Positions 1 through 50,456 of a DNA stretch of 50,456 nt are shown here, piece by piece. Origin of the DNA: a virus. Position 1 is the stretch's first letter. Every line of letters begins with the position of its first letter. Location of the stretch: IMG/VR virus record IMGVR_UViG_3300027985_000306, positions 1 to 50,456 of that record; one strand, written 5' to 3'. Under the pieces are notes generated by a model, which worked only from the letters and a program-made list of their open reading frames with translations, did no database searches and was not told the origin of the DNA. The position numbers and the translations under genes were made by a program.

Positions 1-548
1 CGATCGTAGCTATCAGCATAGACATGCAGACTAATGCTATCTATATCAGAGACATCGTAGCCCGGAAGATGCATCCACATGAGCTATACGCTGAGATATG
101 TGAGATGATAGTTCGCAACCGAGCCTTTGTACTGGGCGTAGAGGTTACGTCCTTACACGAGTTCATCGTTCACCCTCTTAAGAATGAGCTTCTACGGAAT
201 GGGCTTAACGTTGAGTTTATTGACCTACACGCCCGAGGAGGGGATAACGAGCGTGGCAAGATTCAGCGAATCAAACAGCTCAGCCACTACTATCGGGGTG
301 GTCTCATCTTCCATAATCCAGCAGTTTGCCCAGTCTTGGAAGGACAACTCATGTCATTTCCAAGATCAAAACGTTGGGATGTTATGGACGCCGTTGGATA
401 CTTTCCTGAGATGCTTGAGCGAGGAGAACGCTATATGCTCCCTGCACTGACCGCTGGAGAGTCTCGGGAGAGCGTGGAGAAGGAATACGAAGAACTCGAC
501 AAGGACGGTTACTACTCAGAAGCACTTGACTCATTCCACGTGATCTAA
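1..548 (+). CDS. terL: Terminase large subunit, C-terminal nuclease part (5' truncated by window edge)
   Basis: The frame is open from base 3 and reads IVAISIDMQTNAIYIRDI before the first ATG at 24, so the ATG at 24 is internal and the gene enters from outside the window. The fragment resembles the RNase H-like nuclease domain of large terminases: a strand followed by 'GVEVTSLHEF', then a late 'WDVMDAVGYFP' segment like the third catalytic Asp region (D-x-x-D-A..Y). The first catalytic Asp (usually DPA) is not present and should lie in missing sequence. The stop TAA overlaps the portal ATG (TAATG). An ATPase-only terminase fragment at 49546-50456 is almost certainly the other part of the same gene. 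The domain identity is established knowledge; the joining is inference. Confidence 0.88.
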   Translation, partial: IVAISIDMQTNAIYIRDIVARKMHPHELYAEICEMIVRNRAFVLGVEVTSLHEFIVHPLKNELLRNGLNVEFIDLHARGGDNERGKIQRIKQLSHYYRGGLIFHNPAVCPVLEGQLMSFPRSKRWDVMDAVGYFPEMLERGERYMLPALTAGESRESVEKEYEELDKDGYYSEALDSFHVI

Positions 549-2587
549 TGCCGCCTATTCTTGATCCCAACCCGCAGGAACGAGTACCTAAGAGTACTTT
601 CAAGGGACTACTCGATGTTAGTTATGACTATAACTATCCTCGGGATATGAACTTGAAGCCTGGGTCAGAGTTCCACGAGTGGCTACGTCAGCAGCTTTGG
701 TCTCGTGCTTTCAAGAGTCAGCGGACTATGAGTTGGCGCTATGACTCTTGGAAGGAGACTGATAGGTCACTAAAGGCGTATGTGCCCGCTAATTCTAAGG
801 CGGCTCAGAATATGTCTGATGGTGCTACAACCACGGATGAGGACGATCCGCTTTACAGGATCGTCCTGCCTGTGACTTACGCCAACTTGGAAACGTTGTT
901 GACATATATGGTTTCAGCCTTCCTTCAAGATCCTATCTTCAGTTATGAAGGGGCTGGGCCAGAAGACCAATATGGAGCCTTCCTCCTCACCCAACACGTC
1001 GCCCATCAGTGTAGAAAGGCTGCGGTGGGGTTGAACTTGCATACGCAATGGAGAGACGCTTTTGCTTACGGCTTCGGAGCAGTTTCTCCTATGTGGCATC
1101 AAGAACATGGGCGACGCGCTAGGGTGCAGGAGGAGGGCACTTTTGATCCTCTTACCAATTCCTTCAGAGTAACCGGCCGCCGTCGAGAGACTGTAGACGC
1201 CGTGCTGTGGGAAGGGAACAAGTTAGTCAATCTTGATCCCTACCGCTACTTCCCAGATCCCTCGCTGAGCGTAGACGCTGTGCAGGATGGAGAGTTCGTT
1301 GGTTGGTTGGATGAGACCAATTATATGAACCTCCGTGGTCGAGATACTCAGAAGAACGACTTCATCTTCAACGCGCAGTATGTACGGCACATCACTGGCA
1401 ACAGCAGTCTTAGTTCAGTTTATACTTCTGGGCGCGAGTCGGAGGTAGTGAAGGATAGAGACTCTGATGGTGTGACTCAGCCAGTTGATGTTCTGTGGAT
1501 GTACATTAACCTTATCCCTAATGAGTGGCAGTATGGGGGAAGCTCTCTTGGGAATAGCACAAAGCCTGAGAAGTGGCTGTTTGGTCTTGCTGGGGATCAG
1601 GTTATCATAGCGGCTCAACCTCTCGGACTGAATCACAACAGGTATCCAGTAGCGGTTGCAGCTCCAGACTATGACGGTTATAGTGCTGCTCCTGCTGCAA
1701 GACTTGAAATCACTCAGGACTTGCAGGCTATCATTGACTTTCTATATAGCAGCCATATTGCTAACATTCGCAAAGCTATCAACGATATGATCGTGGTCGA
1801 TCCGTCGTTGGTGAACATCTACGACCTTAACACTCCTAAACCAGGTAAGTTGATTCGTCTTCGTCGTACTGCGTGGGGTAGAGGAGGGATCGACGCCGCC
1901 GTAAAACAGCTACAAGTCAATGACGTTACCCAAAACCATACTGCCGACGCTAGCTTCCTTATGGGGTTTACACAACAAGTTATGGGTACATCCGACCAGC
2001 TACAGGGTGTACTGCCAAAGAGACGAGGGGAGCGAATCTCAGCTTCAGAAGCTCAAAACGCACGGCTCAGTGGGCTTGCTAGACTCGAAAGAGTTGCGAG
2101 AATAATCTCTCTTCAGAGTATGCAGCCGCTGGCCTATATGCTCGCTAGCCACACACAACAGTTCGCGGACCATGAACTGTATGTTAAGGTCTTAGGCGAG
2201 TGGCCTCGGCGGTTGCAGGAAGAGTACGGCGGTCAGGTAGGCAACATACAGCAGAATCGTCTGTTGGTAGATCCTATGGATATGCTGATAGACTTTGACA
2301 TAGAAGAACTTGATGGTACCATACCTGGGTCTGAAAGTGCTGAGACATGGATGCAGTTATTGCAGATTGCTTCACAGAACCCTCAGTTGCTAGCTCAGCT
2401 TAGAGTGCCTCAACTCTTCACGCACATTGCTCGTCATCTCGGTGCTAAGAACATCGAGGATTTCATCAACCGCAATCCACCTCCTATCCAAGTAGCTCCA
2501 GATGAAGAGGTGTTGAGAGAAGCAGAGAGAGGTAACTTGGTGGCGTTGTCAGGAGATGGTTCAGCTGGAGCTCCGCCGCTACAATGA
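548..2587 (+). CDS. Portal (head-tail connector) protein
   Basis: This 679-residue protein directly follows terL and precedes scaffold and capsid genes, which is the canonical portal position. Length and the sequence pattern (N-terminal 'WSRAFKSQRTMSWRYDSWKETDR', central 'YPVAVAAPDYDGYSAAPAARLEITQDLQAIIDF', and long C-terminal helices with 'RISASEAQNARLSGLARLERVARIISLQ') fit the portal proteins of podoviruses and similar phages. A portal forms the dodecameric ring through which DNA is packaged and ejected. The start ATG overlaps the terL stop by one base, and the 3' end overlaps the next gene as ATGA. The proline/glycine-rich last 30 residues look like a flexible tail. Family membership rests on size, context and general pattern, with no catalytic motif to confirm it. 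Confidence 0.85.
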   Translation: MPPILDPNPQERVPKSTFKGLLDVSYDYNYPRDMNLKPGSEFHEWLRQQLWSRAFKSQRTMSWRYDSWKETDRSLKAYVPANSKAAQNMSDGATTTDEDDPLYRIVLPVTYANLETLLTYMVSAFLQDPIFSYEGAGPEDQYGAFLLTQHVAHQCRKAAVGLNLHTQWRDAFAYGFGAVSPMWHQEHGRRARVQEEGTFDPLTNSFRVTGRRRETVDAVLWEGNKLVNLDPYRYFPDPSLSVDAVQDGEFVGWLDETNYMNLRGRDTQKNDFIFNAQYVRHITGNSSLSSVYTSGRESEVVKDRDSDGVTQPVDVLWMYINLIPNEWQYGGSSLGNSTKPEKWLFGLAGDQVIIAAQPLGLNHNRYPVAVAAPDYDGYSAAPAARLEITQDLQAIIDFLYSSHIANIRKAINDMIVVDPSLVNIYDLNTPKPGKLIRLRRTAWGRGGIDAAVKQLQVNDVTQNHTADASFLMGFTQQVMGTSDQLQGVLPKRRGERISASEAQNARLSGLARLERVARIISLQSMQPLAYMLASHTQQFADHELYVKVLGEWPRRLQEEYGGQVGNIQQNRLLVDPMDMLIDFDIEELDGTIPGSESAETWMQLLQIASQNPQLLAQLRVPQLFTHIARHLGAKNIEDFINRNPPPIQVAPDEEVLREAERGNLVALSGDGSAGAPPLQ

Positions 2588-2838
2588 ACGACCAAGAGAA
2601 ACATGACACGTATGCCTCTTCGATAGAGCATATCAGACGGAGTGTTTACAACGATCCGTTTTGGCATGATCTGGTTAGGTTCCTTCGGGAACAGATCGAA
2701 GAGGGCATTGTGGTTCTGAGAACATCACAAGATCTAAACCAGATCATCTTCACACAGGGAACACTGACCGCTCTTGAATCTGTCCTCCAGTTCCCAGAGG
2801 ACATAATCGCTATCCTAGACTCCGAAGCCGATGCCTGA
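2584..2838 (+). CDS. Small hypothetical protein between portal and scaffold
   Basis: This 84-residue acidic protein overlaps the portal stop (ATGA) and overlaps the next gene by 8 bases, so translation is coupled on both sides. It is predicted mostly helical, with a hydrophobic middle ('HDLVRFLREQIEEGIVVL') and an acidic C-terminus. No family is recognised. The position suggests a minor head assembly or morphogenesis factor, but that is inference only. Confidence 0.75.
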   Translation: MNDQEKHDTYASSIEHIRRSVYNDPFWHDLVRFLREQIEEGIVVLRTSQDLNQIIFTQGTLTALESVLQFPEDIIAILDSEADA

Positions 2839-3595
2839 ACCTAACGACCCCCAAGGCCAGATCGCAGATATGCTCAACGCAGTTGAGGGTCCTAGTGATC
2901 CCGTAGAACCTTCTGCAGATCCAGTTCCGCAGCCTGAGCCTGTAGAGCCCGCTCCTGCGCCCGAACCCGAACCTCAACCGGAACCTGTAGCTCAGTCTCT
3001 TGAGGATCTAGTTGCTAGTCTCCAGACCGAGATTGCGTCGCTGAAGGCTCAATTGACTCCAAAGCCTACTCCAGAAGAGCCTCCGATTGCTGAGTCGGAC
3101 TTTCAGTTCGAGATCACGCAAGAGCAAGTCGATGAGGCGCTGTATGATCCTGGTAAGCTGCACGCTCTTCTGACTGGTCTCGTTGATCAGATGAAGAAGG
3201 AATCTCAACGGATCATCCAAGAGGTTCCTCGCGTGGTAGGAGCTACGGCGGCACGACAGGCGATCATTCAACAGACTGTCGCAACCTTCAAGGCAACACA
3301 TCCCAAACTCAACGAACCTCAACATGCGGATTATCTAGCTTGGACCACACAGCAGGTCGAGGCGGAGAATCCTGCCTGGACTCCACAGCAAGTGCTGGAC
3401 GAGACAGCAACACGCATGTACAGGAATCTCGGTATTGCTCAGGAAGCTGCTAAGATTCAAACTCAGAGCCAACAGGAAGCTGGTAAGCCTGCCTTTGCTT
3501 CCCGTCCCGGATCTAGTGCGAATCGTAGAGCTCAAGGTGATACCAGAACTCAACTGCAGAAAGAGATCGACGAGATGCTCGCTGCAATTAACTAA
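2831..3595 (+). CDS. Scaffold-like protein
   Basis: This 254-residue protein lies between portal and capsid. Residues 20-55 are a Pro/Glu-rich low-complexity stretch (PEP repeats), followed by a short coiled coil ('SLEDLVASLQTEIASLKAQL'), a central helical body with 'DALYDPGKLHALL'-like character, and a polar C-terminal tail containing 'SRPGSSANRR' and a last helix 'QLQKEIDEMLAAI'. An acidic, mostly helical protein with a basic or amphipathic C-terminal helix immediately upstream of the capsid gene is the usual profile of an internal scaffolding protein. No protease domain is visible. The assignment is inference from composition and position. Confidence 0.65.
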   Translation: MPEPNDPQGQIADMLNAVEGPSDPVEPSADPVPQPEPVEPAPAPEPEPQPEPVAQSLEDLVASLQTEIASLKAQLTPKPTPEEPPIAESDFQFEITQEQVDEALYDPGKLHALLTGLVDQMKKESQRIIQEVPRVVGATAARQAIIQQTVATFKATHPKLNEPQHADYLAWTTQQVEAENPAWTPQQVLDETATRMYRNLGIAQEAAKIQTQSQQEAGKPAFASRPGSSANRRAQGDTRTQLQKEIDEMLAAIN

Positions 3596-3632
3596 CACGC
3601 CCCGCGTACTCACTAAATAAACCAAAAGCATC

Positions 3633-3986
3633 ATGGCGCAGTTTGCATCTCGGCAGCCAGCTCTTGGAGTTCTCTCGGAGGCTACTCCGTATGGAACTTA
3701 TGTAGAGCTTAGTGCTGCCGCTCAGCTCACTGTTCAGCAGAGGAGAGTGAAGGCAACAGCTAATACTGCTAATCCAAGCTGGACGCTCACGCTCCCGCCG
3801 GTAGTTGAAGCAGCAGGTCTCATTTTCTCAATCGTATCGGTTATTGCTGACGCTCAAGCAGTAACCGTTGCAGATGCGGGAGATGACGCCAACTTCGTTA
3901 ACCTGACGCTGGACACAACCGACGATGCAGCTTTGTTGATGTCAGACGGGAACCGTTGGTGGGTTCTCGTGAGCGACATCGCGTAA
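3633..3986 (+). CDS. Putative head decoration protein
   Basis: This 117-residue protein sits directly before the major capsid gene. It is rich in small residues and beta-prone segments (for example 'PSWTLTLPPVVEAAGLIFSI' and 'NFVNLTLDTTDDAALLMSDG'), and ends with 'RWWVLVSDIA'. Small beta-rich proteins in this position are commonly capsid decoration or cement proteins. The gene has its own leader after the scaffold gene ('accaaaagcatcATG') without a Shine-Dalgarno sequence. The function is inferred from position and composition. Confidence 0.55.
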   Translation: MAQFASRQPALGVLSEATPYGTYVELSAAAQLTVQQRRVKATANTANPSWTLTLPPVVEAAGLIFSIVSVIADAQAVTVADAGDDANFVNLTLDTTDDAALLMSDGNRWWVLVSDIA

Positions 3987-4043
3987 GCCGCTAGGGTGGA
4001 GTCAGCATCCACTCCTTCTATCATCAAATAAACACTCAATATC

Positions 4044-5357
4044 ATGGCTACAATCGTTCCTTTTCTGGGGATGCGTGGCACCGGCGATTGGGTCACTAAT
4101 CAGCGTCCAGAAAGCTGGAGGATGCAGATTCTTCGACTCTACCCGAACGGTCAGGCACCCCTTACCGCTCTGCTCGCTATGGCAGGCTCTGAGGCAGTAG
4201 ATGATCCTAAGTTCCACTGGTGGACTAAGCATCTCCCTCTGCAGTCTGGAGCCATTACCGAGCTCTACACCGACGCAGGCTTGAGTTCTGCGTACTCCGC
4301 GGGGGCCGTAACAGGCACGACGCTCTTTGCTAAAGTTGCAGAGGCTGTCGCCAAGGAGTTCCGCGCTGGTCATACTGCAATGTTTCGCAAGGCAGCGGGT
4401 ACCGCTCTGGATGAGGTGGATTACCGATACGATGTTCGCGCTAAGGTAACTTCGTCTGTCCAGGCTGGAGCCAACAGCTACATTGCGCTTCGGTTGCTTC
4501 AGGACGCCAGCGCTACGTACGACCTCGACGAGGCTACGCACGTTATGGTAGTCGGCAACATCAACGCGGAAGGTGCGGAGATGCCGGACGTGATCACTTA
4601 CGATCCGGTTGAGTACGACAACGTTACTCAGATCTTCCGCACTCCTCTTTCCATCACGCGTACTGCTCGCAAGACTCGTCTGCGCACTGGCCCTGCTTAC
4701 CAGCAGGCCAAGGCCGAGGCTCTTGAGATGCACTCGATCGAGATGGAGAAAGCCCTCATGTGGGGCAAGAAGTACTCCGGTGTGGGTGCCAACGGCAAGC
4801 CTGAGCGTGCTACTGACGGTCTGGTGAACTTCATTCTCACCAACAATCCAGCCAACGTCGATGCTTACCATATCTCTGCGGACGTGGCAAGTTCTACGAC
4901 CTGGCTCAACGGTGGTGAAGATTGGCTGAACGCAAAGCTCGAAGTCATCTATCGCTATGGGTCGCCTGACAAGATGGCCCTTTGTGGTAGCAAAGTGTCT
5001 CTGGCACTGAGAGCTCTCGCTAAAGCTGGAGCTACCGTCAACATCACGCCGGTCACGGTTCAGTACGGAATCCGTCTGATGCAGTGGGACCACCAGTTCG
5101 GTACCCTGTACTTCAAGACGCATCCTCTGATGAACCACGATCCTCTGATGCGCCGAGATATGGTGATCTTCGAGCCGAAGAACATCAAGCAGCGGACCAT
5201 CGACGACACGATGTTCATCTCGGACCCAGAAGATCGTCGGAACCGGAATCACTCCAAGGACGCAACCGAAGAGGAGTTCCTCACCGAGATCGGCTTCGAG
5301 TACCACTACCCGGACACGATGGGTTATCTGTCTGGCTTCGGTGTAAACAAACCGTAA
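4044..5357 (+). CDS. Major capsid protein, SU10/DUF5309-type
   Basis: This 437-residue protein lies in the standard head cluster. The opening 'MRGTGDWVTNQRPESWR' followed by 'ILRLYPNGQAPLTALLAM' and 'DDPKFHWWTKHLP' is characteristic of the SU10-type major capsid family (DUF5309). So are the later 'EKALMWGKKYSG' and the C-terminal 'HPLMNHDPLMRRDMVIFEP'. It forms the icosahedral shell, probably with an HK97-like fold. Codon choice is more GC-rich and regular than in neighbouring genes, as expected of a highly expressed product. It has a separate leader after the decoration gene and is followed by a perfect 8-bp hairpin at 5372-5400. Confidence 0.85.
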   Translation: MATIVPFLGMRGTGDWVTNQRPESWRMQILRLYPNGQAPLTALLAMAGSEAVDDPKFHWWTKHLPLQSGAITELYTDAGLSSAYSAGAVTGTTLFAKVAEAVAKEFRAGHTAMFRKAAGTALDEVDYRYDVRAKVTSSVQAGANSYIALRLLQDASATYDLDEATHVMVVGNINAEGAEMPDVITYDPVEYDNVTQIFRTPLSITRTARKTRLRTGPAYQQAKAEALEMHSIEMEKALMWGKKYSGVGANGKPERATDGLVNFILTNNPANVDAYHISADVASSTTWLNGGEDWLNAKLEVIYRYGSPDKMALCGSKVSLALRALAKAGATVNITPVTVQYGIRLMQWDHQFGTLYFKTHPLMNHDPLMRRDMVIFEPKNIKQRTIDDTMFISDPEDRRNRNHSKDATEEEFLTEIGFEYHYPDTMGYLSGFGVNKP

Positions 5358-5371
5358 TGAGCGTAAGGGGG

Positions 5372-5400
5372 GCGGAGAGGTCAGCGGGGAATCTCTCCGC
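5372..5400 (+). terminator. Hairpin after the capsid gene
   Basis: Perfect 8-bp arms GCGGAGAG and CTCTCCGC are separated by 13 bases, 14 bases after the capsid stop. No T-tract follows, so it may be an mRNA-stabilising or partial-termination hairpin that lets capsid message accumulate, rather than a full terminator. Confidence 0.55.
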
Positions 5401-5438
5401 TCCCAAACGCTTTGTTGCGGAATAAGACATAGCAAACG

Positions 5439-6149
5439 ATGAGCTTACTAGATGTTCGAAAGAAGTTTGTGCTGTTGACAGGTCGATATGATCTTGTCAC
5501 AGATCTGACTACGTACGCGAACGTAGATCCTATCGGCGCGAACTTCTTCATTCAGGCAGGCCAGCGTATGCTAGACCGTATGTCATACGGAGGCCGACAT
5601 CATCAAGTGCGTTGGCGGACTACTCTGAATCAGGGCGAATATCTGATTCAGTCTTCCCGCCTTCGTGCTGTTAAATCAGTTCTAGTGGAGACAACTGATG
5701 AAGCGTACCACCTTGTCAAACTTCCATACGGACTACTCCGTGACACCTATGGGGGAGATGCTACGTTCGCAAGCATCGACGAAGGAGCCCCCGTCCACTT
5801 CTCCGCAGTATCAGTGCGAGACGTTGACACACCGACTACTACGACAGAGTCTCAAGCAGGGGTACTTATCCTACCGCCAGCTGATAAGTCTTATACGGTA
5901 GAGATCGACGGACTGTTCACGTCTGTTCCCTTGCTACTTGACGCGGACGAATCCTTCTGGACTGTAGCTTTTCCAGAGATCCTTATCCAAGCCGCATGGT
6001 ATGAGCTAGAGCGATATTATCGCAATAGCCAAGGTATGGTGGATCATATGGAATCTATTAAGCAAGATCTCCAAGGTATCGACTTCGACGAGGTTGAGGA
6101 GAGCATTGCTGGCCTTAATACAATGCAAGACTCCTGGCAATTCGGATGA
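5439..6149 (+). CDS. Head-to-tail adaptor-like protein
   Basis: This 236-residue protein starts 'MSLLDVRKKFVLLTGRYDLV' and contains 'ANFFIQAGQRMLDRM' and 'WYELERYYRNSQGM'. This pattern is familiar from the adaptor/connector proteins that follow the capsid gene in podovirus-like phages, where a ring of them sits under the portal. The gene lies between the capsid and the nozzle-like protein and overlaps the latter as ATGA. The leader 'catagcaaacgATG' has no Shine-Dalgarno sequence. The call rests on position and general pattern; no enzymatic motif is present. Confidence 0.6.
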   Translation: MSLLDVRKKFVLLTGRYDLVTDLTTYANVDPIGANFFIQAGQRMLDRMSYGGRHHQVRWRTTLNQGEYLIQSSRLRAVKSVLVETTDEAYHLVKLPYGLLRDTYGGDATFASIDEGAPVHFSAVSVRDVDTPTTTTESQAGVLILPPADKSYTVEIDGLFTSVPLLLDADESFWTVAFPEILIQAAWYELERYYRNSQGMVDHMESIKQDLQGIDFDEVEESIAGLNTMQDSWQFG

Positions 6150-7735
6150 AGCAATTCACTTTCGAGCTTCTACCTACTCCACCTCTGGGCCTTCGTCCAG
6201 ATGCGCGAGCAGTTCGACGAGAGCGTTATCTCGTCGAGTCTTTGAACGTGCGTGGTACTGAGTATGGCTTGGAGGACTATATCCCTGTGACTGAGCCGGT
6301 TACAGGGCAGTCTATACAATTTCCTTTTCCTCAAATCATCCGTTTGTCTAGCACTACATATCTAATGCTTGCGAACGGAGTTCTTCACGAGTACAATGAT
6401 GCGACTAATCCTTGGTCTGACATCGGGCCTCTTGCTAGGTATCAGTATGACGATCCTAGCAGCGTTGCTACTCCTACAGCTCCTACTGACCAATATGATG
6501 TTGTTGATCTAGGAGACGCTTTCTATTTGTTCTCTCCTGAGCGGACTATCTTCAAGCCTAGCATGGAGACGTTCGCCGGGATGCCTCAGAAGATATTTGA
6601 GCAGAACGATGTCACAATCAACTCGGGGTGTTTCCACAAAGGGCGGGTGGTGTTCGGTGGTTTTGACAACTCCAACTTCTGGAACGACCTCTGGCAAGGA
6701 GTCTTCGCAGAATGGCAAGCCAGCTTCAACGATCTCCGACTCGAAACCAGCTTCAACGACATCGGAGCCAACTGGGTCTTCTGGTCTAGCATCGGAGGGG
6801 GAGATTTCCCTCTATGGCTCTTCTATCCGGACCTCTATTGCTCAAGTGCTATGGCTCCTACTGCCGCGAGGCTTTTAGAGCTACTAAAGCGCAACGAGCT
6901 TGGCTTTATGCAGATGCCCTTTCCTGGCACTGTTCTTTCAGTCAAAGCTCTTGGAGACAACGTGATTGTGTATGGAGATCAAGGGATAGGCGCACTAACG
7001 TTCACTCGCGCTATCCAAGAGATGCCACCAACCTACGGCTTTCGTCTTTTGTCTAGAGTCGGAGTCGTTGCACGAGACGCTGTTGGAGGTAATGATGGAG
7101 TTCATATCTTCATTGATAAGACTGGTGACCTATGGCAGCTTAGCACTGACCTTAATCTTGCAAAGCTTGGTTATAGAGAGTATCTCTACGATCTCCTCGG
7201 CGGAGACATCACTGTCAACTATAATGAACAACAACAAGAGTTTCACGTCTCTGGAGATTTCACAGCCGGAGTGTACGGCTTTCTTCTTAGGCCTCAGGGA
7301 CTTTTCCAGAACTTCCAAAGAGTCTGCTCCGGTAGTCGCTATTTGGAAGGAGGTATGGTCGGGTGGTCTAGCGACGATACAGACCCTGCGGGATTGGAGG
7401 CGAGGATTGTTACCTCACCATTCGACATGTCTACAACTGAACTCAAGACAATCACAGAGATCGGAGCAGATGTTAGATCCACCAACGATGTGTATGTAGC
7501 TATTGACTACAAATACAGTCGGAATGATGCTTGGTCCAGAGGGCCTTGGCATCTACTTAATAAGGAACGCAATGCGCGGGTGCAGGTAGCAGGGTTGGAG
7601 TTCCGAGTCGCTCTCAAGTGTGCTGCTTATGCGGGCTTTGAGTTGGACCACCTTCAAGTCCACTGGCAGCGTGATGACAAGCGTGTAACTAGAGGCCCCA
7701 ATGTTGATCCGTCTGTTGCCGGAGCAGGTGAGTAG
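6146..7735 (+). CDS. Tail nozzle-like / tail-tube-like structural protein
   Basis: This 529-residue, beta-rich protein is coupled (ATGA) to the adaptor gene. Recurrent blade-like strands ('LSSTTYLMLANGVLHEYNDA', 'GDAFYLFSPERTIFKP', 'GVHIFIDKTGDLWQLS', 'FTAGVYGFLLRPQGLFQNF') suggest a beta-propeller-containing tail protein like the nozzle proteins of short-tailed phages (the P22 gp10 type). The C-terminal part ('TITEIGADVRSTNDVYVAID' and 'GLEFRVALKCAAYAGFELDH') resembles the conserved end of such proteins. It would close the portal/adaptor channel. Confidence is moderate because the call rests on fold impressions and gene order. Confidence 0.6.
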   Translation: MKQFTFELLPTPPLGLRPDARAVRRERYLVESLNVRGTEYGLEDYIPVTEPVTGQSIQFPFPQIIRLSSTTYLMLANGVLHEYNDATNPWSDIGPLARYQYDDPSSVATPTAPTDQYDVVDLGDAFYLFSPERTIFKPSMETFAGMPQKIFEQNDVTINSGCFHKGRVVFGGFDNSNFWNDLWQGVFAEWQASFNDLRLETSFNDIGANWVFWSSIGGGDFPLWLFYPDLYCSSAMAPTAARLLELLKRNELGFMQMPFPGTVLSVKALGDNVIVYGDQGIGALTFTRAIQEMPPTYGFRLLSRVGVVARDAVGGNDGVHIFIDKTGDLWQLSTDLNLAKLGYREYLYDLLGGDITVNYNEQQQEFHVSGDFTAGVYGFLLRPQGLFQNFQRVCSGSRYLEGGMVGWSSDDTDPAGLEARIVTSPFDMSTTELKTITEIGADVRSTNDVYVAIDYKYSRNDAWSRGPWHLLNKERNARVQVAGLEFRVALKCAAYAGFELDHLQVHWQRDDKRVTRGPNVDPSVAGAGE

Positions 7736-7736
7736 T

Positions 7737-8141
7737 ATGTGGAAGGTTGTAGGAGCTGCCCTCGCGGAAGGCTTACCTGCAGAATACCAGACAGATACTT
7801 CTGCCATGACAGCTATTCTAACGGCTGTCCTTAAAGAAGAAGCTACAGTATGGGTGTACAGATCTCCTCAAGGAGATGGTACTACGCGAGCCTCCGCGCT
7901 CGTGTTGACTACTCTTTACCAAGCTCCAATCTTCTTCACCAAACATCTGCTGATCTACTCCTTCTATGCCTTTGAGGTATTGCCAGATGAAGCCTGGATC
8001 TCTGGCTTTGAAACTCTTCGCAAGTACGCTGAGAGTTTGAAGTTGGATAGTATCATCGCGTATACAATGCATCCAGGCATTATCAAAATGGCGAAGACTC
8101 GTTTAGGAGCTGTAGGTGATTACACTCTTCTCGAATTCTAA
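7737..8141 (+). CDS. GNAT-acetyltransferase-like virion-region protein
   Basis: This 134-residue protein starts at the ATG just after the nozzle stop (TAGTATG); a longer in-frame start at 7701 would run deep into the upstream gene. Its strand-helix pattern, with 'FYAFEVLPDEAWISGFETLR', 'YAESLKLDSIIAYTMHPGII' and 'MAKTRLGAVGDYTLLEF', resembles the C-terminal half of GNAT folds. Small GNAT-like proteins occur at the same spot, between tail and internal virion proteins, in several podovirus groups. I cannot see a clear acetyl-CoA binding loop, so it may be a structural derivative rather than an active enzyme. Confidence 0.5.
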   Translation: MWKVVGAALAEGLPAEYQTDTSAMTAILTAVLKEEATVWVYRSPQGDGTTRASALVLTTLYQAPIFFTKHLLIYSFYAFEVLPDEAWISGFETLRKYAESLKLDSIIAYTMHPGIIKMAKTRLGAVGDYTLLEF

Positions 8142-8152
8142 ACAACACGGCA

Positions 8153-9973
8153 ATGGGTGGATCTGGATCAAGTGGAGAGATCAAAATTCCTGACTACATT
8201 CGAGCCGGTCACTACATGTGGCTCACAGGCTGGGATGATGAGGCAGGAGCTGCCGATGATCCTAGGCCAGCTTTGACTGGGCGCTCCATTGGAGAGATCA
8301 TGGGCTCGGGCAGTGGGCCTATAGGTATCGCTCAGAACCCGTTCATTCAGGGTTATGCTGGTGGACCTTTTGGCTCTACTGCTGTAGCTCTAACTAGTCC
8401 TGCTGCTGCATGGCAGACTATGGACGATAGAATCACTGTCCTTGGAGGTATCAACGAACAAGTAGTAGATGCAGATGCTGAGACTGATTGGACAGCTCTT
8501 CTAGCTAATGCAGTTGAGCAGGTAGATGTAGAGGGACGTATCGCAGCCATCGTACTTTCTACGCTAATTGAAACTGCTAGTGGTGCTGCTGACGATGAGC
8601 TTGCTCTAGTAAAGGCTGACCTTGTACGAGAGACTGGCATCTCGGAGACAACAGAATGGAATGCCTTCATAGCAGCTATCAAAGCTAAGGCTGATGAAGA
8701 AGGCATGTTGTCAACTATTAGTTTCGCTGGAATTGAGACAGCAGCTAGGACTAGTGCAGACGCTGTATACGACGCTGCCGTCGCTCTTGGCATTGGAGGC
8801 ACGGGTCTCAATGAGATTCCAGACTGGCAAGGTCTGGTAGACGCTGTTGTAGCGAAGTTGCAAGAGTGCGGTGTGCTAAAGAATATTGACATTGCTAGTC
8901 TCTTCCAACTTGCTCTGGTAGAGGCTAGCGACTCAATCGAAGAGGGTATCAGGAAGGCTAATGAGATCATAGATACTGAACTGCTCCAACCTGTAATCGA
9001 CGCTTACGATCAGCGCGTTTCTTATCAGAGAGCTCGACGTGTCAACGAGTTCACTGGTCTCATGGCTGATATAGGTGCTGTACAATCTAGCGCATTCCTA
9101 ATGGGCATGGCGCTCTTGCAAGCTCAGTATCAAGCAGACGTGAATGCTTTCGGAGCAAACCTGACGCTGGAAACCTACAAGCAGGCCATCCCTCTTCATA
9201 GTCAAAACCTTAGTAACTTCTTCCAACTTGGAGTTCAGTCCAGCGGTGAGAATGTTCGTAATCGGAGTCAGCTGTTCATCCAGAGTATGCAGAACATGGT
9301 GGACATGCAGATTAACAGAACTCGATTTGAGCAATCTCTGATCGCACTCTTCAGCGATATTGACAAAACCCATATTGCTGGAGACTTGCAAGCTGAAACT
9401 ACTAATAAGCAAGGACGAGATGAGTTCATTCGTTCTGGTGCTAATGGCTTTATCCAGATGTTCATTAACAAGATCCAATATGAACAGACACTAATGCGCC
9501 TGCATACACAAGTGTTTCTGGACATACTTGATCGAGAACTTCGTGCTGCTCAGACCAACAAGATCCAGCGAGAGCAGGCCCTGTCTCAAGGCATTGACCA
9601 CATGCGCCAGCTTAAGCAGTTTAATCTGCAAGCTGAGAAGGAGGTTGTGTCGATGCGTAATGAGTTGAGCAAATGGCAGCATGTTGGACTTCTTGAGAAA
9701 GAACAGCAGGACTGGGAACTTCGAGCTAAAGCTGAACTCTGGCCTTTGGAAGTTTATGCTAGAGCCGTACAGATTCTAACAACTGCTGCTACAGGTGCGG
9801 CTTTCGTGCCCCATCAACCTAGTCGAACGTCAAGTATCCTTGCGGGTGCTCTTGGTGGGGCGGGAACTGGAGCAGCTACTGGAGCAGCCATTGGAGCAGC
9901 TGGTGGACCTATAGGTGCGGGAGCCGGAGCCCTAATAGGTCTTCTACTTGGTGGTCTTGCTGGCGCTTTCTAA
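8153..9973 (+). CDS. Internal virion (ejection-type) protein with C-terminal glycine zipper
   Basis: This 606-residue protein is mostly helical: an Ala/Asp/Glu-rich N-terminal half, then a long Gln-rich coiled-coil region (about residues 280-530). The last 45 residues are a glycine-zipper membrane segment ('GAATGAAIGAAGGPIGAGAG' followed by 'ALIGLLLGGLAGAF'). Such terminal glycine zippers are known in proteins that insert into membranes, and an ejection protein that forms part of a trans-envelope channel is the natural reading here. It is first of three large internal-type proteins. The leader 'aacaacacggcaATG' has no Shine-Dalgarno sequence. The functional call is inference. Confidence 0.65.
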   Translation: MGGSGSSGEIKIPDYIRAGHYMWLTGWDDEAGAADDPRPALTGRSIGEIMGSGSGPIGIAQNPFIQGYAGGPFGSTAVALTSPAAAWQTMDDRITVLGGINEQVVDADAETDWTALLANAVEQVDVEGRIAAIVLSTLIETASGAADDELALVKADLVRETGISETTEWNAFIAAIKAKADEEGMLSTISFAGIETAARTSADAVYDAAVALGIGGTGLNEIPDWQGLVDAVVAKLQECGVLKNIDIASLFQLALVEASDSIEEGIRKANEIIDTELLQPVIDAYDQRVSYQRARRVNEFTGLMADIGAVQSSAFLMGMALLQAQYQADVNAFGANLTLETYKQAIPLHSQNLSNFFQLGVQSSGENVRNRSQLFIQSMQNMVDMQINRTRFEQSLIALFSDIDKTHIAGDLQAETTNKQGRDEFIRSGANGFIQMFINKIQYEQTLMRLHTQVFLDILDRELRAAQTNKIQREQALSQGIDHMRQLKQFNLQAEKEVVSMRNELSKWQHVGLLEKEQQDWELRAKAELWPLEVYARAVQILTTAATGAAFVPHQPSRTSSILAGALGGAGTGAATGAAIGAAGGPIGAGAGALIGLLLGGLAGAF

Positions 9974-10001
9974 TCTCTGTTACACCGTAATACATAGAGC
10001 A

Positions 10002-11477
10002 ATGCCTGATCCTCCTGCCTTTCCTCGTCTGAGCATTTACAACTCGCTCAAGCAAGATGCTTTGGATTTGCCAGCACCAACTCTGACAGATCTAAATGCT
10101 GAACTGCGTAGAAGTGCCGACGTTTATTACCCTGGCCCAGATGGTCTAGTTCAGGCTGTATCTCCTGCAGGGACAACTGAGCGGCTTCCTATTGCTAGTG
10201 CAGTTCCTGTGCCTGTTTCTGATGTTAACCTCAGCCAACGGGTACCAGTAGAGCCTACGGTGTCTCCTACTCCGCGCACAGGTTTCTTTACACAGCTACG
10301 TCCAGGCAGTTCTGGCATTAGCAGATTTTTCTCTAATACCGCAGTCCAGGAAGGGTTAGGCCAGTTCGCCCTAGCATTCAGCGGTAACAGAGAAGGTTCT
10401 GCAGGAACTGTGCTTGGTCGTGCAGCTATAGGTATGGCTCAACGTTCTGCTGAGAATTCCTATATGCGTCGATTGTTGGCTGGAGAAGACCCGGCTAAGA
10501 TCTCTGGTCCGGATGTAGCTGCTCTAACTCCTGAGGGTCGGCAACGCGCTATGGGCGTGGCATTGCAGCAGCGAGAGGATGCTAGACGTGAGCGAGATAT
10601 CACATTGAAAGAACAACAAGAGAAGAGGATCGCTTCACAGGAAGGCTATAGACTTCTCTTGGCTACAGAGCAGACTCTTAACGACACTACACGTCTCCGT
10701 ATCCAGCAGTGGAAGACTAAATTTGACGCTTATCTGGATGTCAAGCAGTATAACTTCGCTGTAAGCAAAGAAGAGTTTGCTCAAACCAGAGCCTTGATTG
10801 CGGAGGATCTACAACAGGATATCTTTGATCTTCGAGAGAAGGTTGCAGAAGCTAGCATGGAGGTAGATCGTGAGCGAGCTAAGTTGATGCGTCGTACAGA
10901 TCCAAACCTTAGATCTGGAACCAATGCAGAAGGCCAAGAGGCTATGAACCTTCTGCGAACTCAAAGTATTCTCGAAGGAGCACGCGAGAGCTACGAGGAG
11001 CAGCGTGCCTTGATTAGAGAGGCCGAGGCCCAAGTCACTATGCTTAAGAATGCAGCAGGCTGGAGCGTGAACCAAGCAGAACAGAACGCTATTGATGCTG
11101 CACAGACGATAGTCGATACGCTAACTGGGCAGCTTCCTCAAGTAGAAGAAGAGATAAAAGCTGCTCGTAAGAAGTATCGAGAAGCTCTGGGTCTGACTAA
11201 TGGCTCGCCCTCTTCTACTACGGAAGAAGAAACTGGTGGGGATACTGGCGAGGCTGCACCAGACAGTGCGCGAACCAAGACTCAGCCGACTGCTGCGGCT
11301 GATACTCTAACAACTGCACAGACTAGTGCGTTGAATGACGTTTCTAGACTAGTCACCGCACCAAATTCTACTGCTGACCAGCTTACAGCTGCATATGCTA
11401 AAGCTAAGAATGCAGGAGTCAAGTTCACGCCTGAACAGGCGGCTGCTATTGAAGCGAAAATCCGAGAGAAACTCTAA
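10002..11477 (+). CDS. Internal virion-type coiled-coil protein
   Basis: This 491-residue protein starts at the ATG at 10002 ('MPDPPAFPRLSIYNSLKQDA'); an earlier in-frame start lies inside the preceding gene and is not used here. The N-terminal 100 residues are Pro-rich and disordered-looking. There follow a Gly/Ala helix with 'GQFALAFSGNREGSAG' (about 120-150), a long charged coiled coil (about 200-420), and a Thr/Ala-rich tail ending in a small helical repeat ('TAAYAKAKNAGVKFTPEQAA'). It probably assembles with its two large neighbours into an ejectosome-like core. The stop overlaps the next start (TAATG). Confidence 0.6.
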   Translation: MPDPPAFPRLSIYNSLKQDALDLPAPTLTDLNAELRRSADVYYPGPDGLVQAVSPAGTTERLPIASAVPVPVSDVNLSQRVPVEPTVSPTPRTGFFTQLRPGSSGISRFFSNTAVQEGLGQFALAFSGNREGSAGTVLGRAAIGMAQRSAENSYMRRLLAGEDPAKISGPDVAALTPEGRQRAMGVALQQREDARRERDITLKEQQEKRIASQEGYRLLLATEQTLNDTTRLRIQQWKTKFDAYLDVKQYNFAVSKEEFAQTRALIAEDLQQDIFDLREKVAEASMEVDRERAKLMRRTDPNLRSGTNAEGQEAMNLLRTQSILEGARESYEEQRALIREAEAQVTMLKNAAGWSVNQAEQNAIDAAQTIVDTLTGQLPQVEEEIKAARKKYREALGLTNGSPSSTTEEETGGDTGEAAPDSARTKTQPTAAADTLTTAQTSALNDVSRLVTAPNSTADQLTAAYAKAKNAGVKFTPEQAAAIEAKIREKL

Positions 11478-14400
11478 TGGCCTACCCGATGCCTCAGGAC
11501 CCTATGCGCTCTCTAGACGAAGCGCTTGGGTTGTCCACTCCTCAAGACTCTCTCAATCAAGCTCTAGGCTTAACTCCTCAAGAAGCGCAGGGACCAGTAA
11601 CAGGTTCTCCAAGTACGCTTGATGAAATCCAGCAGTTCGCTACATCTGTTATCAAAGGCATTGGCGAATTTCCTGGAGGGGCTGTCGAGGGCACAGGTAT
11701 TCTTGTTGATAAGCTGACGAAGTTTATCATTGAGAATACTGGTGGAAAGGTACGCGATCCAGGTAACACGTTTGGCAATAACATTGCTGAGCTTGGTAGA
11801 GACATTACGGATACTATCTCCAGTTGGCTTCCAGAGGATGATCCTAGACAAGCTGGTGACATTGGCGATATGGTAGGCAACGCCCTTGGCCAGGTCGTTC
11901 CTCTAATGCTTGGAGGTACTGTTGCTAAGGCCTTTGGTGCTAGCCAAAAAGGTATCAATATCACAATGGCAGCCGCTACAGGTTTGACTATGGCGGCTGA
12001 CGGTTACACTCAGGCTTTAGCTAAGGGCGCAGATGAGGGTGAGGCTTGGGATAGATTCCTAGCTGGTATTGTGATCGGCGCTACGGAAGCTGCTCCTCTT
12101 GGACATCTTATTAGTCGATTGGACAAAGGTACTGGAGGTGCTATAAAGCGTGCCTTAGTTGAAGCAGCCGTACAAGGTAGTGAAGAACTTATCCAGGAGT
12201 TCGCTCAGACAGTAATGGAGAATGCTGCGGACATTTGGATCTTGGGAGAAGACAAAGACTTTCTGGAGGGTTCAGGGACTGCGGCTCAAGTAGGAGGCAC
12301 AGCGGGAGCGATTCTTGGTGCAGCTACGCAAGCTCTGCTCGGGCGTAAGATGCGTAAGGCACAGATTAGAAGTGATGAGAATGTAGCTAACATTCGAGCC
12401 CAACAGGAACTTGCTTCTCAAGAAACCTTAGCCCGTCCAACGAACATTGAGGCCGGAGCAACAGAGCGATTCGATGATAGAGGCACTGTCAATACTATAG
12501 AGCCTGGAACTGGGCCAGATTCAGGCAACATTATCGACTCGTCGGAGACTTTGTACTACCAAGCAAGTCCAAACGAGATTGGAGGTATCATAAAGGCTGG
12601 TCTTGAGAATGGCACAGAGGTAGGCTTTGATACTAGATCCAAAGTGTTTAGTGGTCCAAATCCTATTCTCATCTTTGATCAAAACTCTGCTAATACAGAG
12701 AATGTCGAAGACGGTGAGGGCATTGTATCGTCTGGACGGCCTAAGCCTACTGGTATCCTATTAGATCTTTCTCAGCAAGAGTACAGCATATCAGACCAAC
12801 AATACTTCGGTGCTTGGAATGCTCTGGTCCAGCAAGCGTCTAGTCATGGTGTAGACTCTGACACCGTGATGAAGGCTAGGCAGAATCCCAAGGGTCCAGA
12901 GTTCCAAAACCTTCCTCCAGACCTTCAACAAGCGGTATTGGAGTTCATCCCTTTGCAGGAACAGTGGAGTTCTCAGAGGGATAGCGACCAAACTTTTCCT
13001 GCGAATAAAGAAGAAGTAGTAGCGCAATATGAGAAGTTCGGATTGCCGGTGTATGAGATTGCTACAGATGAAGATGGCAATGTTTCCCTTGTCGGATCTC
13101 TATACACTCCATCGAGAGAGGCTAGCAACTCCCCAATCCAAAGACCTGCGCCGAGAACTATTGACGAGGCAGCCCAAACGATTGAGGAAGCAGGAATAAG
13201 TCTAGAAGAAGGCTTTGAGCGTTCGGTGTCTCAACAGACTTCTTCTACGGACGGCCTTACAACATACGGTCTTTCATACACAGCCTCTTCAGTAATAGAG
13301 AATCGCTTTGGTTTTAATGAGTATACAAAGCCAGAGAAGCGCAAGTGGAATGCTGCGTTTAAAGAAGCTGTGACCCGCTTTGGTGTTAGTCTGGACTACA
13401 TGGAAAGTCTAGCCAAACAGGTCAACGAAAATCCTCAGCCTATTAGTGATATAGAACATGCAGGGATGGTGCTTAAGCTGGCTCAGCTACACGCAGAGTT
13501 TGAAGCACAACAGCTTGCTACAGAGCAAGCCATAGAACGAGGTGATCTCGCAGCTGCTCAGCTGACTCAAGCTACTCGTGATGATATTCGAGAGCGCATT
13601 GATCGCCTCGTATACGCTAGTCGTCGGGCTGGTAGCGAAGCAGGTCGAGCACTTAATATTCGTAAGGCTACTCTTAATACACTAAAGTTCGATTTCGCTA
13701 CAATCGAGCGTTTGGCTAGAATTGCCAAGACTGCACCACTTACGGAGTCTGAACTGTCAGAACTACGTGGCCATGCAGAAGCTATCCGTGCAGCCGAGGC
13801 TGAGGTGGCTAGACTCGAAAAGCTGGAACAGGAGAAGACTGATACGGAACTTGAAGCGGGAGCGCAGCAGACTCTTGAGATAGAGAAAGAAGCTGCTACT
13901 AAGTTCCAAGGTAAGATCGAAGATGTTATCAAAGAGCGGGCTAAGTTGATCAATGCTCTCAAAGGTCTTGGTAATCAAGCAAACGACATCACAGGTCTTA
14001 GTGCTCGCGGGGTGTGGGTTCTGGGTCGTCTGGCTATCAGTTATGTCCATGAAGGAGTTACTACACTAGAAGAGGTATATAGACGAACCCGCATCGACAC
14101 ACAAGGCTTCCCTGGCATCGTGGACCTAACACCTCGTGATGTATACGAGGCTATGAACTCGCAGAATCCAGATGCGAAGAAGCGTACGCTGTCAGAGACT
14201 ACTAAGATCGTTCGTCAGCTTCAGACAGAAGCTAGATTGATTACAGAAGTAGAAGACGCCCTCAACGGATATTTCAAAGATCCAGTTGCGCGTCCTCCTT
14301 CTCCAGAGCGTATTCAGGAGTTGCAGAAGATTCTCAGAGAACTTCGACAAAATAGCTATGAGGCCAGACAACGCCGACATGATAAATCTTTAGACACTGC

Positions 14401-16528
14401 CCATAAGAAGATTGTTGAACTACAGCAGATTCTCGGGACAGGTTATCCGTTGCCTCAAGATCTAGCTCGGGCTCATGAGCTCCTTAGGGATCTCAGGGAT
14501 CTGAAGAGTACTAGAAAAACCATTGCTGCTAAAGGCAAGATTGATAGAACGAAGCAGACCAAGCGGCAGCGTATAGCTGAACTTGATCAAGCTAAGGAAG
14601 AGCTTAAGGATATTCGGAAGCAGCTACGGAAGGACAAATCCTTCGCGGAAGCTAAGAAGAAGATCGATAAGCTACAGAAGCTTTTGAACACCAATGAGCC
14701 AACTCCTCAGACTCTTGACGAAGCGCAGGATCTTCTCCAAGATTTGAAGGATCTCAAGAAGGTTAGAAGTGGGGATGAGAAGACTAATGTTGGCAGTCTC
14801 GAATGGTACCAACAGCAGTTGGATTCTGGAAATCCTCAGATGCCTCCATCGAAGCCAACTCCGCGTGCCAGGATCAAGGCACTTGATGATGCTCGCAATA
14901 CCTTAGCTAGAATGAAAGCTGAGGTTGAACAGCTCATTGAGCAGAAGAAGCCCTTCACTATGAAGAGCCTAATGGACCTTGGGCTTAGTCGGAAGGAGGC
15001 TATCTTTGGAACGACTCGACAAACTGTTGTAGACGGAGAAACTAAAGAAGAATACATTCCAGGAGCAATCGCTCGTCAGCTTCCTCATTATAAGAGACTC
15101 CCCATCACGTTGATGGCTTCGATTGACTGGTCAGGGATTCTACGTCAAGGTTTGCTTCTCAACGCTCGGGCTGTTACTAATACTAGTAGACGAAACACGA
15201 CCAAGGCTGCGCTCGTTGGAGCTGCTAAGGCATGGGGTAGTAAGCATAGCGCTCGCGGGCTTGATATTATGATACAGAACGATCCTATGCATGAGATTCG
15301 TCTCAAGCATAAATTGTTCATATCACCCTTTGAAGGAACTTTCACTGGCAAAGAGGAACTGTTCGCTAATAGACTTGTCCAGAGCATGGCTGGGGAGAGA
15401 AGTAATCCAGCTTTCAGAAAGTGGGCTCAGTGGATTATGTCTAGTGAACGGCATATGAGCACGCACCTTAACCTTCTGCGTGTTGGGGTGTTCGATCAGT
15501 TTTATAGAGAAAATCCTGTGTCGTCCTTCAGATCGGCAGAAGAGCATCAGAAAGCTATGGATGCTTATGCTGATTATATCAACAAAGCTACCGGGCGTGG
15601 TGTTCTCAAAGGGGGTATAGGGGCAGCCTTGTCGGAGGTATACTTCGCTCCGAAATTTGCTGTCTCTCGCTTTCAGGCTCCTCTGACTCTCTTTAAGTAT
15701 TGGAAGATGCCTCAAGTCCGTAGACAGATCGCAGCAGATCTAGCATCTATGTTAACGACTAATGTCGTGATGATGATGCTGGCCCAGCTTTCTGGTGCGG
15801 CTTTTGTAGGTCTTGATCCGAGAGATAGCGACTTTGGCAAGATGGTCTTTGGGAACACTAGGATTGATCCTTGGGGCGGCTTCATTCAACCGGCCCGTCT
15901 AATCGGAGCCATAGGTATGGGCTATCTTGAGCGGCAGGATTTGATAGGTAAACATTTGCCTGACAACATGAAAGTGTTCGGCGGGATTAATAGTATCTAT
16001 GATCTGGTAGCCAACTTTTCTCACTACAAACTTGCTCCGCACATTACTATTGCAGCCGACCTAATCCAAGGTAAGAACGTTGTTGGTGAGGAGGTTGGAC
16101 CTATTGATGTAGCAGCTGGATCTGTAGTCACACTCTTCTTGCAAGAGCTATACAGCACATTCAAGGTCCAAGGGCTAGTTACGGCGCTCGGATCATCTGT
16201 GCCAGCATGGCTAGGCATGGGTGTATCATCGTATGGTGATGCGTTGAAGCGTGGAGATACTAAGCAGATTCTACGCAACGCGGGCTTTAGACCAAGAACT
16301 CCTACGTATCCTGATTGGGTAAATCAGGATGAGGACTTCAAGAAGGAGCTAGACGAAGCGTTTGCTGCTCAGTTTTGGGCTAGGACTATGGTATACGAAC
16401 CTCAGTTCGAGCATCACCCGCCAGAGAGACAGCGAGAATGGTTAGAGGCCATTGCTGCTCAAGCACGTTGTGATGTGTTGGCTCAGATCGGAGAGCGTTG
16501 TGGTAAGCCTCCAAAGCTCCCTTACTAG
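11477..16528 (+). CDS. Giant internal virion protein (1683 aa)
   Basis: This is the last gene of the late block. Visible regions in order: 1-70 short Leu/Gly motifs ('DEALGLSTPQDSLNQALGL'); 100-290 a Gly/Ala-rich membrane-like segment ('MVGNALGQVVPLMLGGTVAK'); about 355-550 a globular part opening 'ETLYYQASPNEIGGIIKAGL'; 600-1150 long coiled coils with repeated 'LDEAQDLLQDLKDLKKVR' and 'RAHELLRDLRDLKSTRK' units; and a conserved-looking C-terminal third with hydrophobic segments ('LTTNVVMMMLAQLSGAAFVG'). Size and position match the largest ejection protein of short-tailed phages. No lytic transglycosylase or polymerase motif was found. Its stop TAG shares the palindrome CTAG with the stop of the convergent peptidase gene. 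Confidence 0.65.
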   Translation: MAYPMPQDPMRSLDEALGLSTPQDSLNQALGLTPQEAQGPVTGSPSTLDEIQQFATSVIKGIGEFPGGAVEGTGILVDKLTKFIIENTGGKVRDPGNTFGNNIAELGRDITDTISSWLPEDDPRQAGDIGDMVGNALGQVVPLMLGGTVAKAFGASQKGINITMAAATGLTMAADGYTQALAKGADEGEAWDRFLAGIVIGATEAAPLGHLISRLDKGTGGAIKRALVEAAVQGSEELIQEFAQTVMENAADIWILGEDKDFLEGSGTAAQVGGTAGAILGAATQALLGRKMRKAQIRSDENVANIRAQQELASQETLARPTNIEAGATERFDDRGTVNTIEPGTGPDSGNIIDSSETLYYQASPNEIGGIIKAGLENGTEVGFDTRSKVFSGPNPILIFDQNSANTENVEDGEGIVSSGRPKPTGILLDLSQQEYSISDQQYFGAWNALVQQASSHGVDSDTVMKARQNPKGPEFQNLPPDLQQAVLEFIPLQEQWSSQRDSDQTFPANKEEVVAQYEKFGLPVYEIATDEDGNVSLVGSLYTPSREASNSPIQRPAPRTIDEAAQTIEEAGISLEEGFERSVSQQTSSTDGLTTYGLSYTASSVIENRFGFNEYTKPEKRKWNAAFKEAVTRFGVSLDYMESLAKQVNENPQPISDIEHAGMVLKLAQLHAEFEAQQLATEQAIERGDLAAAQLTQATRDDIRERIDRLVYASRRAGSEAGRALNIRKATLNTLKFDFATIERLARIAKTAPLTESELSELRGHAEAIRAAEAEVARLEKLEQEKTDTELEAGAQQTLEIEKEAATKFQGKIEDVIKERAKLINALKGLGNQANDITGLSARGVWVLGRLAISYVHEGVTTLEEVYRRTRIDTQGFPGIVDLTPRDVYEAMNSQNPDAKKRTLSETTKIVRQLQTEARLITEVEDALNGYFKDPVARPPSPERIQELQKILRELRQNSYEARQRRHDKSLDTAHKKIVELQQILGTGYPLPQDLARAHELLRDLRDLKSTRKTIAAKGKIDRTKQTKRQRIAELDQAKEELKDIRKQLRKDKSFAEAKKKIDKLQKLLNTNEPTPQTLDEAQDLLQDLKDLKKVRSGDEKTNVGSLEWYQQQLDSGNPQMPPSKPTPRARIKALDDARNTLARMKAEVEQLIEQKKPFTMKSLMDLGLSRKEAIFGTTRQTVVDGETKEEYIPGAIARQLPHYKRLPITLMASIDWSGILRQGLLLNARAVTNTSRRNTTKAALVGAAKAWGSKHSARGLDIMIQNDPMHEIRLKHKLFISPFEGTFTGKEELFANRLVQSMAGERSNPAFRKWAQWIMSSERHMSTHLNLLRVGVFDQFYRENPVSSFRSAEEHQKAMDAYADYINKATGRGVLKGGIGAALSEVYFAPKFAVSRFQAPLTLFKYWKMPQVRRQIAADLASMLTTNVVMMMLAQLSGAAFVGLDPRDSDFGKMVFGNTRIDPWGGFIQPARLIGAIGMGYLERQDLIGKHLPDNMKVFGGINSIYDLVANFSHYKLAPHITIAADLIQGKNVVGEEVGPIDVAAGSVVTLFLQELYSTFKVQGLVTALGSSVPAWLGMGVSSYGDALKRGDTKQILRNAGFRPRTPTYPDWVNQDEDFKKELDEAFAAQFWARTMVYEPQFEHHPPERQREWLEAIAAQARCDVLAQIGERCGKPPKLPY

Positions 16529-17043
16529 AGTGGCAACGACTCAATGTTTGCGAGTGAACGCTGATCCCATCTGCGTCCTGGCGCGCCTACATCTACGTGA
16601 GTGAACGTGTCATATCTGCCAATTCCACCTACGTGTAAGCTCTCAGCGTACTCCGCTACTTGCTCGGGATCGACACCTCTCACCTGAATATCAGCAGCCA
16701 TGCCGCGAACATGGTAGCTATTCTTAGAACTGTTTCTTGTGGCGTCGTTGTGTTCTGGGCTTCGATACCAACTTCGAATGATTACAGGCTTGTTGAAGTG
16801 TTCTCGAATCTCCTGCAGCAAGAACACTAGAGGTCTAGAGATCAAGACTAGATCTGAGCCGTCTCTGCTTGCAGCTTCGATCAGTCTAAAGTTCTCAGAT
16901 AGCTTAAAAGCTGGCCCTTCAATGCTGAGTCGATAGGCGCGGACTGTGTACTCGGAGTAATATCGGCGTGACATTGGTCTGATGGTTTTGGTTAGAGGAA
17001 CGATTGGCCCTTCTGGGCCGAACCTGCCAGTTCGCGTGTTCAT
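16525..17043 (-). CDS. M15-family peptidase (endolysin candidate)
   Basis: This 172-residue protein carries the full M15A zinc peptidase signature: 'SYHVRGMAADIQV' (Ser109, His111, Gly114, Ala116, Asp118) and 'THVDVG' (His149, Asp151), preceded by 'IIRSWYRSPEHNDATRNSSK'. His111, Asp118 and His149 are the expected zinc ligands. Such D-Ala/L-Ala-D-type endopeptidases cleave the peptide cross-bridges of peptidoglycan, so it is the best lysis enzyme candidate. No signal peptide is visible, so it would need a holin. It is the last gene of the early strand and is coupled to the upstream gene (ATGA), which is unusual for a late function. A tail-associated muralytic role is a weaker alternative. Confidence 0.85.
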   Translation of the reverse strand: MNTRTGRFGPEGPIVPLTKTIRPMSRRYYSEYTVRAYRLSIEGPAFKLSENFRLIEAASRDGSDLVLISRPLVFLLQEIREHFNKPVIIRSWYRSPEHNDATRNSSKNSYHVRGMAADIQVRGVDPEQVAEYAESLHVGGIGRYDTFTHVDVGAPGRRWDQRSLANIESLPL

Positions 17044-17396
17044 GATCGAAACCCGTTAAGGGAGTCCCATTCCCAATGAGGTTTTTCATCCATAGTAGTT
17101 CCTCTATATCTGGCTCCGTGTATCCAGAGACCAGTTGGAATACCAGGGATTCCTAGGCTAAAGTGTTGGTAAGAGTGCGCGACGTTCTGTGGCTCTTCGG
17201 CTAAATGCTTTTTCATAGCATCCAGAGATTTAGTGGCCCAAGCCATCTGCCAGACTCCTCCTTCTTGGAGAAGGATCTCGTACCCGTACCACATCTCTAT
17301 TAACCCGTCCATCTCCCTTCGATGGAGTTCAGCTTCAATAGCTTCGTTTATCATGTTCTCGAGAGCTTCTACAGCTTCTCGTTTTATCTTGCTCAT
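17040..17396 (-). CDS. Hypothetical protein
   Basis: This 118-residue protein uses the ATG at 17396, which has an 'agaggtaat' Shine-Dalgarno-like site and overlaps the previous stop (TAATG); an in-frame start further upstream would run into the preceding gene. The N-terminal half is a charged helix ('KREAVEALENMINEAIEAEL'), followed by Trp/Tyr-rich beta segments ('WYGYEILLQEGGVWQMAWA'). No family is recognised. It is coupled to the peptidase gene by ATGA, so it may belong to the same functional unit. Confidence 0.75.
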   Translation of the reverse strand: MSKIKREAVEALENMINEAIEAELHRREMDGLIEMWYGYEILLQEGGVWQMAWATKSLDAMKKHLAEEPQNVAHSYQHFSLGIPGIPTGLWIHGARYRGTTMDEKPHWEWDSLNGFRS

Positions 17397-17629
17397 TAGA
17401 TTACCTCTCTGTCTTCGTCTTCCATCTCCAGCCAACGCTGCAGAGCGTCGATAGCGCCGATGACAGCCTTTCTCTTAGACTCACCGGGCTTTTCTCCTGC
17501 TCTTAGTAGCTTCTTGACTGCCTGGAAGAGTGGTGCTTCGAGATTGCCATAGACACGATCTATCCTGTAAGGATCGAGTTTAGCTCCTCGAAAGGTCTTG
17601 TTGTAATGTTGTGGAGTAGGATCGTCCAT
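17396..17629 (-). CDS. Small hypothetical protein
   Basis: This 77-residue protein ('MDDPTPQHYNKTFRGAKLDP...') has a mixed-charge helical C-terminus ('KRKAVIGAIDALQRWLEMED'). It lies 6 bases after the MazG-like gene and overlaps the next gene by one base. No family is recognised. Confidence 0.7.
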   Translation of the reverse strand: MDDPTPQHYNKTFRGAKLDPYRIDRVYGNLEAPLFQAVKKLLRAGEKPGESKRKAVIGAIDALQRWLEMEDEDREVI

Positions 17630-17635
17630 CTTCGT

Positions 17636-18163
17636 TCAACCCTCGGACATAGGAGGACCAGGACGGAGAGCTTCCTCTTCCTTCTCACGGTCTCGGTTCA
17701 GTGCGTGAAAGGTGTTCCAGCCTTCAGGATACCGAGCCTCCAGCTTCCTGGAATTAGCTTCCTCAGCCGCCGAGACATCAAGACCCATCCCCTGCATGGC
17801 GCATTCAGCGAACCAAAGCACATCTCCAATCTCTTCGATTACAGAGCTGTTCAGCTGAGACTCTCCATAAGCGAAGGGATCTTCGAGATACTCCCGAAGA
17901 ATCTCCGCCAGTTCTCCAGCCTCGTCCATGATACCTAGCATACCATGCACGGTATCGCGTACTGGCCAGATACCTTGTCTTTGAACTCCCTGTGCTGGAC
18001 GTCCTGGGATGTCGTAGAACAACCGCTTCTTGATCTCCTTGATCTTCAGCGCTGCTATCTGCAACTCATATAGTGCAGAGTAGATTTCGTTCTTGGGAAT
18101 GGCTAGGTAGTTGAACTCTGTACTCTTGGTTCGAGATACAGTGTCACTGACTTGGTGTTTCAT
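17636..18163 (-). CDS. MazG-like nucleotide pyrophosphohydrolase
   Basis: This 175-residue protein has the all-alpha NTP-PPase signature: 'GIMDEAGELAEILREYLED' (an E-x-x-E-type metal site) and 'VIEEIGDVLWFAECAMQG' (E-E-x-G-D), followed by 'SRKLEARYPEG', a typical end of MazG-type domains. These enzymes hydrolyse (d)NTPs to NMP and pyrophosphate. In phages they are thought to sanitise nucleotide pools or alter (p)ppGpp-linked stress signalling. The gene is coupled to the DUF3987 ATPase by ATGA within the replication operon, which supports a nucleotide-pool role. Confidence 0.85.
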   Translation of the reverse strand: MKHQVSDTVSRTKSTEFNYLAIPKNEIYSALYELQIAALKIKEIKKRLFYDIPGRPAQGVQRQGIWPVRDTVHGMLGIMDEAGELAEILREYLEDPFAYGESQLNSSVIEEIGDVLWFAECAMQGMGLDVSAAEEANSRKLEARYPEGWNTFHALNRDREKEEEALRPGPPMSEG

Positions 18164-19383
18164 TGTAGTTTCTTCAATAAAGGGTTATTAGGAATGACTT
18201 CGACGACTGTTGTTCTACCAGTGACTAACCTCCTAGCAAACTGAAGTTGCACCATCGAATCAACAGCAGACTCGAGAGCCTTGACTGTTCCGAGATCACC
18301 GTAAAAGGCTCTAAAGATTTCATCGTATGTAGCTCTCATGTTTGGCCGAAGTACTAGCCAAGCACATATCTCGTATACAACAGGAGCTATCTGTGAGCTG
18401 CCTCGACCCATAAACGTACGAGGCATTTTAACCTCGGTTCGTTCCAGAAGGTCTATTGCTCTAAGCAATATCTCCTTTGAAATCTTCAGAGTACCATCGT
18501 CGGTTCTACAATCTTCGCTGACTGACAGGATCATACACAACTTCAAGATATGAGTCGCTCGTCGGCTGTTATATCCCGCGAAGTTGGGATCGCTGAACGG
18601 AGGAAACTTATCTTGATTCGTGTACCACTTCACCCACTCGTCTACGAACTCCTCTGTCACTAAGAACATCCCGTTCGTCGTGTAGATGTCCTCCAGATCT
18701 GCTAGTAGATCCTTCTTCAATTGCTCATCAGTGACACTTAGGAATGGGGCAGGCACTAACTTTCCCTTATCTTCCTCAAAGACGAAGATGATTCGGCTAG
18801 CGAGCCCTCCTCCGATAGCGTCTTGGGGTAGAGCATTCTGTATCAAGTGTGGTGTTGTGGCTCCGATAAGATTCACCCACACGCCTACTATCTCATCCGT
18901 TCCCATGTTCTTGGTTCGATAAGTCCAGTTGTCTCGACAGTCGAACCAATCTGTTAGGTCTGCGATAAGCTGCTTATTGTCATAGCCGAGAAACACTGTT
19001 AGTTCCTGGCTATATATCGTAAGCGATGCGTGAGTTATAATCTTGCCGTCACTGCGTTGTAGGTACTCCGTGCTGTTTTTCAGTTCTCGTATAAGCGCCT
19101 CTCTTGTTATTGCCTCGGCTGCAAGTTTGATGCCGAGTTCCCTCAGGAAGCCCGCTCCAGTACCCATAGCAGTACCTTTGCGACACTTGCCTGAGGGACC
19201 TACTAGCACAATGTACATGTTAGGATAGAACACGCCAGCGGTGCCCCACCTAAGATAGCACTTTCGTTGCAGCGCAGCGGCGATTAGAGCTACAGCTACC
19301 CACTCACGATATAAGAGAGGAGGTTCACTGTGGTCTGTGTACTTAAGGTAGCTTGTGATCCAATCATCGACGCGTCTACTCAT
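18160..19383 (-). CDS. DUF3987-type P-loop ATPase (replicative helicase-like)
   Basis: This 407-residue protein has a Walker A loop GPSGKCRKGTA at about residues 62-72 after 'FYPNMYIVLV', and a 'LTIYSQELTVFLG' segment where DUF3987 proteins carry their second acidic motif. The N-terminal 'DWITSYLKYTDHSEPPLLYR' is also typical. DUF3987 proteins are RecA/AAA-like ATPases often joined to primase domains, and they are proposed helicases in phages lacking DnaB. No primase domain is attached here and none is seen elsewhere, so priming may rely on the host or on an unrecognised protein. The C-terminus has a winged-helix-like region. ATGA overlaps occur at both ends. Confidence 0.75.
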   Translation of the reverse strand: MSRRVDDWITSYLKYTDHSEPPLLYREWVAVALIAAALQRKCYLRWGTAGVFYPNMYIVLVGPSGKCRKGTAMGTGAGFLRELGIKLAAEAITREALIRELKNSTEYLQRSDGKIITHASLTIYSQELTVFLGYDNKQLIADLTDWFDCRDNWTYRTKNMGTDEIVGVWVNLIGATTPHLIQNALPQDAIGGGLASRIIFVFEEDKGKLVPAPFLSVTDEQLKKDLLADLEDIYTTNGMFLVTEEFVDEWVKWYTNQDKFPPFSDPNFAGYNSRRATHILKLCMILSVSEDCRTDDGTLKISKEILLRAIDLLERTEVKMPRTFMGRGSSQIAPVVYEICAWLVLRPNMRATYDEIFRAFYGDLGTVKALESAVDSMVQLQFARRLVTGRTTVVEVIPNNPLLKKLQ

Positions 19384-20735
19384 ATCCTAATGTTGTCATC
19401 TTCTGTTTCTGACTCCAGTACTACTCTAACAGAGACTCCCTCCGAGAGATTATCCGTTCTGTAGGACATAACAGACGGATATATCCCGAATCTTGATGCA
19501 AACTCAGCACAAGATTCTTCGATTCCGAGTCTCAGATTCGTCAGAGCTTCTTGCATCTCAGAGACAGTAGGCGCTTCAACGGGAGGATCTGGCGGGAGTT
19601 CAACTTCAGTAAGGAGGAATCCTGTTGGGAGGACGGGTACTGGCTCTCCTGAGTCAGAATAGAACTTGTCTCCCAGGATACCACTAGGCAAAGGCTGATC
19701 GTTCCACACTCGATAGCCATATACTCCCTCGAATCCAGGCTTGTACCTAAACACGTTTCCTTCATGGAAGGGTCTGGTTGGGTTGTTGAGAACGAATCCA
19801 TACGTGTCCTTAGGTTCGTAGTCTCCTCTAGGATTAACATTGGTTTCGCATCCAAGAACGGATAGTCCCTCCATCGTCATGCTGTTCCAGGTGCCGTACA
19901 GACCGGCGGTTGACTTAGCGAGTATTCTTGAGAGGCGATTCATTCGCATAGGCTTCCGTCCGTTGAAGAACACGGCGTATCCTGAGATATGGTCGAAAAC
20001 CACACCGTCTAGGATAATACCTCCACCACCAGCAGAGTACACACCATGTTCACCATCGCCTTTGTATGCCAACTGTTTGCATAGAGTACGAAGGATGTAG
20101 CGCTCTTCGTAGAACTCATCCGTGTCCTCAATATCCGGCCCCTCAACCGAATCCCGAGGAGGGATTAGTCCTGTCATTCCGGCTTGCGCTACGGCCTCAT
20201 GGATGTCAAAGGCTAGCTCACCTGCGTTTAGGATGAGCCCGACAGGAACTCGGGCAATGATCTCCCAAACAGGGTCTTCTGGATATGGGTCAACTCCGCA
20301 GTATCGGAACGCGCCCCGCAAGAGAGTAATGTCTCCCTCAGAAGTAGCAAGCTCCTGCATCCCTCCCATGATCTGACTACTGATGGTGAAGTCTTCCCAG
20401 TAGAAACGACTATCAACCCAGAGCGAAGCCATTAATAGACCTGGCCCTATGAACCTCATATTAGGTCCGAGTTTGATCGTTCGATACTGACGAGTACCGG
20501 GCTGGAACTTGTCTGTCCAGTTGCGGATGCCTAGATCTACCACAGCTTCGTCATCCCAATGCACCTCGTATACTTTACCGTCTGGAGCGCCAGGATGATT
20601 AAAGCCGTAGACGCCTTGAGCTTCTCCATATATTCCCCTGTTGATATGGAGCGTGTCGATGTCCTGAGTGCCTAGCTTGTAGAACGCGTCCTTCAAGTTG
20701 AAAGGCCCGTCAGGATAGATTTCTAGTATAGCCAT
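19380..20735 (-). CDS. Right-handed beta-helix-like (tailspike/pectate-lyase-like) protein
   Basis: This 451-residue protein has the rhythm of a parallel beta-helix: repeated short hydrophobic strands and turns such as 'IKLGPNMRFIGPGLLMASLW', 'SEGDITLLRGAFRYCGVDPY', 'VYSAGGGGIILDGVVFDHIS' and 'GTWNSMTMEGLSVLGCETNV'. The start ('FNLKDAFYKLGTQDIDTLHI') resembles the head of pectate-lyase-like proteins, and an acidic C-terminal helix follows a Pro-rich linker (about residue 385). Such folds usually form tailspikes or polysaccharide-degrading enzymes. Here the gene sits between polymerase and ATPase in the early replication operon, coupled by ATGA to the latter, which is out of place for a virion protein. 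Fold assignment is by eye. Confidence 0.6.
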   Translation of the reverse strand: MAILEIYPDGPFNLKDAFYKLGTQDIDTLHINRGIYGEAQGVYGFNHPGAPDGKVYEVHWDDEAVVDLGIRNWTDKFQPGTRQYRTIKLGPNMRFIGPGLLMASLWVDSRFYWEDFTISSQIMGGMQELATSEGDITLLRGAFRYCGVDPYPEDPVWEIIARVPVGLILNAGELAFDIHEAVAQAGMTGLIPPRDSVEGPDIEDTDEFYEERYILRTLCKQLAYKGDGEHGVYSAGGGGIILDGVVFDHISGYAVFFNGRKPMRMNRLSRILAKSTAGLYGTWNSMTMEGLSVLGCETNVNPRGDYEPKDTYGFVLNNPTRPFHEGNVFRYKPGFEGVYGYRVWNDQPLPSGILGDKFYSDSGEPVPVLPTGFLLTEVELPPDPPVEAPTVSEMQEALTNLRLGIEESCAEFASRFGIYPSVMSYRTDNLSEGVSVRVVLESETEDDNIRI

Positions 20736-20736
20736 G

Positions 20737-23211
20737 TCAGTCTCCTGTTGTGAGTTGGTGATATGCCGACTCTAGCATCTGTGCTACAGCTTGTCGTCGG
20801 CCATGAGTGATGGTATGTTTGAACTCCACGCCGTCTTTCAGATTCTTAGCATGTATGCTGAAGTCTACTGGAATCACGAAGCGTCTCCCTTTCCACTCCA
20901 GCGGAGTTTCTAAGCTAGACTTTATCAGGTCAAGCAGGAATGCTTGATCTAACCAGGGCACGCTTAGTGGAATCTGAAAGGCTATAGAGTCGTGGACTTG
21001 AGCGAGAAGTTCTACAGACTTCATCGCAGGGTCGTTATACACATAGGCTAATCCTCGTTCGTTGATGATGTCTGCGACAGTTGATTGAGGAATGAAGGCG
21101 TAGGCCTCTTTGAAGAGAGTATCACCCCACCTGTCAGTAAAGGTGTACTTTCTACCAAAGAGATTCGTGACCACCATACCTTGTCTAAGTTCCTCTTGGA
21201 CGGCTCGATGGTACTTAGCCACCCCAGGGTATGCTCGGTGGTACTGGTCATGAATCCACTTGGCGTCGCGTTCGCTAATTTCGAGGTGGAGCGCAAAGGA
21301 TTTGTAACCGAGTCCATAGTTCAATCCGTGGTTTGCACGTTTGCCCCAATAGCGATGAGTGAATCGTCCTCCACCAAGGTCGCTCTTCACGTCGTTGTTG
21401 TTCATGTCGATAATCTCCTCGACGGGGATACCGAAGATGAGACTAGCCGTCTTACTGTGGATGTCAACCCCGTTCTCGAAAGCATCAATCATCGACACGT
21501 CAGGACCAAGATAGGCAACGACTCTGTTCTCCGCTTGGCTTAGGTCCAGGTTATACGCAACATAACCTTCGTCTGGTAGCATGAACTTCTTCATTATCGG
21601 AGGCTGATTCTGAATATTAGCTCCAGTCCCGAAGATAGTTTTGCTACTAGACAGTCGACCCGTTCTCGCTCCAACAGGGTTGATGCTACTTCTAAGCCTT
21701 CCGTCGTCATCCAACTTCATGGAGAAGTAAGTACCCTCCAGTTTAGCAAGGGTTCGATGTTCAAGAACAAGCTGCGCTACCTTATCTCCCTTTCCCGATA
21801 GCCTCTTAAGCGCTTTCTCGTTCGTTGTTACCTTACCTTGATCTTTGTATGGAGGATACTTCTTCTTTGTGTAGAAGTAATCCTTCAACTGAGTTGGGCT
21901 TCTAGGATTCAATTCGTATCCGGCAGTGATGTTTATCTGCTTTTCCAATTCCGCTAGATGCAACTTTGCAGCAGAAGCCTGCTTCTTCAAGCCGTCAACA
22001 TCCATACGAATGCCCCGCTCAGTCATAAAGAGAAGCGGAGCAAGTAGCGAAGCCTGACGCTTGTAGGTCTTGTAGTTACCTTGTGTCTTTAACTCAGCTA
22101 CTTGTTTGGGGAAGGCTTCCATTAGAACAATGCTATCAAGTGCATTGTATCGCCAGAAGCGCATTTGCCAATCTGCACCTACTGACGTGAAGCCTTTGAT
22201 CTGGTCCTTAATTACGCTCTTACCCTCGTCCTTGTAATACGGGATGTCAGTATACAGACTGGTGATGAACGCAAGACCTTTTGAGAAGTCTGGATAGAGA
22301 ATAGCTTGCGCTATCATTGTATCCTGTACGTTGTTGGTTAGCACTGCATATTCACGCAATAGAAACGAAGTATCGAACATCGCATTTTGAGCGATCTTCT
22401 CTATCCTCTCATTGCCGAGTATATCTGCTATCCGTTTCCAAACCTCTCGCTCTTGTTCGATTGTGAAGTACTCCCTCCCGTCGTTAATGAAAGGGATAGA
22501 TATAACATCCTTGTCACTGTAAGCGAAGCTAATGCAAGTCACAAAACCTTTGCTAACTTCGATGTCGAAAGCTACACGTTGCGCGTTCCAGCAAGCGCTT
22601 AGGTAGTCAATACACTCCTCGAATGTTGGCTTCAGTATATACCTTCGATCATCGACAGGGAGATCGGGTGACATTGACTGTTGCTTGGCTCTACGAAGAT
22701 CAAATGCGATCAAGTGCCGCCAACTGTACTGGCGCAGCGCAGCCGCCGGATGTATGATCGGTATGACCTTTACTCCAGGCACAAGACTCGATTCCATCAC
22801 AGAACCACGCCACTTTGTTATTCCTTGCTCTCCGGTCAAGGCGTACAAAGCAGCATTGCCTACGGCGATGATTACATTAGGTCGCACTGTCTCTATCTCT
22901 GTCTTCAGCAAGTCGATGTATTGCCGAGCAGCTTTTGAGATCACGACTTTATTGCCTAGCCGTATAAAGACGTTAAGGTTGTTATTAGGTGGACGTTCTT
23001 TGATTACGTTGGTAATGTAGCAGACCTGTCGTAGGATCCCTGCTTTTACCAACAATCTGTCGAGTAGCTTCCCACTAACTCCGACAAAGGGCTGCTTCAT
23101 GCGAGCCTCAGTTTCGCCGGGTGCTTCACCGACGATCATGATCTCAGCATTTTCAGGGCCTATCGCTGGAACTATGTTGTGCGGAAGATTCTCCGTTGCT
23201 ATTGCGCTCAT
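20737..23211 (-). CDS. Fusion of family-4-like uracil-DNA glycosylase, 3'-5' exonuclease and DNA polymerase A
   Basis: This 824-residue protein has three parts. Residues 1-175: UDG with GEAPG (28-32), 'PFVGVSGKLLDRLL' and HPA (154-156). The iron-sulfur cysteines usual in family 4 are missing; for example 'NVIKERPP' has Glu where Cys is usual. Residues 212-370: DEDD-type exonuclease with D216/E218, D280 and Y355-x3-D359. Residues 390-824: family A polymerase with motif A 'LDLSQAENRVVAYL' (D557), motif B R620-x3-K624-x3-H628-x3-Y632, and motif C 'QVHDSIAFQIP' (D741). All catalytic aspartates are present, so it should be an active proofreading replicase. The residue equivalent to E. coli F762 is His628. 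It starts at 23211 with no Shine-Dalgarno sequence. Confidence 0.92.
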   Translation of the reverse strand: MSAIATENLPHNIVPAIGPENAEIMIVGEAPGETEARMKQPFVGVSGKLLDRLLVKAGILRQVCYITNVIKERPPNNNLNVFIRLGNKVVISKAARQYIDLLKTEIETVRPNVIIAVGNAALYALTGEQGITKWRGSVMESSLVPGVKVIPIIHPAAALRQYSWRHLIAFDLRRAKQQSMSPDLPVDDRRYILKPTFEECIDYLSACWNAQRVAFDIEVSKGFVTCISFAYSDKDVISIPFINDGREYFTIEQEREVWKRIADILGNERIEKIAQNAMFDTSFLLREYAVLTNNVQDTMIAQAILYPDFSKGLAFITSLYTDIPYYKDEGKSVIKDQIKGFTSVGADWQMRFWRYNALDSIVLMEAFPKQVAELKTQGNYKTYKRQASLLAPLLFMTERGIRMDVDGLKKQASAAKLHLAELEKQINITAGYELNPRSPTQLKDYFYTKKKYPPYKDQGKVTTNEKALKRLSGKGDKVAQLVLEHRTLAKLEGTYFSMKLDDDGRLRSSINPVGARTGRLSSSKTIFGTGANIQNQPPIMKKFMLPDEGYVAYNLDLSQAENRVVAYLGPDVSMIDAFENGVDIHSKTASLIFGIPVEEIIDMNNNDVKSDLGGGRFTHRYWGKRANHGLNYGLGYKSFALHLEISERDAKWIHDQYHRAYPGVAKYHRAVQEELRQGMVVTNLFGRKYTFTDRWGDTLFKEAYAFIPQSTVADIINERGLAYVYNDPAMKSVELLAQVHDSIAFQIPLSVPWLDQAFLLDLIKSSLETPLEWKGRRFVIPVDFSIHAKNLKDGVEFKHTITHGRRQAVAQMLESAYHQLTTGD

Positions 23212-23350
23212 TTTGTTTGCGGCTAAAGTTGAAGATTCGCTCCAGCATCTCGTGATACTCTTCTACTGGCATCTGAGATAGAGCATCTAGTTCCATGTTG
23301 GCTGACTCTGGTGAGAAGAGCCCCTCCAACCACTCTAAGAATCGTTTCAT
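23153..23350 (-). CDS. Small hypothetical protein overlapping the polymerase start
   Basis: This 65-residue reading frame starts at the ATG at 23350, overlapping the stop of the 47-residue membrane protein as ATGA. It opens 'MKRFLEWLEGLFSPESANME', with an amphipathic helix. The last 19 codons overlap the beginning of the polymerase gene in another frame. The coupled start favours a real gene; the long overlap argues some caution. Confidence 0.5.
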   Translation of the reverse strand: MKRFLEWLEGLFSPESANMELDALSQMPVEEYHEMLERIFNFSRKQNERNSNGESSAQHSSSDRP

Positions 23351-23490
23351 GTTATCGTGTATATGGCTATGTAGAGCGCGCCTATGAAGCACGCTGCTAC
23401 AAAGAGTATCATCAGGATCAGAATGAGACAGTTACCTCTTGAGAAGAGGTTGTCGTCGTCAGGGAAGTACTTAGTCGTCGGTTCTTTCAT
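23347..23490 (-). CDS. 47-residue single-pass membrane protein
   Basis: A short gene on the minus strand encodes MKEPTTKYFPDDDNLFSRGN followed by a hydrophobic segment (residues 21-45, 'CLILILMILFVAACFIGALY' and on). It has a clear Shine-Dalgarno site (GGAGGT, 9 bases upstream of ATG). The start lies inside the end of the upstream gene, and the stop TGA overlaps the next ATG. One transmembrane helix with a short cytoplasmic or periplasmic N-terminus is predicted. It could be a holin-like or membrane-anchoring factor, but nothing specific can be claimed. Confidence 0.7.
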   Translation of the reverse strand: MKEPTTKYFPDDDNLFSRGNCLILILMILFVAACFIGALYIAIYTIT

Positions 23491-23758
23491 CGTCGTATAC
23501 CTCCGTGTGGCTTACAAAAGTGGTCGCCACTAACTCCATTTCCGTAGAATCTGGAGTCAGTACGATAGGTTCGTCGAGATCGAAGTCTCGTTGTCCTGGC
23601 CCGGTTGTGACTCGAATGCCGTTTATATGAACGTGGTCTTCTGCTACCTGATAATACCGAGCCTTAACGATGACTCGAACATCCCAGATCACGCCATAAG
23701 GTGCAGGCTTTCCGTCTATCAAAGGCAGGATGTCGATGGTCGGATCACTTTGTTCCAT
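23471..23758 (-). CDS. Hypothetical protein
   Basis: This 95-residue acidic protein ('MEQSDPTIDILPLIDGKPAP...') contains beta-prone segments ('GVIWDVRVIVKARYYQVAED') and 'HINGIRVTTGPGQRDFDLDE', ending in an acidic tail. It lies 12 bases downstream of the ParB-methyltransferase gene. No family is recognised. Confidence 0.7.
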   Translation of the reverse strand: MEQSDPTIDILPLIDGKPAPYGVIWDVRVIVKARYYQVAEDHVHINGIRVTTGPGQRDFDLDEPIVLTPDSTEMELVATTFVSHTEVYDDERTDD

Positions 23759-23770
23759 TATCTTACATAG

Positions 23771-25156
23771 TTAATATGACTTCCACGAACCATAAGATTC
23801 GCTAGTCACGCGGTGAATAAAGGCGTTGCGATACTTCTCTTCGAGATCCCACCCGAAAGCAGGAAGACCCAACTTGGCTGCCGCCAGCATTGTGTTACCA
23901 CTACCAGCGAACGGAACCATGACTGTCGAAGACTCTCTCGCAAACGTGTTGATGATGTCCTGCATCATCTCAATAGGCCGTTCGGTCGGATGTATCTTCT
24001 TCGTGCTGTGCACTGGAGAATAATCAAAGACATTGATCCGTCCTTGCTTATTCATTCCAGGAGAACCTTTGCGAGCATAGAAGAAGAACTCTGCCGCATT
24101 GCCGAGATACTTATCCGGATGATGAGTCTGACCTGTTCTCTTAGTCCACACTCCTGGAATACGTTTCATCTCAAAGCCTGCTTCGACGATCCAGTCTGCT
24201 AGAGGCTGGAACCAGGGCTCAGGCCCGAACCAGCATACTAGCCATGAGTGCGAAGACATCACGCGATAGCATTCCGCTAAGGTTTTTCGCATGAAGTCTT
24301 CATAGAATGTAGGTTTGATCTCATTATACTTCGACGTATCCGCTTTCTTCTTCTGGCCATGCAGATCAATCGCGTAAGGAGGATCAAGTTCGACGAAGTT
24401 GACAATCCCGTCAGTCACCTTTCCAACACCATCGAAGAAGTTACCTAGCTGGTACGAAGCTATGAGCGCATCGCCCTTCTTCAGCTTAGGTTGGACATCA
24501 CTCTTCATCTTCTGGCGGCGAGCAACTTCCTTCAACGCCTCACGCTTGATTTCCTCTTCTCGCAATCTAGCCGCATCGGCCTTGGTCTTTACCTTTGAAA
24601 GCAGATCAGGATTCTCTTGTAGGAATTGATGCAGCTGCACATCTCGGCTCAGTGTCGCAGCGCTGACTCCAAGCTGATCTGCTACATCACGCAAGGAAAC
24701 TCCCGACGCGTCTGGAGCCGTGCTGATCTTCTCTCCATACTGCTCTTGCATCAGCCGAAGGATCTCTGCTCGTGCAGCTAACTCTTCTGGCGGAGACAGC
24801 CTCTTTCTGTTCAAGTTCTCATGAAGCTCCAGCGTTCGGATCTCCATAGCGGTGAGCGTATGCTCAAAGATCAGCGCGGGTATTTGCTTCAGCTGAATAG
24901 ACAGCGCAGCCATTGTTCGCCGTCCACCAGCTATAAGCAAATACGGCTGCCTAGGATCTTTAGGCTCCATCGACTTCAGTTCAGCTTCGTCAAGAGCTGA
25001 CTTCAGAACTATAGCAATGGGAGAGATCATCCCATTCACTTTCATATCATCAGCCAGCTCTTCGATGCCTACATAGTCTCCCCGCATTCGCTTGCCTAGA
25101 TCAATCTTCAGCGGGTCTATGAAGTCCATCTTTTTATTAAGGACAGTTTCTCTCAT
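23771..25156 (-). CDS. ParB-like domain fused to an adenine/N4-cytosine DNA methyltransferase
   Basis: This 461-residue protein has, in order: a ParB/Srx-type domain (about 10-120) with 'LLIAGGRRTMAAL' and the ParB box 'HENLNRKRLSPPEE'; a helix-turn-helix (155-172, 'DVADQLGVSAATLSRDV'); a charged linker (185-228); and a methyltransferase (229-461) with catalytic DPPY at 258-261 and AdoMet-binding FAGSGNT at 416-422. Catalytic motif before AdoMet motif is the beta-class order. It probably methylates phage DNA at sites recognised via the N-terminal DNA-binding part, protecting it from restriction or marking it for replication or packaging. No cognate restriction gene is nearby. It is coupled (ATGA) to the upstream gene. 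Confidence 0.88.
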   Translation of the reverse strand: MRETVLNKKMDFIDPLKIDLGKRMRGDYVGIEELADDMKVNGMISPIAIVLKSALDEAELKSMEPKDPRQPYLLIAGGRRTMAALSIQLKQIPALIFEHTLTAMEIRTLELHENLNRKRLSPPEELAARAEILRLMQEQYGEKISTAPDASGVSLRDVADQLGVSAATLSRDVQLHQFLQENPDLLSKVKTKADAARLREEEIKREALKEVARRQKMKSDVQPKLKKGDALIASYQLGNFFDGVGKVTDGIVNFVELDPPYAIDLHGQKKKADTSKYNEIKPTFYEDFMRKTLAECYRVMSSHSWLVCWFGPEPWFQPLADWIVEAGFEMKRIPGVWTKRTGQTHHPDKYLGNAAEFFFYARKGSPGMNKQGRINVFDYSPVHSTKKIHPTERPIEMMQDIINTFARESSTVMVPFAGSGNTMLAAAKLGLPAFGWDLEEKYRNAFIHRVTSESYGSWKSY

Positions 25157-25656
25157 TTACTCTCTCCAAGTTGTCTAAGAAGTTCCAGGCGTACTTCCGG
25201 GGGAAGAGCCTTCAGTTGTTCCAGTGTATCAGCTGCATGACTCTTCTTCGGCTTAGCTGAGACAGCTCTCTTCTTAACTGTCTCAGCTGTATCGCGTCTT
25301 AGCTGACGCTTTCCTCGAATAATCTCATCGAGTTCTTCGTCAGTTAGATCTCTAAGAGTCTTGCGAATATCGTCAATGTGAGCCATATCCATTCTCCTTG
25401 TAGCGGCGAACGACAGGATGCTTCCAGACGTCCGGTATCCCGGCTGTCGGCTTTCGTATCCTATTGCTACAGAGTTCGCCTTGGTGTTGGGGAAATGAGT
25501 TGCCAACTGTCGCACTGTCGTAGTCCGTCCTAGGTACTCCTTGGTACCAGCGAACTGCACGATAATGGGCTCGTCAGCATACTCACCTAATTGTTCGAGG
25601 CAGTCAGCCAAGGTTGACTGTGGGCCTAGCGTAGTGCTAATCTGAGTCGTCAGCAT
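25153..25656 (-). CDS. Hypothetical protein coupled to the ParB-methyltransferase
   Basis: This 167-residue protein has an N-terminal alpha/beta part ('LADCLEQLGEYADEPIIVQF', then 'GTKEYLGRTTTVRQLATHFP') and a C-terminal helical, basic part ('RKTLRDLTDEELDEIIRGKR' and a 'KKRAVSAKPKKS' linker). It overlaps the methyltransferase start (ATGA) and the preceding gene's end by 20 bases. Consistent pairing suggests a partner in DNA binding, but no family is recognised. Confidence 0.7.
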   Translation of the reverse strand: MLTTQISTTLGPQSTLADCLEQLGEYADEPIIVQFAGTKEYLGRTTTVRQLATHFPNTKANSVAIGYESRQPGYRTSGSILSFAATRRMDMAHIDDIRKTLRDLTDEELDEIIRGKRQLRRDTAETVKKRAVSAKPKKSHAADTLEQLKALPPEVRLELLRQLGESK

Positions 25657-25891
25657 CTCCTGTATCCAAAGCCATTAGATCCAACAAACCTACTCTACGA
25701 GAGAGTAGCGCTCCGAGGAATAGATCAGCTTGTGGGTGCAAGAGTACACGGATCAGATCATCAACGATTACAGAGAACACGGCCTTTTGCAGGCCATGAA
25801 CTTGACCGAGCGTAGCGTCCAGCGCGGCCTTTTGTTCCTCTGTTAGTTCTACGCTAAGCCGTGGTGCATACTTGCGTTTGCTCGTAGACAT
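25637..25891 (-). CDS. Small putative DNA-binding protein
   Basis: This 84-residue protein has a basic start ('MSTSKRKYAPRLSVELTEEQ', resembling the strand of ribbon-helix-helix regulators) followed by two helices ('LQKAVFSVIVDDLIRVLL' and 'LFLGALLSRRVGLLDLMAL') and an acidic tail. It is the first gene after the terminator at 25912-25949 and leads the replication operon, a position suited to a regulator. The DNA-binding role is inference. Confidence 0.6.
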   Translation of the reverse strand: MSTSKRKYAPRLSVELTEEQKAALDATLGQVHGLQKAVFSVIVDDLIRVLLHPQADLFLGALLSRRVGLLDLMALDTGDADDSD

Positions 25892-25911
25892 AGCTGTTTC
25901 TGGTTAAAGCC

Positions 25912-25949
25912 AAAAAAGGGGTGAGGACATTGACTGCCCCCACCCCTTT
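25912..25949 (-). terminator. Rho-independent terminator (- strand)
   Basis: Perfect 9-bp arms AAAGGGGTG / CACCCCTTT (25915-25923 and 25941-25949), followed on the - strand by a run of six T (25917-25912). It lies just downstream of the SSB-like gene and separates the recombination and replication modules. Confidence 0.85.
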
Positions 25950-25976
25950 AGGTGGCTAGGCTATGCGGGATGTAGC

Positions 25977-26432
25977 CTAGGCTCCGGTGATGAAGTAGCG
26001 GATGCGGTTCTGCTCGCCGTACTCGGGATCATCGTCCTTACGGAGAACAGCCACGCATTCGGCTCCGACCATCTCGGCCAAGTCAAGCTGGCCGTTGTTC
26101 GGCAGACCGAGAGCCTCCAACGTCTTGTTGAGGTTGACTCGGTTGCGGTTCAACTGGCGCTGATCGTTGAACGACGGGTCAGGAATCCAGTTGAAGTGAG
26201 TGACCGCCTTGGCAGTCGGGTAGTCTGCGATCTCGAACGTCGTGAGAAGATACCGCTGGCTGTCAGGGCTTTTCTGGTTAAGCCGCGCTCCGATGCAGAC
26301 GAGGTTGTACTCGCCTGGTTCTACTGCGTGTTCTTCGACGGCATCGTCGAGTTCCATGACCGTGAGGTCGAGGACGGTGGAGCCTTCGACGGGTTCTGCG
26401 TGCTCCATTGCTTCTGCGAGTGTAGTGCTCAT
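25977..26432 (-). CDS. SSB-like / DUF669-like single-stranded DNA-binding candidate
   Basis: This 151-residue acidic protein opens with 'MSTTLAEAMEHAEPVEGSTV', then a beta-rich core ('VEPGEYNLVCIGARLNQKSP', 'RYLLTTFEIADYPTAKAVTH') and 'LNKTLEALGLP' before a final strand 'GAECVAVLRKDDDPEYGEQN'. The plan of a modifier strand pair, a helix 'nktLealGlp', then 'G.e..a.l...d.eygeqN.i..f' matches phage DUF669-type proteins, thought to bind single-stranded DNA. It lies downstream of a Sak4-like ATPase and a Cas4-like nuclease, which supports a recombination role. A strong terminator follows. Confidence 0.65.
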   Translation of the reverse strand: MSTTLAEAMEHAEPVEGSTVLDLTVMELDDAVEEHAVEPGEYNLVCIGARLNQKSPDSQRYLLTTFEIADYPTAKAVTHFNWIPDPSFNDQRQLNRNRVNLNKTLEALGLPNNGQLDLAEMVGAECVAVLRKDDDPEYGEQNRIRYFITGA

Positions 26433-26597
26433 TGCTTTGTGTTGTGGTTATGTTTCTGCGCAAAGGCGCGCATTGTAGCGAAGGGAGGCCCCGACCCTCT
26501 GTGCTTGTCCTATACCGACTACGCCAGTGTAATCCAGAAGCAACCCTTAGGGACTGGATGGTAGAACGTAGACGGCCAAGCTACCTTCGCTTCTTGG

Positions 26598-26972
26598 TTA
26601 GGTGGAAAAGGACGGACAAAAATCGGCTCGATGTACAGACGGCCAGGGCTTCGCAGGCTGAGGTAGAGCGCCGTGACACTCTCCCCAATCTTCGTGCTCT
26701 ATATACTCCTTGCTGATATGATCGTAGGCCAACTCAGTGTGCTTAAACCAGCAGCAGTTTGCACAACGGCCAGGAACAGTTGCAGCTTTCTTTTCTTTGC
26801 TCACGAAATAGAACCTCCACCAGTCGTAGAAGATTTCACGTTCTCCAGGTAGCGGCTTGTAGCTTGGAATCCCGTAGGGATCGCCACTGAGAGACGTAAA
26901 CCATCTGATGATCGGGGCTGTGTCACTACGATACTCTCGTCGTCGATGTTCAAACAGGATCATCCACCTCAT
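26598..26972 (-). CDS. Small cysteine-rich (zinc-binding?) protein
   Basis: This 124-residue protein starts at the ATG at 26972, which has a GGAGG site 9 bases upstream. The C-terminal half holds 'GRCANCCWFKHTE', 'WGECHGALP' and 'HRADFCPSF': spaced Cys/His residues that could bind one zinc. The N-terminal half has 'SLSGDPYGIPSYKPLPGERE' followed by an aromatic helix ('FYDWWRFYFVSKEKK'). It overlaps the start of the Sak4-like gene's 3' end by 23 bases. The role is unknown, possibly a DNA- or protein-binding accessory to recombination. Confidence 0.7.
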   Translation of the reverse strand: MRWMILFEHRRREYRSDTAPIIRWFTSLSGDPYGIPSYKPLPGEREIFYDWWRFYFVSKEKKAATVPGRCANCCWFKHTELAYDHISKEYIEHEDWGECHGALPQPAKPWPSVHRADFCPSFST

Positions 26973-27816
26973 CCTGCTTATCCTCCCAGGACATGCCTGC
27001 TTTCTTGAGAATTAAGCTAAGATTCTGAGGTTCTCGCTCTTGAAGAACATCAGCCCTTCGCAGACGGGATCTGGCAATGTAGATCCCAGAAGGAGTAAGA
27101 CGATACTCGTACTTTCGTGTAGTACCGGCAGGCTTACCTTCTGCGAAATACACTTCGTCGAACAAGCTAGGCATCTGCTGAGCGAACTTCCGTCCGTCCA
27201 TAGCTACCATAGCGAACGTGCGGCCAGTCTTCTCGTCCTTGTCGATCACCATGTGCGCTATAACAACGGTGTGACAAGGGAGCGTAGCGATGTCGCTGAT
27301 ATGTTGAGCGAGGACTTTCTGGTGAACGAGGTAATCTGACATCTCCGGGATGATGTCGGGGTCTTTGCCTAGATCCGCGCTGAGCTTGGGCGGCTTGCGC
27401 TTACGAGCCTTGAGGATCTCATGCATCAGAGCCGACGTGAACCGAGTCCAACTGTCGATCACGTACGTACCGACGTGTTCAAACATGTTGATCTGCTTGA
27501 GCCGATAGAACTCGCGTTCCCATGCACGATAAGCCTTAGGCTCAGTCGCACTGTCCTCCTCGAAGCGGTTGTCAACAATGACTCTTCCGCTGTCGATTTG
27601 GCTTTGCTCAATGCAGTTAGATCCGCCAGGATCAAAGCTATGGATCAAGACTGGACCAGGGGCGAACTGCATCCCGTACGTCTTACCGCTTCCGTAGTCT
27701 CCGATTACGAGAAAGTTTGCGTACTTCCTGGTCTTCGTGTACATCTGACGTATCTTCTGGAACTCCGTCTGTACGTCCAACCTTATCTGCTTCCGAACTT
27801 GCTCTTTCGTCTGCAT
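26950..27816 (-). CDS. Sak4-like RecA-fold recombination ATPase
   Basis: This 288-residue protein has Walker A GDYGSGKT (39-46) and a Walker B-like 'VGTYVIDSWT' (Asp121). These are followed by 'HQKVLAQHISDIATLPCHTV' and a sensor-like 'VIAHMVIDKDEKTGR', the arrangement of phage AAA_24/Sak4 proteins. These assist single-strand annealing together with an SSB. The SSB-like gene (25977) and nuclease gene (28175) in the same cluster support this. The start has a weak GGAG site and lies 134 bases inside the upstream gene; an internal Met at residue 25 is an alternative start. A RecA-like or DNA-packaging ATPase role is less likely. Confidence 0.78.
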   Translation of the reverse strand: MQTKEQVRKQIRLDVQTEFQKIRQMYTKTRKYANFLVIGDYGSGKTYGMQFAPGPVLIHSFDPGGSNCIEQSQIDSGRVIVDNRFEEDSATEPKAYRAWEREFYRLKQINMFEHVGTYVIDSWTRFTSALMHEILKARKRKPPKLSADLGKDPDIIPEMSDYLVHQKVLAQHISDIATLPCHTVVIAHMVIDKDEKTGRTFAMVAMDGRKFAQQMPSLFDEVYFAEGKPAGTTRKYEYRLTPSGIYIARSRLRRADVLQEREPQNLSLILKKAGMSWEDKQDEVDDPV

Positions 27817-28165
27817 CTTCTGTCTCCGTTGGGTCTTGGGTGGTCACTTTGTAGACCGGGCGGCGGCCAAATCCAAAGTCAATCCAGTGCAATTCGTCGC
27901 TACCCTCAAAGGTGCGAATAGTAGCTTTGAGTTGCTCCGGGTTCTTGGGACTCTCAATCCTCCGCCAGGTGTCCGTCGAGTACTTCTTGAACCAGTAGGT
28001 TGTCATGGGTTTGTAGATTTCGCGGTGAAGGAGTTTAGGATTCCAGTCCGTAAAGAGGGCTATCTCTTGAACAGTTATGTACTCTGACCGCTCAGGGAAC
28101 AAGTCTTGAGCCCGCCCGATGTCAGAGCTATTACTGTTCGTGAACGGTCTGCGTAATCGCGTCAT
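27683..28165 (-). CDS. Hypothetical protein with acidic C-terminal tail
   Basis: This 160-residue protein begins 'MTRLRRPFTNSNSSDIGRAQ'. It has a helix-turn-helix-like segment ('YITVQEIALFTDWNPKLLHR') and a possible DNA-contacting region with 'TYWFKKYSTDTWRRIESP'. The last 50 residues are acidic then basic and overlap the Sak4-like gene in another frame by 134 bases. It lies 9 bases downstream of the nuclease gene. No family is recognised. Confidence 0.65.
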   Translation of the reverse strand: MTRLRRPFTNSNSSDIGRAQDLFPERSEYITVQEIALFTDWNPKLLHREIYKPMTTYWFKKYSTDTWRRIESPKNPEQLKATIRTFEGSDELHWIDFGFGRRPVYKVTTQDPTETEDADERASSEADKVGRTDGVPEDTSDVHEDQEVRKLSRNRRLRKR

Positions 28166-28174
28166 GACGCTCTC

Positions 28175-29224
28175 CTAGCGCTTCTGCACCTCTTGGATCT
28201 CGCTTTCGCCTGCCTTTACAATGTACTTCGCATCATCCTGTTCTCGTCTTGGATCCCAGAACGCTTGCTCGAAGCCACTTGGTGGACTGTCTGCGTGTTC
28301 CAGCGGGTTCGGCCAGGTAGCACAGAACTGCGCGAAGGGACAGCCATACTTAGAACAACTCGTCCCGTTGCAAGGAAAGGCAGGAAGAATGTCGTCGTCT
28401 GGCGTACTGTTGACAAGGTTTTCCCAGTGCCAACTCATGTAGTCGAGGATATGATTGACTCGCCACAGTCCTTCGACCATCATGCGTTCGCTCTTGGCGA
28501 CTGGCACTCGAATGAACTCGTTGTTGTCTGGCTTAGCTTTCGTTGGCGCACGAAGGATCGCACCGTTGATAATCACGCCAGACACATCATCGTCAGGGAA
28601 GATCGCGTTGAGAGCGTGAGTGTACAGCCACGGCTGCGTTATCAAGTCCCATTGATCTGCCCAACGTTGAGACCATCGGCCTGTTGTCTTGTGTTCCATG
28701 CTCGCTATACGCCCGTTGCGGCGGACGATTGAATCGAGCTTGAAGTGCAGTACTCGATCCTCCTGAACAGGGACACTACCTGCGACCTCGGTGTACATTG
28801 TTCTCATCTCTCGCTTGTCCCGCTCCCACAGTTGCGCGTACTTGACGAGAGCACGCAGGGCGTTCTCGGGATTCTTCGCACTGTGTGGATCTGGACCCAA
28901 GGTCTGAGGGAACTGAGACTCGTAGTAGTCATTGAACAACTGCCATGCTTCGAGCACAGCCTTGTCGCTATAACCGTCGTCGGTGTTCAGAGATCGGAGA
29001 AGATGCTCCATAGCAAGATGCCATCCGCTACCGAACTCTAGATGAATGTTAGGGTCGATACCTCTCCAGCCGAGAACATACTGGAAGAAGTACTTACGTG
29101 GACTATCCAAGAACGTCTGTATCTTCGACGCATCGTGGATGTCCATAGTCGGGTGATAGACCAGTCCGGTTTCCGCTATCTCTTCACCAGCGGTCCAGAT
29201 CCGATCTCCTAGTGATTGGAGCAT
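28175..29224 (-). CDS. Cas4/RecB-like PD-(D/E)XK nuclease with C-terminal cysteine cluster
   Basis: This 349-residue protein shows the RecB-nuclease motifs: 'FGSGWHLAMEHLL' (His69), 'LHFKLDSIVRRNGRIASMEHKTTG' split over D164 and E177-x-K179, and 'QPWLY' (Q197..Y201). Near the C-terminus, four cysteines (285, 290, 295, 301) in 'PCNGTSCSKYGCPFAQFC' fit an iron-sulfur cluster as in Cas4 and AddB nucleases. It probably resects DNA ends for the neighbouring Sak4/SSB pair. The start used is the first ATG, downstream of the tRNA gene; no Shine-Dalgarno site is visible. Confidence 0.85.
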   Translation of the reverse strand: MLQSLGDRIWTAGEEIAETGLVYHPTMDIHDASKIQTFLDSPRKYFFQYVLGWRGIDPNIHLEFGSGWHLAMEHLLRSLNTDDGYSDKAVLEAWQLFNDYYESQFPQTLGPDPHSAKNPENALRALVKYAQLWERDKREMRTMYTEVAGSVPVQEDRVLHFKLDSIVRRNGRIASMEHKTTGRWSQRWADQWDLITQPWLYTHALNAIFPDDDVSGVIINGAILRAPTKAKPDNNEFIRVPVAKSERMMVEGLWRVNHILDYMSWHWENLVNSTPDDDILPAFPCNGTSCSKYGCPFAQFCATWPNPLEHADSPPSGFEQAFWDPRREQDDAKYIVKAGESEIQEVQKR

Positions 29225-29262
29225 AAGTTAGTTGTTCCGTGACTACGCAAGAGCGCGTATCG

Positions 29263-29335
29263 CAGGGCCAGGAGGGCTCGAACCTCCAACCTCCAGATTC
29301 AAAGTCTGGTGTTCTGCCAGTTGAACTATGACCCT
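29263..29335 (-). tRNA. tRNA-Gln, anticodon TTG
   Basis: The minus strand folds as a complete cloverleaf. The acceptor AGGGTCA/TGGCCCT has 7 pairs with one G-U, and TA fills positions 8-9. The D arm is GTTC/GAAC. The anticodon arm CCAGA-CTTTGAA-TCTGG has anticodon TTG, and the T arm is GGAGG-TTCGAGC-CCTCC. The variable loop is short (AGGTT), so it is class I. The discriminator is G, and CCA is not encoded, so the host would add it. It decodes CAA (and possibly CAG). Confidence 0.95.
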
Positions 29336-29460
29336 GTTCGTGTGGTTGTGCTAAGCACCGACGTTAGTCGGGGAGAAGTCCGTGTTTTTGCTGGCATTAG
29401 CATAAAGGACGACAGTTCGCATCGCCCCTTGGGAAGTCCACAACCTACACGAAGTTGTTG

Positions 29461-29613
29461 TCAAAGACCTGCGCGGTCTTCGAGATCATTCACTCTCGCT
29501 TCGATGTCTTCAATACGTTCAAGGACAGATCGAAGTAGTTGATCTACCAGATGAACGATGAAATCGAATAGCCAACTCGGTACCCATCGAGGCTTCTTGA
29601 TTGTCGTAGCCAT
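29461..29613 (-). CDS. 50-residue helical protein
   Basis: This short minus-strand gene encodes MATTIKKPRWVPSWLFDFIV followed by an amphipathic heptad-like helix ('HLVDQLLRSVLERIEDIEAR' and on). The N-terminal Trp-rich segment plus coiled coil suggests a membrane-interacting oligomer or regulator, but no family is recognised. It lies 18 bases downstream of the next gene on the strand. Real coding status is likely but not certain. Confidence 0.55.
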   Translation of the reverse strand: MATTIKKPRWVPSWLFDFIVHLVDQLLRSVLERIEDIEARVNDLEDRAGL

Positions 29614-29631
29614 TTGCGTGGTGTTTAGAGG

Positions 29632-29958
29632 TTAGTCTAGCTTCAGTGATCGAGCAATATACCCATCGTTCTTGTGGATGAGTAAGTTGATCTTTCCGTG
29701 CTTAGCCGCCATGATAGCCGTAGCCACCATGTTCATCTGAGTGAGGCTAGTACATAGAATATAGTCATATGGCTTGCTATTCTTTAGCACGTCTGAGAAC
29801 TTTCGGTACATCTGTGTGATAGCATACCGATTGATAGGGCCTTTGGAAAGGAAGACCAAAGGGCCGAACTTCTCTGCTGCGCTAAAGTCATGGCCGCCGT
29901 CATTCACTACATAGACCGTGCTGTAGTGAGTTTGGCCGGGATCGTCTGACTGTCGCAT
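29632..29958 (-). CDS. Hypothetical protein
   Basis: This 108-residue protein begins 'MRQSDDPGQTHYSTVYVVND' and contains alternating strands and helices ('YDYILCTSLTQMNMVATAIM', 'AAKHGKINLLIHKNDGYIAR'), like a small Rossmann-type domain. No nucleotide-binding glycine loop is visible. It follows the terminator at 29996-30036 with no clear Shine-Dalgarno site. Confidence 0.65.
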   Translation of the reverse strand: MRQSDDPGQTHYSTVYVVNDGGHDFSAAEKFGPLVFLSKGPINRYAITQMYRKFSDVLKNSKPYDYILCTSLTQMNMVATAIMAAKHGKINLLIHKNDGYIARSLKLD

Positions 29959-29995
29959 ACCTTATGTCGCTTGCTAATTTGTGCGTATGAGCCAA

Positions 29996-30036
29996 AGAAA
30001 AAAGAAGGGGATGGGCAGAACCCATCCCCCTCTTCT
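29996..30036 (-). terminator. Rho-independent terminator (- strand)
   Basis: Arms GGGGATGGG / CCCATCCCC (30007-30015 and 30021-30029) form a perfect stem with a 5-base loop. On the - strand it is followed by 'cttcttttttcttt'. It ends the 30052-30471 transcript. Confidence 0.85.
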
Positions 30037-30051
30037 CGGTACGGATGCCGA

Positions 30052-30471
30052 CTACGCGGCTTCGAGACCGGCCTTGAGCATTGCGATGATCGCAGCGCGC
30101 TCGTCTTCGTCCAGCTTGTTGAAGTTGGAGAGGATCGAGGACTTGGGATCGCGCGTCGGAGAACGATCCACGTCGGGCCGCCAGTCGGTGAACTCGACAT
30201 CGAGCTGATCTTGGGTCGCGCCGTCTACAAGGCGGGCGCGGATCTGCGACTGGAGCTTGACGTTGGCCGACCTGATGAAGAAGTCGTAGACCGTTTCGTC
30301 GCCGAACTTCTCAATGGCTTCTGCGGCGTTGGCACCTGGATCCCAGTTCACAGTGCCAGACACCTTGTAGGTGTTGCCGTCTTCGTCTTCCAGCTCCTTA
30401 GTAGCTGTCACTTCAACCAACGACGAGACTTCCTCTTCAACGTCGGCAGTCGGGGTAAGGACTTCACTCAT
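30052..30471 (-). CDS. Acidic hypothetical protein with its own promoter and terminator
   Basis: This 139-residue protein starts at the ATG at 30471 ('MSEVLTPTADVEEEVSSLVE'), preceded by 'ctaagaggtttgtc', a usable Shine-Dalgarno site. An earlier in-frame start at 30639 would run across the promoter, so it is rejected. The core 'KELEDEDGNTYKVSGTVNWD' and 'ARLVDGATQDQLDVEFTDWR' are beta-rich, with a helical C-terminus ('LDEDERAAIIAMLKAGLEAA'). It is flanked by the strongest early promoter seen and a strong terminator, so it is probably an abundant single-gene transcript. No family is recognised. Confidence 0.8.
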   Translation of the reverse strand: MSEVLTPTADVEEEVSSLVEVTATKELEDEDGNTYKVSGTVNWDPGANAAEAIEKFGDETVYDFFIRSANVKLQSQIRARLVDGATQDQLDVEFTDWRPDVDRSPTRDPKSSILSNFNKLDEDERAAIIAMLKAGLEAA

Positions 30472-30543
30472 GACAAACCTCTTAGTTTGTTTGTTGTGTT
30501 GGGTGATACCCGTGCTTTCGCGTACGGGCGGGAATGTTTTGCA

Positions 30544-30572
30544 AATATACAGTGTGACGCGGCAAGTGTCAA
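30544..30572 (-). promoter_or_regulatory. Strong early promoter (- strand)
   Basis: On the - strand TTGACA (30572-30567), a 17-base spacer and TATATT (30549-30544) give a near-ideal bacterial vegetative promoter. The -10 extends to TATATTTG, which also fits the Bacteroidota TAnnTTTG element. The 5' leader contains a CCCGT/ACGGG hairpin (30509-30528) before the start at 30471. Confidence 0.8.
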
Positions 30573-30598
30573 CCACTATGCGAATTTTGTTAGTCTTG

Positions 30599-30997
30599 TT
30601 AATTTGCGTCACCAAAGAGATCCTTCTGCCTAGAGTCACCTAGGTGCTTACGGATCTTCTCAGCGATCAGGTCGAGATCTGCGCTGGATGCAGAGATCCT
30701 ATCGACTCCCTCAGCCACTCGATCTTCTTCTTGGAGCGCAGAGACGATAGCCCTCTTTGCTGCCGAGCCTGTCGGAGTACCAAGTCCCATGCTATCAAGC
30801 GCTACTGTTGCGTCTTCGACTGTGTTATAACGCGACAGTTCGTGTTCGACTAGATCATGGAATGTGGAGACGATAAGATGGATCAGGTGTGATCTGCTCG
30901 TCGGACTGTAGCCCCTGTCCCGGAAGAACCGAGCAAGTGCAGCCATCTGGCGTAGATCTACCCGAGCGTTTACGGGAATGCGTTGTGAGTCAGCCAT
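30599..30997 (-). CDS. Hypothetical, possibly DNA-binding, protein
   Basis: This 132-residue protein opens 'MADSQRIPVNARVDLRQMAA', then 'LARFFRDRGYSPTSRSHLIH' and 'LIVSTFHDLVEHEL'. A strand followed by two helices with Arg/Ser-rich turns resembles a ribbon-helix-helix-type DNA-binding head. The C-terminal half is helical and charged. It lies just upstream of the strong promoter and could regulate it; this is inference. Confidence 0.65.
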   Translation of the reverse strand: MADSQRIPVNARVDLRQMAALARFFRDRGYSPTSRSHLIHLIVSTFHDLVEHELSRYNTVEDATVALDSMGLGTPTGSAAKRAIVSALQEEDRVAEGVDRISASSADLDLIAEKIRKHLGDSRQKDLFGDAN

Positions 30998-31027
30998 GTG
31001 CGTGCTATGTTTTAGAATTTGACAAAG

Positions 31028-31222
31028 CTAGAGGTATATAGACAGTACCCGTAGCATTGCTATTAGGTAGAACAACAGATACCCAGCCCCGATAACAACG
31101 AGGCCGAGCACTGTCACGAACACGAACCATACGAGAACGAATTCTCTACTGATCCGCTTTTCATTGTGGAGATCGAAGATAGTCCAGGCCAGGTAGTCCA
31201 CAAGGCTTTCAGTAATCTTCAT
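31028..31222 (-). CDS. 64-residue membrane protein
   Basis: The likely start is the ATG at 31222 ('MKITESLVDYLAWTIFDLHN'), overlapping the end of the 80-residue gene by 14 bases; a longer frame from 31393 is a shadow of that gene. Residues 32-57 form a strong hydrophobic helix ('EFVLVWFVFVTVLGLVVIGA' onward), so it is a membrane protein with a cytoplasmic charged head. It is the last gene of the vWA/J-domain operon. Confidence 0.7.
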   Translation of the reverse strand: MKITESLVDYLAWTIFDLHNEKRISREFVLVWFVFVTVLGLVVIGAGYLLFYLIAMLRVLSIYL

Positions 31223-31451
31223 TGTAGTAGTCGCTAGCCCACCAAGCCAGCGCCTCTTCCTCCAACGTCTCCAACTCTTCATCAGAGGGCTCGAACTCGA
31301 CTCCATCTTCCGTGAACGCCTGGAAGATGGAGGCCGTGGGCGGTGTTGCCGGTTCCCAGAACGTCTGGGGAGATCCGTGGTCGATGTCTGCAATTACAGA
31401 GACGTCTTCTTGATCTCCGAGCCTGCAGAAGAACTTAACGCGAGTTGTCAT
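31209..31451 (-). CDS. Small acidic hypothetical protein
   Basis: This 80-residue, strongly acidic protein ('MTTRVKFFCRLGDQEDVSVI...', ending 'EEEALAWWASDYYNEDY') starts at the ATG that overlaps the stop of the 28-residue membrane peptide (ATGA). The acidic C-terminus with Trp/Tyr suggests an interaction tail. It belongs to the vWA/J-domain operon. No family is recognised. Confidence 0.75.
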   Translation of the reverse strand: MTTRVKFFCRLGDQEDVSVIADIDHGSPQTFWEPATPPTASIFQAFTEDGVEFEPSDEELETLEEEALAWWASDYYNEDY

Positions 31452-31534
31452 TTTCCTATGAGGTCTGCGAGTTTAACAAAGAGCAGCACTATCAACAGTG
31501 CCACCATGAGAGCGATGGGATCGTCTAGTTTCAT
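31448..31534 (-). CDS. 28-residue membrane microprotein
   Basis: A reading frame of 28 codons encodes MKLDDPIALMVALLIVLLFV followed by KLADLIGK. Both ends overlap neighbours as ATGA: its ATG overlaps the vWA stop, and its TGA overlaps the ATG of the 80-residue gene. Coupling on both sides plus a clean single transmembrane helix is strong evidence that this tiny gene is real. It may tether or regulate the vWA protein. Confidence 0.7.
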   Translation of the reverse strand: MKLDDPIALMVALLIVLLFVKLADLIGK

Positions 31535-32133
31535 CTGGACTCCAGCAATCCTTTGATGCTGGTTCCGAGGAGCTTAGGTTCGACTCGGCCCATCGCAGTT
31601 CCTGTTGCCAGCTTGTTCATGAAGGTCAGACCGCTATCACCGTCTCGTCCGATGAAGATGGTATCGAGCGCTGATTTGAATTTGTCTCGCCATACAATGC
31701 AGTCATCGGGCCGGTCGGGTTGGCCGTCTGAGACAACGATGAACTTCATACCCATGTCGTCGAACGTGTGCGCCAACTCCAGCGCGGCGCGGAGATTCGT
31801 CGTACCTTCGGGTCTTGGCGGCAGTCCACCATATTGAACTCCAGCACCGGACGCGAACGTGATGAGGAGAACCTTACCTTGGTACTGCTGCTGAATCATC
31901 TCAAGCGCCTTTACCGCTTCACTATAGCGAGTGCCGCTCGTTTCTTCTGCGCGGCCATACGACCACGAACCATCCAGACGTGTCAGCATTGAACTGGAAC
32001 AGTCGAGTAGAACAACCACGTCGGCGTTCGCCACGATCTCTTCCGGCTTCTTGTTACGTCGGGCTGCTAGATCAAAGATCGAGCCCTCCGCAATGCTGGT
32101 TTCTCGCTTCTGGATTGCAGTTGAGTTGCTCAT
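31531..32133 (-). CDS. von Willebrand factor A (vWA) domain protein
   Basis: This 200-residue protein starts at the ATG at 32133, which overlaps the upstream stop (ATGA); the longer frame to 32235 is a shadow of the upstream gene. The metal-ion-dependent adhesion site is complete: D44-C-S46-S-S48, T111/T112 in 'EGTTNLRAAL', and D136 in 'IVVSDGQPD'. A vWA domain binds partner proteins through Mg2+, often beside AAA ATPases or in stress (tellurite-type) complexes. No signal peptide is present, so it is probably cytoplasmic. It lies in a tightly coupled operon with a J-domain protein and membrane microproteins. Confidence 0.88.
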   Translation of the reverse strand: MSNSTAIQKRETSIAEGSIFDLAARRNKKPEEIVANADVVVLLDCSSSMLTRLDGSWSYGRAEETSGTRYSEAVKALEMIQQQYQGKVLLITFASGAGVQYGGLPPRPEGTTNLRAALELAHTFDDMGMKFIVVSDGQPDRPDDCIVWRDKFKSALDTIFIGRDGDSGLTFMNKLATGTAMGRVEPKLLGTSIKGLLESR

Positions 32134-32501
32134 TTGCTCTTCTGGTCTTCGAGTGATTGAGTGATGATGTTGATGAGTTCGTCGACTTTGTGCATCAAGC
32201 ATCTCGCGGTGTCCCAGGAGTACCCGTCGTAACACGGATAGACTTCCCAGTACGGGGCGTTAACGGCTCCTAAGAGATCATAGCCGTCAAGATAGACACT
32301 GACACCTCGATCGCCTACGTTTACAAGAAACCTAACAATCGCTCCGCCAAACCCTGGAATGATCTTAACTTCCCAGTCAGACGGAAACTTGATCGCGGGG
32401 ATCTCTTTTCTCCAACGATCCGCTTGGAACACACGGTCGTGATCTCCAGCGCTGCGGTAGAGATCCATCCGCTCCACGCTGAGGCGAGTTCCCTTAGGCA
32501 T
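32130..32501 (-). CDS. Hypothetical protein in the vWA/J-domain operon
   Basis: This 123-residue protein ('MPKGTRLSVERMDLYRSAGD...') has a beta-rich centre ('KFPSDWEVKIIPGFGGAIVR', 'RGVSVYLDGYDLLGAVNAPY') and a helical end. It overlaps the J-domain gene's stop by 8 bases and the vWA start by ATGA. Cysteines at 'CYDGYSWDTARC' are not in a recognisable metal motif. No family is recognised; it is a candidate third component of the operon. Confidence 0.75.
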   Translation of the reverse strand: MPKGTRLSVERMDLYRSAGDHDRVFQADRWRKEIPAIKFPSDWEVKIIPGFGGAIVRFLVNVGDRGVSVYLDGYDLLGAVNAPYWEVYPCYDGYSWDTARCLMHKVDELINIITQSLEDQKSK

Positions 32502-33045
32502 ATCTATACCTCGTGTTTTGTTGTGAACGGGCCATGAGAACGAGCGCCGCGTCGTAACGCTTGCGTCTGTTCATGTCCGTGAGAACTTCGTACGCTTCTC
32601 GTACGATGTGAAAGTGGTCGGTGTCTCCTCCCTTGTCGGGATGATACTGCTTGGCGAGAGCGAAGAACGCCTTCCTTATTTCTTTTTCATCTGCATCACT
32701 CTCGACACCCAAGACGGTGTAGTAGGTCGAACGGTCTATGAAATTGCCGTTCATGATGTCTTCGAGCGACACGTCGTTAGTGCGAATCTCCGGCAGCTTA
32801 CCTTCGTAATACTTCTTTGTCAGATCACAGACAGCAAGGATTGTAGCCGGATTCGTCGTGAGATGCCAGACCTTCTTGTCACCATCCCATCGTCTATCTT
32901 TGAATGGGATCTTGACTTTGAAGTCACCTAGCATGTCCGGGTTGTAAGGCATGGCGAGAATCATATCGACCTTTGATATGACTAAACTCGGCAGCTTTAC
33001 CACGGGTGGTTGGTAGCCCTTACGGTAGGCTCTGCGTGCGGCCAT
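32494..33045 (-). CDS. J-domain (DnaJ-like) protein with N-terminal HARP-like region
   Basis: This 183-residue protein has a typical J domain at its C-terminal end (about 107-166): 'YYTVLGVESDADEKEIRKAF', the HPD tripeptide at 135-137 and 'YEVLTDMNRRKRYD'. J domains stimulate Hsp70/DnaK ATPase. Residues 38-80 ('KIPFKDRRWDGDKKVWHLTT' and flanks) resemble the HARP-like segment found at the N-terminus of SNF2-type helicases. J domains are usually N-terminal, so this order is unusual. It probably recruits host DnaK to phage DNA or a phage complex. The C-terminal end overlaps the next gene by 8 bases. Confidence 0.85.
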   Translation of the reverse strand: MAARRAYRKGYQPPVVKLPSLVISKVDMILAMPYNPDMLGDFKVKIPFKDRRWDGDKKVWHLTTNPATILAVCDLTKKYYEGKLPEIRTNDVSLEDIMNGNFIDRSTYYTVLGVESDADEKEIRKAFFALAKQYHPDKGGDTDHFHIVREAYEVLTDMNRRKRYDAALVLMARSQQNTRYRYA

Positions 33046-33218
33046 AGTACCTCGTTGATTAAGCGGTTAACGGTTTCTACAGAGATGCCTAACTGCACTG
33101 CACAGTAGGCCAGGTCGTGTTCCCATAGCAGAAGGCCGTAGCAAACCATCCCGGCCTGCCACCGCCAACTACTATCCTTGAAACACCTCGTTAGGTAGAG
33201 CAGCTCAAGCGCGCTCAC
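32997..33218 (-). CDS. Small HTH-like protein, GTG start
   Basis: This 73-residue protein starts with GTG at 33218, overlapping the upstream stop (GTGA). It overlaps the J-domain start by 49 bases. The segment 'LAYCAVQLGISVETVNRLIN' looks like a helix-turn-helix. The high Trp/Leu content (for example 'SSWRWQAGMVCYGLLLWEHD') is unusual. No family is recognised. Confidence 0.6.
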   Translation of the reverse strand: MSALELLYLTRCFKDSSWRWQAGMVCYGLLLWEHDLAYCAVQLGISVETVNRLINEVLWPHAEPTVRATNHPW

Positions 33219-33715
33219 TTCAGCTTGTTGTAAAGAACGTCGAGCAACTTCTTACGCTGCTCATCATTCATACTAGCAAACTGGTCAAGAAGTGATTGCT
33301 TGGCTTTCTCTTTTTGTTCGTGCTCCTTAGCTACTTTCTTCTTCCGCCGGTCTACCACAGTCCGCACTTCTACAAAGCGGAATGTGATGAGCGGACCTTG
33401 CTTCCGTAATGGTATGAGACGACCATTTACGGAGTAAGTCTTCCAAGTTCCGGGGATGCTCTTACGCACTCTGTAGTCCGCGAACACTTCTTCGACAGTC
33501 TTAGCATCCTTGCGGTGGAGCGTGACATCCCAGAACTCAAGACTTCCTTCTTTACCGTGCTCCCACTTGATTGGGAGACTAGGCATCCCTGGTTGTTTGA
33601 CTCGCCTTTGAGTCAGGACTCCGACTAGCTTCGAGACACAAGATCTCAAATGCTCGTCGTCGCCAGCCAAAGCTAACTCCAGATGCCGAATGATGTCGGA
33701 CTGTTCTAGCTTCAT
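33215..33715 (-). CDS. Hypothetical protein, first gene of the vWA/J-domain transcript
   Basis: This 166-residue basic protein starts at the ATG at 33715 ('MKLEQSDIIRHLELALAGDD'), just below the promoter at 33755-33783. The middle is beta-rich ('EFWDVTLHRKDAKTVEEVFA', 'RVRKSIPGTWKTYSVNGRLI'), followed by a Lys-rich helix ('KKKVAKEHEQKEKAKQSLLD') and an 'FASMNDEQRKKLLDVLYNKL' end. The charge suggests nucleic-acid binding. No family is recognised. Confidence 0.7.
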   Translation of the reverse strand: MKLEQSDIIRHLELALAGDDEHLRSCVSKLVGVLTQRRVKQPGMPSLPIKWEHGKEGSLEFWDVTLHRKDAKTVEEVFADYRVRKSIPGTWKTYSVNGRLIPLRKQGPLITFRFVEVRTVVDRRKKKVAKEHEQKEKAKQSLLDQFASMNDEQRKKLLDVLYNKLK

Positions 33716-33754
33716 AGCTTAGTTGATTTGGGCGATGGATGTGGACATGTGCGT

Positions 33755-33783
33755 AAGTTACGAAGTTACACGGTTACAGTCAA
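33755..33783 (-). promoter_or_regulatory. Early promoter containing three GTTAC iterons
   Basis: On the - strand TTGACT (33783-33778), a 17-base spacer and TAACTT (33760-33755). The spacer and -10 hold three GTAAC boxes at an exact 8-bp period (on the + strand GTTAC starts at 33757, 33765 and 33773). The -35 overlaps the stop of the gene to its right. It probably drives 33715 and the coupled genes down to 31028. The overlap of promoter and repeats suggests autoregulation. Confidence 0.6.
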
Positions 33784-34025
33784 ATAGACGATGCATTTTT
33801 TTGGTACGGATCGTCGAGTAGTGTAACCACTTCTACCACGTAACTCACATGCTCATGGTTGAATGGGCTAAAGTCAATCTCCAGTTGGCTGTCGCTAGTA
33901 ACGATGAAACGGGCTCCGGCTGGCGGATACCCGAGTTCTTCTTCTAGGAAGTTCTGGAGAGCAAATGGACCTTCTTCCGTCGGACTGTAGTCCGCACTGG
34001 TCCCGAGTCGTCTACGGCGTCGCAT
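33780..34025 (-). CDS. Small hypothetical protein
   Basis: This 81-residue protein starts 'MRRRRRLGTSADYSPTEEGP', with a basic head and an acidic, beta-prone rest ('GARFIVTSDSQLEIDFSPFN', 'VVEVVTLLDDPYQ'). It lies alone between a terminator on its upstream side and a promoter overlapping its stop. No family is recognised. Confidence 0.65.
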   Translation of the reverse strand: MRRRRRLGTSADYSPTEEGPFALQNFLEEELGYPPAGARFIVTSDSQLEIDFSPFNHEHVSYVVEVVTLLDDPYQKNASSI

Positions 34026-34071
34026 TGTCGTGCATAGTTCGTCGCGTTGCTTGCTTTGTTTGATAATCGTA

Positions 34072-34105
34072 CAAAGAACAAAGGGTGGGATCTACCCCAC
34101 CCCTT
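34072..34105 (-). terminator. Terminator-like hairpin (- strand)
   Basis: Arms GGGTGGG / CCCACCC (34083-34089 and 34096-34102), extended by AAGGG/CCCTT with one bulge, followed on the - strand by 'tttgttctttgt'. It lies 18 bases after the stop of the 34123-34425 gene. Confidence 0.7.
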
Positions 34106-34122
34106 GTCCATTGCCGCCTTAT

Positions 34123-34425
34123 CTACTTCTCTGCGTCGAGACGCAGTTGGAATTGCTTGGCCGCCCAGCAGCTCATGCGAAGTCGAATCTCATCCACGTA
34201 GTCAGGATGTATCTCGTTGTCCTGCGTGAAGGTGGTGAGATCCCAACAACGATAGCTACCTTCCTCCGGTTCGATACAGAGGGAGTTACTACGCTCAGGG
34301 TCGTCATATCGCGGATGGCAGTAGAGATCACACTCTACGCCTTGCGCGTTGATCCACCGGCCGAGGTAGACACAGTGTCTGCACTGATGCCAGGAGTGGA
34401 GAGGCTCTTTATCCGAGATTGTCAT
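34123..34425 (-). CDS. Small cysteine-rich (zinc-binding?) protein
   Basis: This 100-residue protein has 'HQCRHCVYLGRWINAQGVEC' followed by 'DLYCHPRYDD': a C-x2-C ... C-x3-C-H arrangement that could bind zinc. Further cysteines lie at 'NSLCIEP', 'YRCWDL' and 'MSCWAAK'. The pattern of one knuckle plus 'RYDD' and 'SYRCWD' recurs in small phage zinc proteins of unknown role. A terminator follows. Confidence 0.7.
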   Translation of the reverse strand: MTISDKEPLHSWHQCRHCVYLGRWINAQGVECDLYCHPRYDDPERSNSLCIEPEEGSYRCWDLTTFTQDNEIHPDYVDEIRLRMSCWAAKQFQLRLDAEK

Positions 34426-34612
34426 TTTCGTTGCTTGGGATCAGTTGAGGATTCTCCTTGTGCAAGCGCTGAGCACTAACGATAAAGGGAGTCCGATTGA
34501 GGGCAGTGGACGCGATCACGTAGGAGCGAACGCGGCCTTTCGTGTCGCGGATAGTCTGGAGCACTTCGTACTCCCGCGTGACCTTGCGGATTGTGTGCTT
34601 AACAGTCTTCAT
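34409..34612 (-). CDS. Small basic hypothetical protein
   Basis: This 67-residue protein starts at the ATG at 34612 ('MKTVKHTIRKVTREYEVLQT'), the first start after the overlap with the upstream gene; the earlier in-frame start is inside that gene. Strand-rich and basic ('GRVRSYVIASTALNRTPFIV'), it overlaps the next gene by 17 bases. No family is recognised. Confidence 0.65.
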   Translation of the reverse strand: MKTVKHTIRKVTREYEVLQTIRDTKGRVRSYVIASTALNRTPFIVSAQRLHKENPQLIPSNENDNLG

Positions 34613-34889
34613 TGTTCTCCTCGTTTTCGTCTCGATGGAAGGTGAGAAGCATCCCACCAGCTAAGCAGGATGCAGATGCAAGATGCATGTCGTTGCTGCA
34701 ACAGAGCAAAAGCACGCGGGTAGCAATGCTGATGCGGAGAGCAGAGATCGCCTGCTTCTCAACTGGGCAACTCGGACTCGTTGGATCAAGCAGCCTGTTG
34801 AGAGCGTCGACCATTATCTCACCTGCGGAGTCAGCATCGGGCTGGTGCTCGTTCAGGTGATTCAGGATGTGGAGAGTATGAGAGTTCAT
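34599..34889 (-). CDS. Small hypothetical protein
   Basis: This 96-residue, helical, Cys/His-containing protein ('MNSHTLHILNHLNEHQPDAD...') has 'ALRISIATRVLLLCCSNDMH' and 'LASASCLAGGMLLTFHRDEN', giving two weakly hydrophobic helices. It could be a membrane-associated or helical-bundle protein. It overlaps the next gene by 14 bases. No family is recognised. Confidence 0.65.
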   Translation of the reverse strand: MNSHTLHILNHLNEHQPDADSAGEIMVDALNRLLDPTSPSCPVEKQAISALRISIATRVLLLCCSNDMHLASASCLAGGMLLTFHRDENEENNEDC

Positions 34890-34893
34890 TGTC

Positions 34894-35229
34894 CTACTGC
34901 GGTTTGTGGTTGATGATCGGCTTGTAGCGCCGTTCGAAGGTCTCGATGAAGTTCTGAGTACAAGAAGACCGATGCAATACGATCCCGCTACCGGGATGCC
35001 AAGTTACTCGGTTCCAGCCTCCAAACGTAATCGAGTCGTGGCCCACGTTCTGCACACAGAAGTCCTTCGGACATTCTGCTTCTTCGAAGATTCGGTAGAT
35101 GTCATACACAACATGTGCGACCATGTGTGTAGCTTCATCTCCGATCACATCGAGTGCGCGAGAAAGAGCCTGTTTGCCTCTGTCGTCCATAAGCTCAAGC
35201 GTTTGAGTGAGCGATGCGGCTGGCATCAT
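34894..35229 (-). CDS. Hypothetical protein
   Basis: This 111-residue protein ('MMPAASLTQTLELMDDRGKQ...') has an N-terminal helical half ('HMVAHVVYDIYRIFEEAECP') and a beta-rich end ('GHDSITFGGWNRVTWHPGSG'). Either of the two adjacent ATGs (35229, 35226) could be the start. A strong hairpin (35256-35281) precedes it on the strand. No family is recognised. Confidence 0.65.
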   Translation of the reverse strand: MMPAASLTQTLELMDDRGKQALSRALDVIGDEATHMVAHVVYDIYRIFEEAECPKDFCVQNVGHDSITFGGWNRVTWHPGSGIVLHRSSCTQNFIETFERRYKPIINHKPQ

Positions 35230-35255
35230 CAGAGGTTGAGAACCACCCCAACCTG

Positions 35256-35281
35256 ACGGGCGGTTGTTGAGACCGCCCCGT
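35256..35281 (-). terminator. Hairpin directly after the 35291-35536 gene
   Basis: On the - strand ACGGGGCGGT / ACCGCCCGT (one bulged G) begins 9 bases after the stop codon. It is preceded by 'taaggcgaaac', which also precedes the hairpin at 37612-37644. No T-tract is present. Confidence 0.55.
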
Positions 35282-35290
35282 TTCGCCTTA

Positions 35291-35536
35291 TTAGCTGTTG
35301 TTGTTAGATTCCCGAACTCTGGCGAGCTGCTTGTAGAGATTGAGTTCGAGTTCCGTCAAGATTCGCTCATACGTCTCGGGCCTATGTACCTGCATTTCTG
35401 CGTCGAGAAGTATGATGATGTCTTTGAGAAACCAGATGATTTCTCGCTTCGCGCTTGAGTCATCCATCGGCTCAGTCTTGAAGATGCTCTCAGCTCGATG
35501 GGCGAGAGCAAGGATGGTGTTCTTCTTACTTAGCAT
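35291..35536 (-). CDS. Small helical hypothetical protein
   Basis: This 81-residue protein ('MLSKKNTILALAHRAESIFK...') is almost entirely helical, with 'REIIWFLKDIIILLDAEMQV' and 'TYERILTELELNLYKQLARV'. Its start lies 11 bases inside the 59-residue gene. It could be a helical bundle or antirepressor-size factor. No family is recognised. Confidence 0.65.
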   Translation of the reverse strand: MLSKKNTILALAHRAESIFKTEPMDDSSAKREIIWFLKDIIILLDAEMQVHRPETYERILTELELNLYKQLARVRESNNNS

Positions 35537-35705
35537 AACGGTCCTCGTAGTTGAATTTGTCCGGGAATGCGAAAGCCAGTTGCATCGGGTGCAACTGGTG
35601 GTACTGTCGTTCTAGGTCCGTGCGTTCCTTCTTGGTTACGCCAGACCGAGCATGGTCTATCTTCCGAACCTTAGGAGGTTTCGGAGTGTACTCAGCATAC
35701 CTCAT
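35526..35705 (-). CDS. 59-residue basic protein
   Basis: A short gene encodes MRYAEYTPKPPKVRKIDHAR and continues with 'SGVTKKERTDLERQYHQLHP'. Its ATG overlaps the upstream stop (ATGA), and its end overlaps the next start by 11 bases. This coupling supports it as a real gene. The sequence is basic and proline-containing with a C-terminal aromatic helix; no family is recognised. Confidence 0.7.
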   Translation of the reverse strand: MRYAEYTPKPPKVRKIDHARSGVTKKERTDLERQYHQLHPMQLAFAFPDKFNYEDRYAK

Positions 35706-36169
35706 CGGGGCCTCCGTCGGCTACGTGTGACACGAAGTTCCTTCGAGCCGAAGACCGCACGAAGGATTTGTTGTTCGTCTTCCTTCTCCTCCTCCGGCTC
35801 ATCACCGTCGAAGTTAGGAATCTCAGGGCGAGTGCGATGCTCCCACCACTCGGAGCCGTCGTATTCTCCGCGCTCCATCCAAGTTCCGTCCTTCAGCCAG
35901 ACGGTGCCGAAGAGTTCCTGGCCGCCGTAGCCGCCGTCGTAACGGAAGTCGAGGACTTGGAGATCCTGCCACGTCGGCTCGCGCATGGCGAGGAGATCGC
36001 GTTGGTAGGGCCACTCTTCGATGTCTCGATCCTCGACCGAGATCACGATGGCTTCGATCTGCGCCCAGACGTTGTTGGCCGGTTCGTCTTCGGGCATGTT
36101 GCTAAACTGCCTGATTGCTCCAAGCAGTTCAGTCAGGGCATGTCGCCCCTCACGTTCGCGTCTGCTCAT
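35702..36169 (-). CDS. Hypothetical acidic protein with Arg-rich tail
   Basis: This 155-residue protein has an 'agaggtaagacaac' Shine-Dalgarno site before ATG 36169. It contains a beta-rich Trp/Gly segment ('LDFRYDGGYGGQELFGTVWL'), then an acidic linker ('DGDEPEEEKEDEQQ') and an Arg-rich end ('RVTRSRRRPR'). No family is recognised. It is coupled to the 59-residue gene (ATGA). Confidence 0.7.
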   Translation of the reverse strand: MSRREREGRHALTELLGAIRQFSNMPEDEPANNVWAQIEAIVISVEDRDIEEWPYQRDLLAMREPTWQDLQVLDFRYDGGYGGQELFGTVWLKDGTWMERGEYDGSEWWEHRTRPEIPNFDGDEPEEEKEDEQQILRAVFGSKELRVTRSRRRPR

Positions 36170-36175
36170 GTTGTC

Positions 36176-36388
36176 TTACCTCTGGTTTTTGGTTTGAAAC
36201 CTCTCTTCGAGCCGCTCCGCCCGCTCACCGCTGAGTAGGAGATACCGACACTCGAAGTTGTTTTCGTTGACTTGTTGCACCCACTTGAGTTGGTACCACT
36301 CGAAGGAGTTATCCGACGCTCTGGTCGAGCGCATGTACAACTTGCCGTGGTGCTGAATGATTTCGTGAGTCACGAAAGTTGTCATCAT
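36176..36388 (-). CDS. Small hypothetical protein
   Basis: This 70-residue beta-rich protein ('MMTTFVTHEIIQHHGKLYMR...') has 'FEWYQLKWVQQVNENNFECR', a single-sheet pattern. Its start overlaps the upstream stop (ATGA). No family is recognised. Confidence 0.65.
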   Translation of the reverse strand: MMTTFVTHEIIQHHGKLYMRSTRASDNSFEWYQLKWVQQVNENNFECRYLLLSGERAERLEERFQTKNQR

Positions 36389-36651
36389 TCGATCTCGGCT
36401 GTGTGAACGAAGAGAACATCTCGGTCGTTGCCGAAGTAGATAGTAACATCCCCACCTTCGTTGGCGAGGAGTTCAACTGCTTCAGCAAGCGAGATGTCAT
36501 GCATGGACTCCCAGGTTTCGCTAATGCGTTCCCAAGAGATGTAATTCGGCGGCAAGCCGATCTTGTCGATGCCCGCTTTGAGAGCATCATTCGGGAGACG
36601 GAAGACTCTCGCCTTACCGCTTCCTGTGTACATAGTGAATACTCGTTCCAT
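36385..36651 (-). CDS. Small hypothetical protein
   Basis: This 88-residue protein ('MERVFTMYTGSGKARVFRLP...') has an early 'GSGKARVFRLPNDALKAGID' (not a P-loop: no following hydrophobic helix), a helical middle ('ISLAEAVELLANEGGDVTIY') and an acidic end. The leader 'aaccaaaccaacacgacaATG' has no Shine-Dalgarno sequence. No family is recognised. Confidence 0.65.
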   Translation of the reverse strand: MERVFTMYTGSGKARVFRLPNDALKAGIDKIGLPPNYISWERISETWESMHDISLAEAVELLANEGGDVTIYFGNDRDVLFVHTAEIE

Positions 36652-36670
36652 TGTCGTGTTGGTTTGGTTG

Positions 36671-36712
36671 AGAAGAAAAGAACGAAGGGGACGGGGGACC
36701 GAAGTCCCCCCG
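36671..36712 (-). terminator. UUCG-capped terminator (- strand)
   Basis: GGGGGAC-TTCG-GTCCCCC on the - strand (36710-36693) is a perfect 7-bp stem with the extra-stable UUCG loop. It is followed by 'gtccccttcgttcttttctt'. It ends the 36721-36885 transcript. Confidence 0.8.
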
Positions 36713-36720
36713 CACAGGGC

Positions 36721-36885
36721 CTAACCCCACCCTGCCAGTTTCCTAAGGGTTCTCGTCATATAGCCGAGACGCCACATTCCGCGTCTCAGGGGCACTTGCC
36801 AGACATACGGGTTTTGATACCTTTTTGACTGACGGCCCCACTTGTAAGCCGTACGGAGAAGACGAATCCTTGTGTTCCAGTCCAT
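36721..36885 (-). CDS. 54-residue basic protein
   Basis: The start chosen is ATG 36885 ('MDWNTRIRLLRTAYKWGRQS'), after the A/C-rich leader 'ctaaaccaaacaacatc'. An earlier in-frame ATG at 36927 would run into the gene upstream. Very Arg/Trp/Tyr-rich ('VWQVPLRRGMWRLGYMTRTL'), it probably contacts nucleic acid or membrane. No family is recognised. Confidence 0.55.
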   Translation of the reverse strand: MDWNTRIRLLRTAYKWGRQSKRYQNPYVWQVPLRRGMWRLGYMTRTLRKLAGWG

Positions 36886-36898
36886 GATGTTGTTTGGT

Positions 36899-37537
36899 TT
36901 AGGAGTGAAGGTAGGTCTGATCTTCAACCAGGTGCTCGATCAGGTCGTTGTAGTCGTACTCCGGCATGACATCGCGGAAGTGTTGCTCCGGGTCGCCGTA
37001 CATCCCGTTCCGCTTGTTATGCACTCGGGTGAGAACGACGTGCTGCGTGATCGGGTAGTAAGTGAAGTCGACGATGTAGATGGTCATGCTTTGGCTCGTC
37101 CACGCGTATGAGTCGATGAACTTAGGCTGCCTGCGCTCGTAGCGATCCTCCTCGGCTTCAAGCGCTTTCTTGAGTTCGCCCAAGTCGTTGTACATGTCCG
37201 GCTCGTCCTCAACCATGTCATGTTCGAGAGCCAGTTCCCACTCGGACTTCTCACGAGTGATGATCGCCTGGTAGACAGCAGGCTTGCGGCACCAGCGGCC
37301 ATGTTCGTTCGTGTGGTAGCCACGCATCGGGTTCTGAACCCTGCGCCGGACCGAGAAGCCGAAGTTCTTGAGGCCACTGTAGATCGAGAAAGCCTGACCC
37401 TGTGTGAGATCACTAACGACGAGTCCTTCATCCTCCGCGAGTTGCTCGGCCTTGCGATAAACTTCGCTGTGGTTCCAGCAAATCGGCGCAGGGAGATCCG
37501 CGCGTTTCATGACCTGCATGTTGTGTTTGGGATGCAT
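36899..37537 (-). CDS. Hypothetical protein
   Basis: This 212-residue protein starts at ATG 37537 ('MHPKHNMQVMKRADLPAPIC'), which has an 'aaagaggt' Shine-Dalgarno site; the in-frame extension to 37636 crosses two hairpins and is rejected. Notable segments are 'LTQGQAFSIYSGLKNFGFSV' followed by 'RRRVQNPMRGYHTNEHGRW', a helical acidic middle ('GELKKALEAEEDRYERR') and a beta-rich end ('SQSMTIYIVDFTYYPITQHV'). No family is recognised. Confidence 0.7.
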   Translation of the reverse strand: MHPKHNMQVMKRADLPAPICWNHSEVYRKAEQLAEDEGLVVSDLTQGQAFSIYSGLKNFGFSVRRRVQNPMRGYHTNEHGRWCRKPAVYQAIITREKSEWELALEHDMVEDEPDMYNDLGELKKALEAEEDRYERRQPKFIDSYAWTSQSMTIYIVDFTYYPITQHVVLTRVHNKRNGMYGDPEQHFRDVMPEYDYNDLIEHLVEDQTYLHS

Positions 37538-37590
37538 GATGTTACCTCTTTCCTTAGTGCTAAAAGCGATGACTGCTGGCATCGTCAGAC

Positions 37591-37644
37591 CTTGGGAACA
37601 ACCCCAAGATGACCGGAGGCGAAGCCTAAGCAACAACCTCCGGT
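37591..37644 (-). terminator. Double hairpin after the 37651-37851 gene
   Basis: Perfect 8-bp arms ACCGGAGG / CCTCCGGT (37612-37619, 37637-37644) start right after the stop codon and its 'taaggcgaaac' lead. A second stem CTTGGG / CCCAAG (37591-37608) follows on the - strand. No T-tract is seen. It probably acts as terminator or RNA stabiliser. Confidence 0.6.
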
Positions 37645-37650
37645 TTCGCC

Positions 37651-37851
37651 TTATTTGCTGCTGTTCTTGTGCTCCTGGTAGATCGCCTCGATGCCGACGT
37701 TGGCGGGGTAGTCGATCTTCCTGGCCGCACCGGGAACGATGTACTCAGTCCACTGGACGTGCAGCGTCTCGAAGTCTTCGTATCTGTGGTAGAGCGTGCC
37801 GTTGATGTACAGCCGCTCGGTGTGGGCGAAGATGTTGACGTGGGCTTTCAT
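37651..37851 (-). CDS. Small hypothetical protein
   Basis: This 66-residue protein ('MKAHVNIFAHTERLYINGTL...') has two strand pairs and 'VQWTEYIVPGAARKIDYPAN'. The leader 'aaaccaacgaaacaacATG' has no Shine-Dalgarno sequence. No family is recognised. Confidence 0.6.
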   Translation of the reverse strand: MKAHVNIFAHTERLYINGTLYHRYEDFETLHVQWTEYIVPGAARKIDYPANVGIEAIYQEHKNSSK

Positions 37852-37907
37852 GTTGTTTCGTTGGTTTAGACCAAAGGGTCCGTTCTTTGTAAGATAATCG
37901 AACGAAG

Positions 37908-38072
37908 TTACCTCTCGGCGTTGTTGTTTTTAAGGAGCTCCGCCCATTGCTTATACAAGCGAGGAGGGAGATTCTTGCGAGCGTGCTCATCAAGCCTCTT
38001 GTCAAGTTGCTTGATCAGAAGCGCTCGGATCCTACTCGGATCATGTGGGATGTTGTCAAGGTCGATGTTCAT
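37908..38072 (-). CDS. 54-residue basic helical protein
   Basis: A short gene encodes MNIDLDNIPHDPSRIRALLI and a basic amphipathic helix 'KQLDKRLDEHARKNLPPRLY'. It starts 3 bases after the stop of the 38076-38273 gene. Tight spacing and clean helical character support it. No family is recognised. Confidence 0.55.
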   Translation of the reverse strand: MNIDLDNIPHDPSRIRALLIKQLDKRLDEHARKNLPPRLYKQWAELLKNNNAER

Positions 38073-38075
38073 AGC

Positions 38076-38273
38076 TTAGAGTAGTACGACAACTCGGAGC
38101 TGAGCCTTGTTGCCTTGTTCGTCACGGTCGCAGACCAGGAAATCGTCGAACGTCGCGTGACGTTCAACCATATCATTCAGAGGGGTGTCCTTCGGCACCT
38201 CCATGAACATTTCGAGATCCCCAAACTTCGCTTGGATGCCTTGGAGAATCTCAATGGCTTCACTGACTTTCAT
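38076..38273 (-). CDS. Small hypothetical protein with strong RBS
   Basis: This 65-residue protein ('MKVSEAIEILQGIQAKFGDL...') has an ideal 'aaggaggt' Shine-Dalgarno site 8 bases before ATG and its own promoter (38354-38382). The pattern 'EMFMEVPKDTPLNDM' followed by 'DDFLVCDRDEQGNKAQLRVV' is beta-rich. Small proteins with a strong RBS at the head of an early block are often host-takeover factors, but the function is unknown. Confidence 0.7.
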   Translation of the reverse strand: MKVSEAIEILQGIQAKFGDLEMFMEVPKDTPLNDMVERHATFDDFLVCDRDEQGNKAQLRVVVLL

Positions 38274-38311
38274 GACAAGAACCTCCTTGTTGTTGTGAAA
38301 CAGTTATGTAA

Positions 38312-38348
38312 GGGGCCTTAGCCCCGCCCCGATGTTCTATCACCGGGG
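38312..38348 (-). promoter_or_regulatory. Structured 5' leader of the 38273 gene
   Basis: Between the promoter at 38354-38382 and the Shine-Dalgarno site lie two stems on the - strand: CCCCGGTGAT/CATCGGGG (38327-38348), starting at about the predicted +1, and GGGGC/GCCCC (38312-38325). A 5'-terminal stem-loop can stabilise mRNA; an attenuator is another reading. Confidence 0.5.
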
Positions 38349-38353
38349 AATAC

Positions 38354-38382
38354 AAGTTACGAAAAAATCAAACCAAAGTCAA
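38354..38382 (-). promoter_or_regulatory. Early promoter (- strand)
   Basis: TTGACT (38382-38377), a 17-base spacer ending TTCG, and TAACTT (38359-38354). The -35, spacer length, TTCG and -10 are all the same as in the 33755-33783 promoter, though the rest of the spacer differs. That makes chance less likely. It drives 38273 and probably 38072. Confidence 0.6.
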
Positions 38383-38429
38383 GCCTGTACGGTCGTTTTT
38401 GTCTAGGAAAAGACGCACGTTGATTACAT

Positions 38430-38458
38430 GTAACATCGTAACCTTGTAACCTTGTAAC
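38430..38458 (-). repeat. Iteron array A: four GTAAC boxes at 8-bp period
   Basis: GTAAC begins at 38430, 38438, 38446 and 38454 on the + strand (GTTAC on the - strand). The period is exactly 8 bp. A TTACATGTAA palindrome marks the left edge. Confidence 0.75.
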
Positions 38459-38543
38459 CCCACCACCCTCTCCCCCCAACGGTATCAAACGTAGACGGAC
38501 ACCTACTCTCTACCTTCCCTTCTATCTATCTTCTTTACTTAGT

Positions 38544-38596
38544 TATTTTTTTCTTTTTTTTTTTAAAGAGAGAGAGAAAGAAAGATAGAAAGAAAG
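38544..38596. other. T-tract joined to purine tract
   Basis: About 21 bases of nearly pure T (38544-38564) run directly into about 32 bases of nearly pure purine (AAAGAGAGAGAGAAAGAAAG and on, with one T). Such sequence melts easily or adopts non-B structure. It lies midway between iteron arrays A and B. Confidence 0.7.
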
Positions 38597-38639
38597 CGCC
38601 GGTCTATGTCCGAGCCGGGACAGAGGAGAGGGGGACATG

Positions 38640-38676
38640 GTTACATGATTACATGGTTACACAGTTACAACGTTAC
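38640..38676 (+). repeat. Iteron array B: five (G/A)TTAC boxes at 8-bp period
   Basis: GTTAC or ATTAC begins at 38640, 38648, 38656, 38664 and 38672, exactly 8 bp apart. The orientation is opposite to array A. The units read RTTACANN or RTTACGA. Confidence 0.75.
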
Positions 38677-39081
38677 GAATCAGGGGGTCGGAAAGTGCAA
38701 CTACAACACATACCGCAGATAGAAGACAGTTGAGCTTAAATCCACATCCAATCGGGCTGTTTTCTTATTTTTCCTCTTAGCACATAGGACTACGTATATC
38801 GGTGTCTAGCCACATCGCCATACCGACCCCGGCCCCCTTCGTGTAGTTCGTCACACTGTAGCTCACGCTATTTAACTCCCCCTAACAACTACCCCTACCA
38901 GTCAACAACGTTATGGCTTGTACTACGTATATACCCCAACACCTCGTCACACTGTAGCAAGCGGAGCTTCGCCCTACTAGACCATTTTCCTTCGCGGGTG
39001 TAGTACAGCCGTTATTGTACATGGGCCGCCCCCATGCCAGCAAGAACGCAATAACGGTCTTCTACGGTCGTTTATGTACAT

Positions 39082-39120
39082 AAAAAAAGGGACAACCGCT
39101 TACGCGTGGTTGTCCCTTTC
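39082..39120 (-). terminator. Strong, probably bidirectional terminator
   Basis: Perfect 12-bp arms AAAGGGACAACC / GGTTGTCCCTTT (39086-39097, 39108-39119) with a 10-base loop. On the - strand seven T follow, and on the + strand 'TTTCTTGT'. It ends the 39151-40094 transcript. Confidence 0.9.
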
Positions 39121-39150
39121 TTGTATGGATAAGGGTTGCTTTTTCCTTAC

Positions 39151-39375
39151 TTACTTGTTCGCGTTCATGTTCGCACTTCCGTTCACTTCAACGTGAAGGA
39201 ATCCGAACATTCCCTTACGGAATTTGACCTGTACTTCAACGGGCACGTTGAACGTTTCCGATGTGTACGTGAAGGTCACGCTTTCCGCGTCTTGTGTGCC
39301 GTTCAACATCTTGTATGAGGCTTCAAGCAACAAATCCTCAACAATCCGTTCGGCTTGTTTCTTTGGGAAGAACAT
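39151..39375 (-). CDS. Small hypothetical protein, second gene of an atypical pair
   Basis: This 74-residue protein ('MFFPKKQAERIVEDLLLEAS...') has an N-terminal helix, then beta strands ('SVTFTYTSETFNVPVEVQVK', 'GMFGFLHVEVNGSANMN'). It is separated by 5 bases from the gene above and followed by a strong terminator. The base composition, with many AAC, TTC, ACG and GTT codons, looks unlike the neighbouring small genes. No family is recognised. Confidence 0.75.
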   Translation of the reverse strand: MFFPKKQAERIVEDLLLEASYKMLNGTQDAESVTFTYTSETFNVPVEVQVKFRKGMFGFLHVEVNGSANMNANK

Positions 39376-39380
39376 GACGT

Positions 39381-40094
39381 TTACTTGTTGTCGTTGTTGT
39401 TGTCGTTGTCGGTACCTTCGTTGTTCGCGGATTCCTTCGCTTTCTTCGCTTCGATCATTGCCTTTTCACGTGCTTCCAACAATGCGATCAAGGCGCGAAC
39501 ATCTTCCGGGGTTTCGGCTTTGGTTTCCTTCAACAACTTGTCGGTCTTTTCTTCCGTTGACAACGGATACTCCATCGGCACACCGATGTTGTTGAATCCA
39601 ACCTCAACAACGGGGATGGATTCCTTCACATCTTCCATCTTGCCGCCCAAGGCGGCTTTCCGGCGAACGGTGCGGGTGATACGCTTTCCATCGTTCAACG
39701 GCTTTCCGTCTTCACCGATCGCCCCCCATGACTTCCAGAAGCGATGAAAGGCGGCTTTCGTCTTCGGCTTGTCCCTGTTCACTCGTGCGAACGTGACAAC
39801 CTTTTTACGTGCCGCTTCCTTCAAGATCGGCTTCAATTCAACCCCGGCGAAGTTGACGTGCAACATGATGTATTCACCCGTTGTGTTGTCCCCTTCGTCT
39901 TTGTCGTATCCAACATGCGTCAACAGCTTGATAACTGCTTCCGGCACATCGGGGACAACGAACATCGGCTCCTCTTTCTTCGCTTCCGGCTTCACGTCAT
40001 TCGTTGACGTATCGGCTTCCACGGCTTCCACGGCTTCAACAACGTCCGTTGTTGCCGCTTCAACGGCTTCAACTTTCTTGGCTTGCTTTGACAT
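39381..40094 (-). CDS. Hypothetical protein with Ala/Glu/Val low-complexity head
   Basis: This 237-residue protein starts at ATG 40094 ('MSKQAKKVEAVEAATTDVVE'); the frame upstream to 40151 crosses the palindrome at 40109. Residues 1-50 are an acidic low-complexity head with VEAVEA repeats. Then comes a compact core ('GEYIMLHVNFAGVELKPILK' and 'AAFHRFWKSWGAIGEDGKPL') and a charged, Asn/Asp-rich tail ('EGTDNDNNNDNK'). Codon choice (GTT, TTG, CCG, TTC, AAC) is unlike its neighbours, which suggests transfer. It is the first gene of the early block and probably expressed immediately after infection. No family is recognised. Confidence 0.75.
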   Translation of the reverse strand: MSKQAKKVEAVEAATTDVVEAVEAVEADTSTNDVKPEAKKEEPMFVVPDVPEAVIKLLTHVGYDKDEGDNTTGEYIMLHVNFAGVELKPILKEAARKKVVTFARVNRDKPKTKAAFHRFWKSWGAIGEDGKPLNDGKRITRTVRRKAALGGKMEDVKESIPVVEVGFNNIGVPMEYPLSTEEKTDKLLKETKAETPEDVRALIALLEAREKAMIEAKKAKESANNEGTDNDNNNDNK

Positions 40095-40108
40095 TGGTTC
40101 GGTGTTTG

Positions 40109-40126
40109 TTGCCCTTGTAAGGGCAA
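40109..40126. promoter_or_regulatory. Perfect palindrome upstream of the first early gene
   Basis: TTGCCCTT-GT-AAGGGCAA lies 15 bases upstream of the 40094 start. It could be an operator or a leader hairpin. Confidence 0.55.
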
Positions 40127-40374
40127 TGTGTACGTTCCAGCGGCAAAGCAACCCTTATCCCTTCAACTTCAATCCCAACTTCCCATCGGGCGAACAAGAA
40201 ACCGTCCCTTGTCCCCCCGTCCCCCACACATTCAAAGAACACGCTTGCAACCACGCTTGCGCTTGCGCAAACGCGTTGCGCGTACGCATGGAAATGTTCA
40301 AAAGATCCCTGTTTATGTGAATCTAACATGAAGACGGATTCATGCAGGGTTGGCATAACAAGTTAAGTCTAATG

Positions 40375-40409
40375 TTTACACGCGCTGGACATAGTATGAA
40401 TCGTGTAAA
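40375..40409. repeat. Inverted repeat TTTACACG / CGTGTAAA
   Basis: Perfect 8-bp arms at 40375-40382 and 40402-40409 with a 19-base spacer. The left side ('acacgcgctgga') resembles 'aaacgctgga' near 40526. Operator-like, in the divergent intergenic region. Confidence 0.5.
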
Positions 40410-40433
40410 AAGATACAAGTGAAGACCGTTGTT

Positions 40434-40483
40434 CAACCCGCCCCCCGTACATCAAGCGCCGTGAACAACCCGCCCCCCGTACA
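40434..40483. repeat. Direct repeat of 18 bp, period 32
   Basis: CAACCCGCCCCCCGTACA occurs identically at 40434-40451 and 40466-40483. No reading frame uses it. Probably a protein-binding or structural element in the divergent control region. Confidence 0.7.
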
Positions 40484-40668
40484 CAACATGCGATGTTCAC
40501 CGGCTTTGATATAACCGCTTTGTGTAAACGCTGGAATAATATGCATTTAAGGAGCACCCCCCTTGGGGAACAACGTCCTGGATTGTAGAACGTCAAGCAT
40601 CGACACAATATGGGAGGGTTCTAGCTTTTCCCACATCTTTGTTCACTTCACTCTTGTTCGCCCCGCTT

Positions 40669-40696
40669 AACAAATTTGTTTTAAACAATTTGTGTG
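40669..40696. promoter_or_regulatory. Palindrome AACAAATTTGTT with adjacent half site
   Basis: A perfect 12-bp palindrome at 40669-40680 is followed by 'TTAAACAATTTGTG', making a longer imperfect palindrome. It lies 11 bases upstream of the late-promoter candidate and so could be its operator. Confidence 0.45.
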
Positions 40697-40706
40697 TTGG
40701 GGCTGC

Positions 40707-40735
40707 TTGCGTTTGGTCGGCGCGTTCTTTATTGT
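40707..40735 (+). promoter_or_regulatory. Candidate late promoter (+ strand)
   Basis: TTGCGT, a 17-base spacer and TATTGT, 41 bases upstream of the small terminase start. Both hexamers are imperfect, so this would be weak or activator-dependent. No better candidate was seen for the whole late block. Confidence 0.4.
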
Positions 40736-40776
40736 TACGCTGTTCGCCGGACTTTTGTTAGATCACTAAGAAAGCC

Positions 40777-41322
40777 ATGTCAGACGACAGCAACGCAGCC
40801 GCTAGGATCTTCGATATTGATTCCGGGCGCACTAGTCCCGGTTCGTATCAGCTTAAGAAGATGCGGGCTGTCCATCGCCGGATCGCAGAACACGCCGCCC
40901 TAGGTATGAAGGACAAGGACATCGCAGCCGTGGTAGGGGTCACGCCGCAGACCGTAAGCTACACGCGGAAGTCTCAAGTCGTTCAGGACTACATGGACAT
41001 CCTAGAGAGTGCGGCCGCCGGTCAGACAATCGACACGCTGAAGGAACTACGAGAACTCGCGCCCTTCGCGGCGAGGACTCTCGAAATTCTAATGCTGAAT
41101 CCAAACACCGACGACAAGATTCGTGCTAGTGTCGCCCAGGATCTACTTGATCGCGCCGGATATGCTCCGGTGAAGAAGGTAGCCACAGCCCATATGAACG
41201 TTCTCGATACACAGGACATCAAGGACATCAAGAAGAGGGCTCGGGAAGCTGGCGTTATGCTTACATCCCCCGACGCTAGCTCTGTTACAGCCTTGGACAT
41301 AGACGACGACTCCGACGAATGA
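40777..41322 (+). CDS. terS: Terminase small subunit-like protein
   Basis: This 181-residue protein opens the late block. An N-terminal helix-turn-helix (about 43-66, 'GMKDKDIAAVVGVTPQTVSY') is followed by a helical region ('TIDTLKELRELAPFAARTLE', 'DDKIRASVAQDLLDRAGYAP') and an acidic tail. This is the usual plan of phage small terminases, which recognise packaging sites and recruit the large subunit. The gene is far from terL (8.2 kb), separated by the fibre genes, as in T7-like and some other podoviruses. The acidic end overlaps the next gene (ATGA). Confidence 0.75.
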   Translation: MSDDSNAAARIFDIDSGRTSPGSYQLKKMRAVHRRIAEHAALGMKDKDIAAVVGVTPQTVSYTRKSQVVQDYMDILESAAAGQTIDTLKELRELAPFAARTLEILMLNPNTDDKIRASVAQDLLDRAGYAPVKKVATAHMNVLDTQDIKDIKKRAREAGVMLTSPDASSVTALDIDDDSDE

Positions 41323-41699
41323 GCGCCGCTAAGTGGAATCGAGATTTCGAAGAGAACTCCCAGTTCGACTTCTACGTGACGAAGTACGACTCGGAGTGTA
41401 CGCCTCAATCCGTAACGGGTTGGGGAGCTAAGTTTCAAGTACGAGCTGATCGGCTGGTCACATCGCCAGTCATCTATGAAGCCACTGTCGGTGCGGGAAT
41501 TACGGTGGAACCCGGCGGAGTGACAGGGTTATTTCATATCTTGTTGACGGTGCCTCAAGTCAACAGCCCTGGGGTGATAGGGTGGACCCGTGGCTTCTAT
41601 GACTTGGTAGTGTGGCCGGCCGACGGCTCGATAATTGACCAGGCCAAGCGCCTCGTTGAAGGCGTGGCTACCTGGAAACCTGCTGCTACGCACCCCTGA
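41319..41699 (+). CDS. Virion-associated beta-sandwich-like protein
   Basis: This 126-residue protein ('MSAAKWNRDFEENSQFDFYV') has the pattern 'TGLFHILLTVPQ' then 'FYDLVVWPADGSIIDQAKRL' and 'VEGVATWKPAATHP', ending with a Gly-Val-Ala-type strand. This 'YDL..... DG ... RL.eG.v.v.p..T' motif is common in small phage structural proteins linked to baseplates or tail fibres. It is coupled to terS and to the next gene. Function by analogy only. Confidence 0.6.
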   Translation: MSAAKWNRDFEENSQFDFYVTKYDSECTPQSVTGWGAKFQVRADRLVTSPVIYEATVGAGITVEPGGVTGLFHILLTVPQVNSPGVIGWTRGFYDLVVWPADGSIIDQAKRLVEGVATWKPAATHP

Positions 41700-42448
41700 T
41701 GGCTGAAGATCCCTACATCTTAGCCGATGGGCAGGACTACATTGCCGAGAAAGACCCCACGCGGGAAGAGGGCATTATAGTCAAAGAAGCGAAACCAGTT
41801 AAACTCTATCTTCCTGGTGAATTCCTGGTACTAGGCCGTGAGCTTTGTCTCCCGAATGAATCCTTCTACATGGTCCCGGACTACGCTCTGTGCGCCGTCA
41901 TGGGGAAGGATCAGATCTGCGAGGAGCTTACAGGTACCGCTCGCGTCGTCTGGTGCACGACTCACCCAGCAGACGGCGTAGTATATGCATCACTCGTAGG
42001 CCCTACGGGACCGTGGATACAGGTTGCTGCTCACTCCGATGATCGACAATGCCACGATCTTGAGTTCCCTGTGCTTGGAGTCGATATCAAGCACTGGTTT
42101 TATGTTGAGTCTACAAGCGCTCTTACTGGCGTTACTCTACAAGGCAGCGGTATTTTCTGCTCCGGAGTTGTCCTTGTTGTTGCTACGTCCGCTACATTCG
42201 CGTTCCTTACGGTTACTAAGAAGAGCTATACGTCGATAGATCTCGTGGTAGACGAGAACGACATGTATGGCGCTCCGAAGTTTCCAGATTTGCTTGTGTC
42301 TTCTAACGAAGCTACTTACGACCCAGGACTTACCACCTACGCTTACACTCCTACAGGAGCAGAAGAGCAACTGACTGATCTTACGATTAGTGCAGTAGAT
42401 GAAAGTGATATGTACTCTGGGATTAAGAGCATGACAATCACGCCATGA
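41699..42448 (+). CDS. Putative tail fibre/adhesin component
   Basis: This 249-residue protein ('MAEDPYILADGQDYIAEKDP') is beta-rich with repeated Thr/Ser/Val strands ('GVVLVVATSATFAFLTVTKK'), Gly-Tyr turns and 'TPTGAEEQLTDLTISAVDES'. The overall composition is that of a fibre or adhesin subunit. It overlaps the genes on both sides. It resembles no enzyme and is grouped with the fibre genes by position. Confidence 0.55.
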   Translation: MAEDPYILADGQDYIAEKDPTREEGIIVKEAKPVKLYLPGEFLVLGRELCLPNESFYMVPDYALCAVMGKDQICEELTGTARVVWCTTHPADGVVYASLVGPTGPWIQVAAHSDDRQCHDLEFPVLGVDIKHWFYVESTSALTGVTLQGSGIFCSGVVLVVATSATFAFLTVTKKSYTSIDLVVDENDMYGAPKFPDLLVSSNEATYDPGLTTYAYTPTGAEEQLTDLTISAVDESDMYSGIKSMTITP

Positions 42449-43929
42449 AGAGAATAATTGCTCCGCCAATTCGTATAGGTGTTGGTCAGCCCGTTACCAT
42501 CAAAGTGAAAGCTACGCTCGATGGTAAGGTAGTTTTGCACAGAGAAGGTCACTCCCTGCTTGCGAACTTCCTTCGGCTGCTATATGCGAAGATGATTGGT
42601 GGTCCTAGCGATTCCCAGGACTACGGAGCAACTATGAGGGCGATATATCCTACGTCTGACCAGTTTCAGACCAAGGTTTTGTCGGCTACGAAGGATGATC
42701 CATGCAGGGTTATTCTTGATGAAGGGGAAGGCTGGTCTACTTCAGGAGAGGAAGCAAGGCGTGCTGCGATCTCAGGAGCGCAAGGAATGACGCTTCTGAA
42801 CAATGATGAGCTCTTTTTAGATTACATAGGTCCCAGTACGTATGATGTTTATACTGATTTTGTTGGCGGTACGGGACTTGATACGACATTAGAATCAGAT
42901 TATGTAGCTGATTCAGCTAGAGTTATTAAGTATGACTATGCCCCTTCACATGGAAACAGTGGTACATTTAGCGTTCTTGGGTCTAAAATCCTATACGGTA
43001 TACGCCTTGGTACAGGTTCCACGGCGGTAGCTATTGATAACTTTCATCTCGATAGAATAGATATGGAGATGGAAGTTGGAGATCAGACTGTTACTCCTCC
43101 TGCCGTTGATACAGAAGCCGAGACGTCTACCATCGTATTTACCAGAACCTTTACGAACAACTCTCCTTCAACAGTTACTGTTACAGAGATCGGACTCTTT
43201 GCGAATATTGGACACTGGCTCACTGGCTATCCTGCAATGATAGCCAGAGATATCATCTCTCCCTCACAAGCAATTCCCGCTGGGTCAGAGTTTACTATCG
43301 AATATCAGATTGTTGTAGCTCTTGAGAACGTAACTCCTCCCTATGGCGGTGTTCTTCGTCAGCTTGGGGAGCTTCTTTACCGTCAGTTCAATCAAGCAAC
43401 TAGGGAAGCTAAGGACTGGCTTAACGCTAGCCAGTCTGTTGGTCCAGGCAACTTGAATCTAAGAGTATGCTTTCCTGGAGGTTTTAGTACTCCTTTTTAT
43501 ACTGGGAATGACCAACCAGGCTGGCCGTTTGGCCCCCTTCTCGGAACGGATGATCAGACAGATAATCCGCTAGGTATTGACAACTTTGGCCTCAATAGTG
43601 GTGTTGATGATACTCTTATTTACTATGGAAAAGGCACTGGGCCAAATGGGATAGGTGAACTTCGTTACTTCCCGGCGTTAGTTGAAGATTTCACTGTAGC
43701 GGGAGGTATTGCTAGCTTTCATATCATTCGGCCAGCGCTCAATGTTAGTGGTTCGCAAATCACAGCGAAAGAGGCTGGACTAGTCGTGTGTGGGAACAAT
43801 ACTGGAGATTTAGGCAATAGCTGGAACGACATACACTTTGTTACTAGGCATATCTTGTCTAGCGCTGTCCCTATCGACAATAACGAATTGGTCTTGATAG
43901 ACCAAGAGTTCGCTTTGCAGGTATCATAA
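42445..43929 (+). CDS. Putative tail fibre protein with internal duplication
   Basis: This 494-residue beta-rich protein has two halves that match each other. 'LLANFLRLLYAKMIGG' (about 32-47) pairs with 'GVLRQLGELLYRQFNQ' (about 300-315). 'EIGLFANIGHWLTG' with 'MIARDIISPSQAIPAGSEFT' pairs with 'EAGLVVCGNNTGDLG' with 'FVTRHILSSAVPIDNNELVL' near the end. So one domain of about 230 residues was duplicated and diverged. Such 'EIGLF...aRd.ls....ip.g....v.Y.i' units are known in phage fibre proteins. It probably forms a particle-bound fibre or receptor-binding component. Confidence 0.65.
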   Translation: MKRIIAPPIRIGVGQPVTIKVKATLDGKVVLHREGHSLLANFLRLLYAKMIGGPSDSQDYGATMRAIYPTSDQFQTKVLSATKDDPCRVILDEGEGWSTSGEEARRAAISGAQGMTLLNNDELFLDYIGPSTYDVYTDFVGGTGLDTTLESDYVADSARVIKYDYAPSHGNSGTFSVLGSKILYGIRLGTGSTAVAIDNFHLDRIDMEMEVGDQTVTPPAVDTEAETSTIVFTRTFTNNSPSTVTVTEIGLFANIGHWLTGYPAMIARDIISPSQAIPAGSEFTIEYQIVVALENVTPPYGGVLRQLGELLYRQFNQATREAKDWLNASQSVGPGNLNLRVCFPGGFSTPFYTGNDQPGWPFGPLLGTDDQTDNPLGIDNFGLNSGVDDTLIYYGKGTGPNGIGELRYFPALVEDFTVAGGIASFHIIRPALNVSGSQITAKEAGLVVCGNNTGDLGNSWNDIHFVTRHILSSAVPIDNNELVLIDQEFALQVS

Positions 43930-44681
43930 TGTCCGCTATACGAGAAGAGATTAGACTGGGCATTGCTCAAGCGACTGTTGGGGATACCACCCTCAGTATC
44001 TCGGGACCGCTGAAGCTGTCCTTGCATACAGCTGATCCCGGCTTTTCAGGTGCGCCGACTAATGAGGTTACTGGAGGCAGCTATGCTAGACAGACGATAA
44101 CCTTCGGAGCGCCTACGACTGATGCTCCTGGCCGAAAAATCAACAACAACAATCAGATAGAATTCGCTGGTATGCCTGCGGCTACCATCACACATTGGTA
44201 TGTTTGGAGCAGTCTTGGCGTAGCGTTGTTTCGAGGGACTATTTCTGCGTCGGTAGGGGCTGGACAATCCCTTATCGTAGAGATTGGAGACATTAAACTA
44301 CACGTTGAGGGGCTGCAATCTACCTTCTGGATGGACGCAGTTCTGGATGCTCTGCGAGCTGCCACAGAAGTAGACTACACATCCGACACGATTTATCTCT
44401 CTCTTTGCTCTGCAGATCCTGGGCAGGGAGCAGTTACAAATTTGCTACCAGGGATAACACCATTGGATGCCAAGGCAGCGCTTGATACAGTGCAATCAGT
44501 ATACCACTGGACAAATGGCAATGTCCTAACGCATCCTCAAATATCGCCAGCTACGCCAGCTTATTGGGTTATATATAATGCCTCGTTATCGAATCAGGTG
44601 CTTTTAAGGACTAACATTGGAGGTTCTGAGCATACAGACTTCCGTTGGCGTCCTTATAAGCCAGACCTTTATGCTGCGTAA
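43929..44681 (+). CDS. Double-domain fibre-type protein, paralogue A
   Basis: This 250-residue protein is built of two copies of one domain. Copy 1 has 'LKLSLHTADPG', 'NEVTGGSYARQTITFGAP' and 'NQIEFAGMPAATITHWYVW'. Copy 2 has 'IYLSLCSADPG', 'VTNLLPGITPLDAKAALD' and a degenerate rest. The same plan is found in the protein at 48025-48771. The motif is common in phage structural proteins of unknown detail. It is coupled on both sides (TAATG). Probably a trimeric or oligomeric fibre or decoration element. Confidence 0.65.
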   Translation: MSAIREEIRLGIAQATVGDTTLSISGPLKLSLHTADPGFSGAPTNEVTGGSYARQTITFGAPTTDAPGRKINNNNQIEFAGMPAATITHWYVWSSLGVALFRGTISASVGAGQSLIVEIGDIKLHVEGLQSTFWMDAVLDALRAATEVDYTSDTIYLSLCSADPGQGAVTNLLPGITPLDAKAALDTVQSVYHWTNGNVLTHPQISPATPAYWVIYNASLSNQVLLRTNIGGSEHTDFRWRPYKPDLYAA

Positions 44682-45382
44682 TGCCACTTCATAACTACAA
44701 TACTGCAGCGGATTGGGACGCTGTCTACGGACCTGCTAATAGCAGTCGAGTAGCTAGCTTGGTGGAGTACGTGCAGCACTCGCCTACTAGAAGAACGGCC
44801 AGGAATATTCCGTTCTCCGAAGATCCTTTGAAGTGGCAGAAGTTGGTCTATGGGAACGAGGACGACATTGAATGGTATCATCTGCGGAGAGATCATATCT
44901 TATCGTTGTTCAGCGTTGGACTTACGGATAGAAAGCTCGTCATTGGAGGTGGTACAGGAGCACTCGCTGAATCGTTCATAGCAGCAGGGCACTCGAACAT
45001 ATGGACTCTGGAATCTAGCCCTTGGATTAACGGTAATACGGCTAGAATGTGGAACAGCACGTTGATGGTTAATGAGTCTATCAACGGGAACCAGTTGAAG
45101 CAGAAGCTACGGTCTGTTACAGGAGATGATGTGTTCGATTGGATCATTGATGAGTATATGTTCGAAGGCTATTTAGATGCAGAGCTAACGAATATTGAAG
45201 TCAATCCTAGCACTCGGTTTATCGACCTGCCTGAACTGATCCTAGATGTAGGCGTCCCACAGACGCATATTATTCATCTAGTCCATGCCTCAGGCAATCC
45301 TGCCTACATCAACGTAAAGTCCATAGCGGAGTGGGAGCTTCTCGACTCCAGTCATACGTGGACTGTAGTTCCGGGGGTGTAG
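44681..45382 (+). CDS. Methyltransferase-like protein inside the fibre cluster
   Basis: This 233-residue protein has a Rossmann-type AdoMet-binding start: 'RKLVIGGGTGALAESFIAAG' (GGGTG 89-93), then 'HSNIWTLESSPWINGNTARM' (acidic E111 after beta 2) and 'VFDWIIDEYMFEGYLDAE' as motif IV-like. The N-terminal 75 residues are polar and helical. AdoMet-dependent methyltransferases among tail fibre genes are rare. It might modify a virion or host component, or be a fossil enzyme used structurally. It is tightly packed between two fibre genes (TAATG before, 1-base gap after). Confidence 0.6.
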   Translation: MPLHNYNTAADWDAVYGPANSSRVASLVEYVQHSPTRRTARNIPFSEDPLKWQKLVYGNEDDIEWYHLRRDHILSLFSVGLTDRKLVIGGGTGALAESFIAAGHSNIWTLESSPWINGNTARMWNSTLMVNESINGNQLKQKLRSVTGDDVFDWIIDEYMFEGYLDAELTNIEVNPSTRFIDLPELILDVGVPQTHIIHLVHASGNPAYINVKSIAEWELLDSSHTWTVVPGV

Positions 45383-45383
45383 C

Positions 45384-48017
45384 ATGGCTCAACTACTCAC
45401 ATCAGGTGCTGAATATCGTCCTACGTATGATGGACGCATCGGGCCATGGAGAGATGCCAGCGGTAGGTTCAATGGCATTATGAAGGAGACGGGAGCTAGA
45501 GACAATGTTTATGCTTTCCGTAGTCCTGCTGGCGGCCCGTTATCTGGTACTTGGGGTTCTAATAGCGAAGGTAACGGAACTACCAACTTTGCGATTGTTT
45601 GTGTAGATACCCAGTTGGTAGGTACGACTCTTCACGTAGCCTTCATGGCTCAGAGTATTACTGCAGCGCAGAACTGGATTCTAAGATATGCAACATACAC
45701 ACTAGGGACAACTCCTGCATGGAGCATTGGGGAGTTGGTCGATGATTACAGCACTTCTGGTACTCTCTCTACTGAAACCTATACTCCAGTTCCGACGTGC
45801 CGAATCGACGTACGTTCGGATGGGGATGTTCTGATTGCCTATCAAGGAGGTTTGGAGACAGTCAAAGGAACGGATAGGAATAGAGTTAAGTATGCTCGTC
45901 GGGAGGGAGGTTCTTGGACGGCTAACATCGCGCTTGATGCGGGCGGGGCAATTGACTATGACCATCCTCGCGCTGGTGAGATGACAGGTACGGATAACTT
46001 TTACATTATGTTCTGTAATCGAGGCGATGCACAGACTGAAGGTACCGCTTCGTCCTCACGAGATAAGAGATACATTGATAGTTCAAATTCAATCAACACT
46101 GCTGGTGGTACGACTAACTATGGTCCTAGTGACGCAGTAGCAATAGATAGCAATGATATTGTTGTTATTGAAAGAGATTCGAGTACTGGACAGATAGAGC
46201 TAGACGAAGTTGATGCAACTCCTTCTACGGTCACAAACAGAAGTTCTGGGCTCTTTAACATCTTGTCAGGTTGGGGTAGTGCTGGCTGTGATTGGGATGG
46301 TAGTAAGCTGCATATCATTGCAAGGAAGGATGATACTACGGACTCTCGTAGGTACGCAACTTGGGTGCGGACTAATACTTGGACGGATGTTCAAGAAGAA
46401 GAAGCTACGGAGACTAGCAATTATGGCTACAGCGTTGTATATAATGGTGCTGATGGTAAGCTAGGCTATTTCTTCGCTGACGCCGCAACTGGTGGAGATT
46501 GTTATTATGAGGAGATAACACTAACTACTTATAGTGATCTCGTAGCAGCTCCAGCAGGTGCAGCGGCAGGAACTGGTGCTGGTAAGCCCATCACGACATT
46601 ATCTCCGGCTCCTGCGGGTGCTGGAACAGGTACAGGTGCTGGTACTGCATTTGCGACTTTACTCCCTGCATATCTTGGTATTGCCAGTAACACAGGCGAA
46701 GGATCAACGCCTCAGGATCTTATTGTAGCTCCTGTAGGTATCGCCACTGGAACTGGCACAGGTAAGGATATCTTTGTTCTCAATACTCTTGGAGGGGCCA
46801 ACTTCCTGGAGTTTACTGGAACTAGTGTTGCTCCTTGGGTAGGAGATGTTCTTTCTGCTGCTCCAGCAGGGGCGGCTACTAACACTGGAGCCGGACAAGG
46901 GTATGATACTCTTGCCGTAGCTCCTGCTGGTATTGCTACTAACACAGGAACAGGTAAGGGATTTGAAACTCTCTCACCTGCTTTCGCTGGTGCCGGTACA
47001 GGTACAGGCGCGGGAACTGCATTTGAGCTTCTTGTTGCGGCCTTTAGTGCTCTGGCAACTGGTACAGCTACAGGTCTTGCTCTTGAGATTCTAACGGCTG
47101 CTTTTGCTGGTGCTGCTAGCAATACAGGGACAGGAAGTAGCGGAGTAACCTATGAAGATCTGATTGCTGCCTTTGCTGCTTCTGCTGCAAACACTGGAGC
47201 AGGCCAGCCCTTTACAACAGTAGTGCCTGCATTTGCAGGAGCTGCTACTGGCTCTGGCGTAGGTATTCTTTGTATTCTCGTTTCAATGGCTGCTGCTGCG
47301 TCTAATACAGGTGCAGGTAAGGGTCTGGAGGCTTTGACAGCAGCATTTGCTGGAGCCGGAACGGGTACTGCTGCGGGTACTGCATTAGAGACTCTTATAG
47401 CGGCATTCTCTGGTGCTGGAACAGGCAGTGGAGCAGCAACAGCGTTAGAGACTCTTTCGATAGCCTTCAATGGTATTGCTACCAACATTGGTTGGGAGGA
47501 TTTGGGCTACGAAGAACTCATTATTCAGGCATTAGGCTTAGCTACCACTGCTCCAGCTTATGGGACTGTATACAAAGTTCTTGCTCCTCATTTTCGCGGT
47601 ATTGCTAAGAACCATACTCCTGCTGAGCTACTGATTCAGCTTTTGGGCGCAGGTACTGGAACTGCTTCGGGCCTGTCCCTTGTCAATCTTAGCTCCGTTC
47701 TGTTCTCTGGTGCAGCTACAGGTGCCGGTGCGGGTGCTCCTATAGCTACGCTAGTTCCAGCATTTGCTGGCTCAGCGGCTGGTTCTGCTGCTGCTCTTGG
47801 TTATACTCTTATAGTTCCAGTCTTCAATGGTGCTGCCTCTGTTCTTGGTGGAGGAGGCGATATTGGAGTGCTGACAATAGACTTCAATGGTAGGGCTAAG
47901 GTTTGGGGCCTCTGCACTGCGCCGACTCCTATTGTTGATTTCGTAGCAAAGGCATACGGGCATGAGTTCGTAGCCAAAGCGTTTCGTAGCGCCTTTTTCT
48001 CCAACGAACTAAAATAA
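45384..48017 (+). CDS. Large fibre protein: propeller-like head and about 21 repeats of about 20 residues
   Basis: This 877-residue protein has three parts. Residues 1-380 look like a sialidase/BNR-type propeller ('TTLHVAFMAQS', 'RVKYARREGGSWTANIALDA', 'DNFYIMFCNRGDAQ'). Residues about 385-835 are a run of some 21 repeats of about 20 residues with consensus AFAGAGTGTGAGTAFETLIP; Gly, Ala and Thr dominate and each unit ends in a Leu-rich strand. The last 40 residues contain 'DFVAKAYGHEFVAKAFRSAF' and probably cap the fibre. The repeats resemble a beta-solenoid or a polyglycine-II-type bundle. This is probably the main adhesin or side fibre. No chaperone-like gene is obvious downstream. Confidence 0.75.
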   Translation: MAQLLTSGAEYRPTYDGRIGPWRDASGRFNGIMKETGARDNVYAFRSPAGGPLSGTWGSNSEGNGTTNFAIVCVDTQLVGTTLHVAFMAQSITAAQNWILRYATYTLGTTPAWSIGELVDDYSTSGTLSTETYTPVPTCRIDVRSDGDVLIAYQGGLETVKGTDRNRVKYARREGGSWTANIALDAGGAIDYDHPRAGEMTGTDNFYIMFCNRGDAQTEGTASSSRDKRYIDSSNSINTAGGTTNYGPSDAVAIDSNDIVVIERDSSTGQIELDEVDATPSTVTNRSSGLFNILSGWGSAGCDWDGSKLHIIARKDDTTDSRRYATWVRTNTWTDVQEEEATETSNYGYSVVYNGADGKLGYFFADAATGGDCYYEEITLTTYSDLVAAPAGAAAGTGAGKPITTLSPAPAGAGTGTGAGTAFATLLPAYLGIASNTGEGSTPQDLIVAPVGIATGTGTGKDIFVLNTLGGANFLEFTGTSVAPWVGDVLSAAPAGAATNTGAGQGYDTLAVAPAGIATNTGTGKGFETLSPAFAGAGTGTGAGTAFELLVAAFSALATGTATGLALEILTAAFAGAASNTGTGSSGVTYEDLIAAFAASAANTGAGQPFTTVVPAFAGAATGSGVGILCILVSMAAAASNTGAGKGLEALTAAFAGAGTGTAAGTALETLIAAFSGAGTGSGAATALETLSIAFNGIATNIGWEDLGYEELIIQALGLATTAPAYGTVYKVLAPHFRGIAKNHTPAELLIQLLGAGTGTASGLSLVNLSSVLFSGAATGAGAGAPIATLVPAFAGSAAGSAAALGYTLIVPVFNGAASVLGGGGDIGVLTIDFNGRAKVWGLCTAPTPIVDFVAKAYGHEFVAKAFRSAFFSNELK
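46540..47890 (+). repeat. Diverged tandem array, about 60-bp period
   Basis: The DNA encoding the 20-residue repeats. Units differ at many synonymous and non-synonymous sites, so the array is old rather than a recent expansion. Recurrent words include 'ggtgctgg' and 'acaggtac'. Confidence 0.75.
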
Positions 48018-48024
48018 CACGATC

Positions 48025-48771
48025 ATGTCAGACTTCTGTAACTACGCAGAAAATGCTGCGGTAGACGCTGCTGTAGGTGCTGCTACGCTGGCTGCTACCA
48101 CAAGCCTTACGCTGCACTTGCACACCGCTGATCCTGGCGAAGTTGGAACTTCCAACGAGGTAACTGGAGGCTCCTATTCAGCCCAAGCGATCACATTCAG
48201 TGCTCCAGAAGCTGGAACTGGAGCTAATCGAAAGGTGGAGAACGACGCGGCTATCACATTTAGTGGTATGCCTGCTGCCACTGTTACTCACTTTTCGGTG
48301 TGGGATCAATCGTCCAACGTCTGGTTCAAGGGAGCATTCGGTTCTTCTATCGTCGTTGGTGCTGGAGGTGACATTGACATCGCTATCGACGGCATCAGCA
48401 TCGAACTGTCGGGAGACTGGAACGCGATCGTTATGGATGGTATTCTAAATGCCTTCCGAGGTAGCGCCGCATTCAACCTCACTGGTGAGACGATCGTCTT
48501 GACGCTCTGTACAGGCGATCCTGGTACTGGTGTTGTAGCCAACGAAGTCGCAGGCATTACTCACCAGACACCTACATGGGGAGCCGCCTCAGATGGTGTA
48601 AAGTTGAACAGCGCAGACATCACGTTCCCAACCGTCTCGTCTGCTACAGTATCTTGGGCTGCGTTGCTTCGAGAGAGCGACGATCAAGTTCTGTGGAGTG
48701 ACGACATTGCAGATGCAACTAGCACAGACTTCCGTGTGAAAACGGGTGATCTGAGCGTAACTGTAGCCTGA
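48025..48771 (+). CDS. Double-domain fibre-type protein, paralogue B
   Basis: This 248-residue paralogue of the 43929-44681 protein has copy 1 with 'LTLHLHTADPGEVGTSNEVT' and 'GSYSAQAITFSAPEAGTGAN', plus 'ITFSGMPAATVTHFSVWDQS'. Copy 2 has 'IVLTLCTGDPGTGVVANEVA' and 'TFPTVSSATVSWAALLRESD'. The two genes flank the methyltransferase-like and large fibre genes. The leader is 'aacacgatcATG' with no Shine-Dalgarno sequence. Codon choice is tidier than in paralogue A, hinting at higher expression. Confidence 0.7.
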   Translation: MSDFCNYAENAAVDAAVGAATLAATTSLTLHLHTADPGEVGTSNEVTGGSYSAQAITFSAPEAGTGANRKVENDAAITFSGMPAATVTHFSVWDQSSNVWFKGAFGSSIVVGAGGDIDIAIDGISIELSGDWNAIVMDGILNAFRGSAAFNLTGETIVLTLCTGDPGTGVVANEVAGITHQTPTWGAASDGVKLNSADITFPTVSSATVSWAALLRESDDQVLWSDDIADATSTDFRVKTGDLSVTVA

Positions 48772-49112
48772 TGTCTACATCAGCTGGAATCTTCGAGATA
48801 CCAGTTGGTGGGGCTCGGGATGTCTCCATCGACTGGTCAGATTGGCTTGAGAGTCTACCGTCGGGGCAAACACTTGATGCGGTGTCTGCTCCGACGGCAG
48901 ACGGCTCTGATGGCAACATCACCAATCCCTACAATCCAAGCTTGGTAGGTAATATCTCTACCCACTACTTTAACGCTGAAAGCGCTTTTGTAGGAGTTTA
49001 CCTATTCAAGATCACTGCGACGTCTAACGGTACGCCTCCAGTACCTGACTTCAAAGGACCACGGTGGCTTACTATCAAGGTACTGCCTAGGGCTTTTGTC
49101 GAGGAGGTTTGA
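48771..49112 (+). CDS. Small virion-type protein
   Basis: This 113-residue protein ('MSTSAGIFEIPVGGARDVSI') has 'DWLESLPSGQTLDAVSAPTA' and ends 'GPRWLTIKVLPRAFVEEV'. The 'sidWs.wl...g.tl......' and closing '.R.l.i.V' strands form an Ig-like pattern common in small phage structural proteins. It is coupled to paralogue B (TGATG). Confidence 0.65.
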   Translation: MSTSAGIFEIPVGGARDVSIDWSDWLESLPSGQTLDAVSAPTADGSDGNITNPYNPSLVGNISTHYFNAESAFVGVYLFKITATSNGTPPVPDFKGPRWLTIKVLPRAFVEEV

Positions 49113-49162
49113 CGGGGAGACTCTCATCATCATGAATCCTACCCGCTTTCATAGGAGGAGAC

Positions 49163-49504
49163 ATGGAGTCGATTATAGACGCCTTGACTAGTGTTGAGCC
49201 ATTACTGGGCGTAATAGCCACTATAGCTATTGGGATAGTAGGATATCTCGTTCACGAAAATCGTGCTCTTAACAAGAGACTAACTGATGTCCAGGACAGA
49301 GAGATCGACGGGCTCAAGAAGTTTTTGGGCGTTCTTGAGACAGTGGAGAACTTTGTTCGGACAGCAACCGCCGATACCGAGCATGAACGGGAATTCAGAG
49401 TCCAATGCCGAACTACCCTCGAAGCCGTCAGGGAGCAACAAAAGGAGATTACCGAACTCCTCCGAAATCGCTTACTTGCACAGGCAGATAGAGGCCCGAA
49501 TTAG
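49163..49504 (+). CDS. Membrane/coiled-coil protein, spanin- or holin-like
   Basis: This 113-residue protein has the best Shine-Dalgarno site of the late block (AGGAGGAG, 6 bases before ATG). Residues 12-30 form a transmembrane helix ('VEPLLGVIATIAIGIVGYLV'), and the rest is a charged coiled coil ('LNKRLTDVQDREIDGLKKFL'). It lies immediately before terL, the place of the Rz-type inner-membrane spanin in T7-like phages. An i-spanin or a single-pass holin/antiholin is the best guess. No o-spanin lipoprotein was recognised. Confidence 0.65.
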   Translation: MESIIDALTSVEPLLGVIATIAIGIVGYLVHENRALNKRLTDVQDREIDGLKKFLGVLETVENFVRTATADTEHEREFRVQCRTTLEAVREQQKEITELLRNRLLAQADRGPN

Positions 49505-49545
49505 GAGTATTCGTTCTTCTGGCTATGTCAAACCATCTAACATAG

Positions 49546-50456
49546 ATGAGCGATCCTAACAACATACGGGACATTCTGGCAGCCTGTTATCAGGACTCGC
49601 AGACTATGGCTAAGGTATTCTTGCCTGAGCGGTTCTGGAGACCGTTCGATCCGCAGGTGCATGGCCAGATGTTTGACCTGATCGACAACAGCGATAATCC
49701 ACTAAAGGCCATTGCAGCGCCTCGTGGTATGGGTAAGACTTCTATCATCAACCTATTGCTGCCTATGAAAGCTATCTTGTTTCAGGAAAGCCGCTACATC
49801 GTTCCAGTTAGCGCAACGACCGACCTTGCAATGCAGCAAGCTGAGAACTTGAAACAAGAACTAATCATCAATCCTTTGGTTGAGAAGCTCTATGGTCCCT
49901 TGGCATCTCAAAACTTCAGCAAGCGTCAGTGGGTCGTCAACATAGGCGACCAGGATATATGCGTTATGCCTCGAGGCGCTGGACAGCAGATTCGTGGTTT
50001 GCTCTACCGTAACTACAGACCCGGCCTTATCCTCGTGGATGACTTGGAAGATCCAGAGGCGATGGACTCCGAGGAACAGCGAGCTAAGAAGAAGGAGTGG
50101 TTCTACGCTGACCTACTAAACTGTGTTGACCGTGGAAAAGGTAGCCAATGGCAGATCATTGTACTGGGTACGATTCTGCACCAAGACTCTTTGCTCGAAG
50201 GTCTGCTTGATAATCCTTCTTGGGACTCTATTCGCCTCGAGTTGTGCGATGACAATCTAAACAGTCTTGCGCCGAACTTTATGTCCACCAAGGACGTTCG
50301 GACGCTATATCAGCAATTTAAGGAAGCTGGAAAGGAGGATACATTCTATCGAGAATATAGAAACAACCCTGTTCCTATCTCTTCAGATGCTACCTTCCCT
50401 TCCGCACTGTTTAAGAACTACGATCCTGTCAAAGAGAATCTCGACGCCAATCCGCA
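49546..50456 (+). CDS. terL: Terminase large subunit, ATPase part (3' truncated by window edge)
   Basis: 303 codons from ATG 49546 with the terminase ATPase motifs: adenine-binding 'RFWRPFDPQVHGQM', Walker A APRGMGKTS (58-66), Walker B LILVDDLED (161-169), and coupling motif LGTILH at about 208. The fragment continues to 'NPVPISSDATFPSALFKNYD', the usual end of the ATPase domain, then runs off the window before the nuclease domain. With the nuclease fragment at 1-548 it accounts for one normal terL, with a short central stretch missing. It translocates DNA into the capsid through the portal. No clear Shine-Dalgarno site is present. Confidence 0.92.
   Translation, partial: MSDPNNIRDILAACYQDSQTMAKVFLPERFWRPFDPQVHGQMFDLIDNSDNPLKAIAAPRGMGKTSIINLLLPMKAILFQESRYIVPVSATTDLAMQQAENLKQELIINPLVEKLYGPLASQNFSKRQWVVNIGDQDICVMPRGAGQQIRGLLYRNYRPGLILVDDLEDPEAMDSEEQRAKKKEWFYADLLNCVDRGKGSQWQIIVLGTILHQDSLLEGLLDNPSWDSIRLELCDDNLNSLAPNFMSTKDVRTLYQQFKEAGKEDTFYREYRNNPVPISSDATFPSALFKNYDPVKENLDANP

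Follow-up and report, generated by a model that had tools for sequence, protein, structure and literature searches.

Eight overlapping genes lie on the minus strand between positions 33715 and 31028 of IMGVR_UViG_3300027985_000306, as read from the open reading frames of the window, by which we mean the whole 50,456-nucleotide stretch of DNA analysed. g1 (33215..33715) opens the run and encodes a basic protein of 166 aa with 35 K/R residues; g2 (32997..33218) has a GTG start, overlaps g1 by 4 nt and encodes 73 aa. Neither product has a confident family, and a Crp-like HTH match of g2 in Pfam was not significant (E 0.18). The third gene (32494..33045), which overlaps g2 by 49 nt, encodes a 183-aa protein with a HARP-like region and a J domain. 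g4 (32130..32501) encodes 123 aa without a Pfam match and overlaps both the J gene (8 nt) and the vWA gene. The latter (31531..32133) starts with the ATG at 32133, in a 4-nt ATGA overlap, and encodes 200 aa; a longer frame to 32235 is unlikely, since it runs within g4. g6 (31448..31534) encodes a hydrophobic peptide of 28 aa and shares an ATGA overlap with the vWA gene; g7 (31209..31451) encodes an acidic protein of 80 aa (20 acidic, 3 basic residues); and g8 (31028..31222) encodes 64 aa with one hydrophobic segment. All eight are on the minus strand. The gene run had been described in an original prediction, whose coordinates, overlaps, HPD motif and vWA metal site are all confirmed here.

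The J protein and the vWA protein

The window J protein carries a DnaJ domain at residues 107–165 (Pfam, 6.9e-21), with HPD at 135–137, and from its sequence the presence of a J domain is certain. The HPD motif is found in 39 of 40 members of the J family, the remaining one having HSD, and the J fold was seen in the predicted model of one relative's J protein. In Pfam the window protein shows the DnaJ domain alone, without the C-terminal domain and zinc finger of class A and B DnaJ proteins, so that it is class C-like.

The HARP-like region covers about residues 20–80. A profile built from the N-termini of 39 relatives, with the window left out, matches the window J protein (7.6e-13) and no other frame of the window. 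The Pfam HARP family (PF07443) is matched by 13 of the 40 family members, at best with 1.5e-5, and not by the window protein itself. These matches bear out the label "HARP-like" that the protein had been given from its sequence. In profile–profile comparison, the window J protein is related to family A5 with an E of 1.8e-41. It is without the central and C-terminal beta domains found in most relatives; g4 was considered as the source of the missing part and ruled out by profile comparison (hhalign). Fold searches with the full J-protein model return essentially J domains alone, and the central and C-terminal domains draw no named fold.

The vWA protein was only weakly recognized by a single-sequence Pfam search (0.0017). 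Single-sequence searches with it found no relative in viral_contigs and no match in the PDB, PHROGs holds no match for the family, and a DNA-level search of phages with the window sequence also gave none. The family was reached only through an alignment with one named relative, the vWA protein of ctLpZ231 (31% identity, E 2e-20). The MIDAS site of the window protein consists of D44-x-S46-x-S48, T112 and D136, and these five residues are invariant in 58 of 58 vWA-family proteins. The AlphaFold2 model (pLDDT 92.0, pTM 0.88) matches vWA folds in the PDB, and the family alignment together with this predicted structure makes the vWA identity certain.

Conservation of the pair in relatives

The vWA-family sample comprised one named phage, 72 IMG/VR contigs, nine bacterial genomes and two plasmids. 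Loci were picked by the vWA gene alone, and synteny was counted over the 69 with at least 2.5 kb of upstream sequence. A HARP-like/J gene lies on the same strand and up to 3 kb upstream of the vWA gene in 57 of these 69 loci; in seven further loci it is up to 6 kb away or overlaps the vWA gene, and in one it is on the opposite strand. No fusion of the two genes was found among the relatives. The two plasmid members have the vWA gene and no J gene, which indicates that the vWA protein can have other partners. The original prediction had staked its reading on conserved synteny and on intact HPD and MIDAS motifs in homologues, and the counts given above show all of these kept. Sequence comparison supports J and vWA as a real, conserved set that would recruit a chaperone.

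The named phage, Bacteriophage sp. ctLpZ231 (Manatee Spring; MW202444.1), also has the vWA and HARP-like/J genes as neighbours, annotated by domain only. It differs in that all four parts of the architecture are present in its J protein and that it holds no relative of the other genes of 33715–31028. Over 60 loci, in fact, no relative was found of g1, g2, g4, g6, g7 or g8. g6 and g8 encode strongly hydrophobic products (maximum Kyte–Doolittle values of 2.68 and 2.79), which is consistent with single transmembrane helices predicted from sequence, and these two genes overlap vWA and g7, as a membrane-linked complex for superinfection exclusion would have it. That was one of the original prediction's own readings, and we regard it as most improbable, since small hydrophobic frames follow vWA in 4/82 cases among relatives, against 19/217 for control stretches, and so are not commoner there, and a hydropathy scan showed a strongly hydrophobic segment in neither the J nor the vWA protein. 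Of the proposed membrane-linked chaperone-recruiting complex, the J/vWA set is conserved and the membrane link finds no support. We take the membrane peptides and the other small genes of the run as local passengers or accessories, outside the conserved core.

The carriers of the pair are dozens of unrelated bacterial viruses, whose hosts, where known, are mostly poorly studied Chloroflexota; the distribution is sporadic, with 3 of 301 Chloroflexota genomes positive. One carrier in culture is Ornatilinea apprima P3M-1, where the genes lie in a prophage-like region. Both genes are absent from the 47-kb record of a relative identified by its polymerase (L031), and the nearest named relative, a Desulfofustis phage, gave no vWA match and no J protein among the tblastn matches listed. 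The module is therefore probably not ancestral to the lineage of the window's phage.

Recombination and replication neighbourhood

In the window, the pair lies just upstream of a block of DNA-metabolism genes, all on the minus strand. A PD-(D/E)XK exonuclease (28175..29224; Pfam 3.6e-14, phrog_1218 5e-16) and a Sak4-like/AAA_24 ssDNA-annealing ATPase (26950..27816; phrog_124 6.4e-25, Pfam AAA_24 2.5e-10) are the downstream functional neighbours; a DNA polymerase A with 3'-5' exonuclease and an N-terminal UDG-like domain (20737..23211) and a DUF3987 primase/helicase (18160..19383; phrog_14296 2.1e-54) form the replication core. The relatives have recombination genes (ERCC4 nuclease, RecT, PD-(D/E)XK exonuclease) on one side of the pair and helicase/primase on the other. 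Over 85 loci, the neighbours include ERCC4 nuclease in 38, RecT in 33, PD-(D/E)XK exonuclease in 32, VapE helicase in 34 and Prim-Pol/primase in 70. Recombination and replication genes are thus the conserved neighbours, which points to DNA metabolism and lends no support to the framing as superinfection exclusion or host takeover with which the run had first been presented. For the function of the J–vWA pair, operon position is circumstantial.

The slot upstream of the block varies in the window's lineage, the nearest relative having a DNA ligase there in place of J–vWA, as accessory islands do. This variation and the sporadic distribution are what a role in counter-defence or host takeover could explain: the J protein would divert host DnaK or serve as a decoy for DnaJ-sensing immunity, the vWA protein would bind a host target, and the recombination operon would be a convenient site of early expression. 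The defence NLR bNACHT25 needs DnaJ, and a counter-defence role has been suggested for phage-encoded DnaJ (PMC12619734, citing Conte et al. 2025). We nevertheless hold such a role to be unlikely, given that steady placement beside recombination and replication genes in unrelated phages and constant vWA and J motifs are unusual for anti-defence genes, that a HARP-like domain would not be expected, and that PADLOC matched neither J nor vWA; g1 showed weak E2 matches alone.

Distance-matrix comparisons gave r = 0.73 for vWA and J (n = 59; reached by 0 of 2000 permutations), as high as the primase–VapE pair (r 0.74). The vWA distances also correlate with those of ERCC4, the uncharacterised d5 and the exonuclease (r 0.57–0.65). 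When d5 or exonuclease distances are controlled for, the vWA–J partial r drops to 0.19–0.20 (29 of 2000 permutations each), so that part of the correlation is co-inheritance of the whole block. VapE and primase usually follow shortly after vWA (median offsets of +1.0 kb and +2.5 kb), and this spacing, like the plasmid members that retain vWA without J, would suit a complex led by the vWA protein, which would scaffold a metal-dependent assembly with the following helicase/primase while J merely folds or loads it, DnaK serving for assembly only. Set against the value for vWA–J, the vWA distances are uncorrelated with primase (r 0.12) and moderately correlated with VapE (0.41), and we think a vWA-led complex quite improbable.

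A possible co-chaperone role in viral DNA metabolism

MIDAS vWA proteins are known from MoxR–vWA chaperone/co-chaperone pairs, including jumbo-phage and archaeal-virus cases, where the vWA protein is thought to capture an extended peptide (PMC7159879, PMC7824862). The present pair likewise couples a MIDAS vWA with a chaperone component, and differs in having an Hsp70 J-domain partner and a recombination-operon location. MoxR-type AAA+ proteins (AAA_3, AAA_5) were found above the cut-off in none of 23 records, in a search that detected its controls, and a MoxR partner for the vWA protein was rejected. Phage Hsp70 was also not found above the cut-off in the 23 records, one sub-threshold match carrying an in-frame stop. 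With neither found, the motor of the chaperone system would have to come from the host. Nor was any Ter gene recognised among the families scanned, such as the TerB/C/D partners that accompany a vWA protein in Ter stress-response systems.

Both protein types have jumbo-phage precedent (PMC7824862), and a terminase lies about 5 kb downstream in 45 of the 85 loci; the pair might then be a virion-assembly chaperone, as proposed for MoxR–vWA and DnaJ of jumbo phages. This is very unlikely in our judgement, because the pair sits inside a DNA-metabolism block, away from structural genes, its distances to the terminase fall within the permutation range (J r 0.05, vWA r 0.14), and no MoxR-type partner was found in the 23 records.

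The place of the pair in the replication/recombination cluster suggests a built-in chaperone step in viral DNA copying or repair. We judge the chances about evenly balanced that J and vWA form a mobile two-protein co-chaperone module for phage DNA recombination and replication. In the mechanism that we infer, the HARP-like domain would bring the J protein to DNA that is branched or single-stranded, or to phage proteins bound to DNA, and the HPD J domain, from established J-domain biochemistry, would recruit and activate host DnaK there. The vWA protein may capture a client or a J-protein peptide through its Mg2+/MIDAS site and so choose the complex acted on. A complex that serves phage recombination or the initiation of replication, either annealing protein/exonuclease or a helicase and its loader, would be the likely client. 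It would have to be dismantled or passed on, in loose analogy to lambda, where DnaJ/DnaK remove P from DnaB at ori-lambda. HARP-like domains might also bind protein, not DNA.

In lambda, the O–P–DnaB prepriming complex is remodelled by host DnaJ/DnaK/GrpE (PMC4926192). The likeness is that Hsp70, with a J protein, would act on the replication complex of a phage; lambda uses host DnaJ, whereas here the J protein is encoded by the phage, bears a HARP-like domain and is paired with a vWA protein, and no O/P homologue was identified. A lambda-type release of a loader from the replicative helicase would be suggested by gene position. The HARP domain gives SNF2 proteins annealing-helicase activity (PMC4035279). 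A HARP-like domain is common to the SMARCAL1-type annealing helicases and the J proteins, in which it is fused to a J domain, and no SNF2 ATPase was matched across the 40 J proteins. The RB43 J-domain protein (Perrody et al. 2012, cited in PMC12619734) and other phage DnaJ proteins are likewise expected to recruit host DnaK; the 28 loci found with the window J domain differ in having neither the HARP-like domain nor this vWA. More tentatively, and with less than even probability, the pair may represent a new class of co-chaperone. A vWA protein with a MIDAS site would choose the clients of a HARP-like J protein targeted to DNA, and host Hsp70, not a MoxR-type AAA+, would remodel recombination or replication-fork complexes. 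The literature found on J and vWA in phages deals with jumbo phages and conflict systems and gives no account of the pair, which appears undescribed in the papers searched.

Phage DnaJ genes are widely noted and their role is poorly understood (PMC12619734). Here one J-protein architecture is linked to one partner, the vWA protein, and to one process, recombination/replication, in dozens of divergent phages, which opens the function of J proteins encoded by phages to direct testing. A co-chaperone pair of this kind would carry the lambda DnaJ/DnaK example over to a module that moves between viruses.

The gene run and its two core proteins

The window, a 50,456-base virus record, carries tailed-phage head, packaging and DNA-metabolism genes. 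Eight overlapping genes at 33715-31028 on the minus strand form the run described in the original prediction, and its third and fifth genes encode, as was read there, a J-domain protein with the HPD tripeptide and a vWA protein. The third gene product (33045-32494, minus strand; 183 aa) matches Pfam DnaJ at 6.9e-21 and has HPD at residues 135-137. The fifth (32133-31531, minus strand; 200 aa) gives a weak vWA match on its own (0.0017, single sequence), and its AlphaFold2 model (pLDDT 92.0, pTM 0.88) matches solved vWA domains; together with the family-level evidence, it certainly belongs to vWA, by its family.

The typical J protein of this family has four parts: HARP-like, central beta, J and C-terminal beta domains, as seen in the modelled protein from Ornatilinea (pLDDT 90.6, pTM 0.63), in which the HARP-like part has the topology beta-beta-alpha-beta-beta-alpha. 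Pfam HARP is matched by 13 of 40 family members, at best with 1.5e-5. Of the four, the window protein retains only the HARP-like and J parts; both beta domains are missing. The fourth gene product (123 aa) was ruled out by profile comparison as a substitute for them.

No relative of the six other genes of the run, which include the hydrophobic small proteins of 28 and 64 aa, turned up in 60 loci, and small hydrophobic frames were not enriched after vWA (4 of 82, versus 19 of 217 elsewhere). The membrane link suggested earlier was thus not upheld, and the membrane element is, as far as visible, local to the window phage.

Conservation and co-inheritance of the J-vWA pair

Synteny of the two genes, the check set in the original prediction, is conserved. 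Among loci picked by vWA alone, without regard to J, 69 have at least 2.5 kb upstream, and 57 of these have a same-strand J-domain gene within 3 kb, the match being weak (8e-4) in one, L063 (Oscillochloris). The J gene lies 3.3-5.4 kb upstream in L042, L074, L075, L077, L099 and L100, overlaps the open frame called for vWA in L069, is on the opposite strand in L039, and is absent from four of the 69 loci (the plasmids L059 and L060, and L078 and L101). Whole-record searches found it in L043, L046 and L087, where vWA is at the edge of the locus, and found none in L078, L091, L093 and L101.

The metal site (MIDAS residues D, S, S, T, D) is identical in 58 of 58 vWA proteins, and HPD is kept in 39 of 40 J proteins. 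The sole exception, in L036, reads HSD; an adjoining second J gene, of the phrog_9210 family, has HPD. This second family, with a C-terminal J domain, adjoins the same vWA at L036:7333-7995, L034:4145-4768 and L056:6616-7281. A divergent J-like protein without the usual architecture adjoins vWA at L063:7305-7970. The 28 loci retrieved when only the window J domain served as query (L002-L029) have neither vWA nor the HARP-like N-terminus; vWA is thus associated specifically with the HARP-like/J architecture.

Pairwise distances of vWA and J are correlated (r = 0.73 across 59 dereplicated loci, a value reached in 0 of 2000 permutations), equalling primase-VapE (0.74) and far exceeding vWA-terminase (0.14), vWA-primase (0.12) and J-terminase (0.05), with the proviso that correlations for the primase may be lowered by the mixture of architectures in its cluster. 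Intermediate values (0.52-0.65) were obtained for vWA against the ERCC4-type nuclease, RecT, the exonuclease and d5, an uncharacterised cluster in the recombination block. Controlling for the exonuclease or d5 reduced the vWA-J partial r to 0.19-0.20 (29 of 2000 permutations each), so the signal is partly the shared history of the block.

Genomic neighbourhood and distribution

The usual order in 85 loci is d5 (36 loci), ERCC4-type nuclease (38), RecT-like annealing protein (33) or, in its place, Sak4-like AAA_24 (8), PD-(D/E)XK exonuclease (32), HARP-like/J (69), vWA (85), VapE helicase (34), Prim-Pol/primase (70) and terminase (45). The d5 protein (L033:2927-3673 and 35 more loci), conserved and of 230-250 aa, heads the recombination block; it has no Pfam or PHROG match and, judged by position, is perhaps an ssDNA-binding protein.

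Downstream of the J-vWA pair in the window, and transcribed from that strand too, lie genes for a PD-(D/E)XK exonuclease, a Sak4-like ATPase, a ParB-methylase, a UDG-exonuclease-PolA protein and a DUF3987 primase/helicase. This replication core is collinear with that of Desulfofustis phage LS06-2018-MD01, which has an ATP-dependent DNA ligase in the corresponding upstream place and gave no match in a vWA search; the pair therefore appears to have been acquired as a module, in a slot whose content varies. The module also looks to be common to phages with differing replication cores but with recombination genes nearby.

The ParB-methylase gene (23771-25156, minus strand) fuses a ParB N-terminal domain (Pfam 3e-5) to an N6/N4 DNA methylase (5.6e-21), and is collinear with the 'ParB-like' gene of the Desulfofustis phage. 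The PolA fusion (20737-23211, minus strand) has an N-terminal UDG-like domain (Pfam UDG 2.7e-25, residues 17-163), then a 3'-5' exonuclease. Both ends of the window (3-548 and 49546-50454, plus strand) match a single terminase large subunit gene (L118, 39109-40656), and the record may represent a whole genome, circular or permuted, opened within that gene.

In a collection of 50,697 named phage records, this vWA occurs in ctLpZ231 (MW202444.1) alone (E 2e-20). The J gene of ctLpZ231, with a recognisably HARP-like N-terminus, lies upstream of the vWA frame at a distance of 0.7 kb, and since the window J query matched only 78 of these records, the pairing is far above chance. The vWA family, reached first with a two-protein vWA alignment and then with one of 25 proteins, has no match in PHROG and has relatives in 72 IMG/VR contigs, nine bacterial contigs (Chloroflexota 6, Verrucomicrobia 1, Saccharibacteria 1, Gammaproteobacteria 1) and four plasmid records, two of which were examined. 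Its presence in 3 of 301 genomes drawn from Chloroflexota is as expected for prophages or other mobile elements. The two plasmids, of Pectobacterium (L059, 6971-8552) and Xanthomonas (L060, 6660-8315), carry the vWA relative in small cassettes that share two genes (c43 and c44) and have no J-domain gene, which gives this vWA family another set of partners.

Proposed function

An HPD J domain stimulates DnaK, and a MIDAS uses Mg2+ to bind an acidic side chain. We propose, with about an even chance of being right, that the J-vWA pair would bring the host's DnaK to a complex of phage recombination or replication, the client being chosen by vWA. Across 23 records, no Hsp70 and no MoxR-type AAA+ protein scored above cut-off. 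SNF2 proteins owe annealing-helicase activity to their HARP domains (PMC4035279), and Hsp70 takes lambda P off DnaB (PMC4926192).

The main rival, by reason of the accessory slot and of the intersection of J proteins with immunity (PMC12619734), is that the pair serves in counter-defence, which we consider unlikely. No description of J plus vWA in phages was found in the literature searched, which omits most subscription papers; in jumbo phages each protein type is known separately, vWA there with MoxR (PMC7824862). With DnaK recruitment as the preferred reading, the J-vWA set would be a phage Hsp70 co-chaperone system.
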